NCBI RefSeq assembly: GCF_947504215.1 | Contig: NZ_CANNGO010000010.1 | Coordinates: forward strand, 1-64,000 | Origin: an uncultured Ruegeria sp. | GTDB lineage: Bacteria > Pseudomonadota > Alphaproteobacteria > Rhodobacterales > Rhodobacteraceae | Direction: 5' to 3' | Length of the DNA stretch: 64,000 bases | Program-made: the position numbers and the translations under genes | The notes under the pieces: generated by a model | What the model saw: the letters and a program-made list of their open reading frames with translations, nothing else | Databases searched by the model: none | What the model was told of the DNA's origin: nothing | In this document: in pieces, positions 1 to 64,000 of the stretch | Position numbering within the stretch: the stretch's first letter is position 1 | How the letters are laid out: every line of letters starts with the position of its first letter

Positions 1-71
1 TTACCACCAATCTCCTGGATCGGCTGCTTAATGGCCTCTCGGGCAATCTCAATGTCAGATTTATAACTCAT
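1..71 (-). CDS. fhs: Formate--tetrahydrofolate ligase, N-terminal fragment (cut by window edge)
   Basis: Only the first 23 codons are inside the window; the gene runs off the left edge. The translated start MSYKSDIEIAREAIKQPIQE matches the very conserved N terminus of formyltetrahydrofolate synthetase, which joins formate to tetrahydrofolate using ATP in cytosolic one-carbon metabolism. The start is the ATG at 71. An in-frame ATG 37 codons upstream (at 182) also exists, but the family normally begins at MSYKSD. The identification rests on a short match, so it is good but not certain. A formate dehydrogenase sits at the other end of the window, but nothing links the two transcriptionally. Confidence 0.8.
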   Translation of the reverse strand, partial: MSYKSDIEIAREAIKQPIQEIGG

Positions 72-237
72 GTGGGCAAGGTCCCTGATTGAATGCCGCG
101 CAAAACCGACGCGGTGCGCCGACGATGTGCAATCCATACCGTTGTGTACAATCTCGATGGTTGTGGATTCCGACATTTTCATGCCGCGAAACGGCGTTGG
201 GGCATGTCTGTCGCTTGCAATCGGAAACGAGAGGGGG

Positions 238-813
238 CTATGGCGTCCAATTTCGCTGGTCGGGCACGAACAGCGTCATCGTGTCCCCCAGTTGAAGCAC
301 CCCGGGTCGTTCCACCCAGGCTGTTACACCACGACGCCCTTCTGCTGCGGGTTTGAACGCCGCGCCGTGCCCAGGTTGATCCGCTTCGATCTCGCGCCCG
401 GGCAAAACGCAGGGACGATTTTCCATATCAACCGTTATTGTCAGACCGTTGGCGGCCTGTAACCGAGAGGATGGTGGAATATGGGTGAAGTCGGGGATTC
501 CACTCAAAACAATCGAAGCCCCCAGATGCGAGGGATCCAGTTGGTCCAGACCCATCTCACGCGCAATCGCATCAAGTTCCTCAGCCGATAGAACAGAAAG
601 CTGGCGGACGTTTCGGATTTCGGTGCCTTGCGGATAGACGTTCTTAACCCGCACGCAGGATGCACGATTCAGGCCTTCGTGACGGGCTCCGCTGTCACCC
701 GCGAACCCAAGGCTTACCCCGTTCACCGCTTGGGCGCGCAAAGACTTGGCGGCAGGGACATGACCCAGCCAAACCACTTCAGCTACAAACTCTGTTTCAC
801 GCAAGACCGGCAT
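238..813 (-). CDS. MOSC domain-containing protein
   Basis: A 191-residue protein resembling the MOSC (molybdenum cofactor sulfurase C-terminal) family, small cytosolic proteins thought to carry sulfur or to work with molybdenum enzymes. The region from about residue 40 to 185 fits the beta-barrel domain, and the conserved cysteine appears in an ENRPC segment near residue 132, which in the family is the sulfur-carrying residue. It lies downstream of ftsH on the same strand, separated by a rho-independent terminator, and just upstream of fhs. The substrate or partner cannot be told from sequence. Confidence 0.75.
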   Translation of the reverse strand: MPVLRETEFVAEVVWLGHVPAAKSLRAQAVNGVSLGFAGDSGARHEGLNRASCVRVKNVYPQGTEIRNVRQLSVLSAEELDAIAREMGLDQLDPSHLGASIVLSGIPDFTHIPPSSRLQAANGLTITVDMENRPCVLPGREIEADQPGHGAAFKPAAEGRRGVTAWVERPGVLQLGDTMTLFVPDQRNWTP

Positions 814-872
814 GTGAACCCCATCGGAAGATACTCGCCCGCCATATTGACCTGATGCGATCTGATGAAAAG

Positions 873-906
873 CGAAAATGAAAAGACCCGGGACAAGGCC
901 CGGGTC
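873..906 (-). terminator. Rho-independent terminator after ftsH
   Basis: A GC-rich stem GACCCGGG / CCCGGGTC with a six-base loop (885-906), followed on the minus strand by a T-rich tail (TTTTCATTTT). It lies 8 bases beyond the ftsH stop codon and ends the long leftward cell-envelope block. Confidence 0.85.
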
Positions 907-913
907 TCTGTCA

Positions 914-2830
<1,917 letters not shown>

Positions 2831-2906
2831 GGAAATTCTCCCAAAAGATTACGGCAGATGGGGATCTGCCGAGTTACTTCTTAAAATAGAGAGGATTGCG
2901 GCAGGT

Positions 2907-4166
2907 TCAATGCGATAAAAGCAACGTGTGAAACTCGGGCCAATCCGAGGCCAGTTCCGCGCGCCACCCGTTTGAATGCCCTGCCAATGGTGCAGCAAGC
3001 AGGTCGGTCCCTTGCCAGATCGAAGGTGATGACTTTAACGCAAGGCGCGGTCTGCCGGTTACACGCCAGTCCGGCAGCTGCAACAGGCCGCCCTCTCCAA
3101 GACCCCGAATTTCGGCCGTTTCCACCTTGGGCCCAGAGAAAACCCACCGTCCGTCCCAGCGTTCGCCGAGCGGGGCAGAAAGCCCTTCAATGGCCCCGAA
3201 TTCCCTGCAAATCCAAGCTTTATTACCCTGCGGCACCACAAGGCAGCCCCCAATCGAGCCCGCTTGCCCACTCCGAACGGCCTTTAACGCCTGCGCAACC
3301 GTTGTTCGGCGCGGCGGATACCCTGCCCCAGAAATCCACAGGACGGCCCCTACCAAAATGCGCCGCTGAATTTCATCAGGCAGAGCGCCAAATCCTGCGC
3401 GATCCAGCACCACATCACCGTCGTTCACAGATGCGATTTTTCGCGCGGATTCCTGCGCATATACAGCTAAGGCCTCACGCGCTTGTGCAAGGTTTTCTGC
3501 AACCCTCGTCAAGACTTCCGGCGTAATTCCCGCAGGTTCAAGATCCTGCAAGGCTTTTCGCGCCTTTATCCGGTCAAACCGCATGTCCTGATTCGAAGGG
3601 TCTTCGATCCAACCAACATCGATCTCGGTCAGGTAATTGCGCAACCTTTGGCGGGTCACATCCAATAGCGGACGGAGCAACTGAACCCCACCCTGAGAGC
3701 GCGTGGCCGACATAGCCGACAGCCCTGTTACACCCGCGGCGCGCGCCAAGCGCATCAAAACGGTTTCAGCCTGATCGTCTGCGGTATGTCCCAAAGCAAT
3801 GGCGGCTACGTCCTGATCACGCGCCCACTTTGTCAGCAAAGAATACCGGGCCTGACGGGCCTGATCCTGCAAGTTGCCTGTCTGGTCCCAATCTTGCCAA
3901 CGCAGTGTATCGTGCGAGATCCCCAATCTCTGAGCTTGTCTCGCAACCGTCTGCGCCTCATCTGCTGATGCGGCGCGTAATCCGTGATCAACTGTAGCGA
4001 CCCGCAGTTCGATCCCGTCCGCTTGCGCAATCTCGTTCAAAAGATGCATCAGCGCGACGGAATCACCCCCCCCCGAAACGGCGATGCCAAGACGGCGCGG
4101 CAGGACCTTGGGAAGTCGCGCGCGAAGGTCAGATCTTAAGCTGTCGGCGTGGCTGGTCAAGAACAC
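2907..4166 (-). CDS. tilS: tRNA(Ile)-lysidine synthase
   Basis: A 419-residue PP-loop ATPase that converts C34 of the CAU-anticodon tRNA-Ile to lysidine so that it reads AUA; essential in most bacteria. The ATP-binding SGGGDS motif is at residues 31-36, and the adenylation domain runs to about residue 220, followed by the less conserved C-terminal tRNA-binding region. The start overlaps the 3' end of cpoB by 10 bases, implying translational coupling. The tol-pal-cpoB-tilS-ftsH order is common in alphaproteobacteria. Confidence 0.95.
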   Translation of the reverse strand: MFLTSHADSLRSDLRARLPKVLPRRLGIAVSGGGDSVALMHLLNEIAQADGIELRVATVDHGLRAASADEAQTVARQAQRLGISHDTLRWQDWDQTGNLQDQARQARYSLLTKWARDQDVAAIALGHTADDQAETVLMRLARAAGVTGLSAMSATRSQGGVQLLRPLLDVTRQRLRNYLTEIDVGWIEDPSNQDMRFDRIKARKALQDLEPAGITPEVLTRVAENLAQAREALAVYAQESARKIASVNDGDVVLDRAGFGALPDEIQRRILVGAVLWISGAGYPPRRTTVAQALKAVRSGQAGSIGGCLVVPQGNKAWICREFGAIEGLSAPLGERWDGRWVFSGPKVETAEIRGLGEGGLLQLPDWRVTGRPRLALKSSPSIWQGTDLLAAPLAGHSNGWRAELASDWPEFHTLLLSH

Positions 4167-4981
4167 CCCAGCGACGACATCTCCTGCGTGGCGCTTGATG
4201 CGGTTGCCGAGGATGGGAAGCGCACACCAACTTCGCTGAGCGTGATGCAGGCCTGATCGGTTTGCCCCAGACGCCCCAGAGCGGCGCCAAGTTCAAACAA
4301 AGCCTCGGGCGCAAACGTCCCTTCGGAATCGCCCGTAAAGCTGGCAAGAAAGGCCCGTGCCGCCTCGCGCGTGTCGCCCATCCCTTCCAGCGCCTGACCG
4401 CGTTTCAGGTTTGCTTCAGGCGCCAATGGGCTGCCGGGGTATGACGTGTCAAACTGCGAAAACAAGGTGGCCGCGGCTTGAAAATCACCATCCGCCAGCG
4501 CCTGAGATGCCGCGTCGAAATCGGCTCGCTCACCAACGGCCAGTTCAACTTGATCACTTGGGTTTGGATCAGTCGGTTGTACCGACGGCAGGTTTTCTGT
4601 TCCGCTATCTCCGCCTAGCGTTGGGGTTTCCTCGGTCGAAATATCGCAATTCGGCTCCAACTCACAAAGCCGAAACTCCATATCTCCGATCCGATTTGTG
4701 CCATCTGTGACAACATTCTGCACACGTTGGTTCAATTGTTCTGTCTGACGCGTCAGGCGCTGAAGCTCGGCCTCGATTGCGTCGACCCGTTCAAGGACCG
4801 AACTGCCGGAGAGGTTCGGCGCTGGCGACCCGGTCGTTGAAAACTCGCGCTTGAGGCGTTGAATTTCGACGTGTAACACCGTCAGTTCCTGCCGGATATC
4901 CGCCAGCGTCTGTTGATCTTGCGCTTGTGCTACGCCGACTGTCGCCATGACTGCGGCCAAGACCCATCCTGCAACTCGCAT
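4157..4981 (-). CDS. cpoB: Tol-Pal accessory protein CpoB (YbgF)
   Basis: A 274-residue periplasmic protein. A signal peptide (residues 1-20, cleavage after an AQA site) is followed by a predicted coiled coil rich in Gln, Glu and Leu (about 22-100), an acidic Pro/Thr linker, and a C-terminal TPR-like region (about 150-274) with the typical repeating Gly/Ala/Tyr pattern. In E. coli CpoB trimerises through the coiled coil and links the Tol machine with peptidoglycan synthesis. Its place directly after pal supports the call. It overlaps tilS. Confidence 0.92.
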   Translation of the reverse strand: MRVAGWVLAAVMATVGVAQAQDQQTLADIRQELTVLHVEIQRLKREFSTTGSPAPNLSGSSVLERVDAIEAELQRLTRQTEQLNQRVQNVVTDGTNRIGDMEFRLCELEPNCDISTEETPTLGGDSGTENLPSVQPTDPNPSDQVELAVGERADFDAASQALADGDFQAAATLFSQFDTSYPGSPLAPEANLKRGQALEGMGDTREAARAFLASFTGDSEGTFAPEALFELGAALGRLGQTDQACITLSEVGVRFPSSATASSATQEMSSLGCS

Positions 4982-4985
4982 TGTC

Positions 4986-5489
4986 TTACCCCAATGTTGA
5001 ACCGGTCAGCACCGTCACCGCGCGACGGTTCTTGGAATAGCATTCCTCGGTGCTGCATATCTCGATCGGGCGTTCCTTGCCATAGCTGACGGTTTGCAAA
5101 CGGTTGCCCGCAACCCCGCGTGAGATCAGGAATTCCCGCGCTGCGTTTGCCCGACGTGCGCCCAGAGCAAGGTTGTATTCACGGGTGCCTTGTTCGTCCG
5201 CGTGACCTTCGATTTTGGCTACATAATCCGGGTTCGCCAAAAGCCATTCGGCCTGCCCCTGCAAGGTGGTTTTGGCCTGCGGCGTCAATGTCGACTGATC
5301 TACCGAGAACAGGACACGGTCGCCGACCGTCTGCTGGAAATACGCGGGCGAGCGCGGATCACTGGGTGAGCCCGGCACAATCGCACCGCTGCCACCAGCG
5401 CCACCACCCAGTGCCGAAGGATCATTGTTTGAACAGGCGGCGATCACACTCAGCGCGCCCAATGCCAGGATTTTGCCCAATACGTTCAT
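4986..5489 (-). CDS. pal: Peptidoglycan-associated lipoprotein Pal
   Basis: A 167-residue outer-membrane lipoprotein that binds peptidoglycan and TolB. The N terminus has a lipoprotein signal with a lipobox ending IAAC (lipid-bearing Cys19). After a Gly/Ser/Pro-rich linker, an OmpA-like domain occupies about residues 55-165, with the conserved GHADEQGTREYNLALGARRA segment that contacts the peptide stem of peptidoglycan. A GAGG ribosome site precedes the ATG. Only 4 bases separate it from cpoB. Confidence 0.97.
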   Translation of the reverse strand: MNVLGKILALGALSVIAACSNNDPSALGGGAGGSGAIVPGSPSDPRSPAYFQQTVGDRVLFSVDQSTLTPQAKTTLQGQAEWLLANPDYVAKIEGHADEQGTREYNLALGARRANAAREFLISRGVAGNRLQTVSYGKERPIEICSTEECYSKNRRAVTVLTGSTLG

Positions 5490-5572
5490 TTCAAGTGCCT
5501 CGTGTTTTGATTATTGCCGCCTGTTTACCACAGCGACGGATTGTTGTGAACTTTGCCGCGCCCAAGCGGCGA

Positions 5573-6892
5573 TCAATTTTGCAGTGGCCCCCAGGACGGA
5601 TCGCTGCCGCCATCCGGCGTCCGTACTGGCCGCAGATTGCGGCCCGAGATATCCACCGAGTACAACGTGGCGCGGCCGCTGGCACCCTGCGTCTCGCGGG
5701 TGAACATAATCACCCGACCATTGGGGGACCATGTTGGGCCTTCATCCAGGAAAGAGGATGTCAGCAACCGTTCTTCATCCCCATTTGTCCGCATGACACC
5801 GATATGGAACCGGCCTTTGTTCTGCTTGGTAAAGGCAATTAGATCCCCACGCGGCGACCATACGGGGGTGCCATAGCGCCCCTGCCCAAAGCTGATGCGC
5901 GTCGCCTCGCCGCCATTGGCTGGCATGACATAAAGCTGTGGTGTCCCCGAACGGTCGCTTTCGAACACGATCTGACTGCCATCCGGTGAATAGCTTGGCG
6001 CGGTCTCGATCGCTGGCGTATTGGTGAGCCGCGCACTTTGACCCGAGGCCAGATCCATCCTCCAAAGATCCGTATTTCCGCCCTGGATCAGCGAATACAC
6101 AATTGATCTCCCATCAGGTGAGAACCGGGGCGAAAAGCTCATGGTGCCGTCTTGGGTTCTCAGTTCTTGGCGCTGCACGCTGCCTACATCCAGAACATAG
6201 ATGCGCGGGCTGCCGCTTTCGTAGCTGGTGTATAGCAGCCGGTCGCCAGAGGGCGAAAACCGCGGCGCAAGCACAATCGCAGCGCTGTCCGTCAGATATT
6301 GCACATTTGCGCCGTCGTAATCCATGATCGCCAAACGCTTGAGCCGTTGGTTCTTAGGCCCGCTTTCCGAGACAAACGCGACACGGCTGTCAAAGTAACC
6401 GCCTTCACCTGTGATCCGGCTGTAGACCTGATCGGCTACCTTGTGCGCCATGCGCCGCCAGCCATCGGTTGTTCCGGCCAGTTGCAGACCATCCCCTAGT
6501 TCCTGACCCGAGAACACATCCCAAACCCGAAACCGAACAGTCAGGCGCTCACCCGAAACGTTGACCGCACCTGTAACAAGAGCCTGAGCATTGATCGCCT
6601 TCCAGTCCGCAAACTGAACCGGAGCGTCAAAGCTGCTGACCCGGCTGATGAACGCATCCGAGGATATTTCCCGGAACAGCCCTGTTCCCGTCAAATCCGC
6701 GGCAACGACCCGAGAGATATCCGTGGCGTATTGCGCGGCAGATGCACCATCAGGCACGAAGTTCGGAACGGCAAAGGGCATGGGTTCGATGATCCCTTCG
6801 TCGATTTCCAGACGAAGGGGGCCACTCTGAGCGTGTACCGGTGCCGACAAAAGCGTCAGGCCAAGAACGAGGCTTGTCAGAAGTTTCATCAT
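5573..6892 (-). CDS. tolB: Tol-Pal system beta-propeller protein TolB
   Basis: A 439-residue periplasmic protein with a signal peptide (cleavage near residue 21, VHA-QS) followed by the TolB N-terminal domain and a six-bladed beta-propeller (about residues 190-430) in which YSPDGS / FSPDGR-type blade motifs recur. It shuttles between TolA and Pal during envelope constriction. The start overlaps the tolA stop in an ATGATGA arrangement; the second ATG at 6889 could equally be used. Confidence 0.97.
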
Positions 6893-7992
6893 TTGATCCG
6901 CATCCTCTCGGGATTGAATGTAATCTCAATATCCTGCCACTGGTCGTATTTGTCAGCAGGCAGATCGTAGCCTTTCGACCCGCAGCGTAAAACCGCGCGT
7001 CGCGCGGCCTCGTAAGCTTGGCCCTCAGCAGCGGACGACCCACCAGAACTGTCCAGCTTGCGCACACTGTTGCCCACAACTGTGCCGTCTCGGTTCAGCG
7101 AAAAACCAACCACGACCACCACGTTCAGGGCATCCGTCGAAAGTGACCCGACATTCCAACAGCGCGAAACAGCTACGCGCATCGCATCCTTTTCGCCGCT
7201 GGTCAGCGGTGGGCCCGAAGGTTCTGTGCCCCCCTCCAGCGCTTCGGCCAACGCATCATTGATCGCCGCTTCGTCATTCTGCGAAGGCGTTTCCGGCGCT
7301 GGCTCAGGTGCTTCTGCTACAACCGGCTCGGCCGGAGGTGTCGGTCTGTTGGGCCGTACCCGCGGACGCGGCGACGTTCGAGGCGATTGTTCTTCGGTTT
7401 CTTCGGCCTCGGTCACAATTTCGGGCGCGGCTTCTTCCGGTGCTGTCTGATCCTGCTGTTCCTGCTGCGTTTCCGCGCCCTCATCAAGGGAAACAGGCGG
7501 TGTTTCAACGTCATCCGGTTTCGCTTCGGAGGGCGGTGGCGCAATGGCTTCTGGTGCAACCCGGTCCGCCGGGCGCGGCTGTGCCTCGGGCCCCGGAGGG
7601 ACAGGAAGTGCGGCGGTTTCGGTTTCAGGTTCGATCAGAACCGGCAGTTCTTCAATCACTTCGGGCTCAGGAGGTGCTTCGACCGTTTCCGGTTCCGCCT
7701 CCGGCTCAGGTTCGGTCGGCGTTACCGGTTCGGGGCGCGGTTGTTGCTCCTGAACAGGTTCCGGCGCGTTGGCCTCGGGCTCTGGCTCTTCGGGCTGTTG
7801 CAAAGTGCTGGGCGGGGTCGGCACCTCGGGCGCGTTGCGCTGTGCAGTCAAGGCCGCAAATTGTTCCGCGCTAATCACAGACACATCCTGTACGGCCATA
7901 GGCAGCGGTTCGGACTTGAAGGTCCCGCCGAACAGCGCCCATCCAATCAAACTCACATGAGCAATCGCTGAAATCTTGGTGCCGGTGTCCAC
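6889..7992 (-). CDS. tolA: TolA-like envelope-spanning protein
   Basis: A 367-residue inner-membrane-anchored protein. One N-terminal helix (about 5-24) is followed by a long, strongly acidic Pro/Glu-rich segment (about 40-230) and a C-terminal globular domain (about 255-365) of the TolA/TonB type ending in FNPERMRIK. The middle region differs from the Ala/Lys-rich helix of enterobacterial TolA and instead looks like the extended PE-rich spacer common in alphaproteobacteria. The start is GTG at 7992 with GAGG upstream. Position between tolR and tolB supports TolA rather than TonB. Confidence 0.9.
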
Positions 7993-8001
7993 CGTGCGAC
8001 C

Positions 8002-8478
8002 TCACTCTCCACCATCATCCAGCGTCGGGCCACCGGTATCGGTCACAAGGCCCACATTGGAAAACCCACCCGCATTCAACGCGCCCATGACCTGCATGAC
8101 CTGCGAATAGGGTATTGCACCATCAGCCCGCAGGAACACGCGGTCGCTGCTGCGTTCTGCTGCAATCGCACGCAGTTTGCCAATCAACTCTTCGCGCAAA
8201 ACGTCTGTGGTCTGGATCTGTACCAAGCCTTCCGCAGTCAAGGTCACTGTCAGCGGTTCTTCATTATCCCCGGGCAGCGCACTGGCCGCAGTCTTGGGCA
8301 AGTCGACGGGTACACCAACGGTTAACAAAGGTGCGGCAACCATGAAGATGATCAACAACACCAGCATGACATCGACAAAGGGGGTTACGTTGATCTCAGC
8401 CATCGGCTGCGCACGACCCCGACGCCGCCCGCGTCTGCGGCCATTGCCACCCGACGGTTGCTGTACCGCGGCCCCCAT
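8002..8478 (-). CDS. tolR: Biopolymer transporter TolR (ExbD family)
   Basis: A 158-residue inner-membrane protein of the TolQ-TolR proton-driven motor. A basic N terminus (GRRRGRRRGR) leads into the INVTPFVDVMLVLLIIFMV segment, the single membrane helix carrying the conserved Asp used for proton flow, followed by a periplasmic domain. I place the start at the ATG at 8478, one base past the tolQ stop; a longer frame upstream runs back inside tolQ and adds no family sequence. Confidence 0.95.
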   Translation of the reverse strand: MGAAVQQPSGGNGRRRGRRRGRAQPMAEINVTPFVDVMLVLLIIFMVAAPLLTVGVPVDLPKTAASALPGDNEEPLTVTLTAEGLVQIQTTDVLREELIGKLRAIAAERSSDRVFLRADGAIPYSQVMQVMGALNAGGFSNVGLVTDTGGPTLDDGGE

Positions 8479-8479
8479 G

Positions 8480-9175
8480 TCAGCTGTCCAACTGACGCGA
8501 CAGGATGGTGGCGAACTCGTCGGCGAACGCCTCATAGCCACCAACGATGCGATCACTGTCTGCGCTGAGTTTGTTGTAGAATATCACCGCCGGAATCGCG
8601 GCCAGCAGCCCCAAACCGGTGGCCAGCAAAGCTTCGGCAATGCCGGGTGCAACAACTGCTAGGTTGGTATTCTGCTGCTCGGCGATTTCGATGAAGGCGT
8701 TCATGATACCCCAAACGGTTCCGAACAGGCCGATAAACGGTGCGGTTGACCCCACGGTCGCCAGGATCGGCAGACCTTTCTGCAGTGTTTCCGCCTCTTT
8801 TGCGATGGCAACATCCATTGACCGATCAATCCGCGCCGTGGCACCTGCGATCAACCCGCCATCGTTTCGGTGCGACCTGCGCCATTCGATCATGCCTGAC
8901 GCAAAAATCTTCTCGGAACTGCCATCGGGCCTTGATCCGATCTGTTCGAACAGCTCGTCCAGCGGATTCCCGGACCAGAAGGATTCATCGAATATCTGCG
9001 CCTCACGACGTGCAGATCGATAGTTGATGAGTTTCTGTATGATGATCGCCCAAGACCAGCCCGACGCGACGACCAGCATCAGCATCACCAGTTTGACGAT
9101 GAAAGTCGCGCGGGCAAACAGCCCCCACATGGAGAAGTCGATCTCCTGCGCCAGCGCCAGCGTTTCAGCTTCCAT
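8480..9175 (-). CDS. tolQ: Tol-Pal system protein TolQ
   Basis: A 231-residue inner-membrane protein of the MotA/TolQ/ExbB family with three membrane helices (about 15-40, 135-160 and 170-195). The conserved VGSTAPFIGLFGTVWGIM segment near residues 141-158 is the proton-channel signature. It heads the tolQRAB-pal-cpoB block; ybgC lies 107 bases upstream on the same strand. Confidence 0.97.
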   Translation of the reverse strand: MEAETLALAQEIDFSMWGLFARATFIVKLVMLMLVVASGWSWAIIIQKLINYRSARREAQIFDESFWSGNPLDELFEQIGSRPDGSSEKIFASGMIEWRRSHRNDGGLIAGATARIDRSMDVAIAKEAETLQKGLPILATVGSTAPFIGLFGTVWGIMNAFIEIAEQQNTNLAVVAPGIAEALLATGLGLLAAIPAVIFYNKLSADSDRIVGGYEAFADEFATILSRQLDS

Positions 9176-9237
9176 GAACCTGCTCTTTTTTGCCTGACGG
9201 CCGTTTGTTTGGCCTTATTTTGCCAGACGCTAACGCA

Positions 9238-9257
9238 GTTGGCCCCGAAAAGCCAAC
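9238..9257. other. Inverted repeat in the ybgC-tolQ gap
   Basis: Arms GTTGGC and GCCAAC separated by 8 bases, in the 107-base interval between ybgC and tolQ. No T run follows on the minus strand, so it does not look like a terminator. It may be an mRNA structure in the tolQ leader or chance. Confidence 0.35.
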
Positions 9258-9282
9258 AGAACCACCCCGGTCCCGCAATTTG

Positions 9283-9666
9283 TTACATCAATGCGCGAAT
9301 CTCTGCCGGAAGGCGGATCGGTTTACCGGCGCGGTTGATGCAAACGGCCGTGACTGTGGCACGAAAAATCTCGGTTTCTCCGCGCCGAACACTCTGTGAC
9401 ATGGTCAGACGCACACCCGACAGCGAGACAACATCCGTCTCAACCACCAACTCGTCCTCGAACTTCGCTGGCGCGAGGTAATCCGCCTCGACCCGGCGCA
9501 CGACCCAGACGACCCCTTCCTCGCGCATCGCGTTCTGGTCATTGCCCAGCTTGCGTACCCAGTCCGAGCGGGCACGTTCGATGTAACGCAGGTAGTTCGC
9601 ATGGTAAACGACCCCGCCCATGTCTGTATCTTCATAATATACCCGGACAGGATAGGTATGTGTCAT
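9283..9666 (-). CDS. ybgC: Tol-Pal-associated acyl-CoA thioesterase YbgC
   Basis: A 127-residue hotdog-fold thioesterase. The catalytic-type motif YYEDTDMGGVVYHANYLRY occupies residues 10-28, with the Asp used in the 4-hydroxybenzoyl-CoA thioesterase family. YbgC hydrolyses short or acyl-carrier-protein thioesters and is linked to phospholipid metabolism at the inner membrane. Position just upstream of tolQ is the usual one. It overlaps the upstream hypothetical gene by 4 bases. Confidence 0.95.
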   Translation of the reverse strand: MTHTYPVRVYYEDTDMGGVVYHANYLRYIERARSDWVRKLGNDQNAMREEGVVWVVRRVEADYLAPAKFEDELVVETDVVSLSGVRLTMSQSVRRGETEIFRATVTAVCINRAGKPIRLPAEIRALM

Positions 9667-10292
9667 TGCTGTTGCTCCAGCCGGGCAAACAGCCTGAGCG
9701 CATGGGACTTGTCCCGCGCTGCCCCCGGCAAAACCGGATCATAAGCGGCACGGATCACCCCGGCAATATCGGGACGCAAGATCGTTGCATCGCCCGCAAC
9801 CGCCAAGGGTGATGCGTCGCGAAAGGCAGTGTCCGACCACAGCAGGGCTGTCTGGACCACTTGGCTCAGCGCAAGAGTCTCAGCCGGAACGTCTGACAAT
9901 TCGGCATCCATGCGTAGAAACACAAATGCCGCGCGGATCGCGCCGTCCTCTTCGAACCGGAAGATGCGATACTGATTGGCGTCCGCCGCGACCAAACGTT
10001 CAACCAGCGGTCCGAGATCCGGGATTAGACGATCCAGATCCGGCACGTCGGTCAATTCCCGCCAGTCCCGAAAAAAGAAGACCATGCAATTTGCGCCCAG
10101 CTCGGGGTCCGTCTCGGCCATTTTGTGGCCTGCCAAAGCTACGACTGCCTCGAAAGCACCTTTCACCGTGGCCAACGTTTTATCTTCGACGCCAAAAACA
10201 ATCGGCACGATGGGGCGACCCCACCGCGCGAACAGAAACTCACCGCTTTCGCGTGTAAAAAGCGCTTCGATCTCGTCAGGTGTCACACCCAA
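9663..10292 (-). CDS. Conserved hypothetical protein between ruvB and ybgC
   Basis: A 209-residue protein with no signal peptide or membrane helix that I can see. It is rich in hydrophobic beta-type segments and acidic residues, with one FFFRDW segment near residue 71. I do not recognise a family motif. Its stop overlaps the ybgC start by 4 bases (translational coupling) and it starts 56 bases past ruvB, so it is co-transcribed with the Tol-Pal block. A function in envelope homeostasis is possible only by position. Confidence 0.75.
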   Translation of the reverse strand: MGVTPDEIEALFTRESGEFLFARWGRPIVPIVFGVEDKTLATVKGAFEAVVALAGHKMAETDPELGANCMVFFFRDWRELTDVPDLDRLIPDLGPLVERLVAADANQYRIFRFEEDGAIRAAFVFLRMDAELSDVPAETLALSQVVQTALLWSDTAFRDASPLAVAGDATILRPDIAGVIRAAYDPVLPGAARDKSHALRLFARLEQQQ

Positions 10293-10348
10293 TCCTTCAT
10301 CTTTTCAAAATACTCTCGCCGAAGGCATAAAATCTCTAAGATGCGGCT

Positions 10349-11368
10349 TCAACCAAACAAATCGTTTTGGCCTTTGGGTGCAGCCATACCAAGATGCGTC
10401 CAAGCTTTTTGCGCCAGCATCCGGCCGCGAGGCGTACGCTGGATCAGGCCCTGCTGCAACAGGAAGGGTTCAATCACATCTTCCAACGAGTCCCGGCTTT
10501 CGGACAGCGCCGCAGACAGCGTCTCAATCCCCACGGGACCACCCGCGTAGTTTTCGGCGATCAGCTTCAGATATCGACGATCCGCTCCATCCAGACCCAA
10601 GTTATCGACACCCAATCGCGTCAGGGCACCATCCGCCAGATCCCGCGTGATCCGCCCATCTCCTTCGACGATGGCAAAATCAACAACCCGCCGAAGCAGC
10701 CTGCCAGCGATCCGTGGCGTGCCGCGCGACCGTCGCGCAATTTCCCACGCACCATCATCATCCGCTGGCGCGCCCAACTTGCGCGCATTTCGCGTGACAA
10801 TCTCGTGCAACTCATCAATCTCATAGAATTGCAACCGTGTCGGAATACCAAATCGATCGCGTAATGGTGTGGTCAACAGACCCATCCGTGTGGTCGCACC
10901 AACCAGCGTGAAAGGCTGCAATTCGATCCGCACCGTCCGCGCAGCCGGACCTTCGCCAATTACCAGATCCAGCTCGAAATCCTCCATCGCAGGATAGAGC
11001 ACCTCTTCGACCGCCGGGTTCAGGCGGTGGATTTCGTCGATGAACAGCACATCGCGGGCTTCAAGATTGGTCAGAATCGCCGCCAGATCGCCGGCCTTGG
11101 CCAGCACCGGCCCCGAAGTCATGCGGAAATTCACGCCCAGCTCGCGCGCTATGATCTGCGCCAACGTCGTCTTGCCCAGCCCTGGAGGGCCGTGAAACAG
11201 CGTGTGATCCATCGCCTCACCGCGTTGACGGGCGGATTGGATGAAAATGCGCAGGTTGGCACGGGCTTCGGCCTGACCGATGAAATCATCCAATGTCTGC
11301 GGTCGCAAGGCGCGGTCATTGTCTTCCGGCAACGGCTCTGGGCGCAGGGTGGGATCGACGTCTACCAT
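10349..11368 (-). CDS. ruvB: Holliday junction branch migration ATPase RuvB
   Basis: A 339-residue AAA+ motor that drives Holliday junction branch migration with RuvA. Walker [10 protein letters not shown] is near residue 60, Walker B FIDEIH near residue 110, sensor and arginine-finger region [18 protein letters not shown] near 155-172, and a winged-helix DNA-binding domain forms the C terminus. It is 4 bases downstream of ruvA. Confidence 0.98.
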
Positions 11369-11372
11369 TCAC

Positions 11373-12050
11373 TCAGCCTTTCGGAGCCAGCAGCTTCAAT
11401 GCGGCACGGATCAGATCTGTTTCTTCAGCGTCAGGCAGACTCGCCGCAGCTTCGGCCACCGCCGTCGCAGCATCGGACGGGCTATAGCCTAGATTGGCCA
11501 GCGCAGACAAAGCGCCAGCTGACGCGGCAGCTGCTCCGGTAGGTGGTTTTAGCGTTCGTTTTGCGACTGGCGTAGGGCCAGTCGGCTCGATTACATCCAA
11601 CGCGGGGCCGTCCATCGCCTCGGTCACCGTACCGCCCATCGCCATAACGCCCGGGGCTTTGTCCTTCAGGTCCAGGACGATGCGCTGCGCTGTTTTGGGC
11701 CCAACGCCCTTGGCGGCCTTGACCGTAGCCCAGTCACCCAACGCGATTGCGCGGCTGACACCATCTGGTCCCAAAGCGCTCAGGATCCCAAGCGACACTT
11801 TGGCCCCAACCCCCTGAACCGAACACAACAGCCGGTGCCATTCTTTTTCGACCAGTGACAGGAACCCATAAAGCTGCATCAGGTCTTCGCGCACGACCAT
11901 GTCGGTGTAGATCGAGATCGCCTCACCCACGCCTGGCAAGGCGGCCATGGTCCTGTCGGAACAATAGACCAGATAGCCAACACCCCGGACATCAATTAGC
12001 ACATGATCCGCCGCGCGATAATCCAATCGTCCCGTCAGCTTGCCGATCAT
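11373..12050 (-). CDS. ruvA: Holliday junction DNA helicase subunit RuvA
   Basis: A 225-residue protein that binds the four-way junction as a tetramer and recruits RuvB. The N-terminal OB fold ([20 protein letters not shown]) is followed by helix-hairpin-helix repeats containing [13 protein letters not shown] and [19 protein letters not shown], and by an Ala-rich linker and the C-terminal RuvB-binding three-helix domain. It overlaps ruvC by 4 bases. Confidence 0.98.
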
Positions 12051-12544
12051 GCCCGTACCTCTTTCAACCGTGCCTGTGGAGAAGTGCCATAGTAGGAATG
12101 ACAGATTGCGATCGCCAGCGCGTCCGCAGCATCGGCCCCTTTGGGCTGGCAGCCTGGTAGTTGCAGCTTGACCATGTGCAAAACCTGTTCTTTCTCGGCA
12201 TGGCCGACACCCACCACAGTCTTCTTGACCCGGTTCGGAGCATACTCCCCCACTTGCAACCCAGCCTTTGCCAGCGTCAGCAACGCCACGCCCCGTGCCT
12301 GACCCAGTTTGAGCGTCCCCGCCCCATCCTTGTTCACAAAAGTCTGTTCGATAGCGGCCTGATCTGGTTGATGTTCTGCAATCACTTCGACGATCTGATT
12401 GTGCAGAGACAAAAGTCGTTCACCAAGATCGTCCCCATCGGATTTGCATAAACCATTCGCAACATGGCTCAGGCGGCTGCCATTCGATTCGATGACGCCC
12501 CATCCCAGGGTTCTCAACCCCGGATCAATGCCTAGAATTCGCAT
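12047..12544 (-). CDS. ruvC: Holliday junction resolvase RuvC
   Basis: A 165-residue endonuclease that cuts Holliday junctions. The first catalytic Asp lies in [16 protein letters not shown], further acidic residues in [12 protein letters not shown] and [15 protein letters not shown] place the start at the ATG at 12544, because the family begins at this RNase H-like strand; an upstream in-frame ATG would add 17 unrelated residues. ruvC leads the ruvCAB set, and the 333-base gap upstream should hold its promoter. Confidence 0.97.
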
Positions 12545-12877
12545 AGTTTGTCTCGGCCTGCTCGGGTTATGTGATCTTTTTTCAACGCCTAGCACGAAGC
12601 GTGAACATTTTCCAAGCGAATTGACCTGAAGCCGGAAAACGACATGTATGTCGTAGCCGTGCCGCCAAGGGCAGTTTGCGACCTCAGAAAGCCTGAATTC
12701 GACACGTTCATGAACGCAAATTCACTAATTATTTAAGGGTATTACACCTGTGTGAAGTATTGCAGAAAATGCATAGGACACATGCAAAAACTGAACTTGC
12801 GCACAGCGAATCTCAGCACTACATGCCGCTCAGATCGCAAGATTGCAAAGTTAACACAAACCAGAAGGAAACAGGAT
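12545..12877. promoter_or_regulatory. Divergent intergenic region ruvC / DUF1127 gene with two dyads
   Basis: The only gap over 300 bases. It must hold the ruvC promoter (leftward) and the DUF1127 gene promoter (rightward). Two inverted repeats stand out: ACGACAT-GT-ATGTCGT at 12639-12654 and the perfect 12-base palindrome CGTTCATGAACG at 12705-12716. The part nearest the DUF1127 gene is AT-rich. I found no clear alphaproteobacterial SOS box (GTTC-N7-GTTC) and no convincing -35/-10 pair. Confidence 0.5.
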
Positions 12878-13093
12878 ATGGCTGCACTAGACACAACCCG
12901 CTTCGCAACCACTGGCTCATTCGGCCTCGTCGGCCGTATCGGCGCATTTTTCGCAACAGCTGTGAATGCTGCTGTCGAATGGAATGACGCCCGCGTAACG
13001 CGGAACGCGCTGACTGGTCTGACCGACCGCGAACTGGAAGATATCGGCCTGTGCCGTGGCGACATCGACGCCATTGCTGAGGGTCGCCGGTAA
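12878..13093 (+). CDS. DUF1127 small protein
   Basis: A 71-residue protein. The C-terminal LTDRELEDIGLCRGDIDAIA segment (about 46-65) is the DUF1127 signature, a short Arg-rich helix motif; in several alphaproteobacteria such proteins affect RNA turnover, phosphate or carbon physiology through RNA or regulator binding. The start is the ATG at 12878, preceded by AAGGAAACAGG; a longer frame from 12752 lacks a ribosome site and family similarity. Two hairpins follow it, the second a clear terminator, so it is a monocistronic unit. Confidence 0.9.
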   Translation: MAALDTTRFATTGSFGLVGRIGAFFATAVNAAVEWNDARVTRNALTGLTDRELEDIGLCRGDIDAIAEGRR

Positions 13094-13115
13094 ACACCGA
13101 CCAATCACTCACACA

Positions 13116-13136
13116 CCCCACATCCTCCCTGTGGGG
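13116..13136 (+). other. Hairpin in the 3' UTR of the DUF1127 gene
   Basis: Stem CCCCAC / GTGGGG with a nine-base loop, just after the DUF1127 stop codon and before the main terminator. There is no T run, so it is more likely an mRNA 3' stability element than a terminator. Confidence 0.55.
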
Positions 13137-13141
13137 CAAAG

Positions 13142-13178
13142 AAAACACCGCGCGCCGGACAGCACGCGGTGTTTTTTT
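13142..13178 (+). terminator. Rho-independent terminator of the DUF1127 gene
   Basis: Stem ACACCGCG / CGCGGTGT (13145-13152 and 13165-13172), extended by A/T pairs, followed by a run of seven T residues. It ends the rightward DUF1127 transcript before the convergent hypothetical gene. Confidence 0.92.
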
Positions 13179-13192
13179 ACGTCAGAAGAAGC

Positions 13193-13537
13193 TTAGTAGA
13201 GGATTTTGTTCAGCTGAACTGCCATTGCTTCGGACAACGGGTCAATCTGCATGACCCAAGCACCGGCCTGTTCGACCGATGTGCCCTCATTCAGGCTGTC
13301 GATCCGGTACTGATACCCGGACGGCCCGAGACTGGACAATAAGAACGCTTTGAATGCAAAGAACGCCAAAAGGCTTAGCAACATCACTTTTGCCGGCACC
13401 GCAGAGCGCACACGCTGCGGCTTCATCACCACCAAGCCATCCTTGCGCATGGATGCGCGATAGCCGCGGCTCATCTTTTGGTGTTTTTTGCTCAGGCGAT
13501 GAACGCGCTGATCAAACTCAAGTTGTTTTCCCGTCAT
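13193..13537 (-). CDS. Hypothetical single-pass membrane protein
   Basis: A 114-residue protein. A basic N-terminal half with coiled-coil potential (residues about 1-45) is followed by one membrane helix (about 48-70, VMLLSLLAFFAFKAFLL) and a short outer segment. I choose the ATG at 13537 because GGAGG lies 5 bases upstream; the GTG four codons earlier has no ribosome site. I do not recognise the family; it resembles small uncharacterised Rhodobacterales proteins. It converges on the DUF1127 gene. Confidence 0.75.
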   Translation of the reverse strand: MTGKQLEFDQRVHRLSKKHQKMSRGYRASMRKDGLVVMKPQRVRSAVPAKVMLLSLLAFFAFKAFLLSSLGPSGYQYRIDSLNEGTSVEQAGAWVMQIDPLSEAMAVQLNKILY

Positions 13538-13637
13538 GGCAGCCTCCACAAACCGCCCCCCTCAAATCCATTAAGAAACGGTAAATAGAGATTACGTCAA
13601 AATCTGGGCAAGAATCCACAAAGCTCCTGCAAATGGC

Positions 13638-14516
13638 CTAAATTGCGCCCTGTTTGGTTAAGATTAGCGTTGTCCATTCACCAATCTCGCTGCGATTACT
13701 GAGATTAAATCCGTTTTGTAGATAAACCGCGACCACATCATCGGCCTGTTCGTTGAGGATTCCCGACAAGATGGCATGCCCTCCGTCATGCAGATTCGCT
13801 CCAATTTCAGGAGACAGCGCCACCAACGGGCCCTTCAGGATATTGGCAAAGATCAGATCATAGGGCGCCAAAGCTTTTAGGTCCGGGTGATCAAAACCGG
13901 CCGCTTCCACACAGCGAACGGCACCGGACATACCGTTTGCCTTCAGGTTGGCCTCGGCCACATCTACGGCGACCTGATCGATATCACTGGCCAAAATATC
14001 ACCATTCCAGACACGCGCCGCGGCCATTGCCAAAACGGCGGTGCCGCACCCGATATCGGCCACCTTGGTCGCGCTAAAACCCTGATCCAGCAGATGATCC
14101 AACGCGTTCAAACACCCGAGTGTGGTGCCATGATGCCCCGTCCCAAAGGCCATTGCCGCCTCGATCAACAAGGGGATGCGATTCTTCGGCAGTTTGTCGG
14201 CGTCATGGCTGCCGTAGACAAAAAAGCGTCCAGCCTCGACCGGCGCCAGTTCACGGCGCACATGCGCGACCCAGTCTGTTTCGGGCAACTCGGAGACAAC
14301 AAAGGGCCTTGCACCAAACGCCGCGGTCAACACGGCCAGAGCGGTTTCGTCTGGCGCTTCGGTGAAGTACCCGCCAACTTCCCATAGGCCCGACCCGTCT
14401 TCTACCTCAAAGACACCAACACCAGTGGGTTCGGGATCCAGACGCTCCATCGCTTCGCCCAGATTTTCGGCTGCGGCTTTGCCGGTCAGGGTTGTCAGCG
14501 CGGTGAATGTGGGCAT
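13638..14516 (-). CDS. prmA: Ribosomal protein L11 methyltransferase
   Basis: A 292-residue SAM-dependent methyltransferase that trimethylates ribosomal protein L11. A small N-terminal substrate domain precedes the Rossmann domain with SAM motif VADIGCGTAVLAMAAARVW (about residues 160-178) and a FANILKGPL segment corresponding to the NxxxxPL catalytic-region motif. An AGGAGG site precedes the ATG. Confidence 0.93.
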   Translation of the reverse strand: MPTFTALTTLTGKAAAENLGEAMERLDPEPTGVGVFEVEDGSGLWEVGGYFTEAPDETALAVLTAAFGARPFVVSELPETDWVAHVRRELAPVEAGRFFVYGSHDADKLPKNRIPLLIEAAMAFGTGHHGTTLGCLNALDHLLDQGFSATKVADIGCGTAVLAMAAARVWNGDILASDIDQVAVDVAEANLKANGMSGAVRCVEAAGFDHPDLKALAPYDLIFANILKGPLVALSPEIGANLHDGGHAILSGILNEQADDVVAVYLQNGFNLSNRSEIGEWTTLILTKQGAI

Positions 14517-14582
14517 GAAAGCCTCCTGTTCAAGTCGCTCCAGCGCCTATGGCGACGGATCGCCAAGGTCAAGCTCTGCACG

Positions 14583-15815
14583 CTATTCCGCCGGGGCGGG
14601 AGCGTATTTGGACAGAATTGTTTCGTTGCCCGGTTCCGGGTGGCGTGGGATTAACAGAGACAGCCCCAGGGAAATCATCGCCATAGCGGCCGCCAGCGCA
14701 AATACAGCACCAGGCGACACCACCCATAACAGGCCCAGAAGCGCGGGCAGAAACACAGCCGCGATGTGGTTGATAGTAAAGGCCACGGCTGCGGTCGGCG
14801 CGATATCGGCAGGATCAGCAATTTTCTGGAAGTAGGTTTTAAGCGCCAACGCCAACGCAAACAGCACGTGATCGATCACATATAGGATTGCTGCCAGCAA
14901 AACGCCCCACCCGAACCAGTAGATCCCACCGTATGCCGCGAAGACGATGGCAAGCCCGGCATATTCGAAGATCAGTGTACGGCGCTCGCCAAACATGGAC
15001 ACTGCCTTACCCAACAAGGGTGCGGCAGCAATGTTGATCACCAGATTGATCAGATAGAGGCTGGTCAGCTCATGCACCTCAAAGCCGAATTTCTCGACCA
15101 TCATGAAACCCGCGAAGACAACAAAAATTTGGCGCCGTGCTCCGGCCATGAACTGCAACGCATAATACAACCAGTACCGTCGGCGCAGCACCACCTTTTT
15201 CGTCTGCGGTGTGGGCGCATCGAATTGCGGATAGGCGATCAGACAGAGCAGGGCCAGCACGGCGGTAAAACCGCCCGCGGCCATGAAGACCGTATTGTAA
15301 GATAAATCGAACCGGTCCCAGGTCAGCACGATCAGGCCATAGACCACCAAAGTCGACGCGGATCCCATGGCCACAAGCCATCCCAGCACCTGAGGTGCCC
15401 GGTCTTTACGGAGCCATTGCAATTGCAGGGACTGGTTCACTGTCTCGTAGTAGTGAAAGCCGACTGAGCTGAAAAACGTAACAAACAAAAGGCCGCCAAG
15501 ACTTGGAAACCAAGCCGTAATTGCCGTTGCGACGCCCAGCAGCATCAGGGATATCATCGCGAGCACCTGCTCGCGGACAATCAGAATCACAGCTATGACG
15601 CCGACGGCCAGAAACCCCGGAATCTCTCGCACCGTGTGCAGCAAACCAATGTCTGCCCCATCGAAATTTGCCACTTCGATGACGAAGTTGTTCAACAACG
15701 CGCTCCACGCATTGAACGCGATCGGCATGGTCAGTGCCATCACGAACAAAAGCGTTACGGGGCGTCGCCAATATGGCAGGCTTTGCGCCTTGGAAAGTGG
15801 CATTGGTTTCAGCAT
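14583..15815 (-). CDS. MFS transporter
   Basis: A 410-residue membrane protein with about 12 predicted helices and the alternating hydrophobic pattern of the major facilitator superfamily. The substrate is not apparent. A GAGGAC ribosome site precedes the ATG at 15815. It stands between prmA and priA on the same strand with gaps of 66 and 79 bases, so it may be a separate unit. Confidence 0.85.
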   Translation of the reverse strand: MLKPMPLSKAQSLPYWRRPVTLLFVMALTMPIAFNAWSALLNNFVIEVANFDGADIGLLHTVREIPGFLAVGVIAVILIVREQVLAMISLMLLGVATAITAWFPSLGGLLFVTFFSSVGFHYYETVNQSLQLQWLRKDRAPQVLGWLVAMGSASTLVVYGLIVLTWDRFDLSYNTVFMAAGGFTAVLALLCLIAYPQFDAPTPQTKKVVLRRRYWLYYALQFMAGARRQIFVVFAGFMMVEKFGFEVHELTSLYLINLVINIAAAPLLGKAVSMFGERRTLIFEYAGLAIVFAAYGGIYWFGWGVLLAAILYVIDHVLFALALALKTYFQKIADPADIAPTAAVAFTINHIAAVFLPALLGLLWVVSPGAVFALAAAMAMISLGLSLLIPRHPEPGNETILSKYAPAPAE

Positions 15816-15894
15816 GAGAGTCCTCTACGCCCAAATCGCCGTATTGGCGAGCGGAAAGCTGAGCGCGCACAACGGCTCTGCACTGGTGCAGAGG

Positions 15895-18090
15895 TCAGTA
15901 GAAATTCTGTGGATCAATATCGACCGTCAGTCGAATATCCCCTTTCAAGCGGAGCGGAGCGATCCACTTTGCAATCGCATCCTGAATGGGTGCGCCTTTC
16001 GGCGCTTTGACCAGCAAGCGCACGCGATGGCGCCCGCGGATACGGGCGATCGGGGCTGGGGCCGGGCCAAAGACCTGCGCGCCGATATCACGAAGCGGCG
16101 CATCGTTGCGGGCCATCGCATTGCCGATATCAAACACCGGTCCGACCTCTGGCCCTGACAGCACTATTCCGGCCATTCGGCCGTAAGGCGGCACGCCTGC
16201 TGCCTGACGACCAGCAGCTTCGGCGGCCCAGAACCCTTCCTCATCCCCTGATAGGATCGCGCGGATCACGGGATGTTCGGGCTGGAAGGTTTGCAACAGC
16301 GCCAGTCCCGGCTTGTCCGCTCGTCCGGCACGCCCCGACACTTGCCTCATCAACTGAAATGTCCGCTCTGCTGCGCGCAAATCGGCCCCATGCAGGCTGA
16401 GATCAGCGTCAATCACACCAACAAGGGTCAGTTTCGGAAAATTATGCCCCTTGGCCACCAACTGAGTACCGATGATGATATCTGCGTCGCCCTGGGCAAT
16501 CTCTTCGATCTTGGCCTTCAGTGCCCGTGCCGATCCAAACAGATCGGAACTGAGCATTGCAACCTTGGCGTCTGGGAACGTTGCTTCGGCTTCTTCGGCC
16601 AACCGCTCAATCCCCGGTCCGACCGGCGCCATCTTCCCTTCCACACCACAGGACGGGCAGGCCTCAGGCATTGGCTTGGTCTCGCCGCATTGGTGGCACA
16701 TCAGGCGTTTCAGAAACCGATGCTCGACCATTCGGGCGTCGCAGTGATCGCACGCGATCTGTTCGCCACAAGCTCGGCACAAGGTCACGGGGGCGTAGCC
16801 ACGGCGGTTGATGAACAGCAGGGACTGCTCAGATCTCTCGATCCGCTGCAGCACCGCCTGTCGCAGAGAAGGTGAGATCCACGTCCCCGGCTGCATCTGT
16901 TCGGCGCGCATGTCGATGGGCTTCATCTTTGGCAGAACCGCAGCGCCAAAGCGCGAGGTCAGATCCAGCCGATCGTATTTGTCCGCCGCGGCATTGGCCC
17001 AGCTTTCCAAAGAGGGCGTGGCACTGGCAAGGATCACTCGCGCACCACATATGGCCGCGCGCAATACCGCCATGTCACGAGCGCTGTAATGAACACCGTC
17101 CTCTTGTTTGTACGACGTGTCATGTTCCTCATCGACCACAACAAGCCCGAGGTTGCGAAACGGCAAGAAAAGGGCCGACCGGGCGCCGATCACCATCTGC
17201 GCATCGCCCTGCCCGACCATACGCCAGACCCTTCGACGTTCGGTCATCGTTGCACCCGAATGCCATTCCGCCGGTCGCGCGCCAAACCGGGCTTCTACAC
17301 GGGTCAGAAATTCGGCGGTTAGGGCAATCTCGGGCAACAGAACCAATGCCTGACGTCCCATCCGCAGTGTCTCGGCCACAGCTTCCAGATACACCTCAGT
17401 TTTGCCGGATCCGGTGACGCCCTTCAGCAAGGTGGTGCCATAGTCTCGGGTGCGCAAACCGGTCTGCAGGGTCGCTACTGCGCGGGCCTGATCTTCCGAC
17501 AGCTCTTTGCCCGGCAATTCCGGGTCGAGATGCGGATATGGCAAATCCCGCGGGCTGTCCTCTTCCCGTACTGCCCCCAGCTTGACCAGCCCTTTGACAA
17601 CCGACGACGTCACACCCGCTTGCTCAGCCAGTTCTTTGAGCGTAAATGCCAGCCCGCCATAGTCGCGCAACACCTCCAGTACACGGGTTCGCGCGTCAGT
17701 CATCCGATCGGGTTCACCACTTCCCAGCCGGTAAATCTTGCGCATCGACGGCGGATCACCCAACCCCGGGGCACGCGTCGCCAGTCGTAACATCGCGGGC
17801 ATCGGCGTAAGGGTGTAGTCAGCAACCTTACCAAGAAACAGGCGCATTTCTTCGCGCATCGGCGCGACCTCAAGCACGCGGATTATCGACCGGGCTTTGC
17901 TAAGATCAAAGCCACCGCGCCCCGGGCCCCAAACCACGCCAAGAACCTTGCGCGGTCCAAGCGGCACTTCGACGAACGCACCCTGAAAGCACCCGCCCTC
18001 GGGTGCTTTGTAATCCAGCGTTCGGTCCAGTGGCTGCGTTGTCAGCACCGAAACCAGCTCTCCTTGGTCGAAAAATCCGTTAGCGCTCAC
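15895..18090 (-). CDS. priA: Primosomal replication restart helicase PriA
   Basis: A 731-residue superfamily 2 DNA helicase that reloads the replicative helicase at stalled forks. The N-terminal DNA-binding domain is followed by Walker A (LLKGVTGSGKTEVY, about residues 218-231), DEEHD box, and a zinc-binding insert with four CxxC pairs in the CRACGEQIACDHC to CPSCG stretch. The start is GTG at 18090, preceded by AAGGA. tal is divergent. Confidence 0.97.
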   Translation of the reverse strand: MSANGFFDQGELVSVLTTQPLDRTLDYKAPEGGCFQGAFVEVPLGPRKVLGVVWGPGRGGFDLSKARSIIRVLEVAPMREEMRLFLGKVADYTLTPMPAMLRLATRAPGLGDPPSMRKIYRLGSGEPDRMTDARTRVLEVLRDYGGLAFTLKELAEQAGVTSSVVKGLVKLGAVREEDSPRDLPYPHLDPELPGKELSEDQARAVATLQTGLRTRDYGTTLLKGVTGSGKTEVYLEAVAETLRMGRQALVLLPEIALTAEFLTRVEARFGARPAEWHSGATMTERRRVWRMVGQGDAQMVIGARSALFLPFRNLGLVVVDEEHDTSYKQEDGVHYSARDMAVLRAAICGARVILASATPSLESWANAAADKYDRLDLTSRFGAAVLPKMKPIDMRAEQMQPGTWISPSLRQAVLQRIERSEQSLLFINRRGYAPVTLCRACGEQIACDHCDARMVEHRFLKRLMCHQCGETKPMPEACPSCGVEGKMAPVGPGIERLAEEAEATFPDAKVAMLSSDLFGSARALKAKIEEIAQGDADIIIGTQLVAKGHNFPKLTLVGVIDADLSLHGADLRAAERTFQLMRQVSGRAGRADKPGLALLQTFQPEHPVIRAILSGDEEGFWAAEAAGRQAAGVPPYGRMAGIVLSGPEVGPVFDIGNAMARNDAPLRDIGAQVFGPAPAPIARIRGRHRVRLLVKAPKGAPIQDAIAKWIAPLRLKGDIRLTVDIDPQNFY

Positions 18091-18178
18091 GGCATATCCT
18101 TCGCAGGGGGTTCCAGCATGGGTCTCTTTGAGGTAAAGCCATCCGCGACCAAGGCCAACCCATCAAAGGACTGCCCGC

Positions 18179-18832
18179 ATGAAATTCTTCGTAGACACCG
18201 CCGAGATAGATGCAATCGCTGAACTGAACGATCTGGGCATGGTGGACGGCGTGACCACCAACCCCTCGCTGATCCTGAAATCGGGTCGTGACATTCTGGA
18301 AGTGACCAAGGAAATCTGCGATCTGGTAGAAGGCCCAGTTTCGGCCGAGGTTGTCGCAACTGAAGCAGACGCCATGATCGCCGAAGGCCGCAAGCTGGCC
18401 AAGATCGCGCCGAATATCGCTGTGAAAGTTCCGTTGACCTGGGCGGGCCTGAAAACCTGCAAGGCACTGACCGACGAAGGTCAGATGGTCAATGTGACGC
18501 TCTGTTTCTCTGCCAATCAGGCGCTGCTGGCGGCCAAGGCTGGCGCAACCTTCATCTCTCCTTTCATCGGGCGTTTGGACGATATCAACGTGGATGGCAT
18601 GGATCTGATTGCTGATATCCGCCAGATCTATGACAATTTCGGGTTCGAAACCGAAATCCTGGCCGCATCAATCCGTACAGTGAACCACGTGACCGACAGC
18701 GCGCGCATCGGTGCCGACGTGATCACCGCACCGCCCGCCGTAATCAAAAAACTGGCCGATCATCCGCTGACCGACAAAGGGCTTGAAACCTTTCTGGCAG
18801 ATTGGGCCAAAACCGGTCAGAAAATCCTCTGA
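18179..18832 (+). CDS. tal: Transaldolase (TalC / fructose-6-phosphate aldolase type)
   Basis: A 217-residue TIM-barrel enzyme of the small transaldolase subfamily in the pentose phosphate pathway. The start [20 protein letters not shown] and the GVTTNPSLI motif (residues 24-32) are diagnostic, and Lys83 in the [10 protein letters not shown] segment is the Schiff-base lysine. Whether it acts as transaldolase or fructose-6-phosphate aldolase cannot be decided here. An AAAGGAC ribosome site precedes the ATG. Two inverted repeats lie downstream. Confidence 0.93.
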
Positions 18833-18841
18833 TCCAAAGCA

Positions 18842-18913
18842 CTGACGCGCGGCGCCGTCAGGCGACGCGCCCGGCCCAACTGTCACGGTCTGATCTTTGA
18901 TCAGGACGTGACA
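18842..18913 (+). other. Two stem-loops downstream of tal
   Basis: The first is CTGACG / CGTCAG (18842-18861) with an eight-base loop. The second is long: arms of 15 bases, TGTCACGGTCTGATC and GATCAGGACGTGACA (18881-18895 and 18899-18913), 13 of 15 positions pairing around a TTT loop. No T run follows, so a rho-independent terminator is not clear; a 3' mRNA-protecting structure is the alternative. Confidence 0.6.
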
Positions 18914-19032
18914 GGCGGGAGCTTCCCTAAAAACACAGTGCGTGACGAAATACATCGTCGCGCTCTTTTTTTGCCAAGCAATTCTGTCAACCCGTGTTAT
19001 AAGCCGCACAACAAAAAAAGACCGGACAGGAC

Positions 19033-19740
19033 ATGAGCAGCAATCCCAAACTCGAGGATAACCTCCGCGCGGCGATTCTGGCTGAGCCAGATGTGGTGTT
19101 GGATGACAAGGATCTGATGCAGGCGCTGGTCGCCGCAAACGAGCGCGCTCGCGGAGACAATGTCATCGACCTGCGCGGGATTGCTATGCAACGGCTCGAG
19201 ACACGGCTGGACCGTCTGGAAGACACGCACCGTTCGGTCATCGCCGCCGCTTATGAAAACCTGGCGGGCACCAACCAGATACACCGCGCGATCCTGCGCC
19301 TGCTTGAACCGGTGGAGTTCGAGGATTTCCTGCGTGCCCTCGGCAACGATGTGGCCGAGATTCTGCGGGTGGATCACATTACGGTGGTGCTGGAAACAAC
19401 AGTCGTACAAAACGATCCGGCCATCGACAGGTTGGGCGGTGTTCTGACTGTGACCGAGCCTGGTTTTGTCGACAGATACCTCAGTTTTGATCGCGGCGGA
19501 CCAGCCCGAGACGTCATCATGCGCGAAATTCACCAAGCTAATCCAATGGTTTACGGCACGCAATCCGGACGGTTGCAGTCCGAGGCCTGCCTGAAACTGA
19601 ACCTTGGCGAAGGCCGCTTGCCAGGCATGATCGCAATGGGCGCAAAAGACCCGCGTCATTTCACGCCTCAGCTGGGCACCGATCTTCTGACCTTCTTTGC
19701 TGGCGTATTCGAACGCTCGATGCGCCACTGGCTGTCGTGA
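19033..19740 (+). CDS. DUF484 family protein
   Basis: A 235-residue protein with an N-terminal coiled-coil-like half and a GAF-like C-terminal half (about residues 95-225). It precedes xerC and overlaps it by 4 bases (GTGA), the arrangement also seen in E. coli where the DUF484 gene yigA precedes xerC. The role is unknown; coupling suggests a link with chromosome dimer resolution or the GAF domain sensing an unknown signal. The start is the ATG at 19033 with ACAGGAC upstream. Confidence 0.88.
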   Translation: MSSNPKLEDNLRAAILAEPDVVLDDKDLMQALVAANERARGDNVIDLRGIAMQRLETRLDRLEDTHRSVIAAAYENLAGTNQIHRAILRLLEPVEFEDFLRALGNDVAEILRVDHITVVLETTVVQNDPAIDRLGGVLTVTEPGFVDRYLSFDRGGPARDVIMREIHQANPMVYGTQSGRLQSEACLKLNLGEGRLPGMIAMGAKDPRHFTPQLGTDLLTFFAGVFERSMRHWLS

Positions 19741-20666
19741 GCCTGATCTCCCCGGCCTGCCGCGATGCGCTGCAGCATTGGCTTGACGGCTTGGGGGCAC
19801 TGGCAGGACGATCTGAAAGCACGCAGACCGCATATCGTGGCGATGTCACCGACTTTCTGTCTTTCATGACCCTGCATCATAGCACCCGTCAGGGATTGGC
19901 GGCTTTGGAGCGTATCACGATCTCGGACATGCGCGCCTGGATGGCGGATCAACGTGGTTCCGGCGTCGGTGCTCGGTCTCTGGCGCGCAAGCTTTCGGCC
20001 GTCAAAAGCTTCTATCGCTGGTTGGCAGAGCGTGAGGGGTTTGAACCGACCGCCGTTTTGTCGACCCGAGCGCCGAAATTTACCAAGAAGCTGCCGCGTC
20101 CTTTGGCCGAAGACGCGGCACGCGCCATGATCGATACAGTTGAATTGCAATCGACATCAGATTGGGTGGCTGCCCGGGACGCCGCGGTTGTGACCCTGCT
20201 TTACGGCTGCGGGCTACGCATCTCCGAGGCACTCTCGCTGACAGGCGCGGACGTACCCTTGCCCGCGACGCTGCGCATTGTGGGTAAAGGCGACAAAGAG
20301 CGGATCGTTCCGGTCATTCCCGCCGCCCGCGACGCCGTGGATCGCTACCTCGAACTGTGCCCGCACCCGCAGTCGCCCAAGGCGGCCTTGTTTCGCGGCG
20401 TTCGCGGTGGGCCGTTGAACCCTCGCGCCATTCAGGGCGTGATGGAGAAGGCACGGATGCAACTTGGCTTGCCGTCAACTGCGACACCTCATGCCATGCG
20501 ACACAGCTTTGCCACCCATCTCTTGTCTGCCGGGGGCGATTTGCGGGCCATTCAGGAATTGCTGGGCCATGCATCTTTGTCCACGACTCAGACATACACC
20601 GCCGTCGACACCGCGCGCTTGATGGAAGTCTACAACAACGCCCATCCGAAGGCCCGAAACATCTAA
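19737..20666 (+). CDS. xerC: Tyrosine recombinase XerC
   Basis: A 309-residue recombinase that, with XerD, resolves chromosome dimers at dif. The N-terminal SAM-like domain (about 10-105) is followed by the catalytic domain with Arg161 (GLRISEALSL), Lys184, His252-Arg255 (HAMRHSFATHLL), His278 and the nucleophile Tyr287. The start is GTG, overlapping the DUF484 stop. Complete catalytic set and housekeeping context argue for XerC rather than an integrase of a mobile element. Confidence 0.95.
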   Translation: MSLISPACRDALQHWLDGLGALAGRSESTQTAYRGDVTDFLSFMTLHHSTRQGLAALERITISDMRAWMADQRGSGVGARSLARKLSAVKSFYRWLAEREGFEPTAVLSTRAPKFTKKLPRPLAEDAARAMIDTVELQSTSDWVAARDAAVVTLLYGCGLRISEALSLTGADVPLPATLRIVGKGDKERIVPVIPAARDAVDRYLELCPHPQSPKAALFRGVRGGPLNPRAIQGVMEKARMQLGLPSTATPHAMRHSFATHLLSAGGDLRAIQELLGHASLSTTQTYTAVDTARLMEVYNNAHPKARNI

Positions 20667-20717
20667 CCCAAGAGGGTATCCACAAATGAGTTTTCAGGGC
20701 TTTTTTGCTTTGCATCT

Positions 20718-21458
20718 ATGGCGCGCTTCGTACATGACGTCCTGATGACACTGAGATTCAAAGCGCTATCCGTTCATCTTTTCACTGCCACCGGTGCCGT
20801 TTTTGCGATGCTGGCCATGCTGGCCGCCGTCGAAGAAAAATGGAGCCTGATGTATCTTTGGCTGGTGGTGTCCTTCATTGTGGATGGCATCGATGGCCCG
20901 TTGGCACGACACTATCATGTCAAAAAAAACGCGCCCGAGTTTGACGGTGTTCTTCTCGATCTGATCATCGACTACCTGACATATGTGTTTATTCCGGCCT
21001 TCGCCCTGTTCAAATCCGGGCTTATGGATGGTTGGACAGGCTGGTTCGCGATTATCGTAATCACCTTTGCAAGCGCGATGTATTTTGCTGACACCCGCAT
21101 GAAAACCAAGGACAATTCCTTTTCCGGGTTTCCGGGCTGTTGGAACATGTTCGTCATCGTGATTTTTGCGCTAGAGCCGAATTTCTGGATCATCCTCGTC
21201 CTAGTCACCCTGCTGTCAATTTCCATGTTCCTGCCGCTCAAATTCGTCCACCCGGTGCGCACAGAACGCTGGCGCAACCTAACTTTACCCGTGGCATTTG
21301 CCTGGACCTTCTTTGCAGGATGGGCTGCATGGGTCGATTTTCACCCTGAAAGCTGGGCGCATTGGGGACTTGTTGTCACCAGCCTGTATCTGGTTTTTGC
21401 GGGCATCGCGCAGATGATAGTTCCACCACGCAACGCCCAAATGCCAGGTGACCTATAG
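20718..21458 (+). CDS. pcs: Phosphatidylcholine synthase
   Basis: A 246-residue integral membrane enzyme that condenses CDP-diacylglycerol with choline to give phosphatidylcholine. The CDP-alcohol phosphatidyltransferase motif appears as DGIDGPLARHYHVK followed by DGVLLDLIIDY, containing the D-x2-D-G-x2-A-R-x8-G-x3-D-x3-D pattern slightly varied. About seven membrane helices follow. The ATG at 20745 is an alternative start; neither start has an obvious ribosome site. Confidence 0.9.
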   Translation: MARFVHDVLMTLRFKALSVHLFTATGAVFAMLAMLAAVEEKWSLMYLWLVVSFIVDGIDGPLARHYHVKKNAPEFDGVLLDLIIDYLTYVFIPAFALFKSGLMDGWTGWFAIIVITFASAMYFADTRMKTKDNSFSGFPGCWNMFVIVIFALEPNFWIILVLVTLLSISMFLPLKFVHPVRTERWRNLTLPVAFAWTFFAGWAAWVDFHPESWAHWGLVVTSLYLVFAGIAQMIVPPRNAQMPGDL

Positions 21459-21461
21459 GGG

Positions 21462-21929
21462 CTACAGGATTTCCTCCACCTCGAATTCGACTCCGTTATG
21501 GGTGAAAACATCCCCTTGCTTCAGCCCGACCATCGCCAGATAGATCGGGCTTTGCGTTGAAATCCCCATATATGTTCCACCATCCACATCGAACCGAGTG
21601 GTCGAGACGCACACAACAAACCGCCGATTGTTGAACTTGATGACTGCACCCGGCTGCACCGTATCCGTCAGGCTAAAGTCGGTGTTTTCGATCACGTCAA
21701 TCTTGGCGTGATGCGCGTGAACCGGGGCGTCAAAGGCCGCTGCCAGATCAGCATTTTCACGCGACGCCACTATGTCGTCTTTGTCGTGAACTTCTCGGTC
21801 GTCCAGCTGAGCATCCTTCAGATAGGCATCGTAATGTGCCTGCGCCGTTGCCAACTCCTGTGCTTCCAGTGACATCAGCCGGTCGATAACGGCCTTCTTG
21901 CGGGCTGCGCGGTCTGTTTCGGTCGTCAT
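21462..21929 (-). CDS. GreA/GreB family transcription elongation factor
   Basis: A 155-residue protein with a N-terminal coiled coil (about 1-70) and a C-terminal FKBP-like GreA/GreB domain (about 80-155, with VQPGAVIKFNNRRFVV and STQSPIYLAMVGLKQGD). Gre factors stimulate transcript cleavage in backtracked RNA polymerase. This one is divergent in the N-terminal part and may be a Gre-like paralogue rather than the main GreA. The start has AAGGAC upstream. It converges with pcs. Confidence 0.82.
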   Translation of the reverse strand: MTTETDRAARKKAVIDRLMSLEAQELATAQAHYDAYLKDAQLDDREVHDKDDIVASRENADLAAAFDAPVHAHHAKIDVIENTDFSLTDTVQPGAVIKFNNRRFVVCVSTTRFDVDGGTYMGISTQSPIYLAMVGLKQGDVFTHNGVEFEVEEIL

Positions 21930-22005
21930 GCACTCTGGTCCTTCAAATTCAGCTTCTGATATAAGTTGTGTCCGAGGTTGGGCGATTGCAACTGATTTTC
22001 ACAGA

Positions 22006-22461
22006 TCAGATCAACAGACCGGCGGCACGTTCGTGGCGCAACAGGGCCACTTTGGTCTCAATACCGCCATCGCCAGAAAAGCCACCAAGACTATTGGCCG
22101 CAAGCACACGATGGCATGGAATAATAACCGGAATGGGGTTTGCACCGCAGGCTTGACCAACCGGCTGCGCGGGTTGGCCAAGCTCATTGGCGATGTCACC
22201 ATAGGTGCGCGTCTCACCCAGCGGAATAGCAAACATGAGATCGCAAACCTGCCGCTGAAACTCAGAACCGGCAACGTGGTAAGGCAGGTCAAATTGATCC
22301 AGCTGCCCTGCATCGTAAGCCTTCAACTGCCTCGCCGCTTCCTGCAACAAGGGCGTGGGTTCACCATCCGTCCGCCCATTCCAGACAAGGCGTGTGATGG
22401 CGCCGTCAGTGTCTTCCACGCCAAGCCGCCCAAACTGGGTTTCTACTTCGATCATCGCCAT
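22006..22461 (-). CDS. ogt: Methylated-DNA--protein-cysteine methyltransferase
   Basis: A 151-residue DNA repair protein that takes the alkyl group from O6-alkylguanine. The acceptor cysteine is Cys116 in the PVIIPCHRVL segment, and the preceding GETRTYGDIANELGQP is the helix-turn-helix that flips the base. There is no Ada N-terminal zinc domain, so it is the Ogt type. The start could also be the ATG at 22455. Confidence 0.93.
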   Translation of the reverse strand: MAMIEVETQFGRLGVEDTDGAITRLVWNGRTDGEPTPLLQEAARQLKAYDAGQLDQFDLPYHVAGSEFQRQVCDLMFAIPLGETRTYGDIANELGQPAQPVGQACGANPIPVIIPCHRVLAANSLGGFSGDGGIETKVALLRHERAAGLLI

Positions 22462-22603
22462 GCGTTCAGGTTTTCAGATCGGCAGGCCTGACGCAAGCGG
22501 GGAAACTTCCGCCGCTGCAAGTAAGCCTTTTCTCAGGTTCTTTGGGAATTCGCCCTACTCGTGTTAATCTGTTCATATTGATTAAAGAAATTAGGAGGGG
22601 GAA

Positions 22604-24556
22604 GTGGGTCGACATCTGGTCCTGACGGTTCATGGAATCGGTGAACAAAAACCTGGTGAAACCGTGGATCAGGTCGTGGGCGCGGCCACAACCTGGCTTG
22701 ACGGCAAAGCCAGACCACCAATCACGGTCGAGCGCGAAATGATTGAGCTGGCCGAGAGCACGTTCGACGGATCCGACCGCAACGCCAAACTATTCAAAGT
22801 TCACCTTCGAAAGGTGGCGAAACCCAACGTCACAGAAGATGAAGCTCTGTTTGCAGAAGTCTTCTGGGCAGATCGCTCCCCAGCGCCAAAGGGCGCTATC
22901 AAAACCGTACTAGATCTTATCTGGGTGGTGCTGGCCCTTGGGTATCTGGCCATGGATAATGTTGAACAAACCCATAGGCGGTCGGACATTGATCCGTCCA
23001 ATGCGAAGGGGCGTGAAACGCATGCGGCCAGAGTGGTCCATCTGTTCACGTGGATTTTCTTCGGTGCCGTCGCGACATTGAACGCCTACCTGCTGATCGG
23101 TGCGGGTGTGGTTCTGGTCGACCTGATCCCCGAGACATATGTGGACAGATCGAACGCTTTGTTCTTGCTGTTACTGCTGCTCTACGGCGGAGGAACCGGG
23201 ATCGGTTTGCGCAGATCGAACTCTGCGCCAACTTACCTCAGGCGGGTGTTCTGGCGGGGTATGGCCCTGGTCGGAGCACTGCTGGTTGTCGCCCTTTTGA
23301 GCGGCCCTCTTGGGGCCAGATTTTGGAGTCTCGAAACAGGATCGGCGCTGGAACAATTTGTGAGCCTTCAGGTGTTTGCCCTGGCAGGATGCTGGGCCAC
23401 ACTGATTGTCTTGACGGCCGTTATGTATCTAACGTCGATGGAAAAGACTGAGATAACCGACCAACTTACTTCTGAACACCGTCGGATATACCCAAGCACC
23501 TGTGCGGCTATGCTGGTCTTTTGGATGTTCTTCATATCCGGGCTTTGGCTGACCTTTGACGAAGTGGTTAAAACCGTTCCCGTCCTGTCGGAAAGTCAGC
23601 TGAATTCACTGTTCGACACTCACCTTCGTGACGCCATCGAAACCCTCAGCGTTGCGTTTGCCGCCATCGTTGTCCTCGCGTTGGTCGGCGGGTTAGTTTA
23701 TGCTGGTCGCCACCTTGGCAAACACAACTTGCACCACAAGCCCGAGGTGCTGAGCCGTGCCATCGTGAACAGGTCTGCCCAATGGGTGTTTCTTTTGGCC
23801 ACCGCCACTTTGTCGATTGTGACGTACAGAGGGCTTAGTATTTTCATCCGAGAAGATGACCCTCTTTGCACGACTGCGTCTGACACAACAGAACTCGTCG
23901 AATGCAATATCCTTGGCAATACTCTGAACGATCTGATGGGTCTTCAAGGCATGATTGGCATTGCAGTGCTTGGGTCAACCGCTCTGCTGTACCGGTATTC
24001 GGGTTTTGTTGCCGCCGGTTTGGGGGTCGCCCGAGATATCGTGACCTACGCCATCCGCGACAAGTGCCTGTTGAGTGGCGATCTGAAAGCAAGGTACAAC
24101 AACTACCCAGATCGCACTGCCATCGATGATCGGTTTTACCGTGCGTTGTTCTATGCGTTAGATGTCTTTCCAGCGGATCATATTACGGTGGTTTCGCATT
24201 CCCAGGGAACGGTGATCGCCACCCAGATGCTAGCGGACAAACGAGTCCAGCGACGCATTGATGGTCGACCGGTTACACTGATTACGATGGGCTCTCCGGT
24301 CACCCATATCTATCAGCGGTATTTTCCCGAAATGTTCACAGTTGATCCGGGACAACTGAACGCTGCCTGGTTCAACATCTTCCGACAGGATGATTTCGTC
24401 GGAACCCGGATTGAGGGCGGCTTGATTGATGACGCGAGGAACTTTCCGGTTCAACCCGGCGGTCACACTGGGTATTTTACCGACTATCAGGTCTGGAAAA
24501 TTCTGTCGGGGGCCGATATCGGATTTGACCTGTTCCACCCCAAATCTCACGACTAG
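22604..24556 (+). CDS. Membrane protein with a split alpha/beta-hydrolase domain
   Basis: A 650-residue protein. The N terminus (HLVLTVHGIGEQKPGE, residues 4-19) looks like the first strand and oxyanion region of an alpha/beta hydrolase. It is followed by about seven predicted membrane helices (roughly 102-117, 146-176, 184-201, 219-234, 257-277, 301-320, 347-368, 391-410 and 445-465), and then the catalytic half with the nucleophile in SHSQG (Ser533), a candidate acid at RQDDFVG (Asp596/597) and His621 in GGHTGY. The start is GTG with GGAGGGGGAA upstream. Substrate is unknown; lipase- or esterase-like activity at the membrane is an inference. It is flanked by ogt (divergent) and a convergent epimerase gene. 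Confidence 0.75.
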   Translation: MGRHLVLTVHGIGEQKPGETVDQVVGAATTWLDGKARPPITVEREMIELAESTFDGSDRNAKLFKVHLRKVAKPNVTEDEALFAEVFWADRSPAPKGAIKTVLDLIWVVLALGYLAMDNVEQTHRRSDIDPSNAKGRETHAARVVHLFTWIFFGAVATLNAYLLIGAGVVLVDLIPETYVDRSNALFLLLLLLYGGGTGIGLRRSNSAPTYLRRVFWRGMALVGALLVVALLSGPLGARFWSLETGSALEQFVSLQVFALAGCWATLIVLTAVMYLTSMEKTEITDQLTSEHRRIYPSTCAAMLVFWMFFISGLWLTFDEVVKTVPVLSESQLNSLFDTHLRDAIETLSVAFAAIVVLALVGGLVYAGRHLGKHNLHHKPEVLSRAIVNRSAQWVFLLATATLSIVTYRGLSIFIREDDPLCTTASDTTELVECNILGNTLNDLMGLQGMIGIAVLGSTALLYRYSGFVAAGLGVARDIVTYAIRDKCLLSGDLKARYNNYPDRTAIDDRFYRALFYALDVFPADHITVVSHSQGTVIATQMLADKRVQRRIDGRPVTLITMGSPVTHIYQRYFPEMFTVDPGQLNAAWFNIFRQDDFVGTRIEGGLIDDARNFPVQPGGHTGYFTDYQVWKILSGADIGFDLFHPKSHD

Positions 24557-24607
24557 TTTTGCTTAGAGGGAACACGGCCTGAACTCCGCTTGATTTTCAG
24601 CTCGTTG

Positions 24608-24636
24608 GGCAGCCTTGGCACTCTGCCAGGGCTGCC
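24608..24636. terminator. Bidirectional stem-loop between hydrolase and epimerase genes
   Basis: Near-perfect stem GGCAGCC-T-TGGCA / TGCCA-G-GGCTGCC with a CTC loop, between two convergent genes. No long T run follows on either strand, but the position and stability suggest it separates the two transcripts. Confidence 0.75.
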
Positions 24637-24659
24637 TCGTTTCCTTTGATCTTGTTGTT

Positions 24660-26135
24660 TCAACGCGCGGCAGACCTTGATCGCTGAGGCATGGCACCCG
24701 TGATCTCACGCAGCGCGTCAGGCAGCTTTGGATGCTTGAAGACAAAGCCATTCCGCTGCAACAAAGCTGGCAAGACACGTTGACCGCTTAGCATGGTTTC
24801 CCGCCCCATTTCTCCCAATAGGATCGTCAGCACACAGGCCGGAAACCGAAAGATGGTCGGGCGGTGCAAGGCCGTGGCAAGCGCCTGCGTGAACGCCTTG
24901 TTTCGAACAGGAAAGGGTGCGGTCGCGTTGACCGGGCCTGAAAGGTCTTTTTGCGACAGCGAGAAGGCAATAATACGCACCAAATCGTCAAGTTCAATCC
25001 ACGACATCCATTGCTGTCCATTGCCCAGAGCCCCTCCTCCGCCGAATTCAAAGGGGGTCAGCAACCTCGACAACATCCCCCCTTCGACCCCCAGAACAAG
25101 CCCGATGCGCAAAACAACAACACGCACGCCCAGTGCCTTGATTTTATTGGCGGACCCTTCCCATGCGTCGCACACATCATGCACAAATGCAGGTGCAGGG
25201 CTTGATGTTTCGGACAGTTCCTCATCGCCGCGCAACCCGTACCAACCGACGGCGGAACCGTTGATCAAGCACTCTGGTTTGTGCTCCAACCGCTGGATCA
25301 ACGCCTCTAGCGCTTTGGTAGTCTCGACCCGGGACTCAACTATTCTCGTTCTTTTTTTCTGCGTCCAAATCCAGTTTGCAACGGGTTCGCCCGCCAGATT
25401 GACGATGGCATCAAAGCAATCCTTACTGTGAACCTGATCAAGGCTGGTGATGACACGAACGGGATCGGGCAGATCATCGGCATTGCGTGGGTCCCGAGTG
25501 ACCACCGTTACAAAATGCCCGCGCGCGACCAGCGCGCTCACCAACCGTTGCCCAATGAAACCCGTACCACCCGTTATCAGGATGCTTTGGCGCGGCGCAA
25601 GATCGGCGACCAGTTCAGCGGGTTCAACGCGCTTCAATCGGTCACTTCGGGCCGATGCCAATAAGTCACGCGCACTGAACAGCCCGACCCCAAGGGCCGA
25701 GGCGGTGGCCATGACACTCCACCAGCCGTAGGTCACTGGAATCAATGCCGTGGGCAGCAACGACCAGGCCGACAGGTACGGCGCAGCCAAGGCCAGAATC
25801 GCACCATAATTCAGCGCGAGAAGCGTGTGGTTAATGCGTTCGCTGCCGGGCAGTTTTCGCGTCATATCTTCTTCGACAAAATCCCAAAGTGTTATGATCA
25901 CTTCAGCGATCAGGATCACCGCAAGACCGAATGTGAAAGCGCCGTGTGGCTCGAACCAGGCAATGCAAAAGAAAATCACGGCGTAAAAGAAATTGCGCAC
26001 ACCATGCAGGCGCAGCTCGGTCTTTTGTGACGCGCGCCACGCCAACCGCTCAGTGCCTTCATGGTGAACAAGCGTATCAAACGCCCCCATAAGCACCTGA
26101 ACCAAGATCAGCGTCCAAAGGATAGGGTTGTCCAT
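24660..26135 (-). CDS. Fusion of an uncharacterised membrane domain with a TIGR01777-type epimerase
   Basis: A 491-residue protein. Residues 1-170 hold about five membrane helices and conserved-looking polar residues near the membrane (HHEGTERLAWR, ELRLHGVRN, LWDFVEED, ERINHTLL). Residues 184-485 are a short-chain dehydrogenase-like domain with the Rossmann motif ITGGTGFIGQRLVSALV, the NLAGEPVANW segment and the SAVGWYG segment typical of the TIGR01777/YfcH sugar-nucleotide epimerase family. A strong ribosome site (AGGAGT) precedes the ATG at 26135. It is 9 bases downstream of the DUF4166 gene, so they form an operon. The reaction is unknown. Confidence 0.85.
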   Translation of the reverse strand: MDNPILWTLILVQVLMGAFDTLVHHEGTERLAWRASQKTELRLHGVRNFFYAVIFFCIAWFEPHGAFTFGLAVILIAEVIITLWDFVEEDMTRKLPGSERINHTLLALNYGAILALAAPYLSAWSLLPTALIPVTYGWWSVMATASALGVGLFSARDLLASARSDRLKRVEPAELVADLAPRQSILITGGTGFIGQRLVSALVARGHFVTVVTRDPRNADDLPDPVRVITSLDQVHSKDCFDAIVNLAGEPVANWIWTQKKRTRIVESRVETTKALEALIQRLEHKPECLINGSAVGWYGLRGDEELSETSSPAPAFVHDVCDAWEGSANKIKALGVRVVVLRIGLVLGVEGGMLSRLLTPFEFGGGGALGNGQQWMSWIELDDLVRIIAFSLSQKDLSGPVNATAPFPVRNKAFTQALATALHRPTIFRFPACVLTILLGEMGRETMLSGQRVLPALLQRNGFVFKHPKLPDALREITGAMPQRSRSAAR

Positions 26136-26144
26136 GAGAAACTC

Positions 26145-26786
26145 CTATGTGTCGTGAAACAGTGCATCCTGCTGGATCAGTTCGCCAAACAGGTTGCTGC
26201 TAAGGGTCAATGAGAAGAGAAACCGCGCATTACCAAGATCCTGATGCGCAATGGTCAAGGACCCGGGTTGCAGCCAGGATGGAAGCCTGACCTTCACGCG
26301 TCCAAGTTTCAGAAAGTAGTGATCGCTTTCAAAGTAGATGCCCCTGTGATCTGTGCGGACACGCAACGCGATGCCGATCCCACGGCCAATGTATTCTTCA
26401 ACACCTGTCGGCCCGGAAAATCTCTTTGAGCTGTGTATCACCTGCGGAAAACCCGCCGCGCGCCCATATTGGCGTATCCAGAACTGGCCGCTGGCGGCGC
26501 AATCCTCGGTCACGGCGACAACGGCAGGCTGATCGACGCAAGACGTGTCATACGGCAATGGCCCTCCAACCAACCGGGCCAGATGGGCGAGAACACGACC
26601 GATCAAAGACATGCGCATGGCGGTTACCTTTCCCTGATAGACCACGCTTGCCCCGCCGGTCAGGCGATGCCCAAAGCGCTTACGCACCGGTTTTGGCAAG
26701 GCGTTCCAGGCGTGAGCGCCGACGAGGCCACGGAAGCGGCTGTCTTTGATGATCTCTAAATCGGTGGGCATCTGAGATTGCTTCAT
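26145..26786 (-). CDS. DUF4166 family protein
   Basis: A 213-residue protein whose pattern of short conserved aromatic and Gly-containing segments (for example FGHRLTGGASVVYQG and RVRTDHRGIYFES) fits DUF4166, a family often found next to or fused with TIGR01777/DoxX-type oxidoreductases. No signal peptide. AGGAGATGG precedes the ATG. It lies between the MarR-type regulator and the epimerase, on the same strand, and its upstream region carries a copy of the regulator dyad. Function unknown. Confidence 0.75.
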   Translation of the reverse strand: MKQSQMPTDLEIIKDSRFRGLVGAHAWNALPKPVRKRFGHRLTGGASVVYQGKVTAMRMSLIGRVLAHLARLVGGPLPYDTSCVDQPAVVAVTEDCAASGQFWIRQYGRAAGFPQVIHSSKRFSGPTGVEEYIGRGIGIALRVRTDHRGIYFESDHYFLKLGRVKVRLPSWLQPGSLTIAHQDLGNARFLFSLTLSSNLFGELIQQDALFHDT

Positions 26787-26799
26787 TTGCCATCTCCTG

Positions 26800-26811
26800 C
26801 TGATTTATCAG
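26800..26811. promoter_or_regulatory. Secondary dyad CTGATTTATCAG upstream of the DUF4166 gene
   Basis: A 12-base inverted repeat (CTGAT-TT-ATCAG) between the main dyad and the ribosome site of the DUF4166 gene. It may be a small mRNA hairpin or an extra half-site. Weak evidence alone. Confidence 0.4.
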
Positions 26812-26814
26812 TAA

Positions 26815-26832
26815 TTTCTGTATTAAGAGAAA
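26815..26832 (-). promoter_or_regulatory. Putative operator 2 of the regulator, upstream of DUF4166 gene
   Basis: On the minus strand TTTCTCTTAATACAGAAA, matching the dyad over the regulator start at 15 of 18 positions. It lies 29 bases upstream of the DUF4166 start codon, so a bound protein here would block transcription of the DUF4166-epimerase operon. Confidence 0.65.
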
Positions 26833-26850
26833 TTGTTGATCAAAAAAATT

Positions 26851-27411
26851 CTACTCGTTCTTTTTGCTGCCAACCTGAAGAAGTGAGAGTATTTTGTCGC
26901 CCATTTTCATCAGCATCGAGAGCTTCGTCTTAGGGACCCGCAGCATTTGTGCCGACCAATGGTCCGCCGTATTCAGAAAGTCCTGCATGCTTCGCATCCG
27001 ATCCAAGACAACCGGGTGCAGATTTGGCTCATCTGCTGCTTGGTTGATGCAGACATCTATCGCCCGCATCGCCGGGTCAATTTCACGCTCTTTGCGCCCT
27101 TTGGCGATCAGCAAGGCCATTTCCCACACATCAGTTTCGGCCTCAAAGTGCTCTCTGCGATCACCTGCAACCGGCACACGATGGATCAGCCGCCAGCCGA
27201 CAAGCTCTTTCAGCGAGTTCGAGACGTTCGAGCGTGCGATCCCCAATTCATCAGAGATCTGCTCGGCATTAAGTGGCGTTTCGCTAAGATACAAAAGCGC
27301 ATGTACCTGCGCCACGGAACGGTTCACGCCCCACTGGCTGCCCATATCGCCCCAATAAAGGATAAACTTGGATTTGGCCGAGCCGCTGGATATTTCACTT
27401 ATTTCTGTCAT
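26851..27411 (-). CDS. GbsR/MarR-type transcriptional regulator
   Basis: A 186-residue protein with a winged helix-turn-helix (about residues 35-100), recognition region EQISDELGIARSNVSNSLKE and a wing near RVPVAGDRREHF. It resembles the GbsR branch of the MarR superfamily. I choose the ATG at 27411; the longer frame adds 20 residues that do not fit the family. No ribosome site precedes this ATG, and a -35/-10 pair places the transcript start at or next to it, so the message may be leaderless. A perfect dyad covers the start codon, suggesting autoregulation. Confidence 0.85.
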   Translation of the reverse strand: MTEISEISSGSAKSKFILYWGDMGSQWGVNRSVAQVHALLYLSETPLNAEQISDELGIARSNVSNSLKELVGWRLIHRVPVAGDRREHFEAETDVWEMALLIAKGRKEREIDPAMRAIDVCINQAADEPNLHPVVLDRMRSMQDFLNTADHWSAQMLRVPKTKLSMLMKMGDKILSLLQVGSKKNE

Positions 27412-27419
27412 AACAGAAA
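27402..27419 (-). promoter_or_regulatory. Putative operator 1, covering the regulator start codon
   Basis: A perfect inverted repeat TTTCTGT-N4-ACAGAAA; on the minus strand it reads TTTCTGTTATGACAGAAA, with the regulator ATG in the centre. A near-copy lies upstream of the next gene at 26815-26832. The placement predicts direct repression of its own gene. Confidence 0.7.
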
Positions 27420-27446
27420 GATTAGATATCAACAAACCAAAGTCAA
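27419..27446 (-). promoter_or_regulatory. Predicted promoter of the regulator gene
   Basis: On the minus strand a -35-like TTGACT (27441-27446), a 16-base spacer, and a -10-like TAATCT (27419-27424). The distance from the -10 to the ATG is about 8 bases, so transcription would begin at the start codon. Prediction by eye only. Confidence 0.5.
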
Positions 27447-27495
27447 GATCGCCTGACCCGACTGCGCGCAAATGTCCGAATAAGAGGGAGCATAC

Positions 27496-27529
27496 AAAAA
27501 AGCTTGCCGGTGTTTCCCGGCAAGCTTTT
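27496..27529 (-). terminator. Rho-independent terminator of ileS
   Basis: Thirteen-base perfect stem AAAAGCTTGCCGG / CCGGCAAGCTTTT with a six-base loop, followed on the minus strand by a run of T residues. It lies 36 bases beyond the ileS stop and insulates the regulator from ileS read-through. Confidence 0.92.
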
Positions 27530-27565
27530 GTTTTAGTTGGCTAGATAAAAGCGGAAATGAAAAGC

Positions 27566-30526
27566 TCAGCTCAATGCTTCGTCGCAACGCCCGCAGACAC
27601 CGTCATGAGTGTGACGCCCCACATCAGGCAGAATTTTCCAGCAGCGCTGACACTTTGCGCCTTCGGCTTTTTCGAACACAACGCCCACGCCTTCGATTTC
27701 TGGCACCCGGAACGCTTCGGCAGGGGCCGGATCACCTGTCACGGTCAAGCCAGACGTGATGCACATGTCATCCGCGTCAAAGGTGGCCAGCAAGGCGCGC
27801 GTTTCCTCGTCATCGACATGCACAATCGGTGCTGCCTCAAGGCTGGAGCCAATCACCTTATCCTGGCGCTGAACCTCCAACGCAGCGGTCACGGCGCGGC
27901 GCACACGGCGGATCTTGGCCATGCCTGCCTCAAGCTCGGCATTGCGCCAATCAGCCGGAGTATCGGGGAAGTCCACCAGATGGACCGAGCTGTTGTCACC
28001 CGGGAACCGCTCCAACCAAACCTCTTCCATGGTGAAGACCAGAACCGGCGCCAGCCATGTGGTCAGGCGGTGAAACAGGATGTCCAGAACGGTGCGCGCC
28101 GCGCGTCGGCGCAGGTTGTTACCGTCGCAGTACAACGCATCCTTCCGGACGTCGAAGTAAAAGGACGACAAATCGACAGTCGCAAACGTGAAGACTGCGC
28201 TGAAGACACCCTGGAAATCGAAGGACGCATAGCCTTTGCGCACCTGCTCATCCAGATCAGCCAAACGGCTAAGCACCCAGCGCTCCAGACGCGGCATATC
28301 CTTGGGGTCGATGCGATCGGCTTCGGTGAAGTCAGCCAACGAGCCCAGCATAAACCGCATGGTGTTTCGCAACCGGCGATAGCTGTCGGCGGTGCCTTTC
28401 AGAATCTCCGGCCCGATCCGCTGGTCGGCGGTGTAATCGGTCTGGGCCACCCACAGGCGCAGGATGTCAGCTCCGTATTGCTTGATGACCTCTTCAGGCA
28501 CGATGGTGTTGCCCAGAGATTTGGACATCTTGTTGCCCTTGGCGTCCAGCGTGAAGCCGTGGGTCACCACATTGCGATACGGCGCACGACCTTTTGTTCC
28601 GCAGGCCTGCAGCATGGACGAATGGAACCAACCACGGTGCTGGTCAGTGCCCTCCATGTAGACGTCGGCGATGCCGTCTTCGGTCCCGTCCTCACGGTCG
28701 CGCAAAACGAAGGCGTGGGTCGAACCGGAATCGAACCACACGTCCAGAACGTCAAAGACTTGGTTCCAATCGTCTGGATTGTAGTCATTGCCTAGGAACC
28801 GTTCCTTGGCACCTTCAACGTACCAGCAATCGGCGCCATCCTGTTCAAAAGCCTCTTTGACGCGCGCATTCACTGCTGGGTCACGCAGCAAGAAGTCGGG
28901 ATCAGTCGGCAGAGCGCCCTTCTTGGTGAAACAGGTCAGCGGCACACCCCAGGCGCGCTGGCGCGACAGAACCCAATCCGGGCGGGCTTCGATCATGGAG
29001 TACAGACGATTACGGCCCGTCTTAGGAGTCCATTTCACCAACTCGTCGATCGAGCGCAGCGCGCGTTCGCGGATGGTGTCGCCCATCTCGCCCATACCGT
29101 CATCCAGTTTGCGGTCAACGGATGCAAACCACTGCGGCGTGTTGCGATAGATGATCGGAGCTTTCGAGCGCCACGAATGCGGATAGCTGTGCTTGATCTT
29201 ACCACGCGCCAGCAGCCCGCCCACCTCGACAAGCTTATCGATGACGGCTTTGTTCGCGTCACCCTCTCCCCCCTTACGGGACAGGATGTATTTGCCGCCA
29301 AAGAATGGCAGATCGGCACGGAATGAGCCGTCATCCATCACGTTATAGGTGATGACCTGTTCCAGCATGCCCAGATCGCGGTACAGCTCGAATTCTTCCA
29401 TACCATGCGAAGGCGCGCAGTGAACGAAGCCGGTGCCCTCGGTGTCGGTCACAAACTCAGCCGCGCGGAAATCGCGGATGTCGTCCCATTCGCCGTTGCC
29501 ACCTTCGGCACCGGCCAATGGGTGGGTCAAGCTGACGCTCGCCAACTCATCTGCGGTAACGCCACGGACACGTGTCCACTGATCGTCGTTCAGGCGCGCG
29601 CGACCTAGCACGTCAGCAGCCAGATTGTCAGCAAGCAGAAATCTGTCGCCTGCACTTGCCCAGCACTCGTCCGGCGCGTCGGTGACTTCGTACAAGCCGT
29701 ACGAAATATCCTTCCCATAAACCACCGCCTTGTTGGATGGCATGGTCCAGGGCGTCGTGGTCCAGATCACAACGCAAGACCCGTCCAGATCGCTCAGCGG
29801 CTGCACCTGCCCCACCTCGCCAGTGACCGGCGGCGTGGTTTCGTTCAGCAGCACCTTGAACTTCACCCAAATGGTGAAGCTTTCCTTGTCGTGGTATTCA
29901 ACCTCGGCCTCTGCCAGAGCCGTCTTCTCGATCGGCGACCACATAACGGGTTTCGAGCCCTGATAAAGCGTACCGTTCATCAGGAACTTCATGAACTCAT
30001 CGGCGATCACGGCCTCGGCGTGATAGTCCATCGTGATATAAGGATCGGGCCAGTTGCCGGTGATGCCCAGACGCTTGAACTCCTCGCGCTGGATATCGAT
30101 CCAGCCCTCGGCGAACTTGCGGCATTCCTGACGGAAGTCGACGATGCTCACCTCATCCTTGTTCTTACCCTTCTTTCGGTACTGCTCTTCGATCTTCCAT
30201 TCGATCGGAAGACCGTGGCAATCCCAGCCCGGCACATAGCGCGCATCGTGACCCATCATCTGATGGCTGCGTACAATCATGTCTTTGATGGTCTTGTTCA
30301 GCGCGTGACCGATATGCAGATGACCGTTGGCATAGGGCGGGCCGTCATGCAGTGTGAAGGGCTTACGGCCCTGTTTTTCACGCAGTCGGTCATAAACACC
30401 GATAGTCTCCCAGCGCTCTAGCCAGTTCGGCTCGCGCTTGGGCAGGCCAGCGCGCATCGGAAAGTCGGTTTTGGGCAGGTTCAGCGTGTCTTTGTAGTCA
30501 GGTGTTTGGGTCGTGTCGGCGCACAT
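27566..30526 (-). CDS. ileS: Isoleucine--tRNA ligase
   Basis: A 986-residue class I aminoacyl-tRNA synthetase that charges tRNA-Ile. The HIGH motif is at residues 71-74 (GHLHIGHALNKT), KMSKS appears in GNKMSKSLGNTI, and the C-terminal zinc-binding pair CQRCW and CGRCDEA is present. The editing CP1 domain lies between. The ATG at 30526 has GAGGACG upstream. The length is normal for the bacterial type 1 enzyme. Confidence 0.98.
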   Translation of the reverse strand: MCADTTQTPDYKDTLNLPKTDFPMRAGLPKREPNWLERWETIGVYDRLREKQGRKPFTLHDGPPYANGHLHIGHALNKTIKDMIVRSHQMMGHDARYVPGWDCHGLPIEWKIEEQYRKKGKNKDEVSIVDFRQECRKFAEGWIDIQREEFKRLGITGNWPDPYITMDYHAEAVIADEFMKFLMNGTLYQGSKPVMWSPIEKTALAEAEVEYHDKESFTIWVKFKVLLNETTPPVTGEVGQVQPLSDLDGSCVVIWTTTPWTMPSNKAVVYGKDISYGLYEVTDAPDECWASAGDRFLLADNLAADVLGRARLNDDQWTRVRGVTADELASVSLTHPLAGAEGGNGEWDDIRDFRAAEFVTDTEGTGFVHCAPSHGMEEFELYRDLGMLEQVITYNVMDDGSFRADLPFFGGKYILSRKGGEGDANKAVIDKLVEVGGLLARGKIKHSYPHSWRSKAPIIYRNTPQWFASVDRKLDDGMGEMGDTIRERALRSIDELVKWTPKTGRNRLYSMIEARPDWVLSRQRAWGVPLTCFTKKGALPTDPDFLLRDPAVNARVKEAFEQDGADCWYVEGAKERFLGNDYNPDDWNQVFDVLDVWFDSGSTHAFVLRDREDGTEDGIADVYMEGTDQHRGWFHSSMLQACGTKGRAPYRNVVTHGFTLDAKGNKMSKSLGNTIVPEEVIKQYGADILRLWVAQTDYTADQRIGPEILKGTADSYRRLRNTMRFMLGSLADFTEADRIDPKDMPRLERWVLSRLADLDEQVRKGYASFDFQGVFSAVFTFATVDLSSFYFDVRKDALYCDGNNLRRRAARTVLDILFHRLTTWLAPVLVFTMEEVWLERFPGDNSSVHLVDFPDTPADWRNAELEAGMAKIRRVRRAVTAALEVQRQDKVIGSSLEAAPIVHVDDEETRALLATFDADDMCITSGLTVTGDPAPAEAFRVPEIEGVGVVFEKAEGAKCQRCWKILPDVGRHTHDGVCGRCDEALS

Positions 30527-30702
30527 TGGGGGCGTCCTCAGGATGATCTGGTGGATGATCTTGTCATATGTGGATCGAAGCGGTCAGTGCGAATTCTCAA
30601 GCACCTTTGCCCGGCGTCTCGCGTGATCAGAGCGCCGGGGATATAATTCGAATAATGATGGCCAGACGGTCATACATGGCCGCGCTTATAAGACGCCCGC
30701 GC

Positions 30703-33420
30703 CTAATGGTCCAGAGCTTCCGGTTCCTGCGGCGAATGGCGCAGCTTGGCCCAACGGTTGAGCCATGCAAGGCCCGCCAAGGCAAGGCCCAGCGCCAGTA
30801 GTGAGAACACTCGGATCAAACCACCCAGCCCCGCGATATCAATCAGGAACACTTTGGCCACGGCCAGCCCGATCACCGCCAACCCGGCCTTGCGCATCAG
30901 ATCGGACTGGCGTGCAAGCGACTGGTAGAACAGTACTGCCCCGATGATCAAAAGCGTCATTGTGTAGGTGTAAAGCTCGGGCTGGGTGACGCCGTTGCCT
31001 TCATACATCCCGGCCGCCCCCTGCCAGAAATGACGAATTGTCAGCCCTAACCAAACCGCTATCAACGCGCCAGCGGTGGTGTATGAGACCTGCTTCAACC
31101 GCAGGGGAATCGCAGGAATACGCCAGGCTGACAACCCGATGGCCAGGGCTGGCAATAGGTAGGCGACGGCAAGTGTGTTCAAAACAGGCGGACCCAAAAC
31201 AGGGTCGGCATAACGATCAAGCAGTGGGTTCAGTTCGGTCAGCGCGAGCCCCAGGCGCAGCACTCCATGAGCCGCGAAGAACACGGCCAGAAGATATCGA
31301 ACGGGCTGCAGCTTACCGCCCAGTTTGAACCTTTGCACCTGAGCATAGGCCAACAACAGCCAGATTACGGACAGTAATCCTGCGCCCCAATGGCTGTTCT
31401 CGGCACCAACTTCGCCGATCCCCTCCAGCCAGCGCAGCAGCAACAGCGTCAGTAAAATGCCCCCGGTTGCCCAGGCCGCGCTCTCAAGCATCAGTGTGGC
31501 GACGGGACGGTCCAATGGCTTCAGTAGCAGCCAGGCTACAAAGAAACCAAAAGTCGCCGATCCGTAGACCAAGGTCATCTCGCCAACCGGTGCATAGGAA
31601 GCCCAATCGAGACCCGGATCCAGTATCAGTCGCACAGTTACGGTGAACACCCCGGCCCAGATAAACCAGCTCATCGGTGGCAACGTGAATTTTCGATCCA
31701 AAGCAGCTGCAACAACGACAGTTATCACCAACGCTATTGTCAGCGCGGCAGAACTGAGCACGATCACACAGGCAAATGCCAGGCAGGACAAAGCGGACAA
31801 CGTGGCCAAGGCCGGGCGCATCCGGTTTTCTCCGTCTACGCGGGCAAAGCGTTCAGCTAGCACGACCATCAGGGCGCCCAAGATAATTGCGTGCAACGCC
31901 CAAGGATAAGCCCCGATCACATCTGCCGGACGCCATCCAACTTCCAGTGCGATCGCCATTACGGGGGCAAACAAGGCTGCCGCACCGGCCCAAGCGGCCT
32001 TGGCACGGTCAGCGCCGAAAGATCGCCACGCTGCCAGAACCGAGATCAAAGCCCCCAACGCGACAAGCAGGGTAATGACCATTGGGTAGTCGGCCTCGGC
32101 TGTCTCGGCATAGGTTTCGGCAAAGACGCGTACGACCGACCCGTTATCCAGACCGTGCCGCAAGACAAACCAGATCAGACCCAGCGCAGGTAAAACCGTC
32201 AGGTCCTGAAGGGCACGTGCGTCCCGCGCCCACAGCATCAAGGCCAGCGTCAGACCAGCCAGCAGGCAAACCCCCAGCCAAAACTCTCCGGCTGAATCCG
32301 CCCAATGGACTGACAGAATGACAGAGCTCGCCGTCACTGCAGCGAATGCTAGGCGGGTTGGAAATTCTGGCCATGGTGCGCCTTTTTGGCGCCGGAGCAT
32401 TTCAACAATCATTGGGCCTGCGTGATCCGGCCAAACCCGGCGAACCGGAATCGCAATGGCAATCAAGGCCAGCGCCACCACAGAGGTCAGATATCCCGGT
32501 TCCGTCAGGGGCGAGGATAAAACCACCAACAGACATGCGGAATATGCACCAAATAGAGTCAGAACCGAAACCCAGGCCCAACGTCTAACTGTATCGACAC
32601 CCAACCCAAGAACAGCGATGACAAAGAAATAGCCGTATAACCATGTCGGATCCTCTGATGCGCCTCCAACCAGAAAAGGGGCTGCAAAGGCACCGATCAG
32701 ACCAACGGCGGCCAGAAGCGGGCCATGAAACCAGCCAAAGACAAGGCCAATCAAAGCAACCAAAACAAGCGCGATTAACGCAGTTTCAGGACCGATAAGA
32801 TCATAAAGTTGCCGCGCGGCCAGAATGCCGCCGAACAAGGTTACAAGACCAGCGCCAGAAAAGACCGAGGGCAAATAGGCCGTCGCCGAGTCTTCTCCGT
32901 CCCCGAACCTGCGGCGCAAAAACTCTCCGGCACCGATCAGGGCAACACCAAACGCCAGGGCCGCGGCAACACGAGCGGCCGGTGGCAACAACCCGTTTTC
33001 CACCCCGTATTGCACCAGAAAGATGCCCGCCAATGCCAGTGACAGCGCGGACACGGCGTAAAACCAATTCTCGCGCAGCCACGCGCCCAGCGCTGCGATC
33101 CGTTCCCGCCGGAATACAACAGCCGGGGACGGTTCCCTGGGCTCTGCCACAGCCATGTCCGCAGGGGTTTCGGTGGGTTCTGCCTTGGGCGGGGACCATG
33201 GCCCGGCCTTGCGACCTTCGGATTCTACCGGCGTTTGCGCAGGCTGTGCTTCCGGGGTCGGCTTTAGGTCTTCGCCAACGACCTCCGTTGGCAGATTGGC
33301 AATCTGCGCCTCTAACGTCTCAACCCGGCGCCGCAAACGGGATTGTCCGACCAGCAGCACAATAATTGTCACCGGAATGGCCAGTACAATGAGACCGACA
33401 AGAACAAGCAGTGATTCCAA
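30703..33420 (-). CDS. DUF2339 family large membrane protein
   Basis: A 905-residue integral membrane protein with a short N-terminal helix, a hydrophilic Pro/Glu-rich linker (about 35-105) and then about 24 or more predicted membrane helices. This is the layout of DUF2339 proteins, which have no assigned function. I place the start at the TTG at 33420 because GGAGG lies 5 bases upstream; a GTG at 33447 would add nine residues but has no ribosome site. It follows the DUF2269 gene by 97 bases on the same strand. Confidence 0.85.
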   Translation of the reverse strand: MESLLVLVGLIVLAIPVTIIVLLVGQSRLRRRVETLEAQIANLPTEVVGEDLKPTPEAQPAQTPVESEGRKAGPWSPPKAEPTETPADMAVAEPREPSPAVVFRRERIAALGAWLRENWFYAVSALSLALAGIFLVQYGVENGLLPPAARVAAALAFGVALIGAGEFLRRRFGDGEDSATAYLPSVFSGAGLVTLFGGILAARQLYDLIGPETALIALVLVALIGLVFGWFHGPLLAAVGLIGAFAAPFLVGGASEDPTWLYGYFFVIAVLGLGVDTVRRWAWVSVLTLFGAYSACLLVVLSSPLTEPGYLTSVVALALIAIAIPVRRVWPDHAGPMIVEMLRRQKGAPWPEFPTRLAFAAVTASSVILSVHWADSAGEFWLGVCLLAGLTLALMLWARDARALQDLTVLPALGLIWFVLRHGLDNGSVVRVFAETYAETAEADYPMVITLLVALGALISVLAAWRSFGADRAKAAWAGAAALFAPVMAIALEVGWRPADVIGAYPWALHAIILGALMVVLAERFARVDGENRMRPALATLSALSCLAFACVIVLSSAALTIALVITVVVAAALDRKFTLPPMSWFIWAGVFTVTVRLILDPGLDWASYAPVGEMTLVYGSATFGFFVAWLLLKPLDRPVATLMLESAAWATGGILLTLLLLRWLEGIGEVGAENSHWGAGLLSVIWLLLAYAQVQRFKLGGKLQPVRYLLAVFFAAHGVLRLGLALTELNPLLDRYADPVLGPPVLNTLAVAYLLPALAIGLSAWRIPAIPLRLKQVSYTTAGALIAVWLGLTIRHFWQGAAGMYEGNGVTQPELYTYTMTLLIIGAVLFYQSLARQSDLMRKAGLAVIGLAVAKVFLIDIAGLGGLIRVFSLLALGLALAGLAWLNRWAKLRHSPQEPEALDH

Positions 33421-33517
33421 GTGATCCTCCGTTCGGCAATTGGCCACACGCTAGCGCGGTCAAAGGACGGACGACAGTCAGGAAACCCGTAGTCGTTCAT
33501 ACTGTTGCATGATCACG

Positions 33518-33997
33518 CTAGAAAATGGCAATCGCCGGCCGCGCCAACATCAGCCACAGGATTATAAGCACCGCCAAAAAGGCCGGAACGCCGCAGGCAA
33601 ACCAGAATCGGAACAACCGGTCATACTGTTCGGGCATCGCCGTACCCTGATCGACCGCGATCTGCGCATATTTTCGCAGCCGAATTTGCACCCAAACCAC
33701 GGGCAACCAGAAGAGGCCGGTCAAAACGTACAGCACCAGTGACAGCGCGATCCAGCCTTCGGTCAGCGACCAACCCAGACTCCACGCCAGAAGAGTGCCG
33801 GTGATGGGCTGAAAAATGACGGCCGTCGTTGTAAACAGCAGATCCGCCAATACAACAATGCCAGCGGTGTGGGCAATGATGCGCGGATCAGACGTGCGGT
33901 GCGCCATCAGCATGAAAAATGCGATACCAGCACCGGTGCCCAACAACACGCAGGCGCCGATGACATGCAGCCACCGCAGGATCAGATCTGGGTCCAT
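33518..33997 (-). CDS. DUF2269 family membrane protein
   Basis: A 159-residue protein with four predicted membrane helices and the LRWLHVIGACVLLGTGAGIAFFM start that marks DUF2269. The His at residue 11 and other membrane histidines suggest possible heme or redox contacts, but the family is uncharacterised. Its ATG overlaps the stop of the SDR-DoxX gene by one base, so the two are translated together. Confidence 0.85.
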   Translation of the reverse strand: MDPDLILRWLHVIGACVLLGTGAGIAFFMLMAHRTSDPRIIAHTAGIVVLADLLFTTTAVIFQPITGTLLAWSLGWSLTEGWIALSLVLYVLTGLFWLPVVWVQIRLRKYAQIAVDQGTAMPEQYDRLFRFWFACGVPAFLAVLIILWLMLARPAIAIF

Positions 33998-35319
33998 CAG
34001 CGGCTCTCCAACATCGGCATTGCGACAAGGGACAGCATCATCGCGGGCAGGATTTTCACAAGAGGCCCCAGCGGATCAAGCCATAAGCCAGGCACCGTAC
34101 CCGAGGCTGCCAGCAAGTAGATCGATGCCACTGTGAATTGGGCCAGACAGGCTCGCCTGGCCCAAGGTCGCCACAAGATGGCCAGTCCAAGGGCAAGATC
34201 GACCAGTGACCAGAACACGACGCTGAATGACGCCAAAGTCTGGGACCAGCCTGCGCTTGTCAAAACCTCGGCCGCCTGACCCAGTCCCAACAGGCCAAAG
34301 ACCCCGGATAATATCCAGAAAGCGCTAAGGACACCGACAACCAAGGGCATCAGCAACGTGATCCGTGCGGTCAAACGGTGTTCACGGGCGCTGGGAAATG
34401 ATGCGTAGATATCGCCCAACGAGGCGACCGGGTGATCGGTTACTGCCTTGTAGGCCGCCGGGTCTCCGATCACACCCTTTGTCATGATGGTCATTGCAGT
34501 GCTCCGCAACGGAGAGCGCCAGCCCAATCTGCCCAGAGCATCCGCAATCGCCGCAACGGCTCGGGTTAGTACCCGAGGAATCGTCACACTGATCCCCGCG
34601 CGCCGGAACCCCAGCCAAGCGCGTGTGGCTGCCACAACGTCGAACAAAGTGTGTGGCTCATCCTCGACCAGATCATAGGTGCCCTGAGGCAATTGCCCAA
34701 CCACCGCACGCAGCACTGCATCGCACAGGTCTGGCATTCCGATGCATTGCACCGAAGTATCCGGATAGGCCAGTGGCTGCACGAATGGGACGGCCGCCAA
34801 CATCCGCAGCAAAGCGGTTCCACCATAGTCCGATTGTCCAATAACAAGCCCGGGCTTCAGCACCCAAAGCGCAACGCCAGCCGACCGCAGAGCCGCATCG
34901 CCTGCAGCTTTTGAGCGCATGAAATACGTATCCGCGTTTTCCTCGGCACCGATGGCCGAGATCTGGACAATCGCGATGCCATCACGTGCGCAGGCCTGCC
35001 CCAAAGCGGCAATTGCCGTGTGATGAGCAGCCGTCAGATCATCATCACCACCATCCTGCAATGCACCTGCGCAGTTGACCACAACATCCACGCCTGAAAG
35101 GATGTCCCGCCAAGCGTCGGGCTGCACCAAGTTGCGCAGGTCCCCTTGTTTCAATGCGATGCCTGGCAAAACCTTGGCGCCCGTGGGCAGGCTGCGTACC
35201 AACCCGCAAACCACAGCGCCTTGCGCCTGGAATGCATGCACAACAGCGGCACCAATGAACCCGTAAGCGCCCAAAACCAGAACGTTTCTTCCGTTTAGCT
35301 CCTGTAGCGACATCGCCAA
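33997..35319 (-). CDS. SDR-type NAD(P)-binding protein with C-terminal DoxX-like membrane domain
   Basis: A 440-residue fusion. Residues 11-290 form a Rossmann domain (VLVLGAYGFIGAAVVHAFQ, NCAGALQDGGDDDL) and residues about 310-440 hold four membrane helices of the DoxX-like type. Such fusions are common beside TIGR01777/DUF4166 and DUF2269 genes and are thought to act on membrane-embedded or quinone-linked substrates, but none is proven. One base overlap with the DUF2269 gene. Confidence 0.85.
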   Translation of the reverse strand: MAMSLQELNGRNVLVLGAYGFIGAAVVHAFQAQGAVVCGLVRSLPTGAKVLPGIALKQGDLRNLVQPDAWRDILSGVDVVVNCAGALQDGGDDDLTAAHHTAIAALGQACARDGIAIVQISAIGAEENADTYFMRSKAAGDAALRSAGVALWVLKPGLVIGQSDYGGTALLRMLAAVPFVQPLAYPDTSVQCIGMPDLCDAVLRAVVGQLPQGTYDLVEDEPHTLFDVVAATRAWLGFRRAGISVTIPRVLTRAVAAIADALGRLGWRSPLRSTAMTIMTKGVIGDPAAYKAVTDHPVASLGDIYASFPSAREHRLTARITLLMPLVVGVLSAFWILSGVFGLLGLGQAAEVLTSAGWSQTLASFSVVFWSLVDLALGLAILWRPWARRACLAQFTVASIYLLAASGTVPGLWLDPLGPLVKILPAMMLSLVAMPMLESR

Positions 35320-35388
35320 TCAAACCTGTTTTTGTCACAGTATCCGATTGGCTCTCACGCGCCAGCCGAGACTGTCACCTGCGACAAA

Positions 35389-36099
35389 TTACGGGTGGAA
35401 TAGAGATCCGACCAGATACGCGATCGACGCGGCCAGACCACCGATCAGCAACGTCTCGATCCCAGATCGCCACCACGGTGCGAGCGACCATCGGCTTTTC
35501 AGGGCACCGATAGCAAAGAAAACTACCAGCGTCATGCATGCGGAAGTGGCGAAGGCCCGCTCGACGGACAACAAAAACGGCATAAGGGGAATCAGGCCCG
35601 CCAATAAGAACGAACCAAAGGTGGCCAGCGCGGCTTTGATCGGGTGCGGGTCAACGCTGCCCAACCCATACTCCCCTTCGATCATAAGGTTGATCCAGTT
35701 CTCGCGGTTGGCCGTTATCGCCGCGGTGGCATCATCCAGAACATCGTCCGACAATCCCTTTTGCGCGAGGATTTCACGCACTTCGTTTCGCTCACCGTCA
35801 GGATAGAGGGTGATATGTCGTTCTTCGATCGCTCGGATACGGTGGATATTGTCCAGTTCGGCCTTGGTGCCCGAATAGTTCCCTGCAGCCATGGAAAACC
35901 CATCGGCCAGTACATTTGCCAAGCCCAGTGCGACGATAACGAATGGAGACAGACCGGCCCCGGCGACGCCGGCCACGATTGCGAATGTGGTCACAGATCC
36001 GTCTATTCCTCCATAGACCACATCCCGTAACACGCCGCGCCCCTCAGGGTCATTGATCCGGGCTTTGATTTCCTGCTGGCTGTGACCGTGTTCCGTCAT
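35389..36099 (-). CDS. VIT1/CCC1 family transporter
   Basis: A 236-residue membrane protein. The signature VLRDVVYGGIDGSVTTFAIVAGVAGA near residues 24-49 and five predicted helices match the vacuolar iron transporter (VIT1/CCC1) family, which moves Fe2+ or Mn2+ across membranes. It has the cytosolic acidic loop (about 75-150) but no separate ferritin-like domain. The ATG at 36099 is preceded by GAGGAG; a GTG six codons earlier is less likely. Confidence 0.88.
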   Translation of the reverse strand: MTEHGHSQQEIKARINDPEGRGVLRDVVYGGIDGSVTTFAIVAGVAGAGLSPFVIVALGLANVLADGFSMAAGNYSGTKAELDNIHRIRAIEERHITLYPDGERNEVREILAQKGLSDDVLDDATAAITANRENWINLMIEGEYGLGSVDPHPIKAALATFGSFLLAGLIPLMPFLLSVERAFATSACMTLVVFFAIGALKSRWSLAPWWRSGIETLLIGGLAASIAYLVGSLFHP

Positions 36100-36159
36100 G
36101 GCTCGCTCCTCTGTCACACCAAGTGTGCGACGAAGCGGCTGCGGTGGCTTTGCGTTGAA

Positions 36160-37152
36160 TCAACCTTTTGAGAACAAGCCCTGCAAGGCGCGTTTGACCA
36201 TCCCGCGTGTCGATGGTTTGTGCCGTTTCGAGAAGGGCAGAGGTCGGCAAACCTCCATGGCAGCGACGCCAACACGGGCGCTGAGGGCCCCATTTACCAA
36301 GCCTTCTCCGAACCGACGTGACAGTTTGCTCAGGACAGACCCGCCGAGCACAGGTTCCAGCAGGTCGTCCCCGACGGCCACAGCTCCGGTGGCCACCAGA
36401 TGTACAAAGACCGCCCGCGTCAGTCGCCAGCTGCCCAGAAACCCAGCCCGTCCACCGTAGATTTCGGCAACCCGCCGGATCATCCGCAAGGACGCCGCCA
36501 AGGCGGTGACGACGTCTGCCAGTGCCAAAGGAACAAGGGCTGTCACGGTTGCGACCTGACGTGCCGCAGCCTCAACCTCGCGGCTGGCGGCGGCGTCCAA
36601 GGGTGCAAGTAACTCGTCTTCAGCAAGGCTTAGCAGGCCAGACGCATCGAACTGTTCAGGCATTCGTTCGACCAGACGGTCGCGGCCCCAGTGCGTTTCC
36701 TCGCGGCCCTTGTAGAACGCAATCAAGCGGGTCGTGACCGCGCGGGCTTGCGCCAAGTCGGCCTCGGCAAGGGCTGCATCAGCGGCGCGACGCATTCCGT
36801 CCACCCGGGACAGGCGCCCAATCGCAGCCAATTCGCGGATCGCAATGATCAACGCGACCAACACCAGCGCTGAAATCAACCCCGTCACGAGCGACCCCAG
36901 AACAGGTGCACGTTCGACCAATGACGTCGCGAAATCCCAAGCGGCAACAGACACGGCGGCACCGATGACAGCCAGAGCCAATCCCCAGAACCACTTTGCA
37001 AGGGCCGAAGGTTTGCGGGCAGCCAAGCGCGCAGCGCTCTGCATCGCTTGCCCCTGCGGCTGCGCAATATCGGGAACCGGCGGCGCCCGCGAGACGTCCG
37101 TTGCCGGCTCGTCGGCTTCCAGATCGATCACAACCGGGCCCTTAGCCATCAT
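36160..37152 (-). CDS. YcjF/TIGR01620 family membrane protein
   Basis: A 330-residue protein. An N-terminal hydrophilic segment is followed by two membrane helices (about 52-73 and 83-106) and a C-terminal DUF697-type helical domain. It overlaps the preceding acetyltransferase gene by 11 bases. YcjF normally follows YcjX; both are induced by envelope or heat stress in E. coli and their activity is unknown. Confidence 0.88.
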   Translation of the reverse strand: MMAKGPVVIDLEADEPATDVSRAPPVPDIAQPQGQAMQSAARLAARKPSALAKWFWGLALAVIGAAVSVAAWDFATSLVERAPVLGSLVTGLISALVLVALIIAIRELAAIGRLSRVDGMRRAADAALAEADLAQARAVTTRLIAFYKGREETHWGRDRLVERMPEQFDASGLLSLAEDELLAPLDAAASREVEAAARQVATVTALVPLALADVVTALAASLRMIRRVAEIYGGRAGFLGSWRLTRAVFVHLVATGAVAVGDDLLEPVLGGSVLSKLSRRFGEGLVNGALSARVGVAAMEVCRPLPFSKRHKPSTRGMVKRALQGLFSKG

Positions 37153-37597
37153 TCAACCCCTTGCTGTTCCATGCGTATTTGATGTCGGGCAGATTTTCGT
37201 CATTGTCGGCCCCGTCGCCGCGCGCGACCTCGTCAAATCCATGTCTTAGGTAAAACCTGCATGCGGCTTCATTGGCTTGAAACGCAAACAGGCTAAGCTG
37301 CGCGTGCTGGGATTTGGCGTGGTCCAGAAATTGCCGCCCGATCCCCTGCCCGCGAGCGGTCTCAGCCAGATAGAGCGAATGGATTTCCGCGCCGTTGAGT
37401 GCCAAGAACCCAACCACGCCGGCATCCGTTTCTGCCACGGTGACCCAATTCAGGTCGATCATTTTGCCGCAGAAAGCGATGGTCTCGGCGCAGCTATGCA
37501 GCTCGGGCATCCAGTCGTTTTCTTTGGCGAACCCGTGCAGAATCGTGCCAGTGGCCCCAGCATCCGTGCTGCGCGCGGGTCGGAGGATCACGGTCAC
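37142..37597 (-). CDS. GNAT family N-acetyltransferase
   Basis: A 151-residue acetyltransferase with the acetyl-CoA loop ETARGQGIGRQFLDHAK (about residues 80-96) and a C-terminal FYLRHGF segment typical of the family. It overlaps ycjX by 4 bases and the YcjF-type gene by 11, so the three are one coupled unit. The acceptor substrate is unknown. Confidence 0.9.
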   Translation of the reverse strand: MTVILRPARSTDAGATGTILHGFAKENDWMPELHSCAETIAFCGKMIDLNWVTVAETDAGVVGFLALNGAEIHSLYLAETARGQGIGRQFLDHAKSQHAQLSLFAFQANEAACRFYLRHGFDEVARGDGADNDENLPDIKYAWNSKGLNDG

Positions 37598-39009
37598 AAT
37601 CGATCTCCGATCAAGAACTGAGCCGCGCGGTCCAGCCGGATATGCGGCGGACCATCACCGGGGCGCAGGGTCAAATTGGCTGGCGCAAAGGCCATAAATC
37701 CATAGTCGTCATCCAACCAGGTGGATGCTCCGTTTCGGGCCGGGCTAAGAAGATGCGACGGATCGTCCGGCAACTCACCGGGGTAAAACGCGGCGGGTTT
37801 GCCGCTGTCGAGGAGCGTGCCCCGAACGCAAGGCAGTTCAGATCCATTGTGGCTACGCGTCTCTTCGGTGGTGGCGCGCAATGATGCCAGTGACAACGCC
37901 GCCGTTTCGGCGCCCGCAAAACTCGCACGGTCGCGTGCATCTCGGGTCAGCGCCTCCATAATCGCGGTCAACCGGGGGTGTTGCAGGTGATGTAGATGAT
38001 CAGCTTTGGTGGCGGCGAACAGGATACGCTCGACCCGTTTGCCCAGCAATAGCTGGCTGAGCCATGCGTTTCGCCCCGGGCGAAAAGCCGACAAGATATC
38101 GGCCATAGCGCGGCGCATATCTTCGACAGCTTGCGGCCCTTTGTGAATCGCGCCCAGCGCGTCCACCAACACGACCTGTCGGTCGATCCGGGCGAAATGA
38201 TCCCGAAAAAATGGTTTCACAACCCGAGACTTGTACGCCTCATACCGCCGCTCCATCTCGCGTTGCAAGGTTCGGCGGCGCGATGGGCCAGAGATCGGCA
38301 ATGGCGCAAAAGTCAAAACCGGGGACCCGGCCAAGTCACCGGGCAACAGGAAACGACCCGGCGTGCAATCATAAAACCCAGCCTCGCGAGCAGTATACAA
38401 ATAGGCGGTGAACGCGACAGCCAGTGCTTGTGCTGCAGGTTCATCATGTGCGCCCGCAGGGTCGACAGACTGAACCGTTTGCAGAAACTCAGCCGCTTCG
38501 GCACGGGTTTCAATGCGCGCCAGCGTTTCCTGCGACCACTCTTCGTATGACTTGTCCAGCAGCGCCAGGTCCAACAACCACTCACCCGGGTAGTCAACAA
38601 TATCCAGATGTACGGTGCGCGGCCCCTGCAACCCGGCCAACAGTCCCGCAGGACGCGCCTTAAACGACAGACGCAGTTCAGACACAGCGCGCGTACTGTC
38701 AGGCCAATGCGGTTCGGGACCGGTCAGGTCTGACAAGTGGGATTCGTAGTCAAATCGTGGCACTGTATCATCTGGCTGTGGTTGCAAATACGCGGCGTTG
38801 ATCCGTCCCTCTTGCTGCGCAACTAGGCCGGTCATCCGGCCCCGGTCTAACAAATTGGCAACCAGAGAAGTGATAAACACCGTCTTGCCCGACCGCGCCA
38901 ACCCGGTCACGCCCAAGCGAATGACGGGCTCAAAGAATGCCTCGGACACACGATCCCCCACGGATTCCACCCCGCGTACAAGACTGTCTGCCAATGATGA
39001 GATGACCAA
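37594..39009 (-). CDS. YcjX-type P-loop GTPase/ATPase (DUF463)
   Basis: A 471-residue protein with Walker A LARSGKTVFI near residues 39-48 and the DUF463 pattern throughout. The start is not ATG. I choose the TTG at 39009, which gives MVISSLADSLVRG, close to the usual N terminus; a TTG at 39024 would add five residues. It is the first gene of the YcjX-acetyltransferase-YcjF unit, transcribed away from truA. Confidence 0.87.
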   Translation of the reverse strand: MVISSLADSLVRGVESVGDRVSEAFFEPVIRLGVTGLARSGKTVFITSLVANLLDRGRMTGLVAQQEGRINAAYLQPQPDDTVPRFDYESHLSDLTGPEPHWPDSTRAVSELRLSFKARPAGLLAGLQGPRTVHLDIVDYPGEWLLDLALLDKSYEEWSQETLARIETRAEAAEFLQTVQSVDPAGAHDEPAAQALAVAFTAYLYTAREAGFYDCTPGRFLLPGDLAGSPVLTFAPLPISGPSRRRTLQREMERRYEAYKSRVVKPFFRDHFARIDRQVVLVDALGAIHKGPQAVEDMRRAMADILSAFRPGRNAWLSQLLLGKRVERILFAATKADHLHHLQHPRLTAIMEALTRDARDRASFAGAETAALSLASLRATTEETRSHNGSELPCVRGTLLDSGKPAAFYPGELPDDPSHLLSPARNGASTWLDDDYGFMAFAPANLTLRPGDGPPHIRLDRAAQFLIGDRL

Positions 39010-39117
39010 GCCGCCGCCCCGCAATTTTTGTTTTACCTAAGATAGGTAGCGCCCGCAGGACATGCCAGAGCTTTTGCCCCCCTTGCCCGATTGCGCGCCG
39101 CGCTGTACCAGCGGCCC

Positions 39118-39885
39118 ATGCCCAGATACGCACTGAAAGTCGAATACCAAGGGGAGCCGTTTGCCGGATGGCAGCGGCAAAAGGAACAGCCATCGGTGCA
39201 AGGTGCCATTGAGCAGGCCCTGTCCCGTATCCAACCCGGAGAGCACACCATAGCCGCCGCCGGTCGCACGGATGCGGGCGTTCACGCGCTTGGGCAAGTC
39301 GCGCATTGTGATCTGATCAAGGATTGGGACCCGTTCCGCCTGTCCGAGGCGCTGAATTACCATCTCAAGCCTCAGCCGGTTGCCATTGTGAAGGCGGCGC
39401 GGGTCGATGACGACTGGCATGCCCGGTTTTCTGCACTGGAACGTCGGTACCTGTTTCGCATCCTGATGCGCCGCGCACCGGCGACCCATGACAAAGGGCA
39501 GGTCTGGCAGATCAATCATTTACTGGATGTGGACGCGATGCAGGCTGGTGCAGATATGTTGATCGGACGACATGATTTTACCACCTTCCGCTCGACCATT
39601 TGTCAGGCGGCAAGCCCTGTCAAAACGCTGGACGCGTTGCATGTCGAACTGGTTCAGGGGTTTTCAGGCCCCGAGGTTCATTTCCACGTACGCGCGCGGT
39701 CCTTCCTGCATAATCAGGTCCGCAGTTTTGTAGGAACGTTAGAGCGGGTTGGCGCGGGCGCATGGTCCCCGGATGATGTGCGCGATGCTTTAGAAGCCGC
39801 TGATCGTGCGGCCTGTGGTCCGGTTTGCCCACCGCAAGGCTTGTATCTGGCATGCGTTGGATATCCAGACCCGGTCTTTGACTGA
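39118..39885 (+). CDS. truA: tRNA pseudouridine(38-40) synthase
   Basis: A 255-residue enzyme that isomerises uridines 38-40 in the tRNA anticodon arm. The catalytic aspartate sits in [18 protein letters not shown] place the start at the ATG at 39118 ([18 protein letters not shown]), since the frame upstream lacks family sequence. It ends one base before the convergent NicO gene. Confidence 0.97.
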
Positions 39886-39886
39886 A

Positions 39887-40801
39887 TCAAAGCGCACGCA
39901 GCAACAAACCTCCGGCGATAACGACGATCAGTAAACCGGCCACCAACTCGATTGTCGGTGCCAGAACCGAGGCAAACCGCGTGGCCGATGCAGACGCCAA
40001 CAGTCCGCCGCGCAATCCAAAGGACGTCCAGCCCACCAACGTTGTAACGGTTGCCGTGCCCAGCGCCATGGCAAAGGTTCCCGCAATGCCAACCATCGCA
40101 ATGCCCATCTGCCAGGTGAGGATCAAAACAAATAGTGCTCCGGTACAGGGGCGGGCGGCAATGCCCGCAATCAGGGCAACGGCTTCGCGCAGGCTTCCGA
40201 CATTCGCAACATCCTCGGCGCTTGGGCCGTGGCGGTGACCACAATCTGAACAGACGTCATCATGGTGGTGATGATGATCGTGATGTGCGTGGGATGCGTC
40301 GGTGCGATGCCGCCTTACAAAACTGCGCACGGCCCGAAACACCAGCCAAAGACCAATCACCGCAATCGCCCCATAGCTAACCGGGGCCATGACCTTTTCG
40401 GTTGCGCCAACCATGCTTTCCCGGGACATCTGGAACACAAGGACGCCTGCATAGACCAACACAATAGCCGTTACCGCCTGCCCCAGGCTGGACAAAACAC
40501 TGATTGCAGACAGACGCCAGAATGCGACCCGACGGCCAAGGCCGTACCCTCCGATCAGGACCTTTCCGTGCCCGGGGCCTATGGCGTGGAAAAAGCCGTA
40601 GGCAAAACACACGGTCAGCAGGGTTGCAACCGCTTCGGGCTGTTCGGCGCGTGCGGCGCGCAGTGATCGGGCGATCTGGTTCTGAAACTCTCGCTGCTCA
40701 CCGGCAGCCCAGGCTGCCAGATGGTCGAACCCGCCACTGCCCCAGAACCAAAGCAGCAGAGCACACGCAATTGCGACCGGTACAATCAGGTATCTGGACA
40801 T
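39887..40801 (-). CDS. NicO/RcnA-type nickel/cobalt efflux protein
   Basis: A 304-residue membrane protein with about six helices, the HAIGPGHGK motif (residues 72-80) of the nickel/cobalt transporter family, and a metal-binding loop at 165-191 holding many histidines, HDHHHHHDD, and CSDCGHRHG. It presumably exports Ni2+ or Co2+. It overlaps the upstream DUF1007 gene by 16 bases. Confidence 0.92.
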   Translation of the reverse strand: MSRYLIVPVAIACALLLWFWGSGGFDHLAAWAAGEQREFQNQIARSLRAARAEQPEAVATLLTVCFAYGFFHAIGPGHGKVLIGGYGLGRRVAFWRLSAISVLSSLGQAVTAIVLVYAGVLVFQMSRESMVGATEKVMAPVSYGAIAVIGLWLVFRAVRSFVRRHRTDASHAHHDHHHHHDDVCSDCGHRHGPSAEDVANVGSLREAVALIAGIAARPCTGALFVLILTWQMGIAMVGIAGTFAMALGTATVTTLVGWTSFGLRGGLLASASATRFASVLAPTIELVAGLLIVVIAGGLLLRAL

Positions 40802-41433
40802 GAAAGGCGTATCTCGGTCGCAAAATTCTCCCCGACCAGCGGGATATCGTTTTCTTCAAGATCGTAGTCGGCATCCAATGTCAGCAGAAAGGCCTGCATC
40901 TGCGCCAATTGCCCATCAATATCAGGATCCAACAGGTCCAGTTGGCAAGAGTTGGGTCCAGAAACCGTAACGGGACGGGTCACTTCATAAGCGGTATAAT
41001 ACGTCTCATCAAAGGCCTTGGCCACCAGCGCATTCGCGGAAACAGGTCCACCTTCGACCGCCCGCAAATGAGTGGTCACGATGCGCCCATCTTCGGTGGT
41101 TGCGTGCGGTTCGAGCGGACCGGACAACAAAACCGGTGCACCACCAGCGGTCACTACAAGATCACCGTTGTATCCTTCGATCCATTCGGCGTCGAAGCCT
41201 GTCAGGAACCTCTCCTCGGCTTCTGTTAGAACACCATCGGAATCCTGATCCAGCTTCATGTCTTCCAGGGTCAAAAGTGAAAACAGCTCATCATACGCCC
41301 AGGACACGCGGATATGGGTTAGCTGGCCGGCCTCGTCCACAATGAACTCTAGCCCGGTGTCAATGAAGACATGCGGGTGCGCCAAGCCCGGGATCGGCAG
41401 GCAACAGGTTAAAAGGGTGGTCAGCCAACGCAT
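40786..41433 (-). CDS. DUF1007 family periplasmic protein
   Basis: A 215-residue exported protein (signal peptide MRWLTTLLTCCLPIPGLA, cleavage near residue 18 before HPHVF). The HPHVFID start of the mature protein and an EF-hand-like DQDSDGVLTEAE segment are typical of DUF1007, which commonly partners NicO-type transporters as a metal-binding periplasmic protein. I choose the ATG at 41433; a TTG at 41484 would place extra residues before the signal peptide. Confidence 0.85.
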   Translation of the reverse strand: MRWLTTLLTCCLPIPGLAHPHVFIDTGLEFIVDEAGQLTHIRVSWAYDELFSLLTLEDMKLDQDSDGVLTEAEERFLTGFDAEWIEGYNGDLVVTAGGAPVLLSGPLEPHATTEDGRIVTTHLRAVEGGPVSANALVAKAFDETYYTAYEVTRPVTVSGPNSCQLDLLDPDIDGQLAQMQAFLLTLDADYDLEENDIPLVGENFATEIRLSCPDT

Positions 41434-41507
41434 GGCCGCAAGATAGGTTTTCGGTCTGCCAACAGCAATGCGTTTCACGATCAAATTGCAGAAACCAGCC
41501 GACCACT

Positions 41508-42308
41508 TCAGGCTGGCGGGAACAACACCAGTGTCTGTAACGCGGTCCCAACAGGTCCTTGTGTGTCATAGAGGACGGATTGCGACATGCCGATGCCCGA
41601 TGATTGCCAGTGCGAAACAGAGTCAGAGGCCAACCAGTCGGAAACCGGCTCGCGATGAATATGCAGCGTCAGATCGGTGTTCATAAACCCCATTTCGGTC
41701 GGCGGAACATTCCAAGATATCCCATTGCCGCAATCGGCAAGCGGACACAACGATTGAATGGGCGACTGTGTTTCCCCGTCCAGAAGCGATGGCGCGCGCA
41801 TCCAAATGGTTTTGGGACCAGGACCTTGATTGCCGCCCTCGGGGTAAACGACGTCAACGAAATGGGCAAAGCCGGGCAAATCGTGCCGCATCTGACCGAT
41901 TGGGAAAGGACCATCCACTGTATCGTTGACGTTGAGTTTTTCGGTCACAACATTTGGAACGCGACCCAAGTCTTTACGTACCAGGTGCATCGTGGTCGCG
42001 GTGCAGCACAACGTGTCGTCCAGATCATGAACCGTCACACGGGTCGTCGCCAAGGTCTTGGTATGACGTCTGGTTTCCGCCGCGACCCGCAAACCTGCCA
42101 ATGGCAGCGGCCGCAACAAATCGACCGTCAGGCGGGTCAGTATCTTCTCGGGCCCAACCTCAGTTTCAGCGGCGCGTGCGATCAGGCCGGCCACCGGCCC
42201 CGCATGGCAATGATCGGCAGACCAAGGCCCGCGCACGGGATCATTGCCAATAAACGCCCCATCAGGGCGAAGTCGAAAGTAGGACTGCATCCGTTTGTCA
42301 GTTTGCAT
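41508..42308 (-). CDS. Acyl-CoA thioesterase (double hotdog, 4HBT_3 type)
   Basis: A 266-residue protein with two hotdog-like halves (about 15-130 and 150-265), fitting the thioesterase family that hydrolyses acyl-CoA. It follows the acyl-CoA dehydrogenase gene by 12 bases on the same strand, suggesting a small fatty-acid or amino-acid degradation operon. The ATG at residue 7 is an alternative start. Confidence 0.85.
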   Translation of the reverse strand: MQTDKRMQSYFRLRPDGAFIGNDPVRGPWSADHCHAGPVAGLIARAAETEVGPEKILTRLTVDLLRPLPLAGLRVAAETRRHTKTLATTRVTVHDLDDTLCCTATTMHLVRKDLGRVPNVVTEKLNVNDTVDGPFPIGQMRHDLPGFAHFVDVVYPEGGNQGPGPKTIWMRAPSLLDGETQSPIQSLCPLADCGNGISWNVPPTEMGFMNTDLTLHIHREPVSDWLASDSVSHWQSSGIGMSQSVLYDTQGPVGTALQTLVLFPPA

Positions 42309-42320
42309 TCTCGCGATGTC

Positions 42321-43556
42321 TCAGACTTTTTCCTGCGTGTGCTTTTTCAACTCGGCCCGCGCCACCTGGCGGCGATGCACCGCATCCGGTCCATCCGCCA
42401 ACCGCAGCGTCCGTACATGGGTCCACGCCGTCGCCAAAGGTGTATCCTGGCTGACCCCTTGCCCGCCGAACATCTGCACGGCCTCATCGATGACTTTCAG
42501 CGCAACCCGAGGTGCAACCACCTTGATCTGGCTGATCCACGGGGCGGCCGCGCGGGCGTCGCCCTGATCCATGTACCAAGCAGCCTTGAGACACAGCAGG
42601 CGGGCCATCTCGATCTCCATCCGGCATTCGGCGATGATGTCGAAATTAGCACCCAGCTGGGCCAGTTTTTTGCCAAATGCCTCACGTTGCATGGCCCGTT
42701 TGCACATCTGGGCCAACGCGCTTTCAGCCTGTCCGATGGCACGCATGCAGTGGTGAATACGGCCCGGTCCCAGACGGCCCTGCGCGATTTCAAAACCGCG
42801 TCCCTCGCCCAGCAGGATGTTTTCAGCTGGTACGCGGACGTTTGTGAACCGGATATGCATATGACCATGGGGGGCATCATCATGGCCATAGACGTGCATC
42901 GGCCGCAGAATTTCGATGCCCGCAGCATCCGCAGGAACCACAATCATCGACTGACGCTTGTGCTTGGGCTGTTCCTCGCCGCCGGTCTTGACCATAACAA
43001 TGTAGACTTTGCATCGCGGGTCACCGGCCCCCGAAGACCACCATTTTTCGCCATTCAGCACATAGTCGTCCCCGTCCCGCACACAGGACATCGCCACATT
43101 GGTTGCATCAGACGATGCCACATCTGGTTCGGTCATCAAATAAGCAGACCGGATTTGACCCTCGAGCAGTGGCTTAAGCCACTGTTCCTTCATCTTTTCG
43201 GTACCGTAGCGTTCAAATACTTCCATATTGCCGGTATCGGGGGCCGAGCAGTTGAACACCTCAGCACCCAAGGGCGTCTTGCCCATTTCCTCGGCAAAAT
43301 ACGCATACTCGACCGTCGTCAGCCCAAATCCCCTCTCGCTGTCGGTCAGCCAGAAGTTCCAAAGCCCCGCCGCCTTGGCTTTGGCTTTCAAACCCTCAAG
43401 GATTTCGGCCTGGCGGTCGGTGTATTGCCACCGGTCGCCTTTGTCGATTTCGGCCTGATACTCCTCTTCAAGCGGCATGATCTCGTCCCGGACCATATCG
43501 GCAACGCGTTGCAAAAGCGCGCGGTTTTCCTCGCGCAGAACAAACGACATATTCAT
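42321..43556 (-). CDS. Acyl-CoA dehydrogenase
   Basis: A 411-residue FAD-dependent dehydrogenase that introduces a 2,3-double bond into acyl-CoA. The layout is three-domain: N-terminal helices, a central beta domain with the substrate- and FAD-facing [18 protein letters not shown] stretch, and the C-terminal helical domain. I place the start at the ATG at 43556 ([10 protein letters not shown]), which has AGGAGG upstream; a longer frame lacks one. The chain-length preference is not known. Confidence 0.93.
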
Positions 43557-43682
43557 GAAAATTCCTCCTGAAATACCGAAACCGGACTGTACCTTTGCGA
43601 TTGAGGATGGCTTAACTCTCATGACGCTGTCCAGCTAGGTGACGGGACGTCACCACATTCATTTTCTAAGCAGGGGATACAA

Positions 43683-44618
43683 ATGGCATTGTTGATCGAC
43701 ACTGGGTTGTCGAACTGGATAGACGACGCAGACATCGCCCGCGACGTCATGCGCCAGATGCCGGATGCGGATGTTCGCACGCCCGACACAATCGGAAACG
43801 CGAATGACATCACCATGATGGCGGTTGTAGATCTCAAGGCAGACCGTCTGGGTGATCTGCCCAACCTGAAACTTGTTCAAAAACTTGGGGCTGGCGTGGA
43901 AACGATTGTCGGGAATCCTGATCTTCCAAGCCACGTCCGCATCGCACGGCTGAGGCCCGATGCGCCTGCGCAGGGAATTGCCGAGTGGTTTTTGACCTAT
44001 ATTTTACGCGCTCAGAGGCATATGGCGTTTCATGAGGCAGCCCAAAAACGGGCAGAATGGCAGCCCAAGGCCCCAACGTTTACGCCGGAAACAGTGGTTG
44101 GAGTATTGGGACTGGGCCATATCGGAAGCCGCACGGCACGCATGCTTCATGCCGTCGGATTTCAGGTCATGGGTTGGAGCCGGTCACCCAAACAGATCGA
44201 TGGCATCACCTGTTTGTATGGCGAAAGCGCCCTGCCCGGTATGTTGGATCAATGTGATCATGTTTGCGCGATCTTACCCTCCACGCCACAAACCATCGAC
44301 CTGTTCGACGCGAATATGCTGGCTGCGATGAAACCCGGAAGCCAGCTGCTGAACGCCGGTCGTGGTGATCTGATTGACGAACAGGCCCTGATCGCAACGC
44401 TGGATCAGGGCACGCTTGCTCATGCGGTTCTTGATGTGACCTGCGAAGAACCCCTGCCCAAAGACAGCCCGTTGTGGCGGCACCCTTATATCACGATCAC
44501 CCCACATGTTTCGGGGTGGCATCTGGGCGATGCGTTGTCAGATGTGGCAGAGAATTTCCAAAGGTTGACCACCGGGTCGACCTTGCTGCACGAAGTGGAT
44601 CGAAGCAAAGGCTACTGA
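43683..44618 (+). CDS. ghrA: Glyoxylate/hydroxypyruvate reductase A
   Basis: A 311-residue D-2-hydroxyacid dehydrogenase. The NAD(P)-binding motif VVGVLGLGHIGSRTARML is near residues 138-155, and the TPHVSGWHLGD segment carries the catalytic His. A CAGGGG ribosome site precedes the ATG. It lies beside the purine-catabolism genes whose last step makes glyoxylate, which this enzyme reduces to glycolate. Confidence 0.9.
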   Translation: MALLIDTGLSNWIDDADIARDVMRQMPDADVRTPDTIGNANDITMMAVVDLKADRLGDLPNLKLVQKLGAGVETIVGNPDLPSHVRIARLRPDAPAQGIAEWFLTYILRAQRHMAFHEAAQKRAEWQPKAPTFTPETVVGVLGLGHIGSRTARMLHAVGFQVMGWSRSPKQIDGITCLYGESALPGMLDQCDHVCAILPSTPQTIDLFDANMLAAMKPGSQLLNAGRGDLIDEQALIATLDQGTLAHAVLDVTCEEPLPKDSPLWRHPYITITPHVSGWHLGDALSDVAENFQRLTTGSTLLHEVDRSKGY

Positions 44619-44628
44619 TCCTGTAAGA

Positions 44629-44985
44629 TCAGGGCGCCATCATCCAATTGCCGCTGGCATCCTGGCATCGGCGCGTCCGAATTTCACGGGTCTGATCCGC
44701 GCCTTCGGGATGGATAACATGCTGCAGTTCGACACAGTTTCCCTGAACATTTCCAACCCGGATTGTTCCTTTGGACCCTGTTGTCTCATTTACCCAGGAT
44801 TGTTCCTTTCCCACGCTGGGAGTGCCGTTCGACAGAAGCGTGTTTGAGGCTGCATTCACCACCTCGAAATCTGCCGGCGTCAGGCCCATTTCAGCGATGA
44901 TCCGAGAGAGCGGCTTAGCATGCGCCGTCCCAACAAACAGCGCCACACCTAGTACCGCCGCAGTCAAAGAATATCGGGTGGTCAT
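44629..44985 (-). CDS. Hypothetical secreted protein (surface-antigen-like)
   Basis: A 118-residue protein with an N-terminal signal peptide (cleavage near residue 23, AHA-KP) and a short C-terminal domain containing two cysteines (GNCVELQH and RTRRCQDASGNW) that resembles the 17-kDa surface antigen family. Codon use is like its neighbours. It is convergent with ghrA. Confidence 0.7.
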   Translation of the reverse strand: MTTRYSLTAAVLGVALFVGTAHAKPLSRIIAEMGLTPADFEVVNAASNTLLSNGTPSVGKEQSWVNETTGSKGTIRVGNVQGNCVELQHVIHPEGADQTREIRTRRCQDASGNWMMAP

Positions 44986-45160
44986 GCGTGCCTCGCTGAA
45001 ATGAAATCCGTTTGATCCCGACGATATACTCCGGCGGGCGCAGGGCCAACCCCCAGCTCGCCTACCTTCAAATTATCCCGAACAAACCTATCGCAAGGCA
45101 CTGACTAGGAGCGTCAGGTCTTTCCCCCCATAGTGCCCTAAAACGACCCCGAGGCATGTC

Positions 45161-45994
45161 ATGACACATCCAACCTATTACGCCCCCAAAGGCGGACATC
45201 CCAGCCAGGATCAGCTTTTGACGGACCGCGCCATGTTCACCGACGCCTATGCCGTGATTCCGAAGGGAACAATGCGTGACATCGTCACCAGCTACCTACC
45301 GTTCTGGGAAAACACCCGCCTCTGGGTTCTGTCGCGTCCGCTGAGCGGGTTTGCCGAGACGTTTTCACAATACATTATGGAGGTTCAGCCCGGTGGCGGC
45401 AGCGATCGGCCGGACACTGATCCTAATGCGCAGGCGGTTCTGTTCGTCGTTGAAGGTGAAGTGACGCTGACCGTGAATGGCGCGCCTCAACTCCTGGACA
45501 CAGGGGGATACGCCTATATTCCGCCCGGTAGCGACTGGACGTTGCACAATCGGTCAGACGGAACCGCCCGGTTCCATTGGCTGCGCAAGGCGTATGATGC
45601 CGTTCCGGGCCTGTCCGAACCCGATCCGATCATAACGAATGAGCGGGACGTCGCGCCGATTCCTATGCCCGGCACCGAGGGGCGATGGTCCACCACCCGT
45701 TTCGCCGACCCTCAGGATTTGCGTCATGACATGCACGTAAACATCGTCACCTTCGAACCCGGTGGCGTGATCCCTTTTGCAGAAACCCATGTCATGGAGC
45801 ACGGGCTGTATGTGCTTGAAGGGAAGGCGGTTTACCGGCTCAATCAGGATTGGGTCGAAGTTGAGGCCGGTGACTATATGTGGCTGCGCGCCTTTTGCCC
45901 GCAGGCCTGTTACGCAGGCGGTCCAGGACGATTTAGGTACCTGCTGTACAAAGACGTGAACCGCCACATGCCCTTGTCACTGTCAAAGCGCTAA
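45161..45994 (+). CDS. allE: (S)-ureidoglycine aminohydrolase (bicupin)
   Basis: A 277-residue double-cupin protein. The two beta-barrel halves (about 60-150 and 190-260) carry metal-binding histidines and Glu (IPFAETHVMEHGLY). AllE deaminates (S)-ureidoglycine to (S)-ureidoglycolate in purine degradation. GAGG lies upstream of the ATG. It heads a rightward stretch with two further genes. Confidence 0.93.
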   Translation: MTHPTYYAPKGGHPSQDQLLTDRAMFTDAYAVIPKGTMRDIVTSYLPFWENTRLWVLSRPLSGFAETFSQYIMEVQPGGGSDRPDTDPNAQAVLFVVEGEVTLTVNGAPQLLDTGGYAYIPPGSDWTLHNRSDGTARFHWLRKAYDAVPGLSEPDPIITNERDVAPIPMPGTEGRWSTTRFADPQDLRHDMHVNIVTFEPGGVIPFAETHVMEHGLYVLEGKAVYRLNQDWVEVEAGDYMWLRAFCPQACYAGGPGRFRYLLYKDVNRHMPLSLSKR

Positions 45995-46094
45995 TGAGCA
46001 ATTGAACACTTCATTGGTATTTGCTGTGTCAGGGCTTCACAGGACCAAGTGAATCTGATGAAATAAAAGTGTTTTTAGCACTGGAGATAGTTTG

Positions 46095-46418
46095 ATGTTA
46101 CTGCGTGGAACAACGGTGGCCCTGATGGCTGTGCTGGGTCTTGCAACACTTGATGCAGCGCCGGCTGAGGCCAAAGAGGAAACCAAATCCGTTTTTGTCA
46201 TGAGCCGCACATGGGCCGTCACGCAGATCTCGGACGCACCAGTTACCTTTCGCGCCACACGTGACAACAACAACCTGAACCCGTTTGGTCCACCGCCGCG
46301 TCTGCGCACGATTCAGGCCATTGCCGCGATTCAGCAAGCCACGGGCTGCAGAGTTGTCGTGCCCAGCATGTACCAAAACATCTCGGGTCAGTTTTTCTCG
46401 CAAGTCAATTGCAACTGA
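46095..46418 (+). CDS. Hypothetical small secreted protein
   Basis: A 107-residue protein with a signal peptide (cleavage about AEA-KEE) and two C-terminal cysteines (GCRVVVPS and QVNCN), which could form a disulfide. I use the ATG at 46095; the TTG just before it would add one residue. GGAG lies upstream. No family recognised. It sits between allE and gap on the same strand. Confidence 0.65.
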   Translation: MLLRGTTVALMAVLGLATLDAAPAEAKEETKSVFVMSRTWAVTQISDAPVTFRATRDNNNLNPFGPPPRLRTIQAIAAIQQATGCRVVVPSMYQNISGQFFSQVNCN

Positions 46419-46472
46419 CCCCTCATCAGATCGGGCATTGAGGTCGCTCCGACGGCCTGCCATAGCTTGCGC

Positions 46473-47459
46473 ATGAAACTCGCGATCAACGGATTCGGCC
46501 GTATTGGCCGCACGATCCTACGGCAAGTTTTGGCTTTGCCGGAGGGGTCGGATATTGAGCTGGTGCTGGTCAATGATATCGCACCGCTGGAAACCTGTGC
46601 CTACCTGTTCAAATACGACAGCACCTTCGGGCCCTACCCCGGGGACGTCGCCGAAGGCGATGCGGCATTGGTCGTGGACGGTCGCGCAATTCCGATGACC
46701 CAAAGCGCAGATCTGGCACTGGTCGATTTGCGAGGGGTGGATGTGATATTGGATTGCACCGGGGTCGCGCGCAGCTCGGACGTGGCGCGTCGCGGGTTGA
46801 CCGCAGGCGTGGGCAAAGTCCTGATCTCGGGCCCCTCACCGGCTGCCGAAGTGACAATCGTTCTTGGTGCCAACGAAGACGAACTGGGGAGCGCGCGTAT
46901 CGTATCCAACGCCTCATGCACGACCAACGGGCTGGCGCCACTGGTGAGAGTTCTGGATGAGATCGGCGGCGTGGCCTCGGGCCACATGACCACCATCCAT
47001 TGTTATACCAACAGCCAACCGATGGTAGACGCCCCACGCGGAGATCTTGCCCGGTCCCGCGCCGGAGCCTTGTCGATGGTGCCGACGACCTCCAGCGCGA
47101 CCCATCTGATTGATGTGGTTCTGCCGCATCTGGCCGGGCGTATCTCGGGTGCGGCAGTGCGCGTTCCAACCGCCAGCGTTTCCGCCGTTGACCTTGTGAT
47201 CACACTGGAACGGGAAATGACCGCTGAAGCCTTCAACACCCAATTCCGCGAAGCCATTGCGACCTCGCCGGTTCTGGGGTGGACGGATCTGCCGCTTGTA
47301 TCTTCGGACCTGCGTGCACGCCCGGAATCCCTGGTGATCGCAGGCCCTGAAACGCGGATGGTCGGTAACAGTCAGATCCGCGTCTTTGGCTGGTACGACA
47401 ATGAGTGGGGGTTTTCTGCCCGCATGCTTGATGTCGCCCGCCTGATGGCCAAAGCCTGA
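46473..47459 (+). CDS. gap: Type I glyceraldehyde-3-phosphate dehydrogenase paralogue
   Basis: A 328-residue enzyme of the GAPDH family. The start MKLAINGFGRIGRTILR is the NAD-binding motif, Cys149 is the nucleophile (NASCTTNGLAP), and the C-terminal WYDNEWGFSARM segment is conserved. The usual SCTTNC is here SCTTNG. It could be glyceraldehyde-3-phosphate or erythrose-4-phosphate dehydrogenase. Its place inside a purine-catabolism region is unusual. The upstream in-frame codons have no family sequence. Confidence 0.88.
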   Translation: MKLAINGFGRIGRTILRQVLALPEGSDIELVLVNDIAPLETCAYLFKYDSTFGPYPGDVAEGDAALVVDGRAIPMTQSADLALVDLRGVDVILDCTGVARSSDVARRGLTAGVGKVLISGPSPAAEVTIVLGANEDELGSARIVSNASCTTNGLAPLVRVLDEIGGVASGHMTTIHCYTNSQPMVDAPRGDLARSRAGALSMVPTTSSATHLIDVVLPHLAGRISGAAVRVPTASVSAVDLVITLEREMTAEAFNTQFREAIATSPVLGWTDLPLVSSDLRARPESLVIAGPETRMVGNSQIRVFGWYDNEWGFSARMLDVARLMAKA

Positions 47460-47462
47460 TCA

Positions 47463-47493
47463 GATCGCAACGCGCCGGCGTTGCGTTGCGATC
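47463..47493. terminator. Stem-loop between gap and the permease gene
   Basis: Outer arms GATCGCAA / TTGCGATC with an inner CGC-GCCG-GCG hairpin, between two convergent genes. There is no T run, so it may be a bidirectional or factor-assisted end. Confidence 0.6.
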
Positions 47494-47506
47494 CGTTACC
47501 AAGCGC

Positions 47507-48937
47507 CTAGTGTTCTTTCGGCAGGCTGCCGGCCCCATGCCCGGACAGGCCGCCTGAAACCTCCTCGGTCGCCTCATCTGACAGCTCATCTGGCAAGACC
47601 AGGTTCAGTACGATGGCGATTAATGCCGCGGGAAGCAGGCCGCTTTTCATCAGAATGCCCAGTGTATCGGGCAAGTGTTGCACGGCATCCGGTTCAAGCT
47701 GCAACCCAAACCCGATGGACAGTGAAATAGCAAAGATCACCATATTGCGCCGGTTCCAGTCGACATCGGACAGCATTGAAACACCGGCTGCTACAACCAT
47801 TCCGAACATGACGATGACACCGCCGCCCAACACTTCGATCGGAACGGTTCGGATGATCGCGCCCACTTTTGGGACAAGGCCGCAAAGGATCAGGAACAAA
47901 GCGCCGATTGTCACGACATGTCGGCTCATGACACCGGTCATGGCGATCAGGCCGACATTCTGGCTGAAGGATGTGTTGGGCAAGCCGCCGAACACACCGG
48001 CAAGCGCCGAGCCAAAACCGTCGGCATAGGTCGCACCGGAAATCTCGTCATCCGTCGCCTCGCGCCCGGCCCCGCCCTTGGTGACACCGGACACGTCGCC
48101 AACTGTTTCAATGGCAGATACGAATGCCATCAGACAAAACCCAATGACGGCCGCAAATGAGAATTCGAACCCGTATTTGAACGGCACCGGCAGGGCGAAG
48201 GCCGAGGCCCGGCTCCAACTGGTTCCGATGGCTTCAAATGTCACCATGCCAACCATCAGGGCGTAGACGTAACCAACGACCAGGCCGATCAGAACAGCAG
48301 AAACTGAAAGCATCCCGCGGGTAAAGAACTTGAGCCCCAGTGTAACGACCACGACAACCATTGCGGCTGACCAGTTCAACATGGACCCATATTCCGGCGT
48401 TCCGATGGCAGGCACCCCGCCTGCCGCATATTGGATGCCGACCTTAACCAATGCCAGACCAATCATCGTGACAACAAGGCCGGTCACAAGCGGTGGCAAT
48501 GCAAATCGGATCTTGCCGATGACGGCCCCCAGACAGGCATGAAACACGCCACCAACGATCACGCCACCAAACAATGCGGCCAATCCGTCGACACCCTTCC
48601 CCGCAACAAGCGGAATCATGATCGGCAGAAAGGCAAAGCTTGTGCCCTGAACAATGGGCAGTGCTGCTCCAACCGGCCCCAATGTGATTGTTTGCAACAA
48701 GGTTGCAACGCCTGCAAACAGCATCGACATCTGGATCAGGTACAGAAGTTCAGGAAAATCGGGCGAGTTTGATCCGAATCCGAACCCGGCGGCCCCAGCG
48801 ACAATGATCGCGGGTGTCACATTCGAAACGAACATCGCCAGCACGTGCTGGATGCCCAGCGGGATGGCTTTGTGCAAGGCCGGGGTATAATTCGGATCCC
48901 GAAGCTGTTCGGGCGTTCCTATGGAAGTTTCAGCCAT
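47507..48937 (-). CDS. Nucleobase:cation symporter-2 family permease (purine/urate type)
   Basis: A 476-residue membrane protein with about 14 predicted helices and the NCS2 signature around GLPNTSFSQNVGLIAMTGVMSR. By context it probably takes up xanthine, urate or uracil. A GAGAGGAC site precedes the ATG. It follows allA on the same strand by 42 bases, so it is co-transcribed with allA and the PuuE-UraD gene. Confidence 0.9.
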   Translation of the reverse strand: MAETSIGTPEQLRDPNYTPALHKAIPLGIQHVLAMFVSNVTPAIIVAGAAGFGFGSNSPDFPELLYLIQMSMLFAGVATLLQTITLGPVGAALPIVQGTSFAFLPIMIPLVAGKGVDGLAALFGGVIVGGVFHACLGAVIGKIRFALPPLVTGLVVTMIGLALVKVGIQYAAGGVPAIGTPEYGSMLNWSAAMVVVVVTLGLKFFTRGMLSVSAVLIGLVVGYVYALMVGMVTFEAIGTSWSRASAFALPVPFKYGFEFSFAAVIGFCLMAFVSAIETVGDVSGVTKGGAGREATDDEISGATYADGFGSALAGVFGGLPNTSFSQNVGLIAMTGVMSRHVVTIGALFLILCGLVPKVGAIIRTVPIEVLGGGVIVMFGMVVAAGVSMLSDVDWNRRNMVIFAISLSIGFGLQLEPDAVQHLPDTLGILMKSGLLPAALIAIVLNLVLPDELSDEATEEVSGGLSGHGAGSLPKEH

Positions 48938-48979
48938 GAGTACTGTCCTCTCTGTCAGAGTTCACGGGGGTATCGCCAC

Positions 48980-49486
48980 TTATCCTGCGGCTTCATTGGG
49001 TTCTGCTACGACCTGGTAGGGCGTATCAAACCAGTATTCTTCAAGGTTTGTGCCTTCGCCAATTCTGTCGACAACAGCAAACAGGCCTGGGCTGTGAAGC
49101 GGCGTCAACACGCCATGCCAAACACCACGGTGATAGTTCACCGCCTGGCCCGACTTGGTCAGAAATGCGCAGGGTTGGCCGGGTATGCCTTGCTCATCCA
49201 GTGCCACGATGACCAAAAATGGGTTCTCGGTCATGGGAATGAAGGCCTGGCTGCCCTCGGGGTGACGTTCGACCATATCAAGGCGGTAGGGCAAACTGCG
49301 CGGATTGGCGTCGAACAGGCTTATCCCAGCGCGACCTTCTGCAAAGCTCATTCTCGCGCGATCATGGTAGCGCCCGCATTGGCCTTGATTGATGATTTTG
49401 TCCGGGGTGCCGGACACTTCAATCAGATCTCCAAAAGGCGCAAAGGCGTTTGCAGAAATCGGTTCGGTCACGATTTGACGGCTCAT
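48980..49486 (-). CDS. allA: Ureidoglycolate lyase
   Basis: A 168-residue cupin-like enzyme that splits (S)-ureidoglycolate into glyoxylate and urea. The NAFAPFGDLIEVSG start and the NYHRGVWHGVLTPL segment are typical of AllA. It overlaps the PuuE-UraD stop codon by 4 bases (ATGA), so it is translationally coupled with it. Confidence 0.95.
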   Translation of the reverse strand: MSRQIVTEPISANAFAPFGDLIEVSGTPDKIINQGQCGRYHDRARMSFAEGRAGISLFDANPRSLPYRLDMVERHPEGSQAFIPMTENPFLVIVALDEQGIPGQPCAFLTKSGQAVNYHRGVWHGVLTPLHSPGLFAVVDRIGEGTNLEEYWFDTPYQVVAEPNEAAG

Positions 49487-50901
49487 GACGGCAAAATATC
49501 CCGCAGCCGGAATTCAGCGATCCGTTCGACCTGACGGCAGGCTTCGGCGAATTCAGTGGTCCGATCTTGGTCGATGCGGCGTTGGAACGCCTGAAGGATC
49601 GAGGCTTTGTCATGATCCCGAACGGCAATGATAAAGGGAAATCCAAACTTTGCTGTATAGCGCTGGTTCAAATCGGTGAACGTCGCGCGTTCGTCATCTG
49701 TCAGCGCATCCAATCCGGCTGATGCCTGTTCTAAGGTACTTTCGCTGGTCAATCGCTTGGCCTGTGCCAGTTTGCCTGCCAAGTCAGGATGAGCCGTCAA
49801 CACGCCCAGTCTTTCGTCTTCGGATGCCGACCGGAACATACGTGTAAGGGCGTTGTGTACCCCGCCTGCTGTGTCATGCGCGGGGCCTAGTTCGAGGTCA
49901 AAGGCACGCTCGGCAATCCAGGCTGAATGCTCAAATATCCCCCCGTAGTCGGCGACAAAATCCGAACGACTCACCTGTGACGGTTTGGGGTGTGTTTGTG
50001 GCGGGTGTGTCGCCGCCCAATGTTCGGCGACTTGAAGCCGCGTTGCGAACCATACATCTGAAAACCCGCGCGCATAGTCCAGAAAGCGCTTTAGCGCCAT
50101 CGCCCGGCCGGGGCGGCCAACAAGGCGGCAATGCAGCCCGATCGACAGCATCTTCGGGGCACCTTCTTCGCCTTCATTATACAGCGTATCAAAGCTGTCT
50201 TTGAGATAGGAAAAGAACTGATCGCCCGCATTGAATCCCTGTGGCGTGGCAAACCGCATGTCATTGCAATCCAATGTGTAGGGCACAATCAGCTGATCCC
50301 GACCACTCGTACGCGTCCAATAGGGCAAGTCATCGGCATAGGTATCGGCGATATAGGCAAACCCACCCTCTTCAGCCGCCAGCGTCACCGTGTTTTCCGA
50401 GCATCGACCGGTGTACCAGCCACGCGGAGGTTCACCGACAACTTCGGTGTGCAGGCGGATTGCCTCGGCAATTTGGGCACGCTCATCGTCTTTCGACATG
50501 TCCTTATGCTCGACCCATTTCAGGCCGTGGCTGGCGATTTCCCATCCTGCGGTCTTCATTGCATCGACCTGTTCAGGCGACCGGGCCAAGGCCGTCGCCA
50601 CGCCATAAACAGTAATCGGCAGATCCTTCATCAGACGATGAAGCCGCCAGAATCCGGCGCGCGCGCCATATTCATAGATCGATTCCATGTTCAGATGACG
50701 TTGCTCGGGCCATGGTGCGGCGCCGACGATTTCGGACAAAAACGCCTCGGATGCGGCATCACCATGCAGAACACAGTTTTCGCCACCCTCCTCATAGTTC
50801 AGCACGATCTGAACGGCGAGCTTTGCGCCACCCGGCCATTGCGCATCCGGCGGATTGGCGCCATATCCGATCATGTCGCGCGGGTAACGAGAAGGCTGCA
50901 T
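49483..50901 (-). CDS. puuE: Fusion of allantoinase PuuE and OHCU decarboxylase UraD
   Basis: A 472-residue bifunctional protein. Residues about 1-305 form the PuuE type allantoinase domain (polysaccharide-deacetylase-like, YTGRCSENT segment, CxHxRLVGRPGR), which opens (S)-allantoin to allantoate. Residues about 315-472 form UraD (YGGIFEHSAWIAERAF), which decarboxylates 2-oxo-4-hydroxy-4-carboxy-5-ureidoimidazoline. The order of action is UraD then PuuE. I place the start at the ATG at 50901; the longer frame adds 23 residues without family sequence. AAAGGACG lies upstream. Confidence 0.93.
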   Translation of the reverse strand: MQPSRYPRDMIGYGANPPDAQWPGGAKLAVQIVLNYEEGGENCVLHGDAASEAFLSEIVGAAPWPEQRHLNMESIYEYGARAGFWRLHRLMKDLPITVYGVATALARSPEQVDAMKTAGWEIASHGLKWVEHKDMSKDDERAQIAEAIRLHTEVVGEPPRGWYTGRCSENTVTLAAEEGGFAYIADTYADDLPYWTRTSGRDQLIVPYTLDCNDMRFATPQGFNAGDQFFSYLKDSFDTLYNEGEEGAPKMLSIGLHCRLVGRPGRAMALKRFLDYARGFSDVWFATRLQVAEHWAATHPPQTHPKPSQVSRSDFVADYGGIFEHSAWIAERAFDLELGPAHDTAGGVHNALTRMFRSASEDERLGVLTAHPDLAGKLAQAKRLTSESTLEQASAGLDALTDDERATFTDLNQRYTAKFGFPFIIAVRDHDKASILQAFQRRIDQDRTTEFAEACRQVERIAEFRLRDILPS

Positions 50902-51071
50902 CGCGGTTTTCGTCCTTTCTTTCGTCCGTTGGTTACTGCCATAGCGCAGAAACCCGGGAAGGATTATCAAATCAATCCGAACAGTGTTTCGGGTTCTTTC
51001 GGCATTTCAACAGTTTTGATGTTTGCCCCACACTGTGGCAAAGGAAAATACATAGCTATTAGGAGGCCACC

Positions 51072-51428
51072 GTGGCAGGATTTCTGACGACCCATGTTCT
51101 GGACACCGCCCGAGGTTGCCCGGCAGGGGGCATGAAAATCGTACTTTACAAAGTAACCGGCAATTCCCACCGGAAACTTGTAGAGATGCAGACCAATGCG
51201 GATGGCCGCACCAATAGACCAATATTTCCGCAGGAAGATTTCAAGACAGGCACCTACGAGCTGATTTTCTACGCCGGAGACTATCTTCGTGCTTCGGGTC
51301 AATCCGGAGAAGAACCGTTGTTTTTGGACCAGATCCCCATTCGATTTGGTATGTCGGATGCCGAGGCGCACTACCATGTACCCCTATTGCTTTCGCCATA
51401 CGGATATTCGACCTATCGCGGTAGCTAA
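51072..51428 (+). CDS. uraH: 5-hydroxyisourate hydrolase (transthyretin-like)
   Basis: A 118-residue protein that hydrolyses 5-hydroxyisourate to OHCU. LTTHVLDTARGCPAGG at the N terminus and the C-terminal YRGS tetrapeptide are family hallmarks. The start is GTG with AGGAGG 5 bases upstream. It is divergent from the PuuE-UraD gene and ends 4 bases before the convergent LysR gene. Confidence 0.97.
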   Translation: MAGFLTTHVLDTARGCPAGGMKIVLYKVTGNSHRKLVEMQTNADGRTNRPIFPQEDFKTGTYELIFYAGDYLRASGQSGEEPLFLDQIPIRFGMSDAEAHYHVPLLLSPYGYSTYRGS

Positions 51429-51432
51429 GGTT

Positions 51433-52347
51433 TCAAGCACCCGACGGGCTGACCACCTTTTGGATCAGCTCGATCATGAAATTCATAAACAGCCGGGCCT
51501 TGGGGTCTTGATGGCGGCGATGGGTATACAGGCACGCCATTTGCACCGGCACAGGCGGAGATTGCGGCGCGACAGGGATCAGGTCGCCGGCTTTTAGATG
51601 GTCTGCGACCTCGAACACCGGTTTCAGGGCGATGCCCTGGCCTGACAGGGCCCAATCCGTCAGCACATCCCCATCATCACATTCAAAGCGCCCCGAAACC
51701 GCAAACCTCTTGGGCCCTTCAGGCGTTTCCAGCATCCATTGAAACTCTGCCGCCCCTGGAAACCTCAGGTTCAGGCATTCATGCTTGCCTGAGATCAGAT
51801 CGGCGCCGGTCTGCGGCATGCCGTGCCGTTTCACATAGTCTGGCGCAGCACACAGCACCCGCTGGCAATCGGCAATCTTGCGAATGCGCAGCGTGCTGTC
51901 TTCGGGCTGGCCGATGAAAAACGCCAAATCCAACCCTTCGGTCGTCAGGTCCACCGATCGGTCGGTCAGCCGTAGTCGCACGTCAATCTCAGGATAAAGC
52001 GCCAGAAAATCAGGTACGTGAGGCGCCAGAAGACGACGCCCAACGCCAAACGGAGCCGCCACAAACAAAGAGCCGCGCGGCGCTTCGGTCAGATGCACCA
52101 CTTTCGCCTCGGCCTCGTCCACCGCATCCAGAACCGATACGGCGCCGGGGTAAAACGCCCGTCCCTGTTCGGTCGGCGTCAGATTCCGGGTCGTGCGCTG
52201 GAACAGCCGAACACTCAGATGATCCTCAAGCTGTGATATCCTTGCCGAGGTGACGGCAGGCGAAATACGCAGGTCGCGGCCAGCCGCAGACATGCTGCCC
52301 AGATCGTAGACCCTGACGAAGGTGCGGATGTTATCTAGATAGGACAT
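51433..52347 (-). CDS. LysR-type transcriptional regulator
   Basis: A 304-residue regulator. The N-terminal winged helix-turn-helix (MSAAGRDLRISPAVTSARIS, about residues 18-37) is followed by the effector-binding domain. The start is the ATG at 52347; the frame extends 94 codons upstream but that part is not family sequence. It is divergent from puuD and convergent with uraH, so it is a candidate regulator of urate catabolism; that is inference from position. Confidence 0.9.
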   Translation of the reverse strand: MSYLDNIRTFVRVYDLGSMSAAGRDLRISPAVTSARISQLEDHLSVRLFQRTTRNLTPTEQGRAFYPGAVSVLDAVDEAEAKVVHLTEAPRGSLFVAAPFGVGRRLLAPHVPDFLALYPEIDVRLRLTDRSVDLTTEGLDLAFFIGQPEDSTLRIRKIADCQRVLCAAPDYVKRHGMPQTGADLISGKHECLNLRFPGAAEFQWMLETPEGPKRFAVSGRFECDDGDVLTDWALSGQGIALKPVFEVADHLKAGDLIPVAPQSPPVPVQMACLYTHRRHQDPKARLFMNFMIELIQKVVSPSGA

Positions 52348-52370
52348 CTTTTCGTTTTTTTTGATACAGT

Positions 52371-52400
52371 TTGACAATTTACGGGAATACCGAACAAATA
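52371..52400 (+). promoter_or_regulatory. Predicted puuD promoter
   Basis: A TTGACA -35-like hexamer at 52371-52376, with an 18-base spacer to a weak CAAATA -10-like hexamer, in the 96-base divergent gap between the LysR gene and puuD. Read by eye only. Confidence 0.4.
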
Positions 52401-52443
52401 CGCGCTTGCCTAGTGTGGCGGCACGCAATCGGAGACCACTTGA

Positions 52444-53667
52444 ATGTATGACTTCGCCGTGTTCTGGGACTGGATGGCCTTTGCCGTGCGCTGGTTGCAC
52501 GTCATCACGGCCATCGCATGGATCGGATCGTCCTTTTATTTCATCGCATTGGACCTTGGTCTGAACCGCGACATCCCCGGGCCTGCGGATGGCGAGGAAT
52601 GGCAAGTCCATGGTGGTGGGTTTTATCACATCCAGAAGTACCTAGTGGCACCCGAACGGATGCCCGAACACCTGACATGGTTCAAATGGGAAAGCTACGC
52701 CACATGGCTCAGCGGGGCGGCGTTGCTAATGATCGTCTACTGGGTTGGCGGCGAGCTTTACCTGATCGACGCTCAGAAAGCCGACCTCGCGTTGTGGCAA
52801 GGCATCCTGATTTCTGCGGCCTCTCTGACGGTGGGTTGGCTGGTCTATGATTTTCTGTGCAAATCCGGATTGGGTGAGCGTCCTACGCTGTTGATGGTGC
52901 TGCTGTTCGTACTGCTAGTTGCGATGGGTTGGGGCTATAATCAGATCTTCACCGGTCGGGCCATGATGCTGCATCTGGGTGCGTTTACGGCCACGATCAT
53001 GACGGCCAATGTGTTCTTCATCATCATGCCAAACCAGCGGATCGTTGTGGATGACCTCAAGAATGGGCGCACACCAGACCCAAAATACGGCAAGATCGCC
53101 AAGCTGCGATCGACTCATAACAACTACCTGACGCTGCCAGTCGTGTTCCTGATGCTGTCGAACCATTACCCGCTGGCCTTCGCGACTCAATACAACTGGA
53201 TCATAGCCGCGCTGGTGTTCCTGATGGGGGTCACTATCCGGCACTATTTCAACACCCGCCACGCCCGCGGCGGCAACCCGACCTGGACATGGCTGGTTAC
53301 AGCGCTTTTGTTCATAGCAATCATGTGGCTGTCGACGGCGCCGATGTACAAACCACTGGAAGAAGCCGAAGCACAACCGCTGACGCCGTTTGAACAACGC
53401 TTCGCCTCAGCCGATGGTTTCGAAGAAGCACATGATGTCGTGTTGGGGCGCTGTTCCATGTGCCATGCGCGCGAGCCGGTTTGGGAAGGCATCCTGTGGG
53501 CACCCAAAGGTGTCTTGCTGGAAACCGAGGCGGACATTGCCAGAAATGCAAAGCAAATCTATTTGCAAGCTGGCGTCAGTCACGCAATGCCCCCTGCCAA
53601 TGTTACGTATATGGAACCAGAGGATCGCGACGCCATCATAAGGTGGGTCCGAAACGCCGGATTATAG
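52444..53667 (+). CDS. puuD: Urate hydroxylase PuuD
   Basis: A 407-residue membrane enzyme that converts urate to 5-hydroxyisourate. The N-terminal part holds about eight membrane helices. The C terminus is a cytochrome c domain with the heme-binding CSMCH at residues 337-341. GGAG lies 9 bases upstream of the ATG. It lies next to the LysR gene and uraH, completing the urate-to-allantoin route with the UraD half of the fusion. Confidence 0.95.
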   Translation: MYDFAVFWDWMAFAVRWLHVITAIAWIGSSFYFIALDLGLNRDIPGPADGEEWQVHGGGFYHIQKYLVAPERMPEHLTWFKWESYATWLSGAALLMIVYWVGGELYLIDAQKADLALWQGILISAASLTVGWLVYDFLCKSGLGERPTLLMVLLFVLLVAMGWGYNQIFTGRAMMLHLGAFTATIMTANVFFIIMPNQRIVVDDLKNGRTPDPKYGKIAKLRSTHNNYLTLPVVFLMLSNHYPLAFATQYNWIIAALVFLMGVTIRHYFNTRHARGGNPTWTWLVTALLFIAIMWLSTAPMYKPLEEAEAQPLTPFEQRFASADGFEEAHDVVLGRCSMCHAREPVWEGILWAPKGVLLETEADIARNAKQIYLQAGVSHAMPPANVTYMEPEDRDAIIRWVRNAGL

Positions 53668-53674
53668 CGCGACC

Positions 53675-53731
53675 AAAGTTTCGGCCTAAAATGGGCCGGG
53701 GAAACTTTTAGACCCTTTCCCCGAAGGGTTT
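53675..53731 (+). terminator. Terminator region after puuD
   Basis: First stem AAAGTTTC / GAAACTTT (53675-53682, 53701-53708) with an inner GGCC/GGCC pairing, followed by a short T run. A second hairpin CCCTT / AAGGG (53713-53728) follows. It separates puuD from tamA. Confidence 0.7.
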
Positions 53732-53818
53732 CAGATGCTCTAACATAAGCTTAATGAGCTGCGATCACATCACAACGCGGCACAATTGATTTCGACTAGG
53801 GACAGTTGGAGCTATTTG

Positions 53819-55624
53819 ATGCAGGGGAGCACGCCGTCAGGCATTCTGAGATGCTGGATGATCGGAGCGGTAATGGCTCTCGCACCAACCTGCCTGGCTG
53901 CCCTGGAAACCACGCTTACGGCGCCAGGGGCACCAAAGGAGCTGGTCGAGCGACTAGAAGAGACATCTTCGGTTGCGACCGCCGAGAATCGCGGACTTGA
54001 TACGCCGCTGGAAATTCTGTCTGCTGCCTTGTCGGACTATCGCACCTTGGTACAGATTTTGTACGATGAAGGGTATTTCAGCCCCGTCGTCAGCATCAAG
54101 CTCGACGGTCAGGAGGCTGCTGAGCTTAGCTCGCTCAGCGTTCCCTCACAAATCAATCGTGCGGTCATCACCATCGAAACCGGTCCGACATTCAAATTCG
54201 GAACTGCCACGATCCAACCATTGGCCCCAAACACCGAACTGCCCGAGCAGTTTGCGCCCGGCAAACTAGCAACGACAGGTGCCATTCAAGAAGCCGCATC
54301 TGCGGGTGTTCAGGGTTGGAGGGACGCAGGTCACGCCAAGGCAAGTGTGGCCGGGCAAAAGGTCATCGCGCGCCACGCGCAGGCGCAGCTTGACGCGCAA
54401 ATCAACCTTGATCCCGATCGCAGACTGACCTTTGGCAGGATGTTCATCGATGGCGACACGGATGTCCGTCACCGTTCAATCGAAAAGATCGCTGGATTTC
54501 CCAGCGGCGAAGTGTACTCGCCCGCACAGATCCAGAAAGTTGGCACCCGGCTTCGCCGGACCGGGACATTCAACGTGGTGTCTTTGCAAGAAAGGGAAAC
54601 TGCGAACCCGGACGGCACCCTGGATTTCGATGCAACGTTTGAAGATCTGCCCAAGCGCCGTCTGACTTTTGGTGTCGAGCTCGCGTCGCGCGATGGCGTC
54701 GATGTCACCGCAACCTGGACCCATCGCAACATGTTCAAGCGGGCCGAGCGGTTACGCTTTGAGGCTGCTGTGCGCAACATTGGCGGAGCCGAGGATATAG
54801 ATGGCCGGATCGGTCTGAGACTGGATCAACCCGACCGTCTGGGGCCCGATGACGCCACATTCTGGAGCACGTTGCTAGAGCGGCGCAACACGGAAAACTA
54901 CGACGTTACAGTGGCATCGCTGGCCTATGGTGCACGCCGTACGTTTTCAGATCAACTTTACGCCGAAGCATCGGCCGGTTTCCAGTGGTCTGATGCAGAT
55001 GACGCCTATGGCAACGGGCGTAAATTTCGGTACTTCATCCTGCCCTTCCGTTCGGAATGGGACAAACGCGACAGCAAGATCAGCGCCACCCGTGGTTTCT
55101 ATCTGGACTCGCAGGTGATGCCGTTTGTGGGCTTTTCCGGTTCAGACACCGGTCTCAGGCTATATTTTGATGGTCGCGCCTATACCAGTTTTGGAACAGC
55201 TGGGAATTTGGTTCTGGCCGGACGGGTTCAGTTGGGGTCCGTTATTGGTCCGCCTGCAGATGGCGTCACACCAGACTTTCTGTTCTTTTCCGGTGGTGCC
55301 GGAACAGTACGCGGACAACCGTTTGAGAGCCTCGGGATTCCGGTGGGTACTGGGACTGCCGGCGGTAAATCCTTTCTTGGGTTTTCCGGTGAAGTACGCG
55401 GCAGGGTCACCGAAAGCCTGTCGTTGGTCGGGTTTTATGACTACGGTATCGTGGATACATCGTCATTTGTTGGCAGTGGAGCAGAAGATCACGCCGGCGC
55501 AGGGATTGGCGTAAGATATGATCTGGGTGGATTTGGCCCACTGCGCCTTGACCTTGCCGTTCCCGTTCAGGGCGACACCGGAGACGGCCTGCAGTTCTAT
55601 ATCGGCATTGGACAGGCATTTTGA
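53819..55624 (+). CDS. tamA: Autotransporter assembly outer-membrane protein TamA
   Basis: A 601-residue outer-membrane protein of the BamA/Omp85 family. A signal peptide (residues 1-28) is followed by POTRA-like domains (about 35-250) and a C-terminal 16-strand barrel with GGAGTVRGQPFESLG, the loop-6 V/IRGY-type motif. I place the start at the ATG at 53819, with GGAG upstream; a TTG at 53786 would add eleven residues. It overlaps tamB, its partner, by 4 bases. Confidence 0.92.
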   Translation: MQGSTPSGILRCWMIGAVMALAPTCLAALETTLTAPGAPKELVERLEETSSVATAENRGLDTPLEILSAALSDYRTLVQILYDEGYFSPVVSIKLDGQEAAELSSLSVPSQINRAVITIETGPTFKFGTATIQPLAPNTELPEQFAPGKLATTGAIQEAASAGVQGWRDAGHAKASVAGQKVIARHAQAQLDAQINLDPDRRLTFGRMFIDGDTDVRHRSIEKIAGFPSGEVYSPAQIQKVGTRLRRTGTFNVVSLQERETANPDGTLDFDATFEDLPKRRLTFGVELASRDGVDVTATWTHRNMFKRAERLRFEAAVRNIGGAEDIDGRIGLRLDQPDRLGPDDATFWSTLLERRNTENYDVTVASLAYGARRTFSDQLYAEASAGFQWSDADDAYGNGRKFRYFILPFRSEWDKRDSKISATRGFYLDSQVMPFVGFSGSDTGLRLYFDGRAYTSFGTAGNLVLAGRVQLGSVIGPPADGVTPDFLFFSGGAGTVRGQPFESLGIPVGTGTAGGKSFLGFSGEVRGRVTESLSLVGFYDYGIVDTSSFVGSGAEDHAGAGIGVRYDLGGFGPLRLDLAVPVQGDTGDGLQFYIGIGQAF

Positions 55625-58600
55625 TACATCGTCTTTCGACCCCTCTTCTGATCGGCGCGCTGGCTTGCGTCCCCGTTGTGGTGCAAGCGCAAGAGGATCA
55701 AGGCGGTAGCATGATCGAGCGGTTCCTGCAGGATACGCTCTCGGGTGATAATCAGAACGTCACGGTCAAAGGGCTGCAAGGGGCGCTGAGCTCTCGGGCG
55801 ACAATCCAGGAAATAACGGTGTCTGACGACCAGGGCATATGGTTGACGATCAAGGATGCCGAACTGGATTGGAACAGATTGGGCCTGATCCGCGGTCGGT
55901 TCGCCGTCAATACACTGACAGCGCAGGAAATCGATATTGCCCGTGCACCAGGCACCACCACGACGGATGAACCGCCACCATCCGCAGAAACACAGCCTTT
56001 CCAGCTGCCGGAATTGCCCGTCGCGATTGAAATCGGAGAGATCCGGATTGATGAACTCGCACTCGGTCAGCCTTTGATCGGTGTGGCGGCCGAACTTGCC
56101 GTAAGTGGCAACCTGTCTTTGGCCGACGGCACGCTGGACACCAATCTGGACATTACCCGTTTGGATCGGGTCGGCGATGAAATAATCTTGGCTGCTGGAT
56201 TTCAAAACTCCAGCAGCCAGATCGACCTGGACCTGAAGGTAATTGAATCTTCAGGTGGATTGATCTCAACCGCGCTGAAAATCCCCAATGAACCTCCGAT
56301 CGAGTTAACGGCCAAAGGGTCCGGACCTGTCGATGACTTCACCGCCGACATCGGACTGGCCAGTAACGATCAGGAATACGTTGGCGGTCAGGTGCGTCTG
56401 CGTTCGGCCCTTGAGCCCGATGGAACCGAAGGCGAAGGGATCGCGTTTACAGCCGATCTCAGCGGCGATCTGACCCCCTTTGTGGCCAGAAACATGGACG
56501 TGTTCTTCGGCAAAGAAACCAGCTTGTTCGTGGATGGGCAAACCCACCCGGACGGTGCGTTGGACATCAATGATCTCAAGTTCACCTCTCGGGCCATGAG
56601 CTTGGAGGGCAATCTGAATCTGGGCGCGGGCGGCACGCTTCAAGTCGCTGCGCTGCAGGGGCGCATTACACCACCCAATGGGGAAACCGTCGTTTTGCCG
56701 ATATCCGGAGGGGACACGTCTGTGGAAGCGGCCCAGATTTCAGCGCTTTTTGATCAGCAGAACGGCAGGCTTTGGGATTTTAACCTTTCGGCCGATGCGG
56801 TGCGATCCAAAAACATCAACCTGGACCACGCGCAGATAACAGCGCAGGGTGTTTTGGATCAGGGGATCAACGTCAGTGTAAGTGGTGATCTACAGGCCGC
56901 TTTGGATGGTATCGACATGGCAGACCCGGCCCTAAATACGGCGCTTGGGGATCGCATCACCTTGGATGGGACTTTTGGCTACGGCGATGATCAGTCTCTG
57001 AACCTGTCTGACTTTGAACTGATCGGGTCGGATTTCCTGTTGGGCGTCGATGCCCTAATCAGAGGATTGAACAGTGGCCTGAACATCGACGGATCCGCGA
57101 TGCTGGAAGCATCCGACATCTCGCGTTTTTCGGAACTGGCCAAGCTGGATCTGGGCGGGAAAGCCTCGGCGCATGTTACAGGCAGCGGATCACCGATTGA
57201 AGGTAGCTTCGATGGCAGGCTTGCCGTCAATGGCAGTGATTTATCCACCGGGCGTGACGATATCGATCCGCTGATCACGGGTGAAACAACAATCACGTTG
57301 GATGCAAAGCGCGATACAGACGGCGTGACAGTGCGCGAATTTACCGTGAACGGAGAGGCATTGAGCGCACAGGCCAGCGGCAAGGTCACAACGCCAGATG
57401 ACAACGTTTCCATCGATGGTCAGGCCAGCGTCAATGCACGGGATCTTTCGGTTTTTTCTGGTTTGGCGAAGCGCGAACTGGGGGGCAGCTTTCAGGCCAA
57501 ACTGGACGGCAAGGGCACCGTTCAAACGCTGGAGTTTGATGGCATCGCCAGCGTCACTGGACGTGACATCAAAACCGGTATGGATGAGATCGACCCGCTG
57601 CTGACCGGCCAGACATCGGTCGAATTTGACGGCGCCCTGTCACAGCAACAGATTGTGGTTCGCCAGGCGACCGTGAACGGATCAGCGTTGACGGCGCAGG
57701 TCGACGCTACGATCGACGATCCAACGGGTAATCTGGCCGTCGATGGACAGGCCAGCATGAATGTCCCGGATTTGTCCGTGCTGTCCGGCCTTGCCGGGCG
57801 CGATCTGGCAGGATCGATCAAGGGTGACGTTCAGGGCAAGGGCGCAAAAAGCAGCCAGACTTTTGATATCCAAGGCAACGTCACCGCGAATGATATCCAA
57901 ACGGGCATTGCCGCACTGGACAAGCTAATTCAGGGACGCACGACGCTGTTGGTCGACGCATTGAAAGAGGACAGCGGGCTGAACATCCGCGACTTTCGCC
58001 TGAATGGGACGGCCTTGTCGGCCAATGCCTCGGGTCAGTTGGATCGACAATCTGGGGGGCTGGATTTTTCGGCCAAACTGGATGATCTGGCGCGGTTGTC
58101 GAACACCTTGTCTGGACCGTTGCAACTGGATGCAAATGTTGCGCCTTCCGCTTCCGGGTTTGAGGGAACAGCCAAACTGCAAGGGCCTGATAGCTCGTAT
58201 GCCAGCCTGTCCGGAACAGTGGCCACGGATGGGGCCGCTGATCTGGATTTTGACGCCAAGCTCAATCGCATCGAACGCTTCGCGCCAGAGTTTCCAGGGA
58301 CCGTTGCCGCCACGGGAAATGCCAAGCGGAGCAATGGCGTCTGGACAATCGATGCCAACGCCAAAGGCCCGGCCAACATCAATAGCGATGTGGCGGGCAC
58401 CTTTGACGAAACCAGCGGAAATGCGGATCTGACGGCACAAGGCGGGGTCAATCTTGGCATCGCCAACATCTTTGTCACTCCCAACAAAATCGACGGATCC
58501 GCCCGCTTCAATCTGGCGCTACAGGGCCAGCCGGCGCTGGAGTCGCTAAGTGGAACAATCACGACGTCCGGCACATCCTTCGCGATCCCAACGGCTGGTC

Positions 58601-59709
58601 AGACCATAACCGGGATCAGCGGCTCGGTCGATCTGGCCCAGAGCCGTGCAACGATATCGCTGAACGGCGGTGTACGCGCCGGGGGCGGTTTTACAGTCAG
58701 CGGGCCGGTGGATCTAACTCCGCCCTTCAATGCGCAGATCACGACGCAGCTCAATAGCCTCGTTCTGACGGATAAGTTGTTGTACGAAACTACGCTGAAC
58801 GGCCAGATTGCCATGACCGGAGCACTGGCCGGGAATAGCTCGCTTGCCGGACAAATCAATTTTGCCGAAACCAACATCAATCTTGCGGCGGCCTCCGGTG
58901 CAGTAGGCGCCGCGCCAATCCCCGAGATCCAACATGTCGACGAAAGCCGTGCAGGCTTTGTCACTCGTGAGCGCGCGCAGTTGGTCGTGAAGGAAGAAGA
59001 ATCCAAAAGCGACTCCCGCATCGCGCTGGATGTCAGTCTGGTCGCCCCGAAGGCCGTGTTCGTCCGAGGCCGTGGCGTGAATGCGGAACTGGGTGGCCGC
59101 ATCGTGATCGGCGGGACCACAACATCTGTTGTTCCCTCCGGACAGATTGATCTGATCCGGGGCACTTTTGACATTCTGGGCCGCAGGCTGCAGCTGACAA
59201 AAGGCATTGTCAGCCTGCAGGGCGACCTGAAGCCGTATATTGAATTCGAGTCCTCGGCCAGCACGTCTGACGGCACGGCTACCATAGAAATCGCGGGCCC
59301 GCTGGATTCACCCGAGGTTGATGTGTTCTCGGATCCGGAACGCCCCGCCGAAGAGGCGCTGGCCATGCTGCTTTTCGGGAACCGCTTTTCTGAGATATCG
59401 CCTTTTTTGATCGCGCAGATGGCAGCCTCATTAGCACAGCTCAGCGGCGCGGGCGGCGACGCGACCAAGGGGCTGCGTGAATCCACCGGCCTTGATACGG
59501 TCGACATCGGCGCGACCGAAGGCGGCGCAGGCCGTTTGGGGGCTGGCGCGTATCTTAGCGACAACCTTTACACGGATTTCACGGTGAACACCGAAGGCGA
59601 TACCGAGGTGAACCTGAACCTGGATGTCACGGATAATTTTTCCATCAAAGGCACGGTCGATGGCAAAGGCGAAACAGGTATCGGCTTGTTTTTTGCAAGG
59701 GACTATTAA
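55621..59709 (+). CDS. tamB: Translocation and assembly module TamB
   Basis: A 1362-residue protein with an N-terminal signal or anchor helix (residues 1-21) and a C-terminal DUF490 domain (about 1000-1362, ending GIGLFFARDY). The middle is a beta-helical groove thought to carry lipid between membranes. Two exact 109-residue units begin at Phe530 and Phe639, with a third beginning at Phe748 and a shorter one at Phe847. The start is TTG, overlapping the tamA stop. Length is in range for alphaproteobacterial TamB. Confidence 0.92.
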   Translation: MIHRLSTPLLIGALACVPVVVQAQEDQGGSMIERFLQDTLSGDNQNVTVKGLQGALSSRATIQEITVSDDQGIWLTIKDAELDWNRLGLIRGRFAVNTLTAQEIDIARAPGTTTTDEPPPSAETQPFQLPELPVAIEIGEIRIDELALGQPLIGVAAELAVSGNLSLADGTLDTNLDITRLDRVGDEIILAAGFQNSSSQIDLDLKVIESSGGLISTALKIPNEPPIELTAKGSGPVDDFTADIGLASNDQEYVGGQVRLRSALEPDGTEGEGIAFTADLSGDLTPFVARNMDVFFGKETSLFVDGQTHPDGALDINDLKFTSRAMSLEGNLNLGAGGTLQVAALQGRITPPNGETVVLPISGGDTSVEAAQISALFDQQNGRLWDFNLSADAVRSKNINLDHAQITAQGVLDQGINVSVSGDLQAALDGIDMADPALNTALGDRITLDGTFGYGDDQSLNLSDFELIGSDFLLGVDALIRGLNSGLNIDGSAMLEASDISRFSELAKLDLGGKASAHVTGSGSPIEGSFDGRLAVNGSDLSTGRDDIDPLITGETTITLDAKRDTDGVTVREFTVNGEALSAQASGKVTTPDDNVSIDGQASVNARDLSVFSGLAKRELGGSFQAKLDGKGTVQTLEFDGIASVTGRDIKTGMDEIDPLLTGQTSVEFDGALSQQQIVVRQATVNGSALTAQVDATIDDPTGNLAVDGQASMNVPDLSVLSGLAGRDLAGSIKGDVQGKGAKSSQTFDIQGNVTANDIQTGIAALDKLIQGRTTLLVDALKEDSGLNIRDFRLNGTALSANASGQLDRQSGGLDFSAKLDDLARLSNTLSGPLQLDANVAPSASGFEGTAKLQGPDSSYASLSGTVATDGAADLDFDAKLNRIERFAPEFPGTVAATGNAKRSNGVWTIDANAKGPANINSDVAGTFDETSGNADLTAQGGVNLGIANIFVTPNKIDGSARFNLALQGQPALESLSGTITTSGTSFAIPTAGQTITGISGSVDLAQSRATISLNGGVRAGGGFTVSGPVDLTPPFNAQITTQLNSLVLTDKLLYETTLNGQIAMTGALAGNSSLAGQINFAETNINLAAASGAVGAAPIPEIQHVDESRAGFVTRERAQLVVKEEESKSDSRIALDVSLVAPKAVFVRGRGVNAELGGRIVIGGTTTSVVPSGQIDLIRGTFDILGRRLQLTKGIVSLQGDLKPYIEFESSASTSDGTATIEIAGPLDSPEVDVFSDPERPAEEALAMLLFGNRFSEISPFLIAQMAASLAQLSGAGGDATKGLRESTGLDTVDIGATEGGAGRLGAGAYLSDNLYTDFTVNTEGDTEVNLNLDVTDNFSIKGTVDGKGETGIGLFFARDY
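57208..58158 (+). repeat. Tandem internal repeats in TamB
   Basis: Coding repeats with Phe starts at codons 530, 639, 748 and 847. The first two units are exactly 109 codons (327 bases) apart, the third is 99. Shared features per unit are a TG-DDIDPLITG-like segment, an NG-ALSAQ-like segment, a DGQAS-N--DLS segment and a GLA-R-L-GS segment. Protein similarity is clear while DNA similarity is low, so the duplication is old. Confidence 0.8.
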
Positions 59710-59727
59710 GCTCGCGTCACCGTGGCC

Positions 59728-60243
59728 CTACTTGCGACGAATTCCGATCCGTTGACCAATCTGTGACGCCGGTCCCAAAGACTTGTGATCCTCGACCATC
59801 TGCATCAGGCGTACCACCGCCCAATCCGGATAGGCCACCGAGCGACCGGTGTCGTGGCTGACATTCATAAACAAAGCCTCTTGTGTGGCGCAGACATGAC
59901 CATCCAAGGTCGAGATCATCTGTGCAAAATAGTGACCTCTTTTGGGGTCGGCGTCCAACATTCGAAAGTGAAAGTGGAACTGCGTGTCTTGGGTAATCTC
60001 GCGCAGAAAATGCAGATGCGACTGGATTATATACGGGCCCTGCCCCAACGCGTTGACCTGAAGCTCCCCCAACCCGAGGTGATCCACCATTAGTATCTCA
60101 AGCGCCATGTCGAAGGCCACACCGTAGTATCCAACATTCATGTGGCCATTGTAGTCGATCCAAGCGGGGTCCACCGCTCCGCCACGGATTTCAACCGGCG
60201 CCGGATACGGGCCGTCATGTCCACCCAAAGACGTGTTCGCCAT
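59728..60243 (-). CDS. Hotdog-fold thioesterase family protein
   Basis: A 171-residue protein with the DYNGHMNVGYYGVAFD segment (about 29-44) typical of the 4HBT-like acyl-CoA thioesterases. It is a single hotdog. The substrate is not known; paralogues near carnitine or betaine genes act on short substrates, but there is no such neighbour here. It lies 119 bases before the leftward end of the formate dehydrogenase operon. Confidence 0.82.
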   Translation of the reverse strand: MANTSLGGHDGPYPAPVEIRGGAVDPAWIDYNGHMNVGYYGVAFDMALEILMVDHLGLGELQVNALGQGPYIIQSHLHFLREITQDTQFHFHFRMLDADPKRGHYFAQMISTLDGHVCATQEALFMNVSHDTGRSVAYPDWAVVRLMQMVEDHKSLGPASQIGQRIGIRRK

Positions 60244-60314
60244 CTGTGTTCCCCTTGTTCAGGCGCATACATCAAGGCAACATGCGGGCCGAAAGTCCAG
60301 CTTTGACACGCAAA

Positions 60315-60339
60315 AGGGCGGCCTGTTTAGGACCGCCCT
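60315..60339 (-). terminator. Terminator after fdsA
   Basis: Stem AGGGCGG / CCGCCCT (60315-60321 and 60333-60339) with an eleven-base loop, followed on the minus strand by TTTTG. It lies 23 bases after the fdsA stop and ends the formate dehydrogenase operon. Confidence 0.7.
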
Positions 60340-60362
60340 ATGTGTTTCAGCAGGCTGAGAGG

Positions 60363-63146
60363 TTACTCTGCCGCGATGGCGTCCTCGATCTTTTCGACGC
60401 GAATTGCCGAGAATTTAAACTCGGGGATTTTGCCATAAGGATCGATGGCAGAGTTGGTCAGGATATTCGCCGCAGCCTCGACATAGGCAAACGGAATGAA
60501 CACCATATCCTCGGCAATCGCGCGATCGGCCCGCACCATGATCTCGATCGAACCACGGCGTGTAGTCAGGCGGATCGTTTCACCCGGTTCGATCCCCATC
60601 AGCTTCAGCTGACGCGGGTTCATCGAACAGTTCGCTTCCGGTTCCACAGCGTCCAGCACCGTAGCGCGGCGGGTCATCGACCCAGTGTGCCAGTGTTCCA
60701 ACTGACGGCCTGTGGTGGCGATCATTGGGTATTCGTCATCGGGCGCTTCATCCGGCGGGATCACGCTGGCTGGGGTGAACTTCGCCCGGCCGTCAGCACG
60801 CGGGAAACCATCACCAAACACGATCGCCTGACCCGGATCAGTTTCAGTGAGCGACGGATAGGTGATCGTCTCGGTTTCAAGCCGCTCCCAGGTAATGTTG
60901 TCGAGCGACGCCATGGTCAGCTTCATCTCATCAAACACCTGGCTTACATCCGTGTAATCCCAGTTCAGCCCAATACGCTGCGCCAGCTCAACCGTGATTT
61001 TCCAGTCCTCACGCGCCTCACCTGGAGGGGCCACAGCCGGACGCACACGCTGAACCTGACGGTTGGTGTTCGACACGGTGCCGTTCTTTTCATACAGCGC
61101 CGAGGCGGGCAGGATGATGTCGGCATAGTTCGCCGTCTCGGTCAGGAAGATATCCTGCACGATCATCAGCTCCAACTTTGCCAAAGCTTCCCGTGCGTGA
61201 CCAACATCAGGGTCGGACATAGCCGGGTTTTCACCCTGAATATACATGCCCTTGATGTTACCCGCGTAGGCCTGATCAATGATCTCGGTGACGGTCAGGC
61301 CCTTCTCGTTAGAGAAGTCGTCCGAGTTCCAGACATTGTTGAATTTGGCCCGAATGCCGTCATCCATAACCGACTGATAATCCGGCAGGAACATCGGGAT
61401 CAGACCCGCGTCAGACGCGCCCTGCACGTTGTTCTGGCCACGCAGCGGGTGCAGACCCGCGCCGGGTTTACCAACGTTGCCGGTCATCAAAGCCAGCGAG
61501 ATCAGGCAGCGGGAGTTATCGGTGCCATGGATGTGCTGGCTGACGCCCATACCCCAGAAGATCAGACCAGCCTTGGCCTGCGCAAAGGTACGCGCGACAC
61601 GGCGTAGCTGATCTGGCTCAATACCACAAATGGGCGCCATTGCCTCGGGCGTGAAGGCGCGCAGATGCTCTTTTTCGGCTTCCCAGTTCTCGGTCCAGCG
61701 GTGGATGTACTGGCTGTCGTACAGCTCTTCCTCGACGATCACGTTCATGATCGCGTTGAGCATCGAGACATCAGCACCAGGGCGGAACTGCAGCATCTCG
61801 TCTGCGAACTTGCGCATACCGACGCCGCGCGGGTCCATCACGATCAGCTTGCCACCGCGCTTGGTGAACTGCTTGAAGTAGGTTGCCGCCACGGGGTGGT
61901 TTTCAATCGGGTTCGCGCCGATGATGATAACCACATCCGAGTTCTCGACCTCGTTAAAGGTGGCGGTCACCGCGCCTGAGCCCACGTTCTCGATCAGCGC
62001 CGCCACGGACGAGGCATGGCACAGACGGGTGCAGTGGTCGACGTTGTTGTGCTTGAAGCCCTGACGAATGAACTTCTGGAACAGATAGGCTTCTTCGTTG
62101 GTGCATTTGGCCGAACCAAAGCCAGCGACGTTGCGCGGATCTTCATCACGCAGCGCTTTCAGCTTGGTGGCCGCCAGATCCATCACCTCTTCCCAGGTCG
62201 CCTCGCGGAAATGAGTGCCCAGATTGCCCGGATTGACGTTCAACCCTTTGGCAGGCGCATCCTCACGCCGGATCAGAGGTTTGGTCAGGCGGTGTGGGTG
62301 GTGGATATAGTCAAAGCCAAAGCGACCTTTGACACACAAGCGGCCTTCGTTTGCTGGGCCGTTAATGCCTTCGACATACTTGACCTTGCCGTCCTTGACC
62401 TTCAGCGAAACCTTACAGCCGACGCCGCAGAACGGACAGACGCTTTCGGTTTCGCTATCGTAATCCTTGCTGTCCCCCTGCTGCTGATCGTCCAGCACAG
62501 TGGCTGGCATCAACGCACCTGTCGGGCAGGCCTGAACACATTCACCACAGGCGACACAGGTCGAATCCCCCATCGGGTCGTTCTGGTCAAACACCACTTG
62601 CGCCGTGTGTCCGCGACCGGCCATGCCGATCACGTCATTCACCTGCACGTCGCGACAAGCACGGACACAGAGGTTGCAGTTGATGCAGGCGTCCAGATTG
62701 ACGCGCATTGCAACGTGGCTGTCATCCAGCAGAGGGATCTTCTCGGCCTTTTTCGCCGGGAAGCGACTGTCGCTTACATCGTTCAGCTTGGCCATATCCC
62801 AGAAATGGCTGGATTTATCGTGCGCCTCTTCGGGTTGGTCGGCGACCAGCAATTCCATGACCATTGCGCGCGATTTCTCGGCCCGATCACTATCGGTTTT
62901 TACCACCATTCCGTCCGCAGCCGGGCGAATGCACGAGGCGACCAGCGTGCGCTCGCCCTCCACCTCGACCATACAGGCGCGACAGTTGCCATCCGGTTTA
63001 TAGCCGGGTTGAGGCTTGTGACATAAGTGCGGGATCGTGAACCCCTGCCCCTTGGCGGCTTCCCAGATGGTCCAGCCCTCGGGCACGGTGACATCATCGC
63101 CGTTCAGGTTGAAGGTGACGGTTTTGTTCGGGCTTGCATCAAGCAT
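60363..63146 (-). CDS. fdsA: NAD-dependent formate dehydrogenase, alpha subunit
   Basis: A 927-residue molybdenum/tungsten enzyme subunit that oxidises formate to CO2. Residues 1-80 hold a [2Fe-2S] ferredoxin-like domain (HLCHKPQPGYK, CRACMVEVEG). Next come cysteine-rich clusters (CINCNLCVRAC, STCVACGECVQACPTG) and CPFCGVGCK for a [4Fe-4S] cluster. The cofactor-binding domain has VDHCTRLCHASSVAA, where a Cys ligates the metal. It is 13 bases downstream of fdsB. FdsB, an NADH-binding partner, is upstream. Confidence 0.95.
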   Translation of the reverse strand: MLDASPNKTVTFNLNGDDVTVPEGWTIWEAAKGQGFTIPHLCHKPQPGYKPDGNCRACMVEVEGERTLVASCIRPAADGMVVKTDSDRAEKSRAMVMELLVADQPEEAHDKSSHFWDMAKLNDVSDSRFPAKKAEKIPLLDDSHVAMRVNLDACINCNLCVRACRDVQVNDVIGMAGRGHTAQVVFDQNDPMGDSTCVACGECVQACPTGALMPATVLDDQQQGDSKDYDSETESVCPFCGVGCKVSLKVKDGKVKYVEGINGPANEGRLCVKGRFGFDYIHHPHRLTKPLIRREDAPAKGLNVNPGNLGTHFREATWEEVMDLAATKLKALRDEDPRNVAGFGSAKCTNEEAYLFQKFIRQGFKHNNVDHCTRLCHASSVAALIENVGSGAVTATFNEVENSDVVIIIGANPIENHPVAATYFKQFTKRGGKLIVMDPRGVGMRKFADEMLQFRPGADVSMLNAIMNVIVEEELYDSQYIHRWTENWEAEKEHLRAFTPEAMAPICGIEPDQLRRVARTFAQAKAGLIFWGMGVSQHIHGTDNSRCLISLALMTGNVGKPGAGLHPLRGQNNVQGASDAGLIPMFLPDYQSVMDDGIRAKFNNVWNSDDFSNEKGLTVTEIIDQAYAGNIKGMYIQGENPAMSDPDVGHAREALAKLELMIVQDIFLTETANYADIILPASALYEKNGTVSNTNRQVQRVRPAVAPPGEAREDWKITVELAQRIGLNWDYTDVSQVFDEMKLTMASLDNITWERLETETITYPSLTETDPGQAIVFGDGFPRADGRAKFTPASVIPPDEAPDDEYPMIATTGRQLEHWHTGSMTRRATVLDAVEPEANCSMNPRQLKLMGIEPGETIRLTTRRGSIEIMVRADRAIAEDMVFIPFAYVEAAANILTNSAIDPYGKIPEFKFSAIRVEKIEDAIAAE

Positions 63147-63159
63147 GGCTCTGTCTCCC

Positions 63160-64000
63160 TCAGATTTCGTCGGCGAAGTGTTTCATGACCAGGCGGATCG
63201 GGTTCGGGGCCGCCTGCCCCAGCCCGCAGATCGAGGCATCACCCATGACCTGACACAAATCTTCCAGCAGGTCCTGATCCCATTTGTCGGCCTGCATAAG
63301 CTTCACCGCCTTTTCGCAGCCTGCCCGGCAGGGTGTGCACTGACCGCAGCTTTCATCTTCGAAAAACCGCAGCATGTTCAGCGCCGCATCGCGGGCGGTG
63401 TCCTGATCTGACAGAACCACCACGGCAGCAGAGCCGATAAACGTGCCCAACGGCTGCAGCGTGTCAAAATCCAGTGGCACATCGTCGATGGATGCGGGCA
63501 GCAGGCCCGAAGACGGCCCACCCGGTTGATAGGCCTTGAAGGTCTGGCCCGCGGCCATACCTCCGGCGGCCTCGATCACGTCCAGAATGGTCGATCCTGC
63601 GGGCAGCAAGTAAACGCCCGGTTCGGCCACGCGGCCCGAGACCGAATAGCTGCGCAGACCCTTACGGCCATTCTTTTCGGTGCTGTTCAGGCATTCCGGC
63701 CCCTCGCGGCAGACCTTGGTGACCCAATAGAGCGTCTCGACATTGTGTACCAAGGTTGGACGATTGAAGACCCCCACCTGCGCCACGAACGGAGGGCGGT
63801 GACGCGGCAGGCCCTTTTTGCCCTCGATCGACTCGATCATCGCGGATTCTTCACCGCAGATATAGGCGCCAGCACCCCGGCGCAGATCGACATAACCTTT
63901 TTCAACGATCCCAGCCTCTTCCAACGCGGCAATCTCTCGACGCAGGATTTCCAGAACGGCCGGGTATTCGTCGCGCATGTAGATGAAGCAGGTCTCAGCC
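63160..64000 (-). CDS. fdsB: NAD-dependent formate dehydrogenase, beta subunit (partial)
   Basis: Only the C-terminal 279 or so residues lie in the window; the 5' end is cut by the right edge. The AETCFIYMRDEYP start of the visible part, GAGAYICGEESAMIES, and CGQCTPCRAGCEK (iron-sulfur site) match the NuoF-like NADH-binding subunit, which passes electrons from FdsA clusters to NAD+. The reading frame is open to the edge, so the true start is outside. Confidence 0.93.
   Translation of the reverse strand, partial: AETCFIYMRDEYPAVLEILRREIAALEEAGIVEKGYVDLRRGAGAYICGEESAMIESIEGKKGLPRHRPPFVAQVGVFNRPTLVHNVETLYWVTKVCREGPECLNSTEKNGRKGLRSYSVSGRVAEPGVYLLPAGSTILDVIEAAGGMAAGQTFKAYQPGGPSSGLLPASIDDVPLDFDTLQPLGTFIGSAAVVVLSDQDTARDAALNMLRFFEDESCGQCTPCRAGCEKAVKLMQADKWDQDLLEDLCQVMGDASICGLGQAAPNPIRLVMKHFADEI

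Follow-up and report, generated by a model that had tools for sequence, protein, structure and literature searches.

The stretch of DNA analyzed here (64,000 nucleotides, referred to below as the window) likely encodes a GbsR/MarR-type autorepressor, probably translated from a leaderless mRNA, that represses both its own gene and a linked operon through two related operators, O1 and O2. In the proposed mechanism the repressor, presumably as a dimer, would shut its own promoter by binding O1, which is predicted to cover the −10 region, the transcript start (+1) and the start codon and would leave RNA polymerase unable to open the promoter. Once a signal released the repressor, an mRNA starting at the A of the ATG would be made and translated without leader or ribosome site. 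The first codons of the gene, ATG ACA GAA AT-, would be translated operator DNA, with the N-terminal MTEI as a by-product of the operator. O2, which is less symmetrical, would let the same protein hold down an operon of a DUF4166 gene and an SDR gene, which has an ordinary ribosome site, either by blocking a promoter at O2 or by blocking readthrough from the first promoter. We infer binding, repression, the leaderless start and release by a ligand from what is observed of sequence, position and conservation. A single short stretch of DNA seems to combine the roles of switch, transcript start and start codon, and it would make a clean case of DNA that is both operator and coding sequence.

Layout of the Locus and Identity of the Regulator

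All elements described in this section lie on the minus strand, along which the sequence reads TTGACT, 16 bases, TAATCT, TTCTGTT and the regulator ATG. The regulator gene is an open reading frame of 186 aa (26851..27411) whose start codon falls within the putative operator O1, with the core dyad TTTCTGTTATGACAGAAA at 27402..27419 and the dyad axis between the A (27411) and the T of the ATG. The putative operator O2, TTTCTCTTAATACAGAAA (26815..26832), stands before the DUF4166 gene (213 aa, 26145..26786; PF13761, E 6.6e-35), whose ribosome site AGGAGA can be read from the sequence at 26793..26798, and next comes the SDR gene (491 aa, 24660..26135) with profile matches to the TIGR01777/DUF1731 domain; the N-terminal stretch ahead of this domain looks membrane-embedded by eye. 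The two 18-bp dyads that the initial annotation had placed over the regulator ATG and before DUF4166 are present as described, with 15 of 18 bases equal. Among named relatives Ruegeria sp. EL01 is the nearest, its regulator being 96% identical to this one, and a taxonomy look-up places Ruegeria in the Roseobacteraceae, Rhodobacterales.

The family assignments made at the outset for the regulator and its target, the latter by PF13761, are borne out. The regulator matches MarR_2 in Pfam (E 3.3e-12) and Mj223 (1ku9) both by profile, with a value of 5.2e-18 over residues 11–145, and by fold, with 1ku9 as the best Foldseek match (E 1.2e-9, TM 0.58/0.69); it has the GbsR-type winged-helix MarR-like domain together with a helical dimerisation region as in Mj223. 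The score against the choline regulator CudC (NF047500) was 45.6 bits, far below the curated cut-off of 218, and a TetR-type domain, as in AcuR proper, is absent among the ten Pfam hits listed, the best of which is MarR_2. The neighbors of the regulator gene are not osmostress genes. In the presumed recognition helix (residues 60–72) the residues ARSNVS occur in 63 of 64 close sequences, the one exception being V63I, and in all 27 distant homologues compared, so that the comparison of recognition helices which had been proposed as a check finds ARSNVS common to the close set and to the operator-sharing sister clade described below.

Conservation of the Dyad at the Start Codon

By symmetry the O1 dyad alone is at chance level in a 64-kb window: the window has 11 18-mers in which 8 or more of the 9 pairs match, and 40 random windows have 9.75 on average. 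The case for O1 rests on conservation. To assess it we used 66 relatives found with six peptide patterns, none of which came from the N-terminus. The window and 63 of these relatives make up the 64 sequences used. Three relatives were dropped: L109 lacks a dyad at the start, L112 has a broken frame and its dyad 18 nt past the aligned start, and L114 is 33% identical. The alignment of L097 and L103 began at residue 16, so the ATG in the dyad was taken as their start, and the motif was built from 62 sequences with these two left out.

The 20-mer ATTTCTGTYATGACAGAAAT, and with it the O1 dyad, is centered on the regulator start codon in 64/64, and 12 of its 20 columns are invariant across these sequences, 4 of them in the non-coding half. 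Conservation of the dyads upstream of orthologues had been set as a test of the original proposal, which comes through it with O1 start-codon-centered in all 64 and O2 kept in 48 of the 64. The start codon itself is ATG in 62/64 and ATA in the other two, L068 (at 4001) and L094 (at 1716), where the ATA makes the dyad a perfect palindrome; the 81 nt upstream of the ATA in L094 hold no in-frame ATG, GTG or TTG. These ATA codons may be real starts or sequencing errors, and as leaderless starts they would be poor.

Codon choice shows the same constraint. Codon 2 is ACA in 64/64, vs. 71 of the 413 other threonine codons of the same genes, and codon 3 is GAA in 64/64, vs. 449/835 in the rest of the same genes, although the 64 sequences are related, so that such counts are not independent events and the very small P values of the codon bias overstate independence. 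Because codon 2 is fixed as ACA, the conserved thing is the DNA and not the protein. Residues 1–6 of the regulator have a pLDDT below 50 in the structure model.

Matches to the half-site ACAGAAA peak at offsets 3 and 12 in first and second sites and also at offset 21 in the second sites of the close set. Those to TTTCTGT have a peak at −8 and, in first sites, another at −17 that is strongest in the sister clade (0.78). Positions 12–18 of O1 are coding, yet the same repeat occurs in the non-coding second site. The operator seems to be longer than the core dyad, about 36 bp with the outer half-site repeats that stand 9 bp beyond it; from the match peaks at −17 and 12 the extended O1 would be at 27393..27428 (minus strand), and more than one dimer may be bound per operator. 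The recurrence of half-sites every 9 bp outward from the dyad (3, 12, 21; −8, −17) is an odd spacing for one dimer.

Within the 4.53-Mb genome the exact shared pattern TTTCTNTTANNACAGAAA occurs in 2 places, both at this locus. At most 3 mismatches to TTTCTGTNATNACAGAAA are found at 19 genome places, vs. 10 for a reversed control, and at most 2 mismatches at O1, O2 and one place inside a 471-codon open frame. A search of the regulator's own genome for a wider regulon at up to 3 mismatches gave beyond O1 and O2 only this one place with 2 mismatches or fewer, in a coding region.

Among family genomes the exact dyad TTTCTGTNATNACAGAAA is present in 20 of 394, and for all 19 other than the window's own a regulator homologue lies in the stretch fetched beside the dyad. 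Within the genus the regulator is patchy: 17 of 54 genomes have a match, which in one case is just 40% identical. The ATG-centered form of the dyad is found in 9 of 385 class genomes. Seven of the eight other class genomes have regulator and DUF4166 matches (the latter weak in L142), and the regulator frame opens at the dyad ATG in 6 of these 7; L143, with the dyad in opposite orientation, is not among the 6. The eighth (L148, genome G782, dyad at about 1500) reads TTGACA, the dyad, a 7-codon frame MTEINEI and then DUF4166. The only regulator match in G782 is on another contig, where it has its own operator of the same type and starts further down; it looks as though a local regulator had been lost and another had taken over.

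Promoter and Start of the Regulator Transcript

The sequence TTGAC starts exactly 35 nt upstream of the start-codon A in 52 of the 64 sequences and 36 nt upstream in 2, and the remaining 10 have TTGC or TTGAT in its place. The column consensus of the same 64 sequences is (G/T)ATATT from −12 to −7, and there is hardly any conservation from −42 to −37. Taking the start-codon A as +1 gives a standard promoter with 17-bp spacing. On the minus strand of the window this corresponds to a −35 element TTGACT at 27441..27446, a weak −10 element AATCTT at 27418..27423 and a predicted +1 at 27411, the A of the ATG. The promoter pair first proposed, TTGACT and TAATCT separated by 16 bases, holds as far as the letters are concerned; the −10 conserved by column is instead the hexamer at 17-bp spacing. 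A consensus promoter scan of 26000–27700 reported no promoter, which is explained by a −10 in the window that agrees with the consensus at 3 of 6 positions only.

The earlier statement that the regulator ATG has no ribosome site stands, as none is seen in the window and the longest match among the orthologues is 4 nt in just 1 of 64; 33 have 3 nt and 30 have none. In 7 orthologues an earlier start is impossible, since the frame has a stop 9–18 nt upstream of the start and no start codon in between. Promoter spacing, codon bias and the missing ribosome site all argue for a regulator transcript that begins at the ATG, and the gene is probably leaderless. With +1 predicted on the start codon and no ribosome site, it would fall, by sequence only, in the class of leaderless autoregulated repressors. 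Leaderless transcripts are documented in this class of bacteria, with 375 such mRNAs described in the alphaproteobacterium Caulobacter crescentus (PMC4117421).

The Second Operator and Its Operon

A second site with a score above 3 lies downstream of the regulator in 48/64, mostly about 590 nt from the first, and in the other 16 the first site is present and the second absent. The half-sites of O2 are nearly as conserved as those of O1, and its center is not. Across the 48 second sites no conserved −35 was seen upstream of O2 and no canonical promoter could be defined there. What recurs at a fixed distance is an A/T tract of 8–10 bp, mostly ending in TTTG, from −26 to −17 relative to the second dyad in both lineages (48 + 21 sites); in the window it is AATTTTTTTG (26841..26850, minus strand).

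For DUF4166, a ribosome-site match of at least 4 nt precedes an ATG 18–70 nt past the second site in 41 of 48 loci, a count that took the best of several ATGs and is more lenient than that for the regulator. DUF4166 matches stand beside the regulator in 61 of 66 loci (a partial one in L112), and SDR matches occur in 39 of 66. Some of the loci without SDR have a DCC1-like thiol-disulfide protein together with a fusion of DUF4166 to a saccharopine-dehydrogenase-like domain. Since 16 of the 64 lack O2 and no conserved −35 precedes it, control of the DUF4166-SDR operon by the regulator via O2, separate from the O1 promoter, is a tentative reading of these sequences. The DUF4166 model is a nitrobindin-like or fatty-acid-binding-protein-like barrel (pLDDT 92.7), with a best Foldseek match of E 4.6e-3 and a best VIA-align match of Z 10.0 (143 residues, rmsd 3.8, 8% identity); the predicted barrel is a lead on fold, not on function, and offers a weak hint of a hydrophobic ligand.

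A Sister Clade with the Operator Kept and the Start Moved

The regulator tree separates the clade of the 64 sequences from a second clade of 28 homologues, at about 40% identity. The distant set from which these come consists of 31 loci (L007–L032, L048, L124, L125, L129 and L138), where L007–L032 are the listed loci below four close orthologues, with lower-ranked matches outside the set. L023, L030 and L032 are outside the 28, in a separate clade, and the half-site and recognition-helix comparisons also leave out L028, which gives the 27 used there. The operator has diverged in L023, L030 and L032, and the gene after the regulator looks by eye like cytochrome bd subunit I in these three and like a fatty-acid desaturase in L012, L025 and L048.

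The 28 distant homologues mostly keep a good operator, a tally for which L124, L125, L129 and L138, found through the dyad itself, are not neutral. The start codon has moved: ATG stands at the dyad center in 1/28 of the sister clade vs. 62/64 of the close set, and the first in-frame ATG or GTG past the dyad is 21–40 nt away in 26/28, the others being L011 (GTG at 13) and L017 (ATGs at 0 and 9). A start within the dyad is excluded in 14 of the 28 by an in-frame stop at the dyad center or beyond it. The regulators of this clade have a ribosome-site match of at least 4 nt in 17/28 and of 3 nt in 11. Of the 31 distant loci, 17 have a −35-like element at −32 relative to the dyad, 4 at −33, 3 at −34, 1 at −31 and 1 at −38, and 5 have none, so that in the sister clade it is mostly 3 bp nearer the dyad than in the close set (−35). 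An axis on the start codon in 64 orthologues, with the start moved in the sister clade, offers a natural comparison of the role of leaderless translation in autoregulation.

A second operator with a score of 10 or more is present in 21 of the 31 distant loci. At 14 of these 21 the ATG of the next gene, with an open frame of 138–203 codons, sits at the operator center, and at 3 further ones the ATG is 9 nt further on. At least 4 nt of ribosome-site match precede 12 of the 14 genes. The 14 proteins start with MTEI (9), MTEM (3), MTEV (1) or MTET (1); four were scanned, of which L011 is DCC1-like and L014, L015 and L027 are without Pfam match and look by eye like small membrane proteins. Since the ATG of the next gene lies inside the second operator, operator DNA heads proteins unrelated to the regulator.

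Alternative Explanations

The dyad might act in RNA rather than DNA, with a transcript begun further upstream folding a hairpin over the start codon and placing control at translation. The dyad does lie over the start codon, and such a stem could form in a leadered transcript, but TTGAC at −35 and the −10 columns put +1 on the A with no room for an upstream start, the bases are fixed (12 of 20 columns invariant) and not covarying, and the same sequence recurs at second sites that lie off start codons in close orthologues, all of which makes this very unlikely. We give similarly little credence to the dyad being the site of another, global regulator and not of the adjacent gene's product. The pairing of dyad and regulator rests on conservation and co-occurrence; still, a global site is hard to square with a genome in which O1 and O2 are joined by one place with at most 2 mismatches, in coding sequence, with the regulator homologue beside the exact dyad in all 19 other family genomes, or with G782, whose dyad beside DUF4166 is without a local regulator and which has a homologue and an operator of the same type elsewhere. 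Finally, MTEI could be kept for a reason of the protein, with the dyad as a side effect. Although T2 and E3 are invariant in 64/64, this seems extremely improbable, given that the choice of codon is fixed too (ACA in 64/64), that the upstream non-coding half is conserved as well, that similar residues head other proteins with a start in such a dyad, and that the residues concerned (1–6) are those modeled with a pLDDT below 50. We judge these three explanations less likely than the autorepressor model.

An explanation closer to the autorepressor model keeps the operator and gives the mRNA a short leader of a few nt, or a second start upstream, so that it is not strictly leaderless. The weak −10 of the window, with two possible registers (16 or 17 bp), would fit this. 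The fixed spacing over 64 orthologues and the 4-nt ribosome-site match in 1/64 only argue the other way, and we regard a short leader as unlikely.

Relation to Known Systems

Leaderless repressor genes and operators that touch a start codon are each known already. The closest likeness is to AcuR of the acuR-acuI-dddL operon in Rhodobacter sphaeroides, likewise an autoregulated repressor encoded by the first gene of its operon, with an mRNA that starts exactly at the ATG (by 5' RACE there, predicted from sequence here), an inverted-repeat operator overlapping the promoter and a next gene with a ribosome site (PMC3017554). AcuR differs in belonging to the TetR family and in its operator TAATAGAC-n6-GTCTATTA, which overlaps the promoter upstream of the ATG; it also has one promoter, with no second found in the gaps between genes (PMC3017554). 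CrtR of Corynebacterium glutamicum is likewise MarR-type, negatively autoregulated and reported as leaderless, but its target operon is divergent, its site is short and contains TTAA, and it senses isoprenoid pyrophosphates (PMC5401885). For DtxR of C. glutamicum some predicted operators likewise take in start-codon bases and three targets have leaderless transcripts; DtxR is, however, a global iron regulator for which the overlap is incidental to single targets, and the portion of the study considered reports no conserved autoregulatory layout (PMC1382209).

GbsR, OpuAR and other GbsR-type regulators share the Mj223-like winged helix, Mj223 being the template for GbsR, whereas their targets are choline-linked osmostress genes in place of the DUF4166/SDR genes and start-codon operator found here (PMC6207618). 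CvkR, the repressor of a CRISPR-associated transposon, also has a leaderless mRNA, as does its neighboring target, and differs in being of MerR type, with divergent genes and another motif (PMC9938897). Neither DUF4166 nor the dyad sequence, written in five forms, gave a match in searches of the open-access literature, and a dyad axis on a probably leaderless start codon, kept in orthologues and moved in relatives, was not found in the parts of that literature considered.

A broader reading, which we put forward tentatively, is that of a portable start module: one GbsR-type repressor lineage across Alphaproteobacteria would use one dyad, inside which either the regulator (leaderless) or the target (with ribosome site) has its start codon, giving MTEI-type N-termini on unrelated proteins. 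Shifting the start would tune the ratio of regulator to target, and the 9-bp half-sites would let more than one dimer bind.

Other Features of the Window

The upstream neighbor of the regulator is not kept among relatives: of 66 loci, 1 has an ileS match. In the window the gap from ileS to the regulator contains a 13-pair hairpin with a T-rich flank (27498–27529, listed on the plus strand), which may be the ileS terminator. The sole perfect 18-bp palindrome in the 64-kb window is CAGTGGCTTAAGCCACTG, at 43167–43184.
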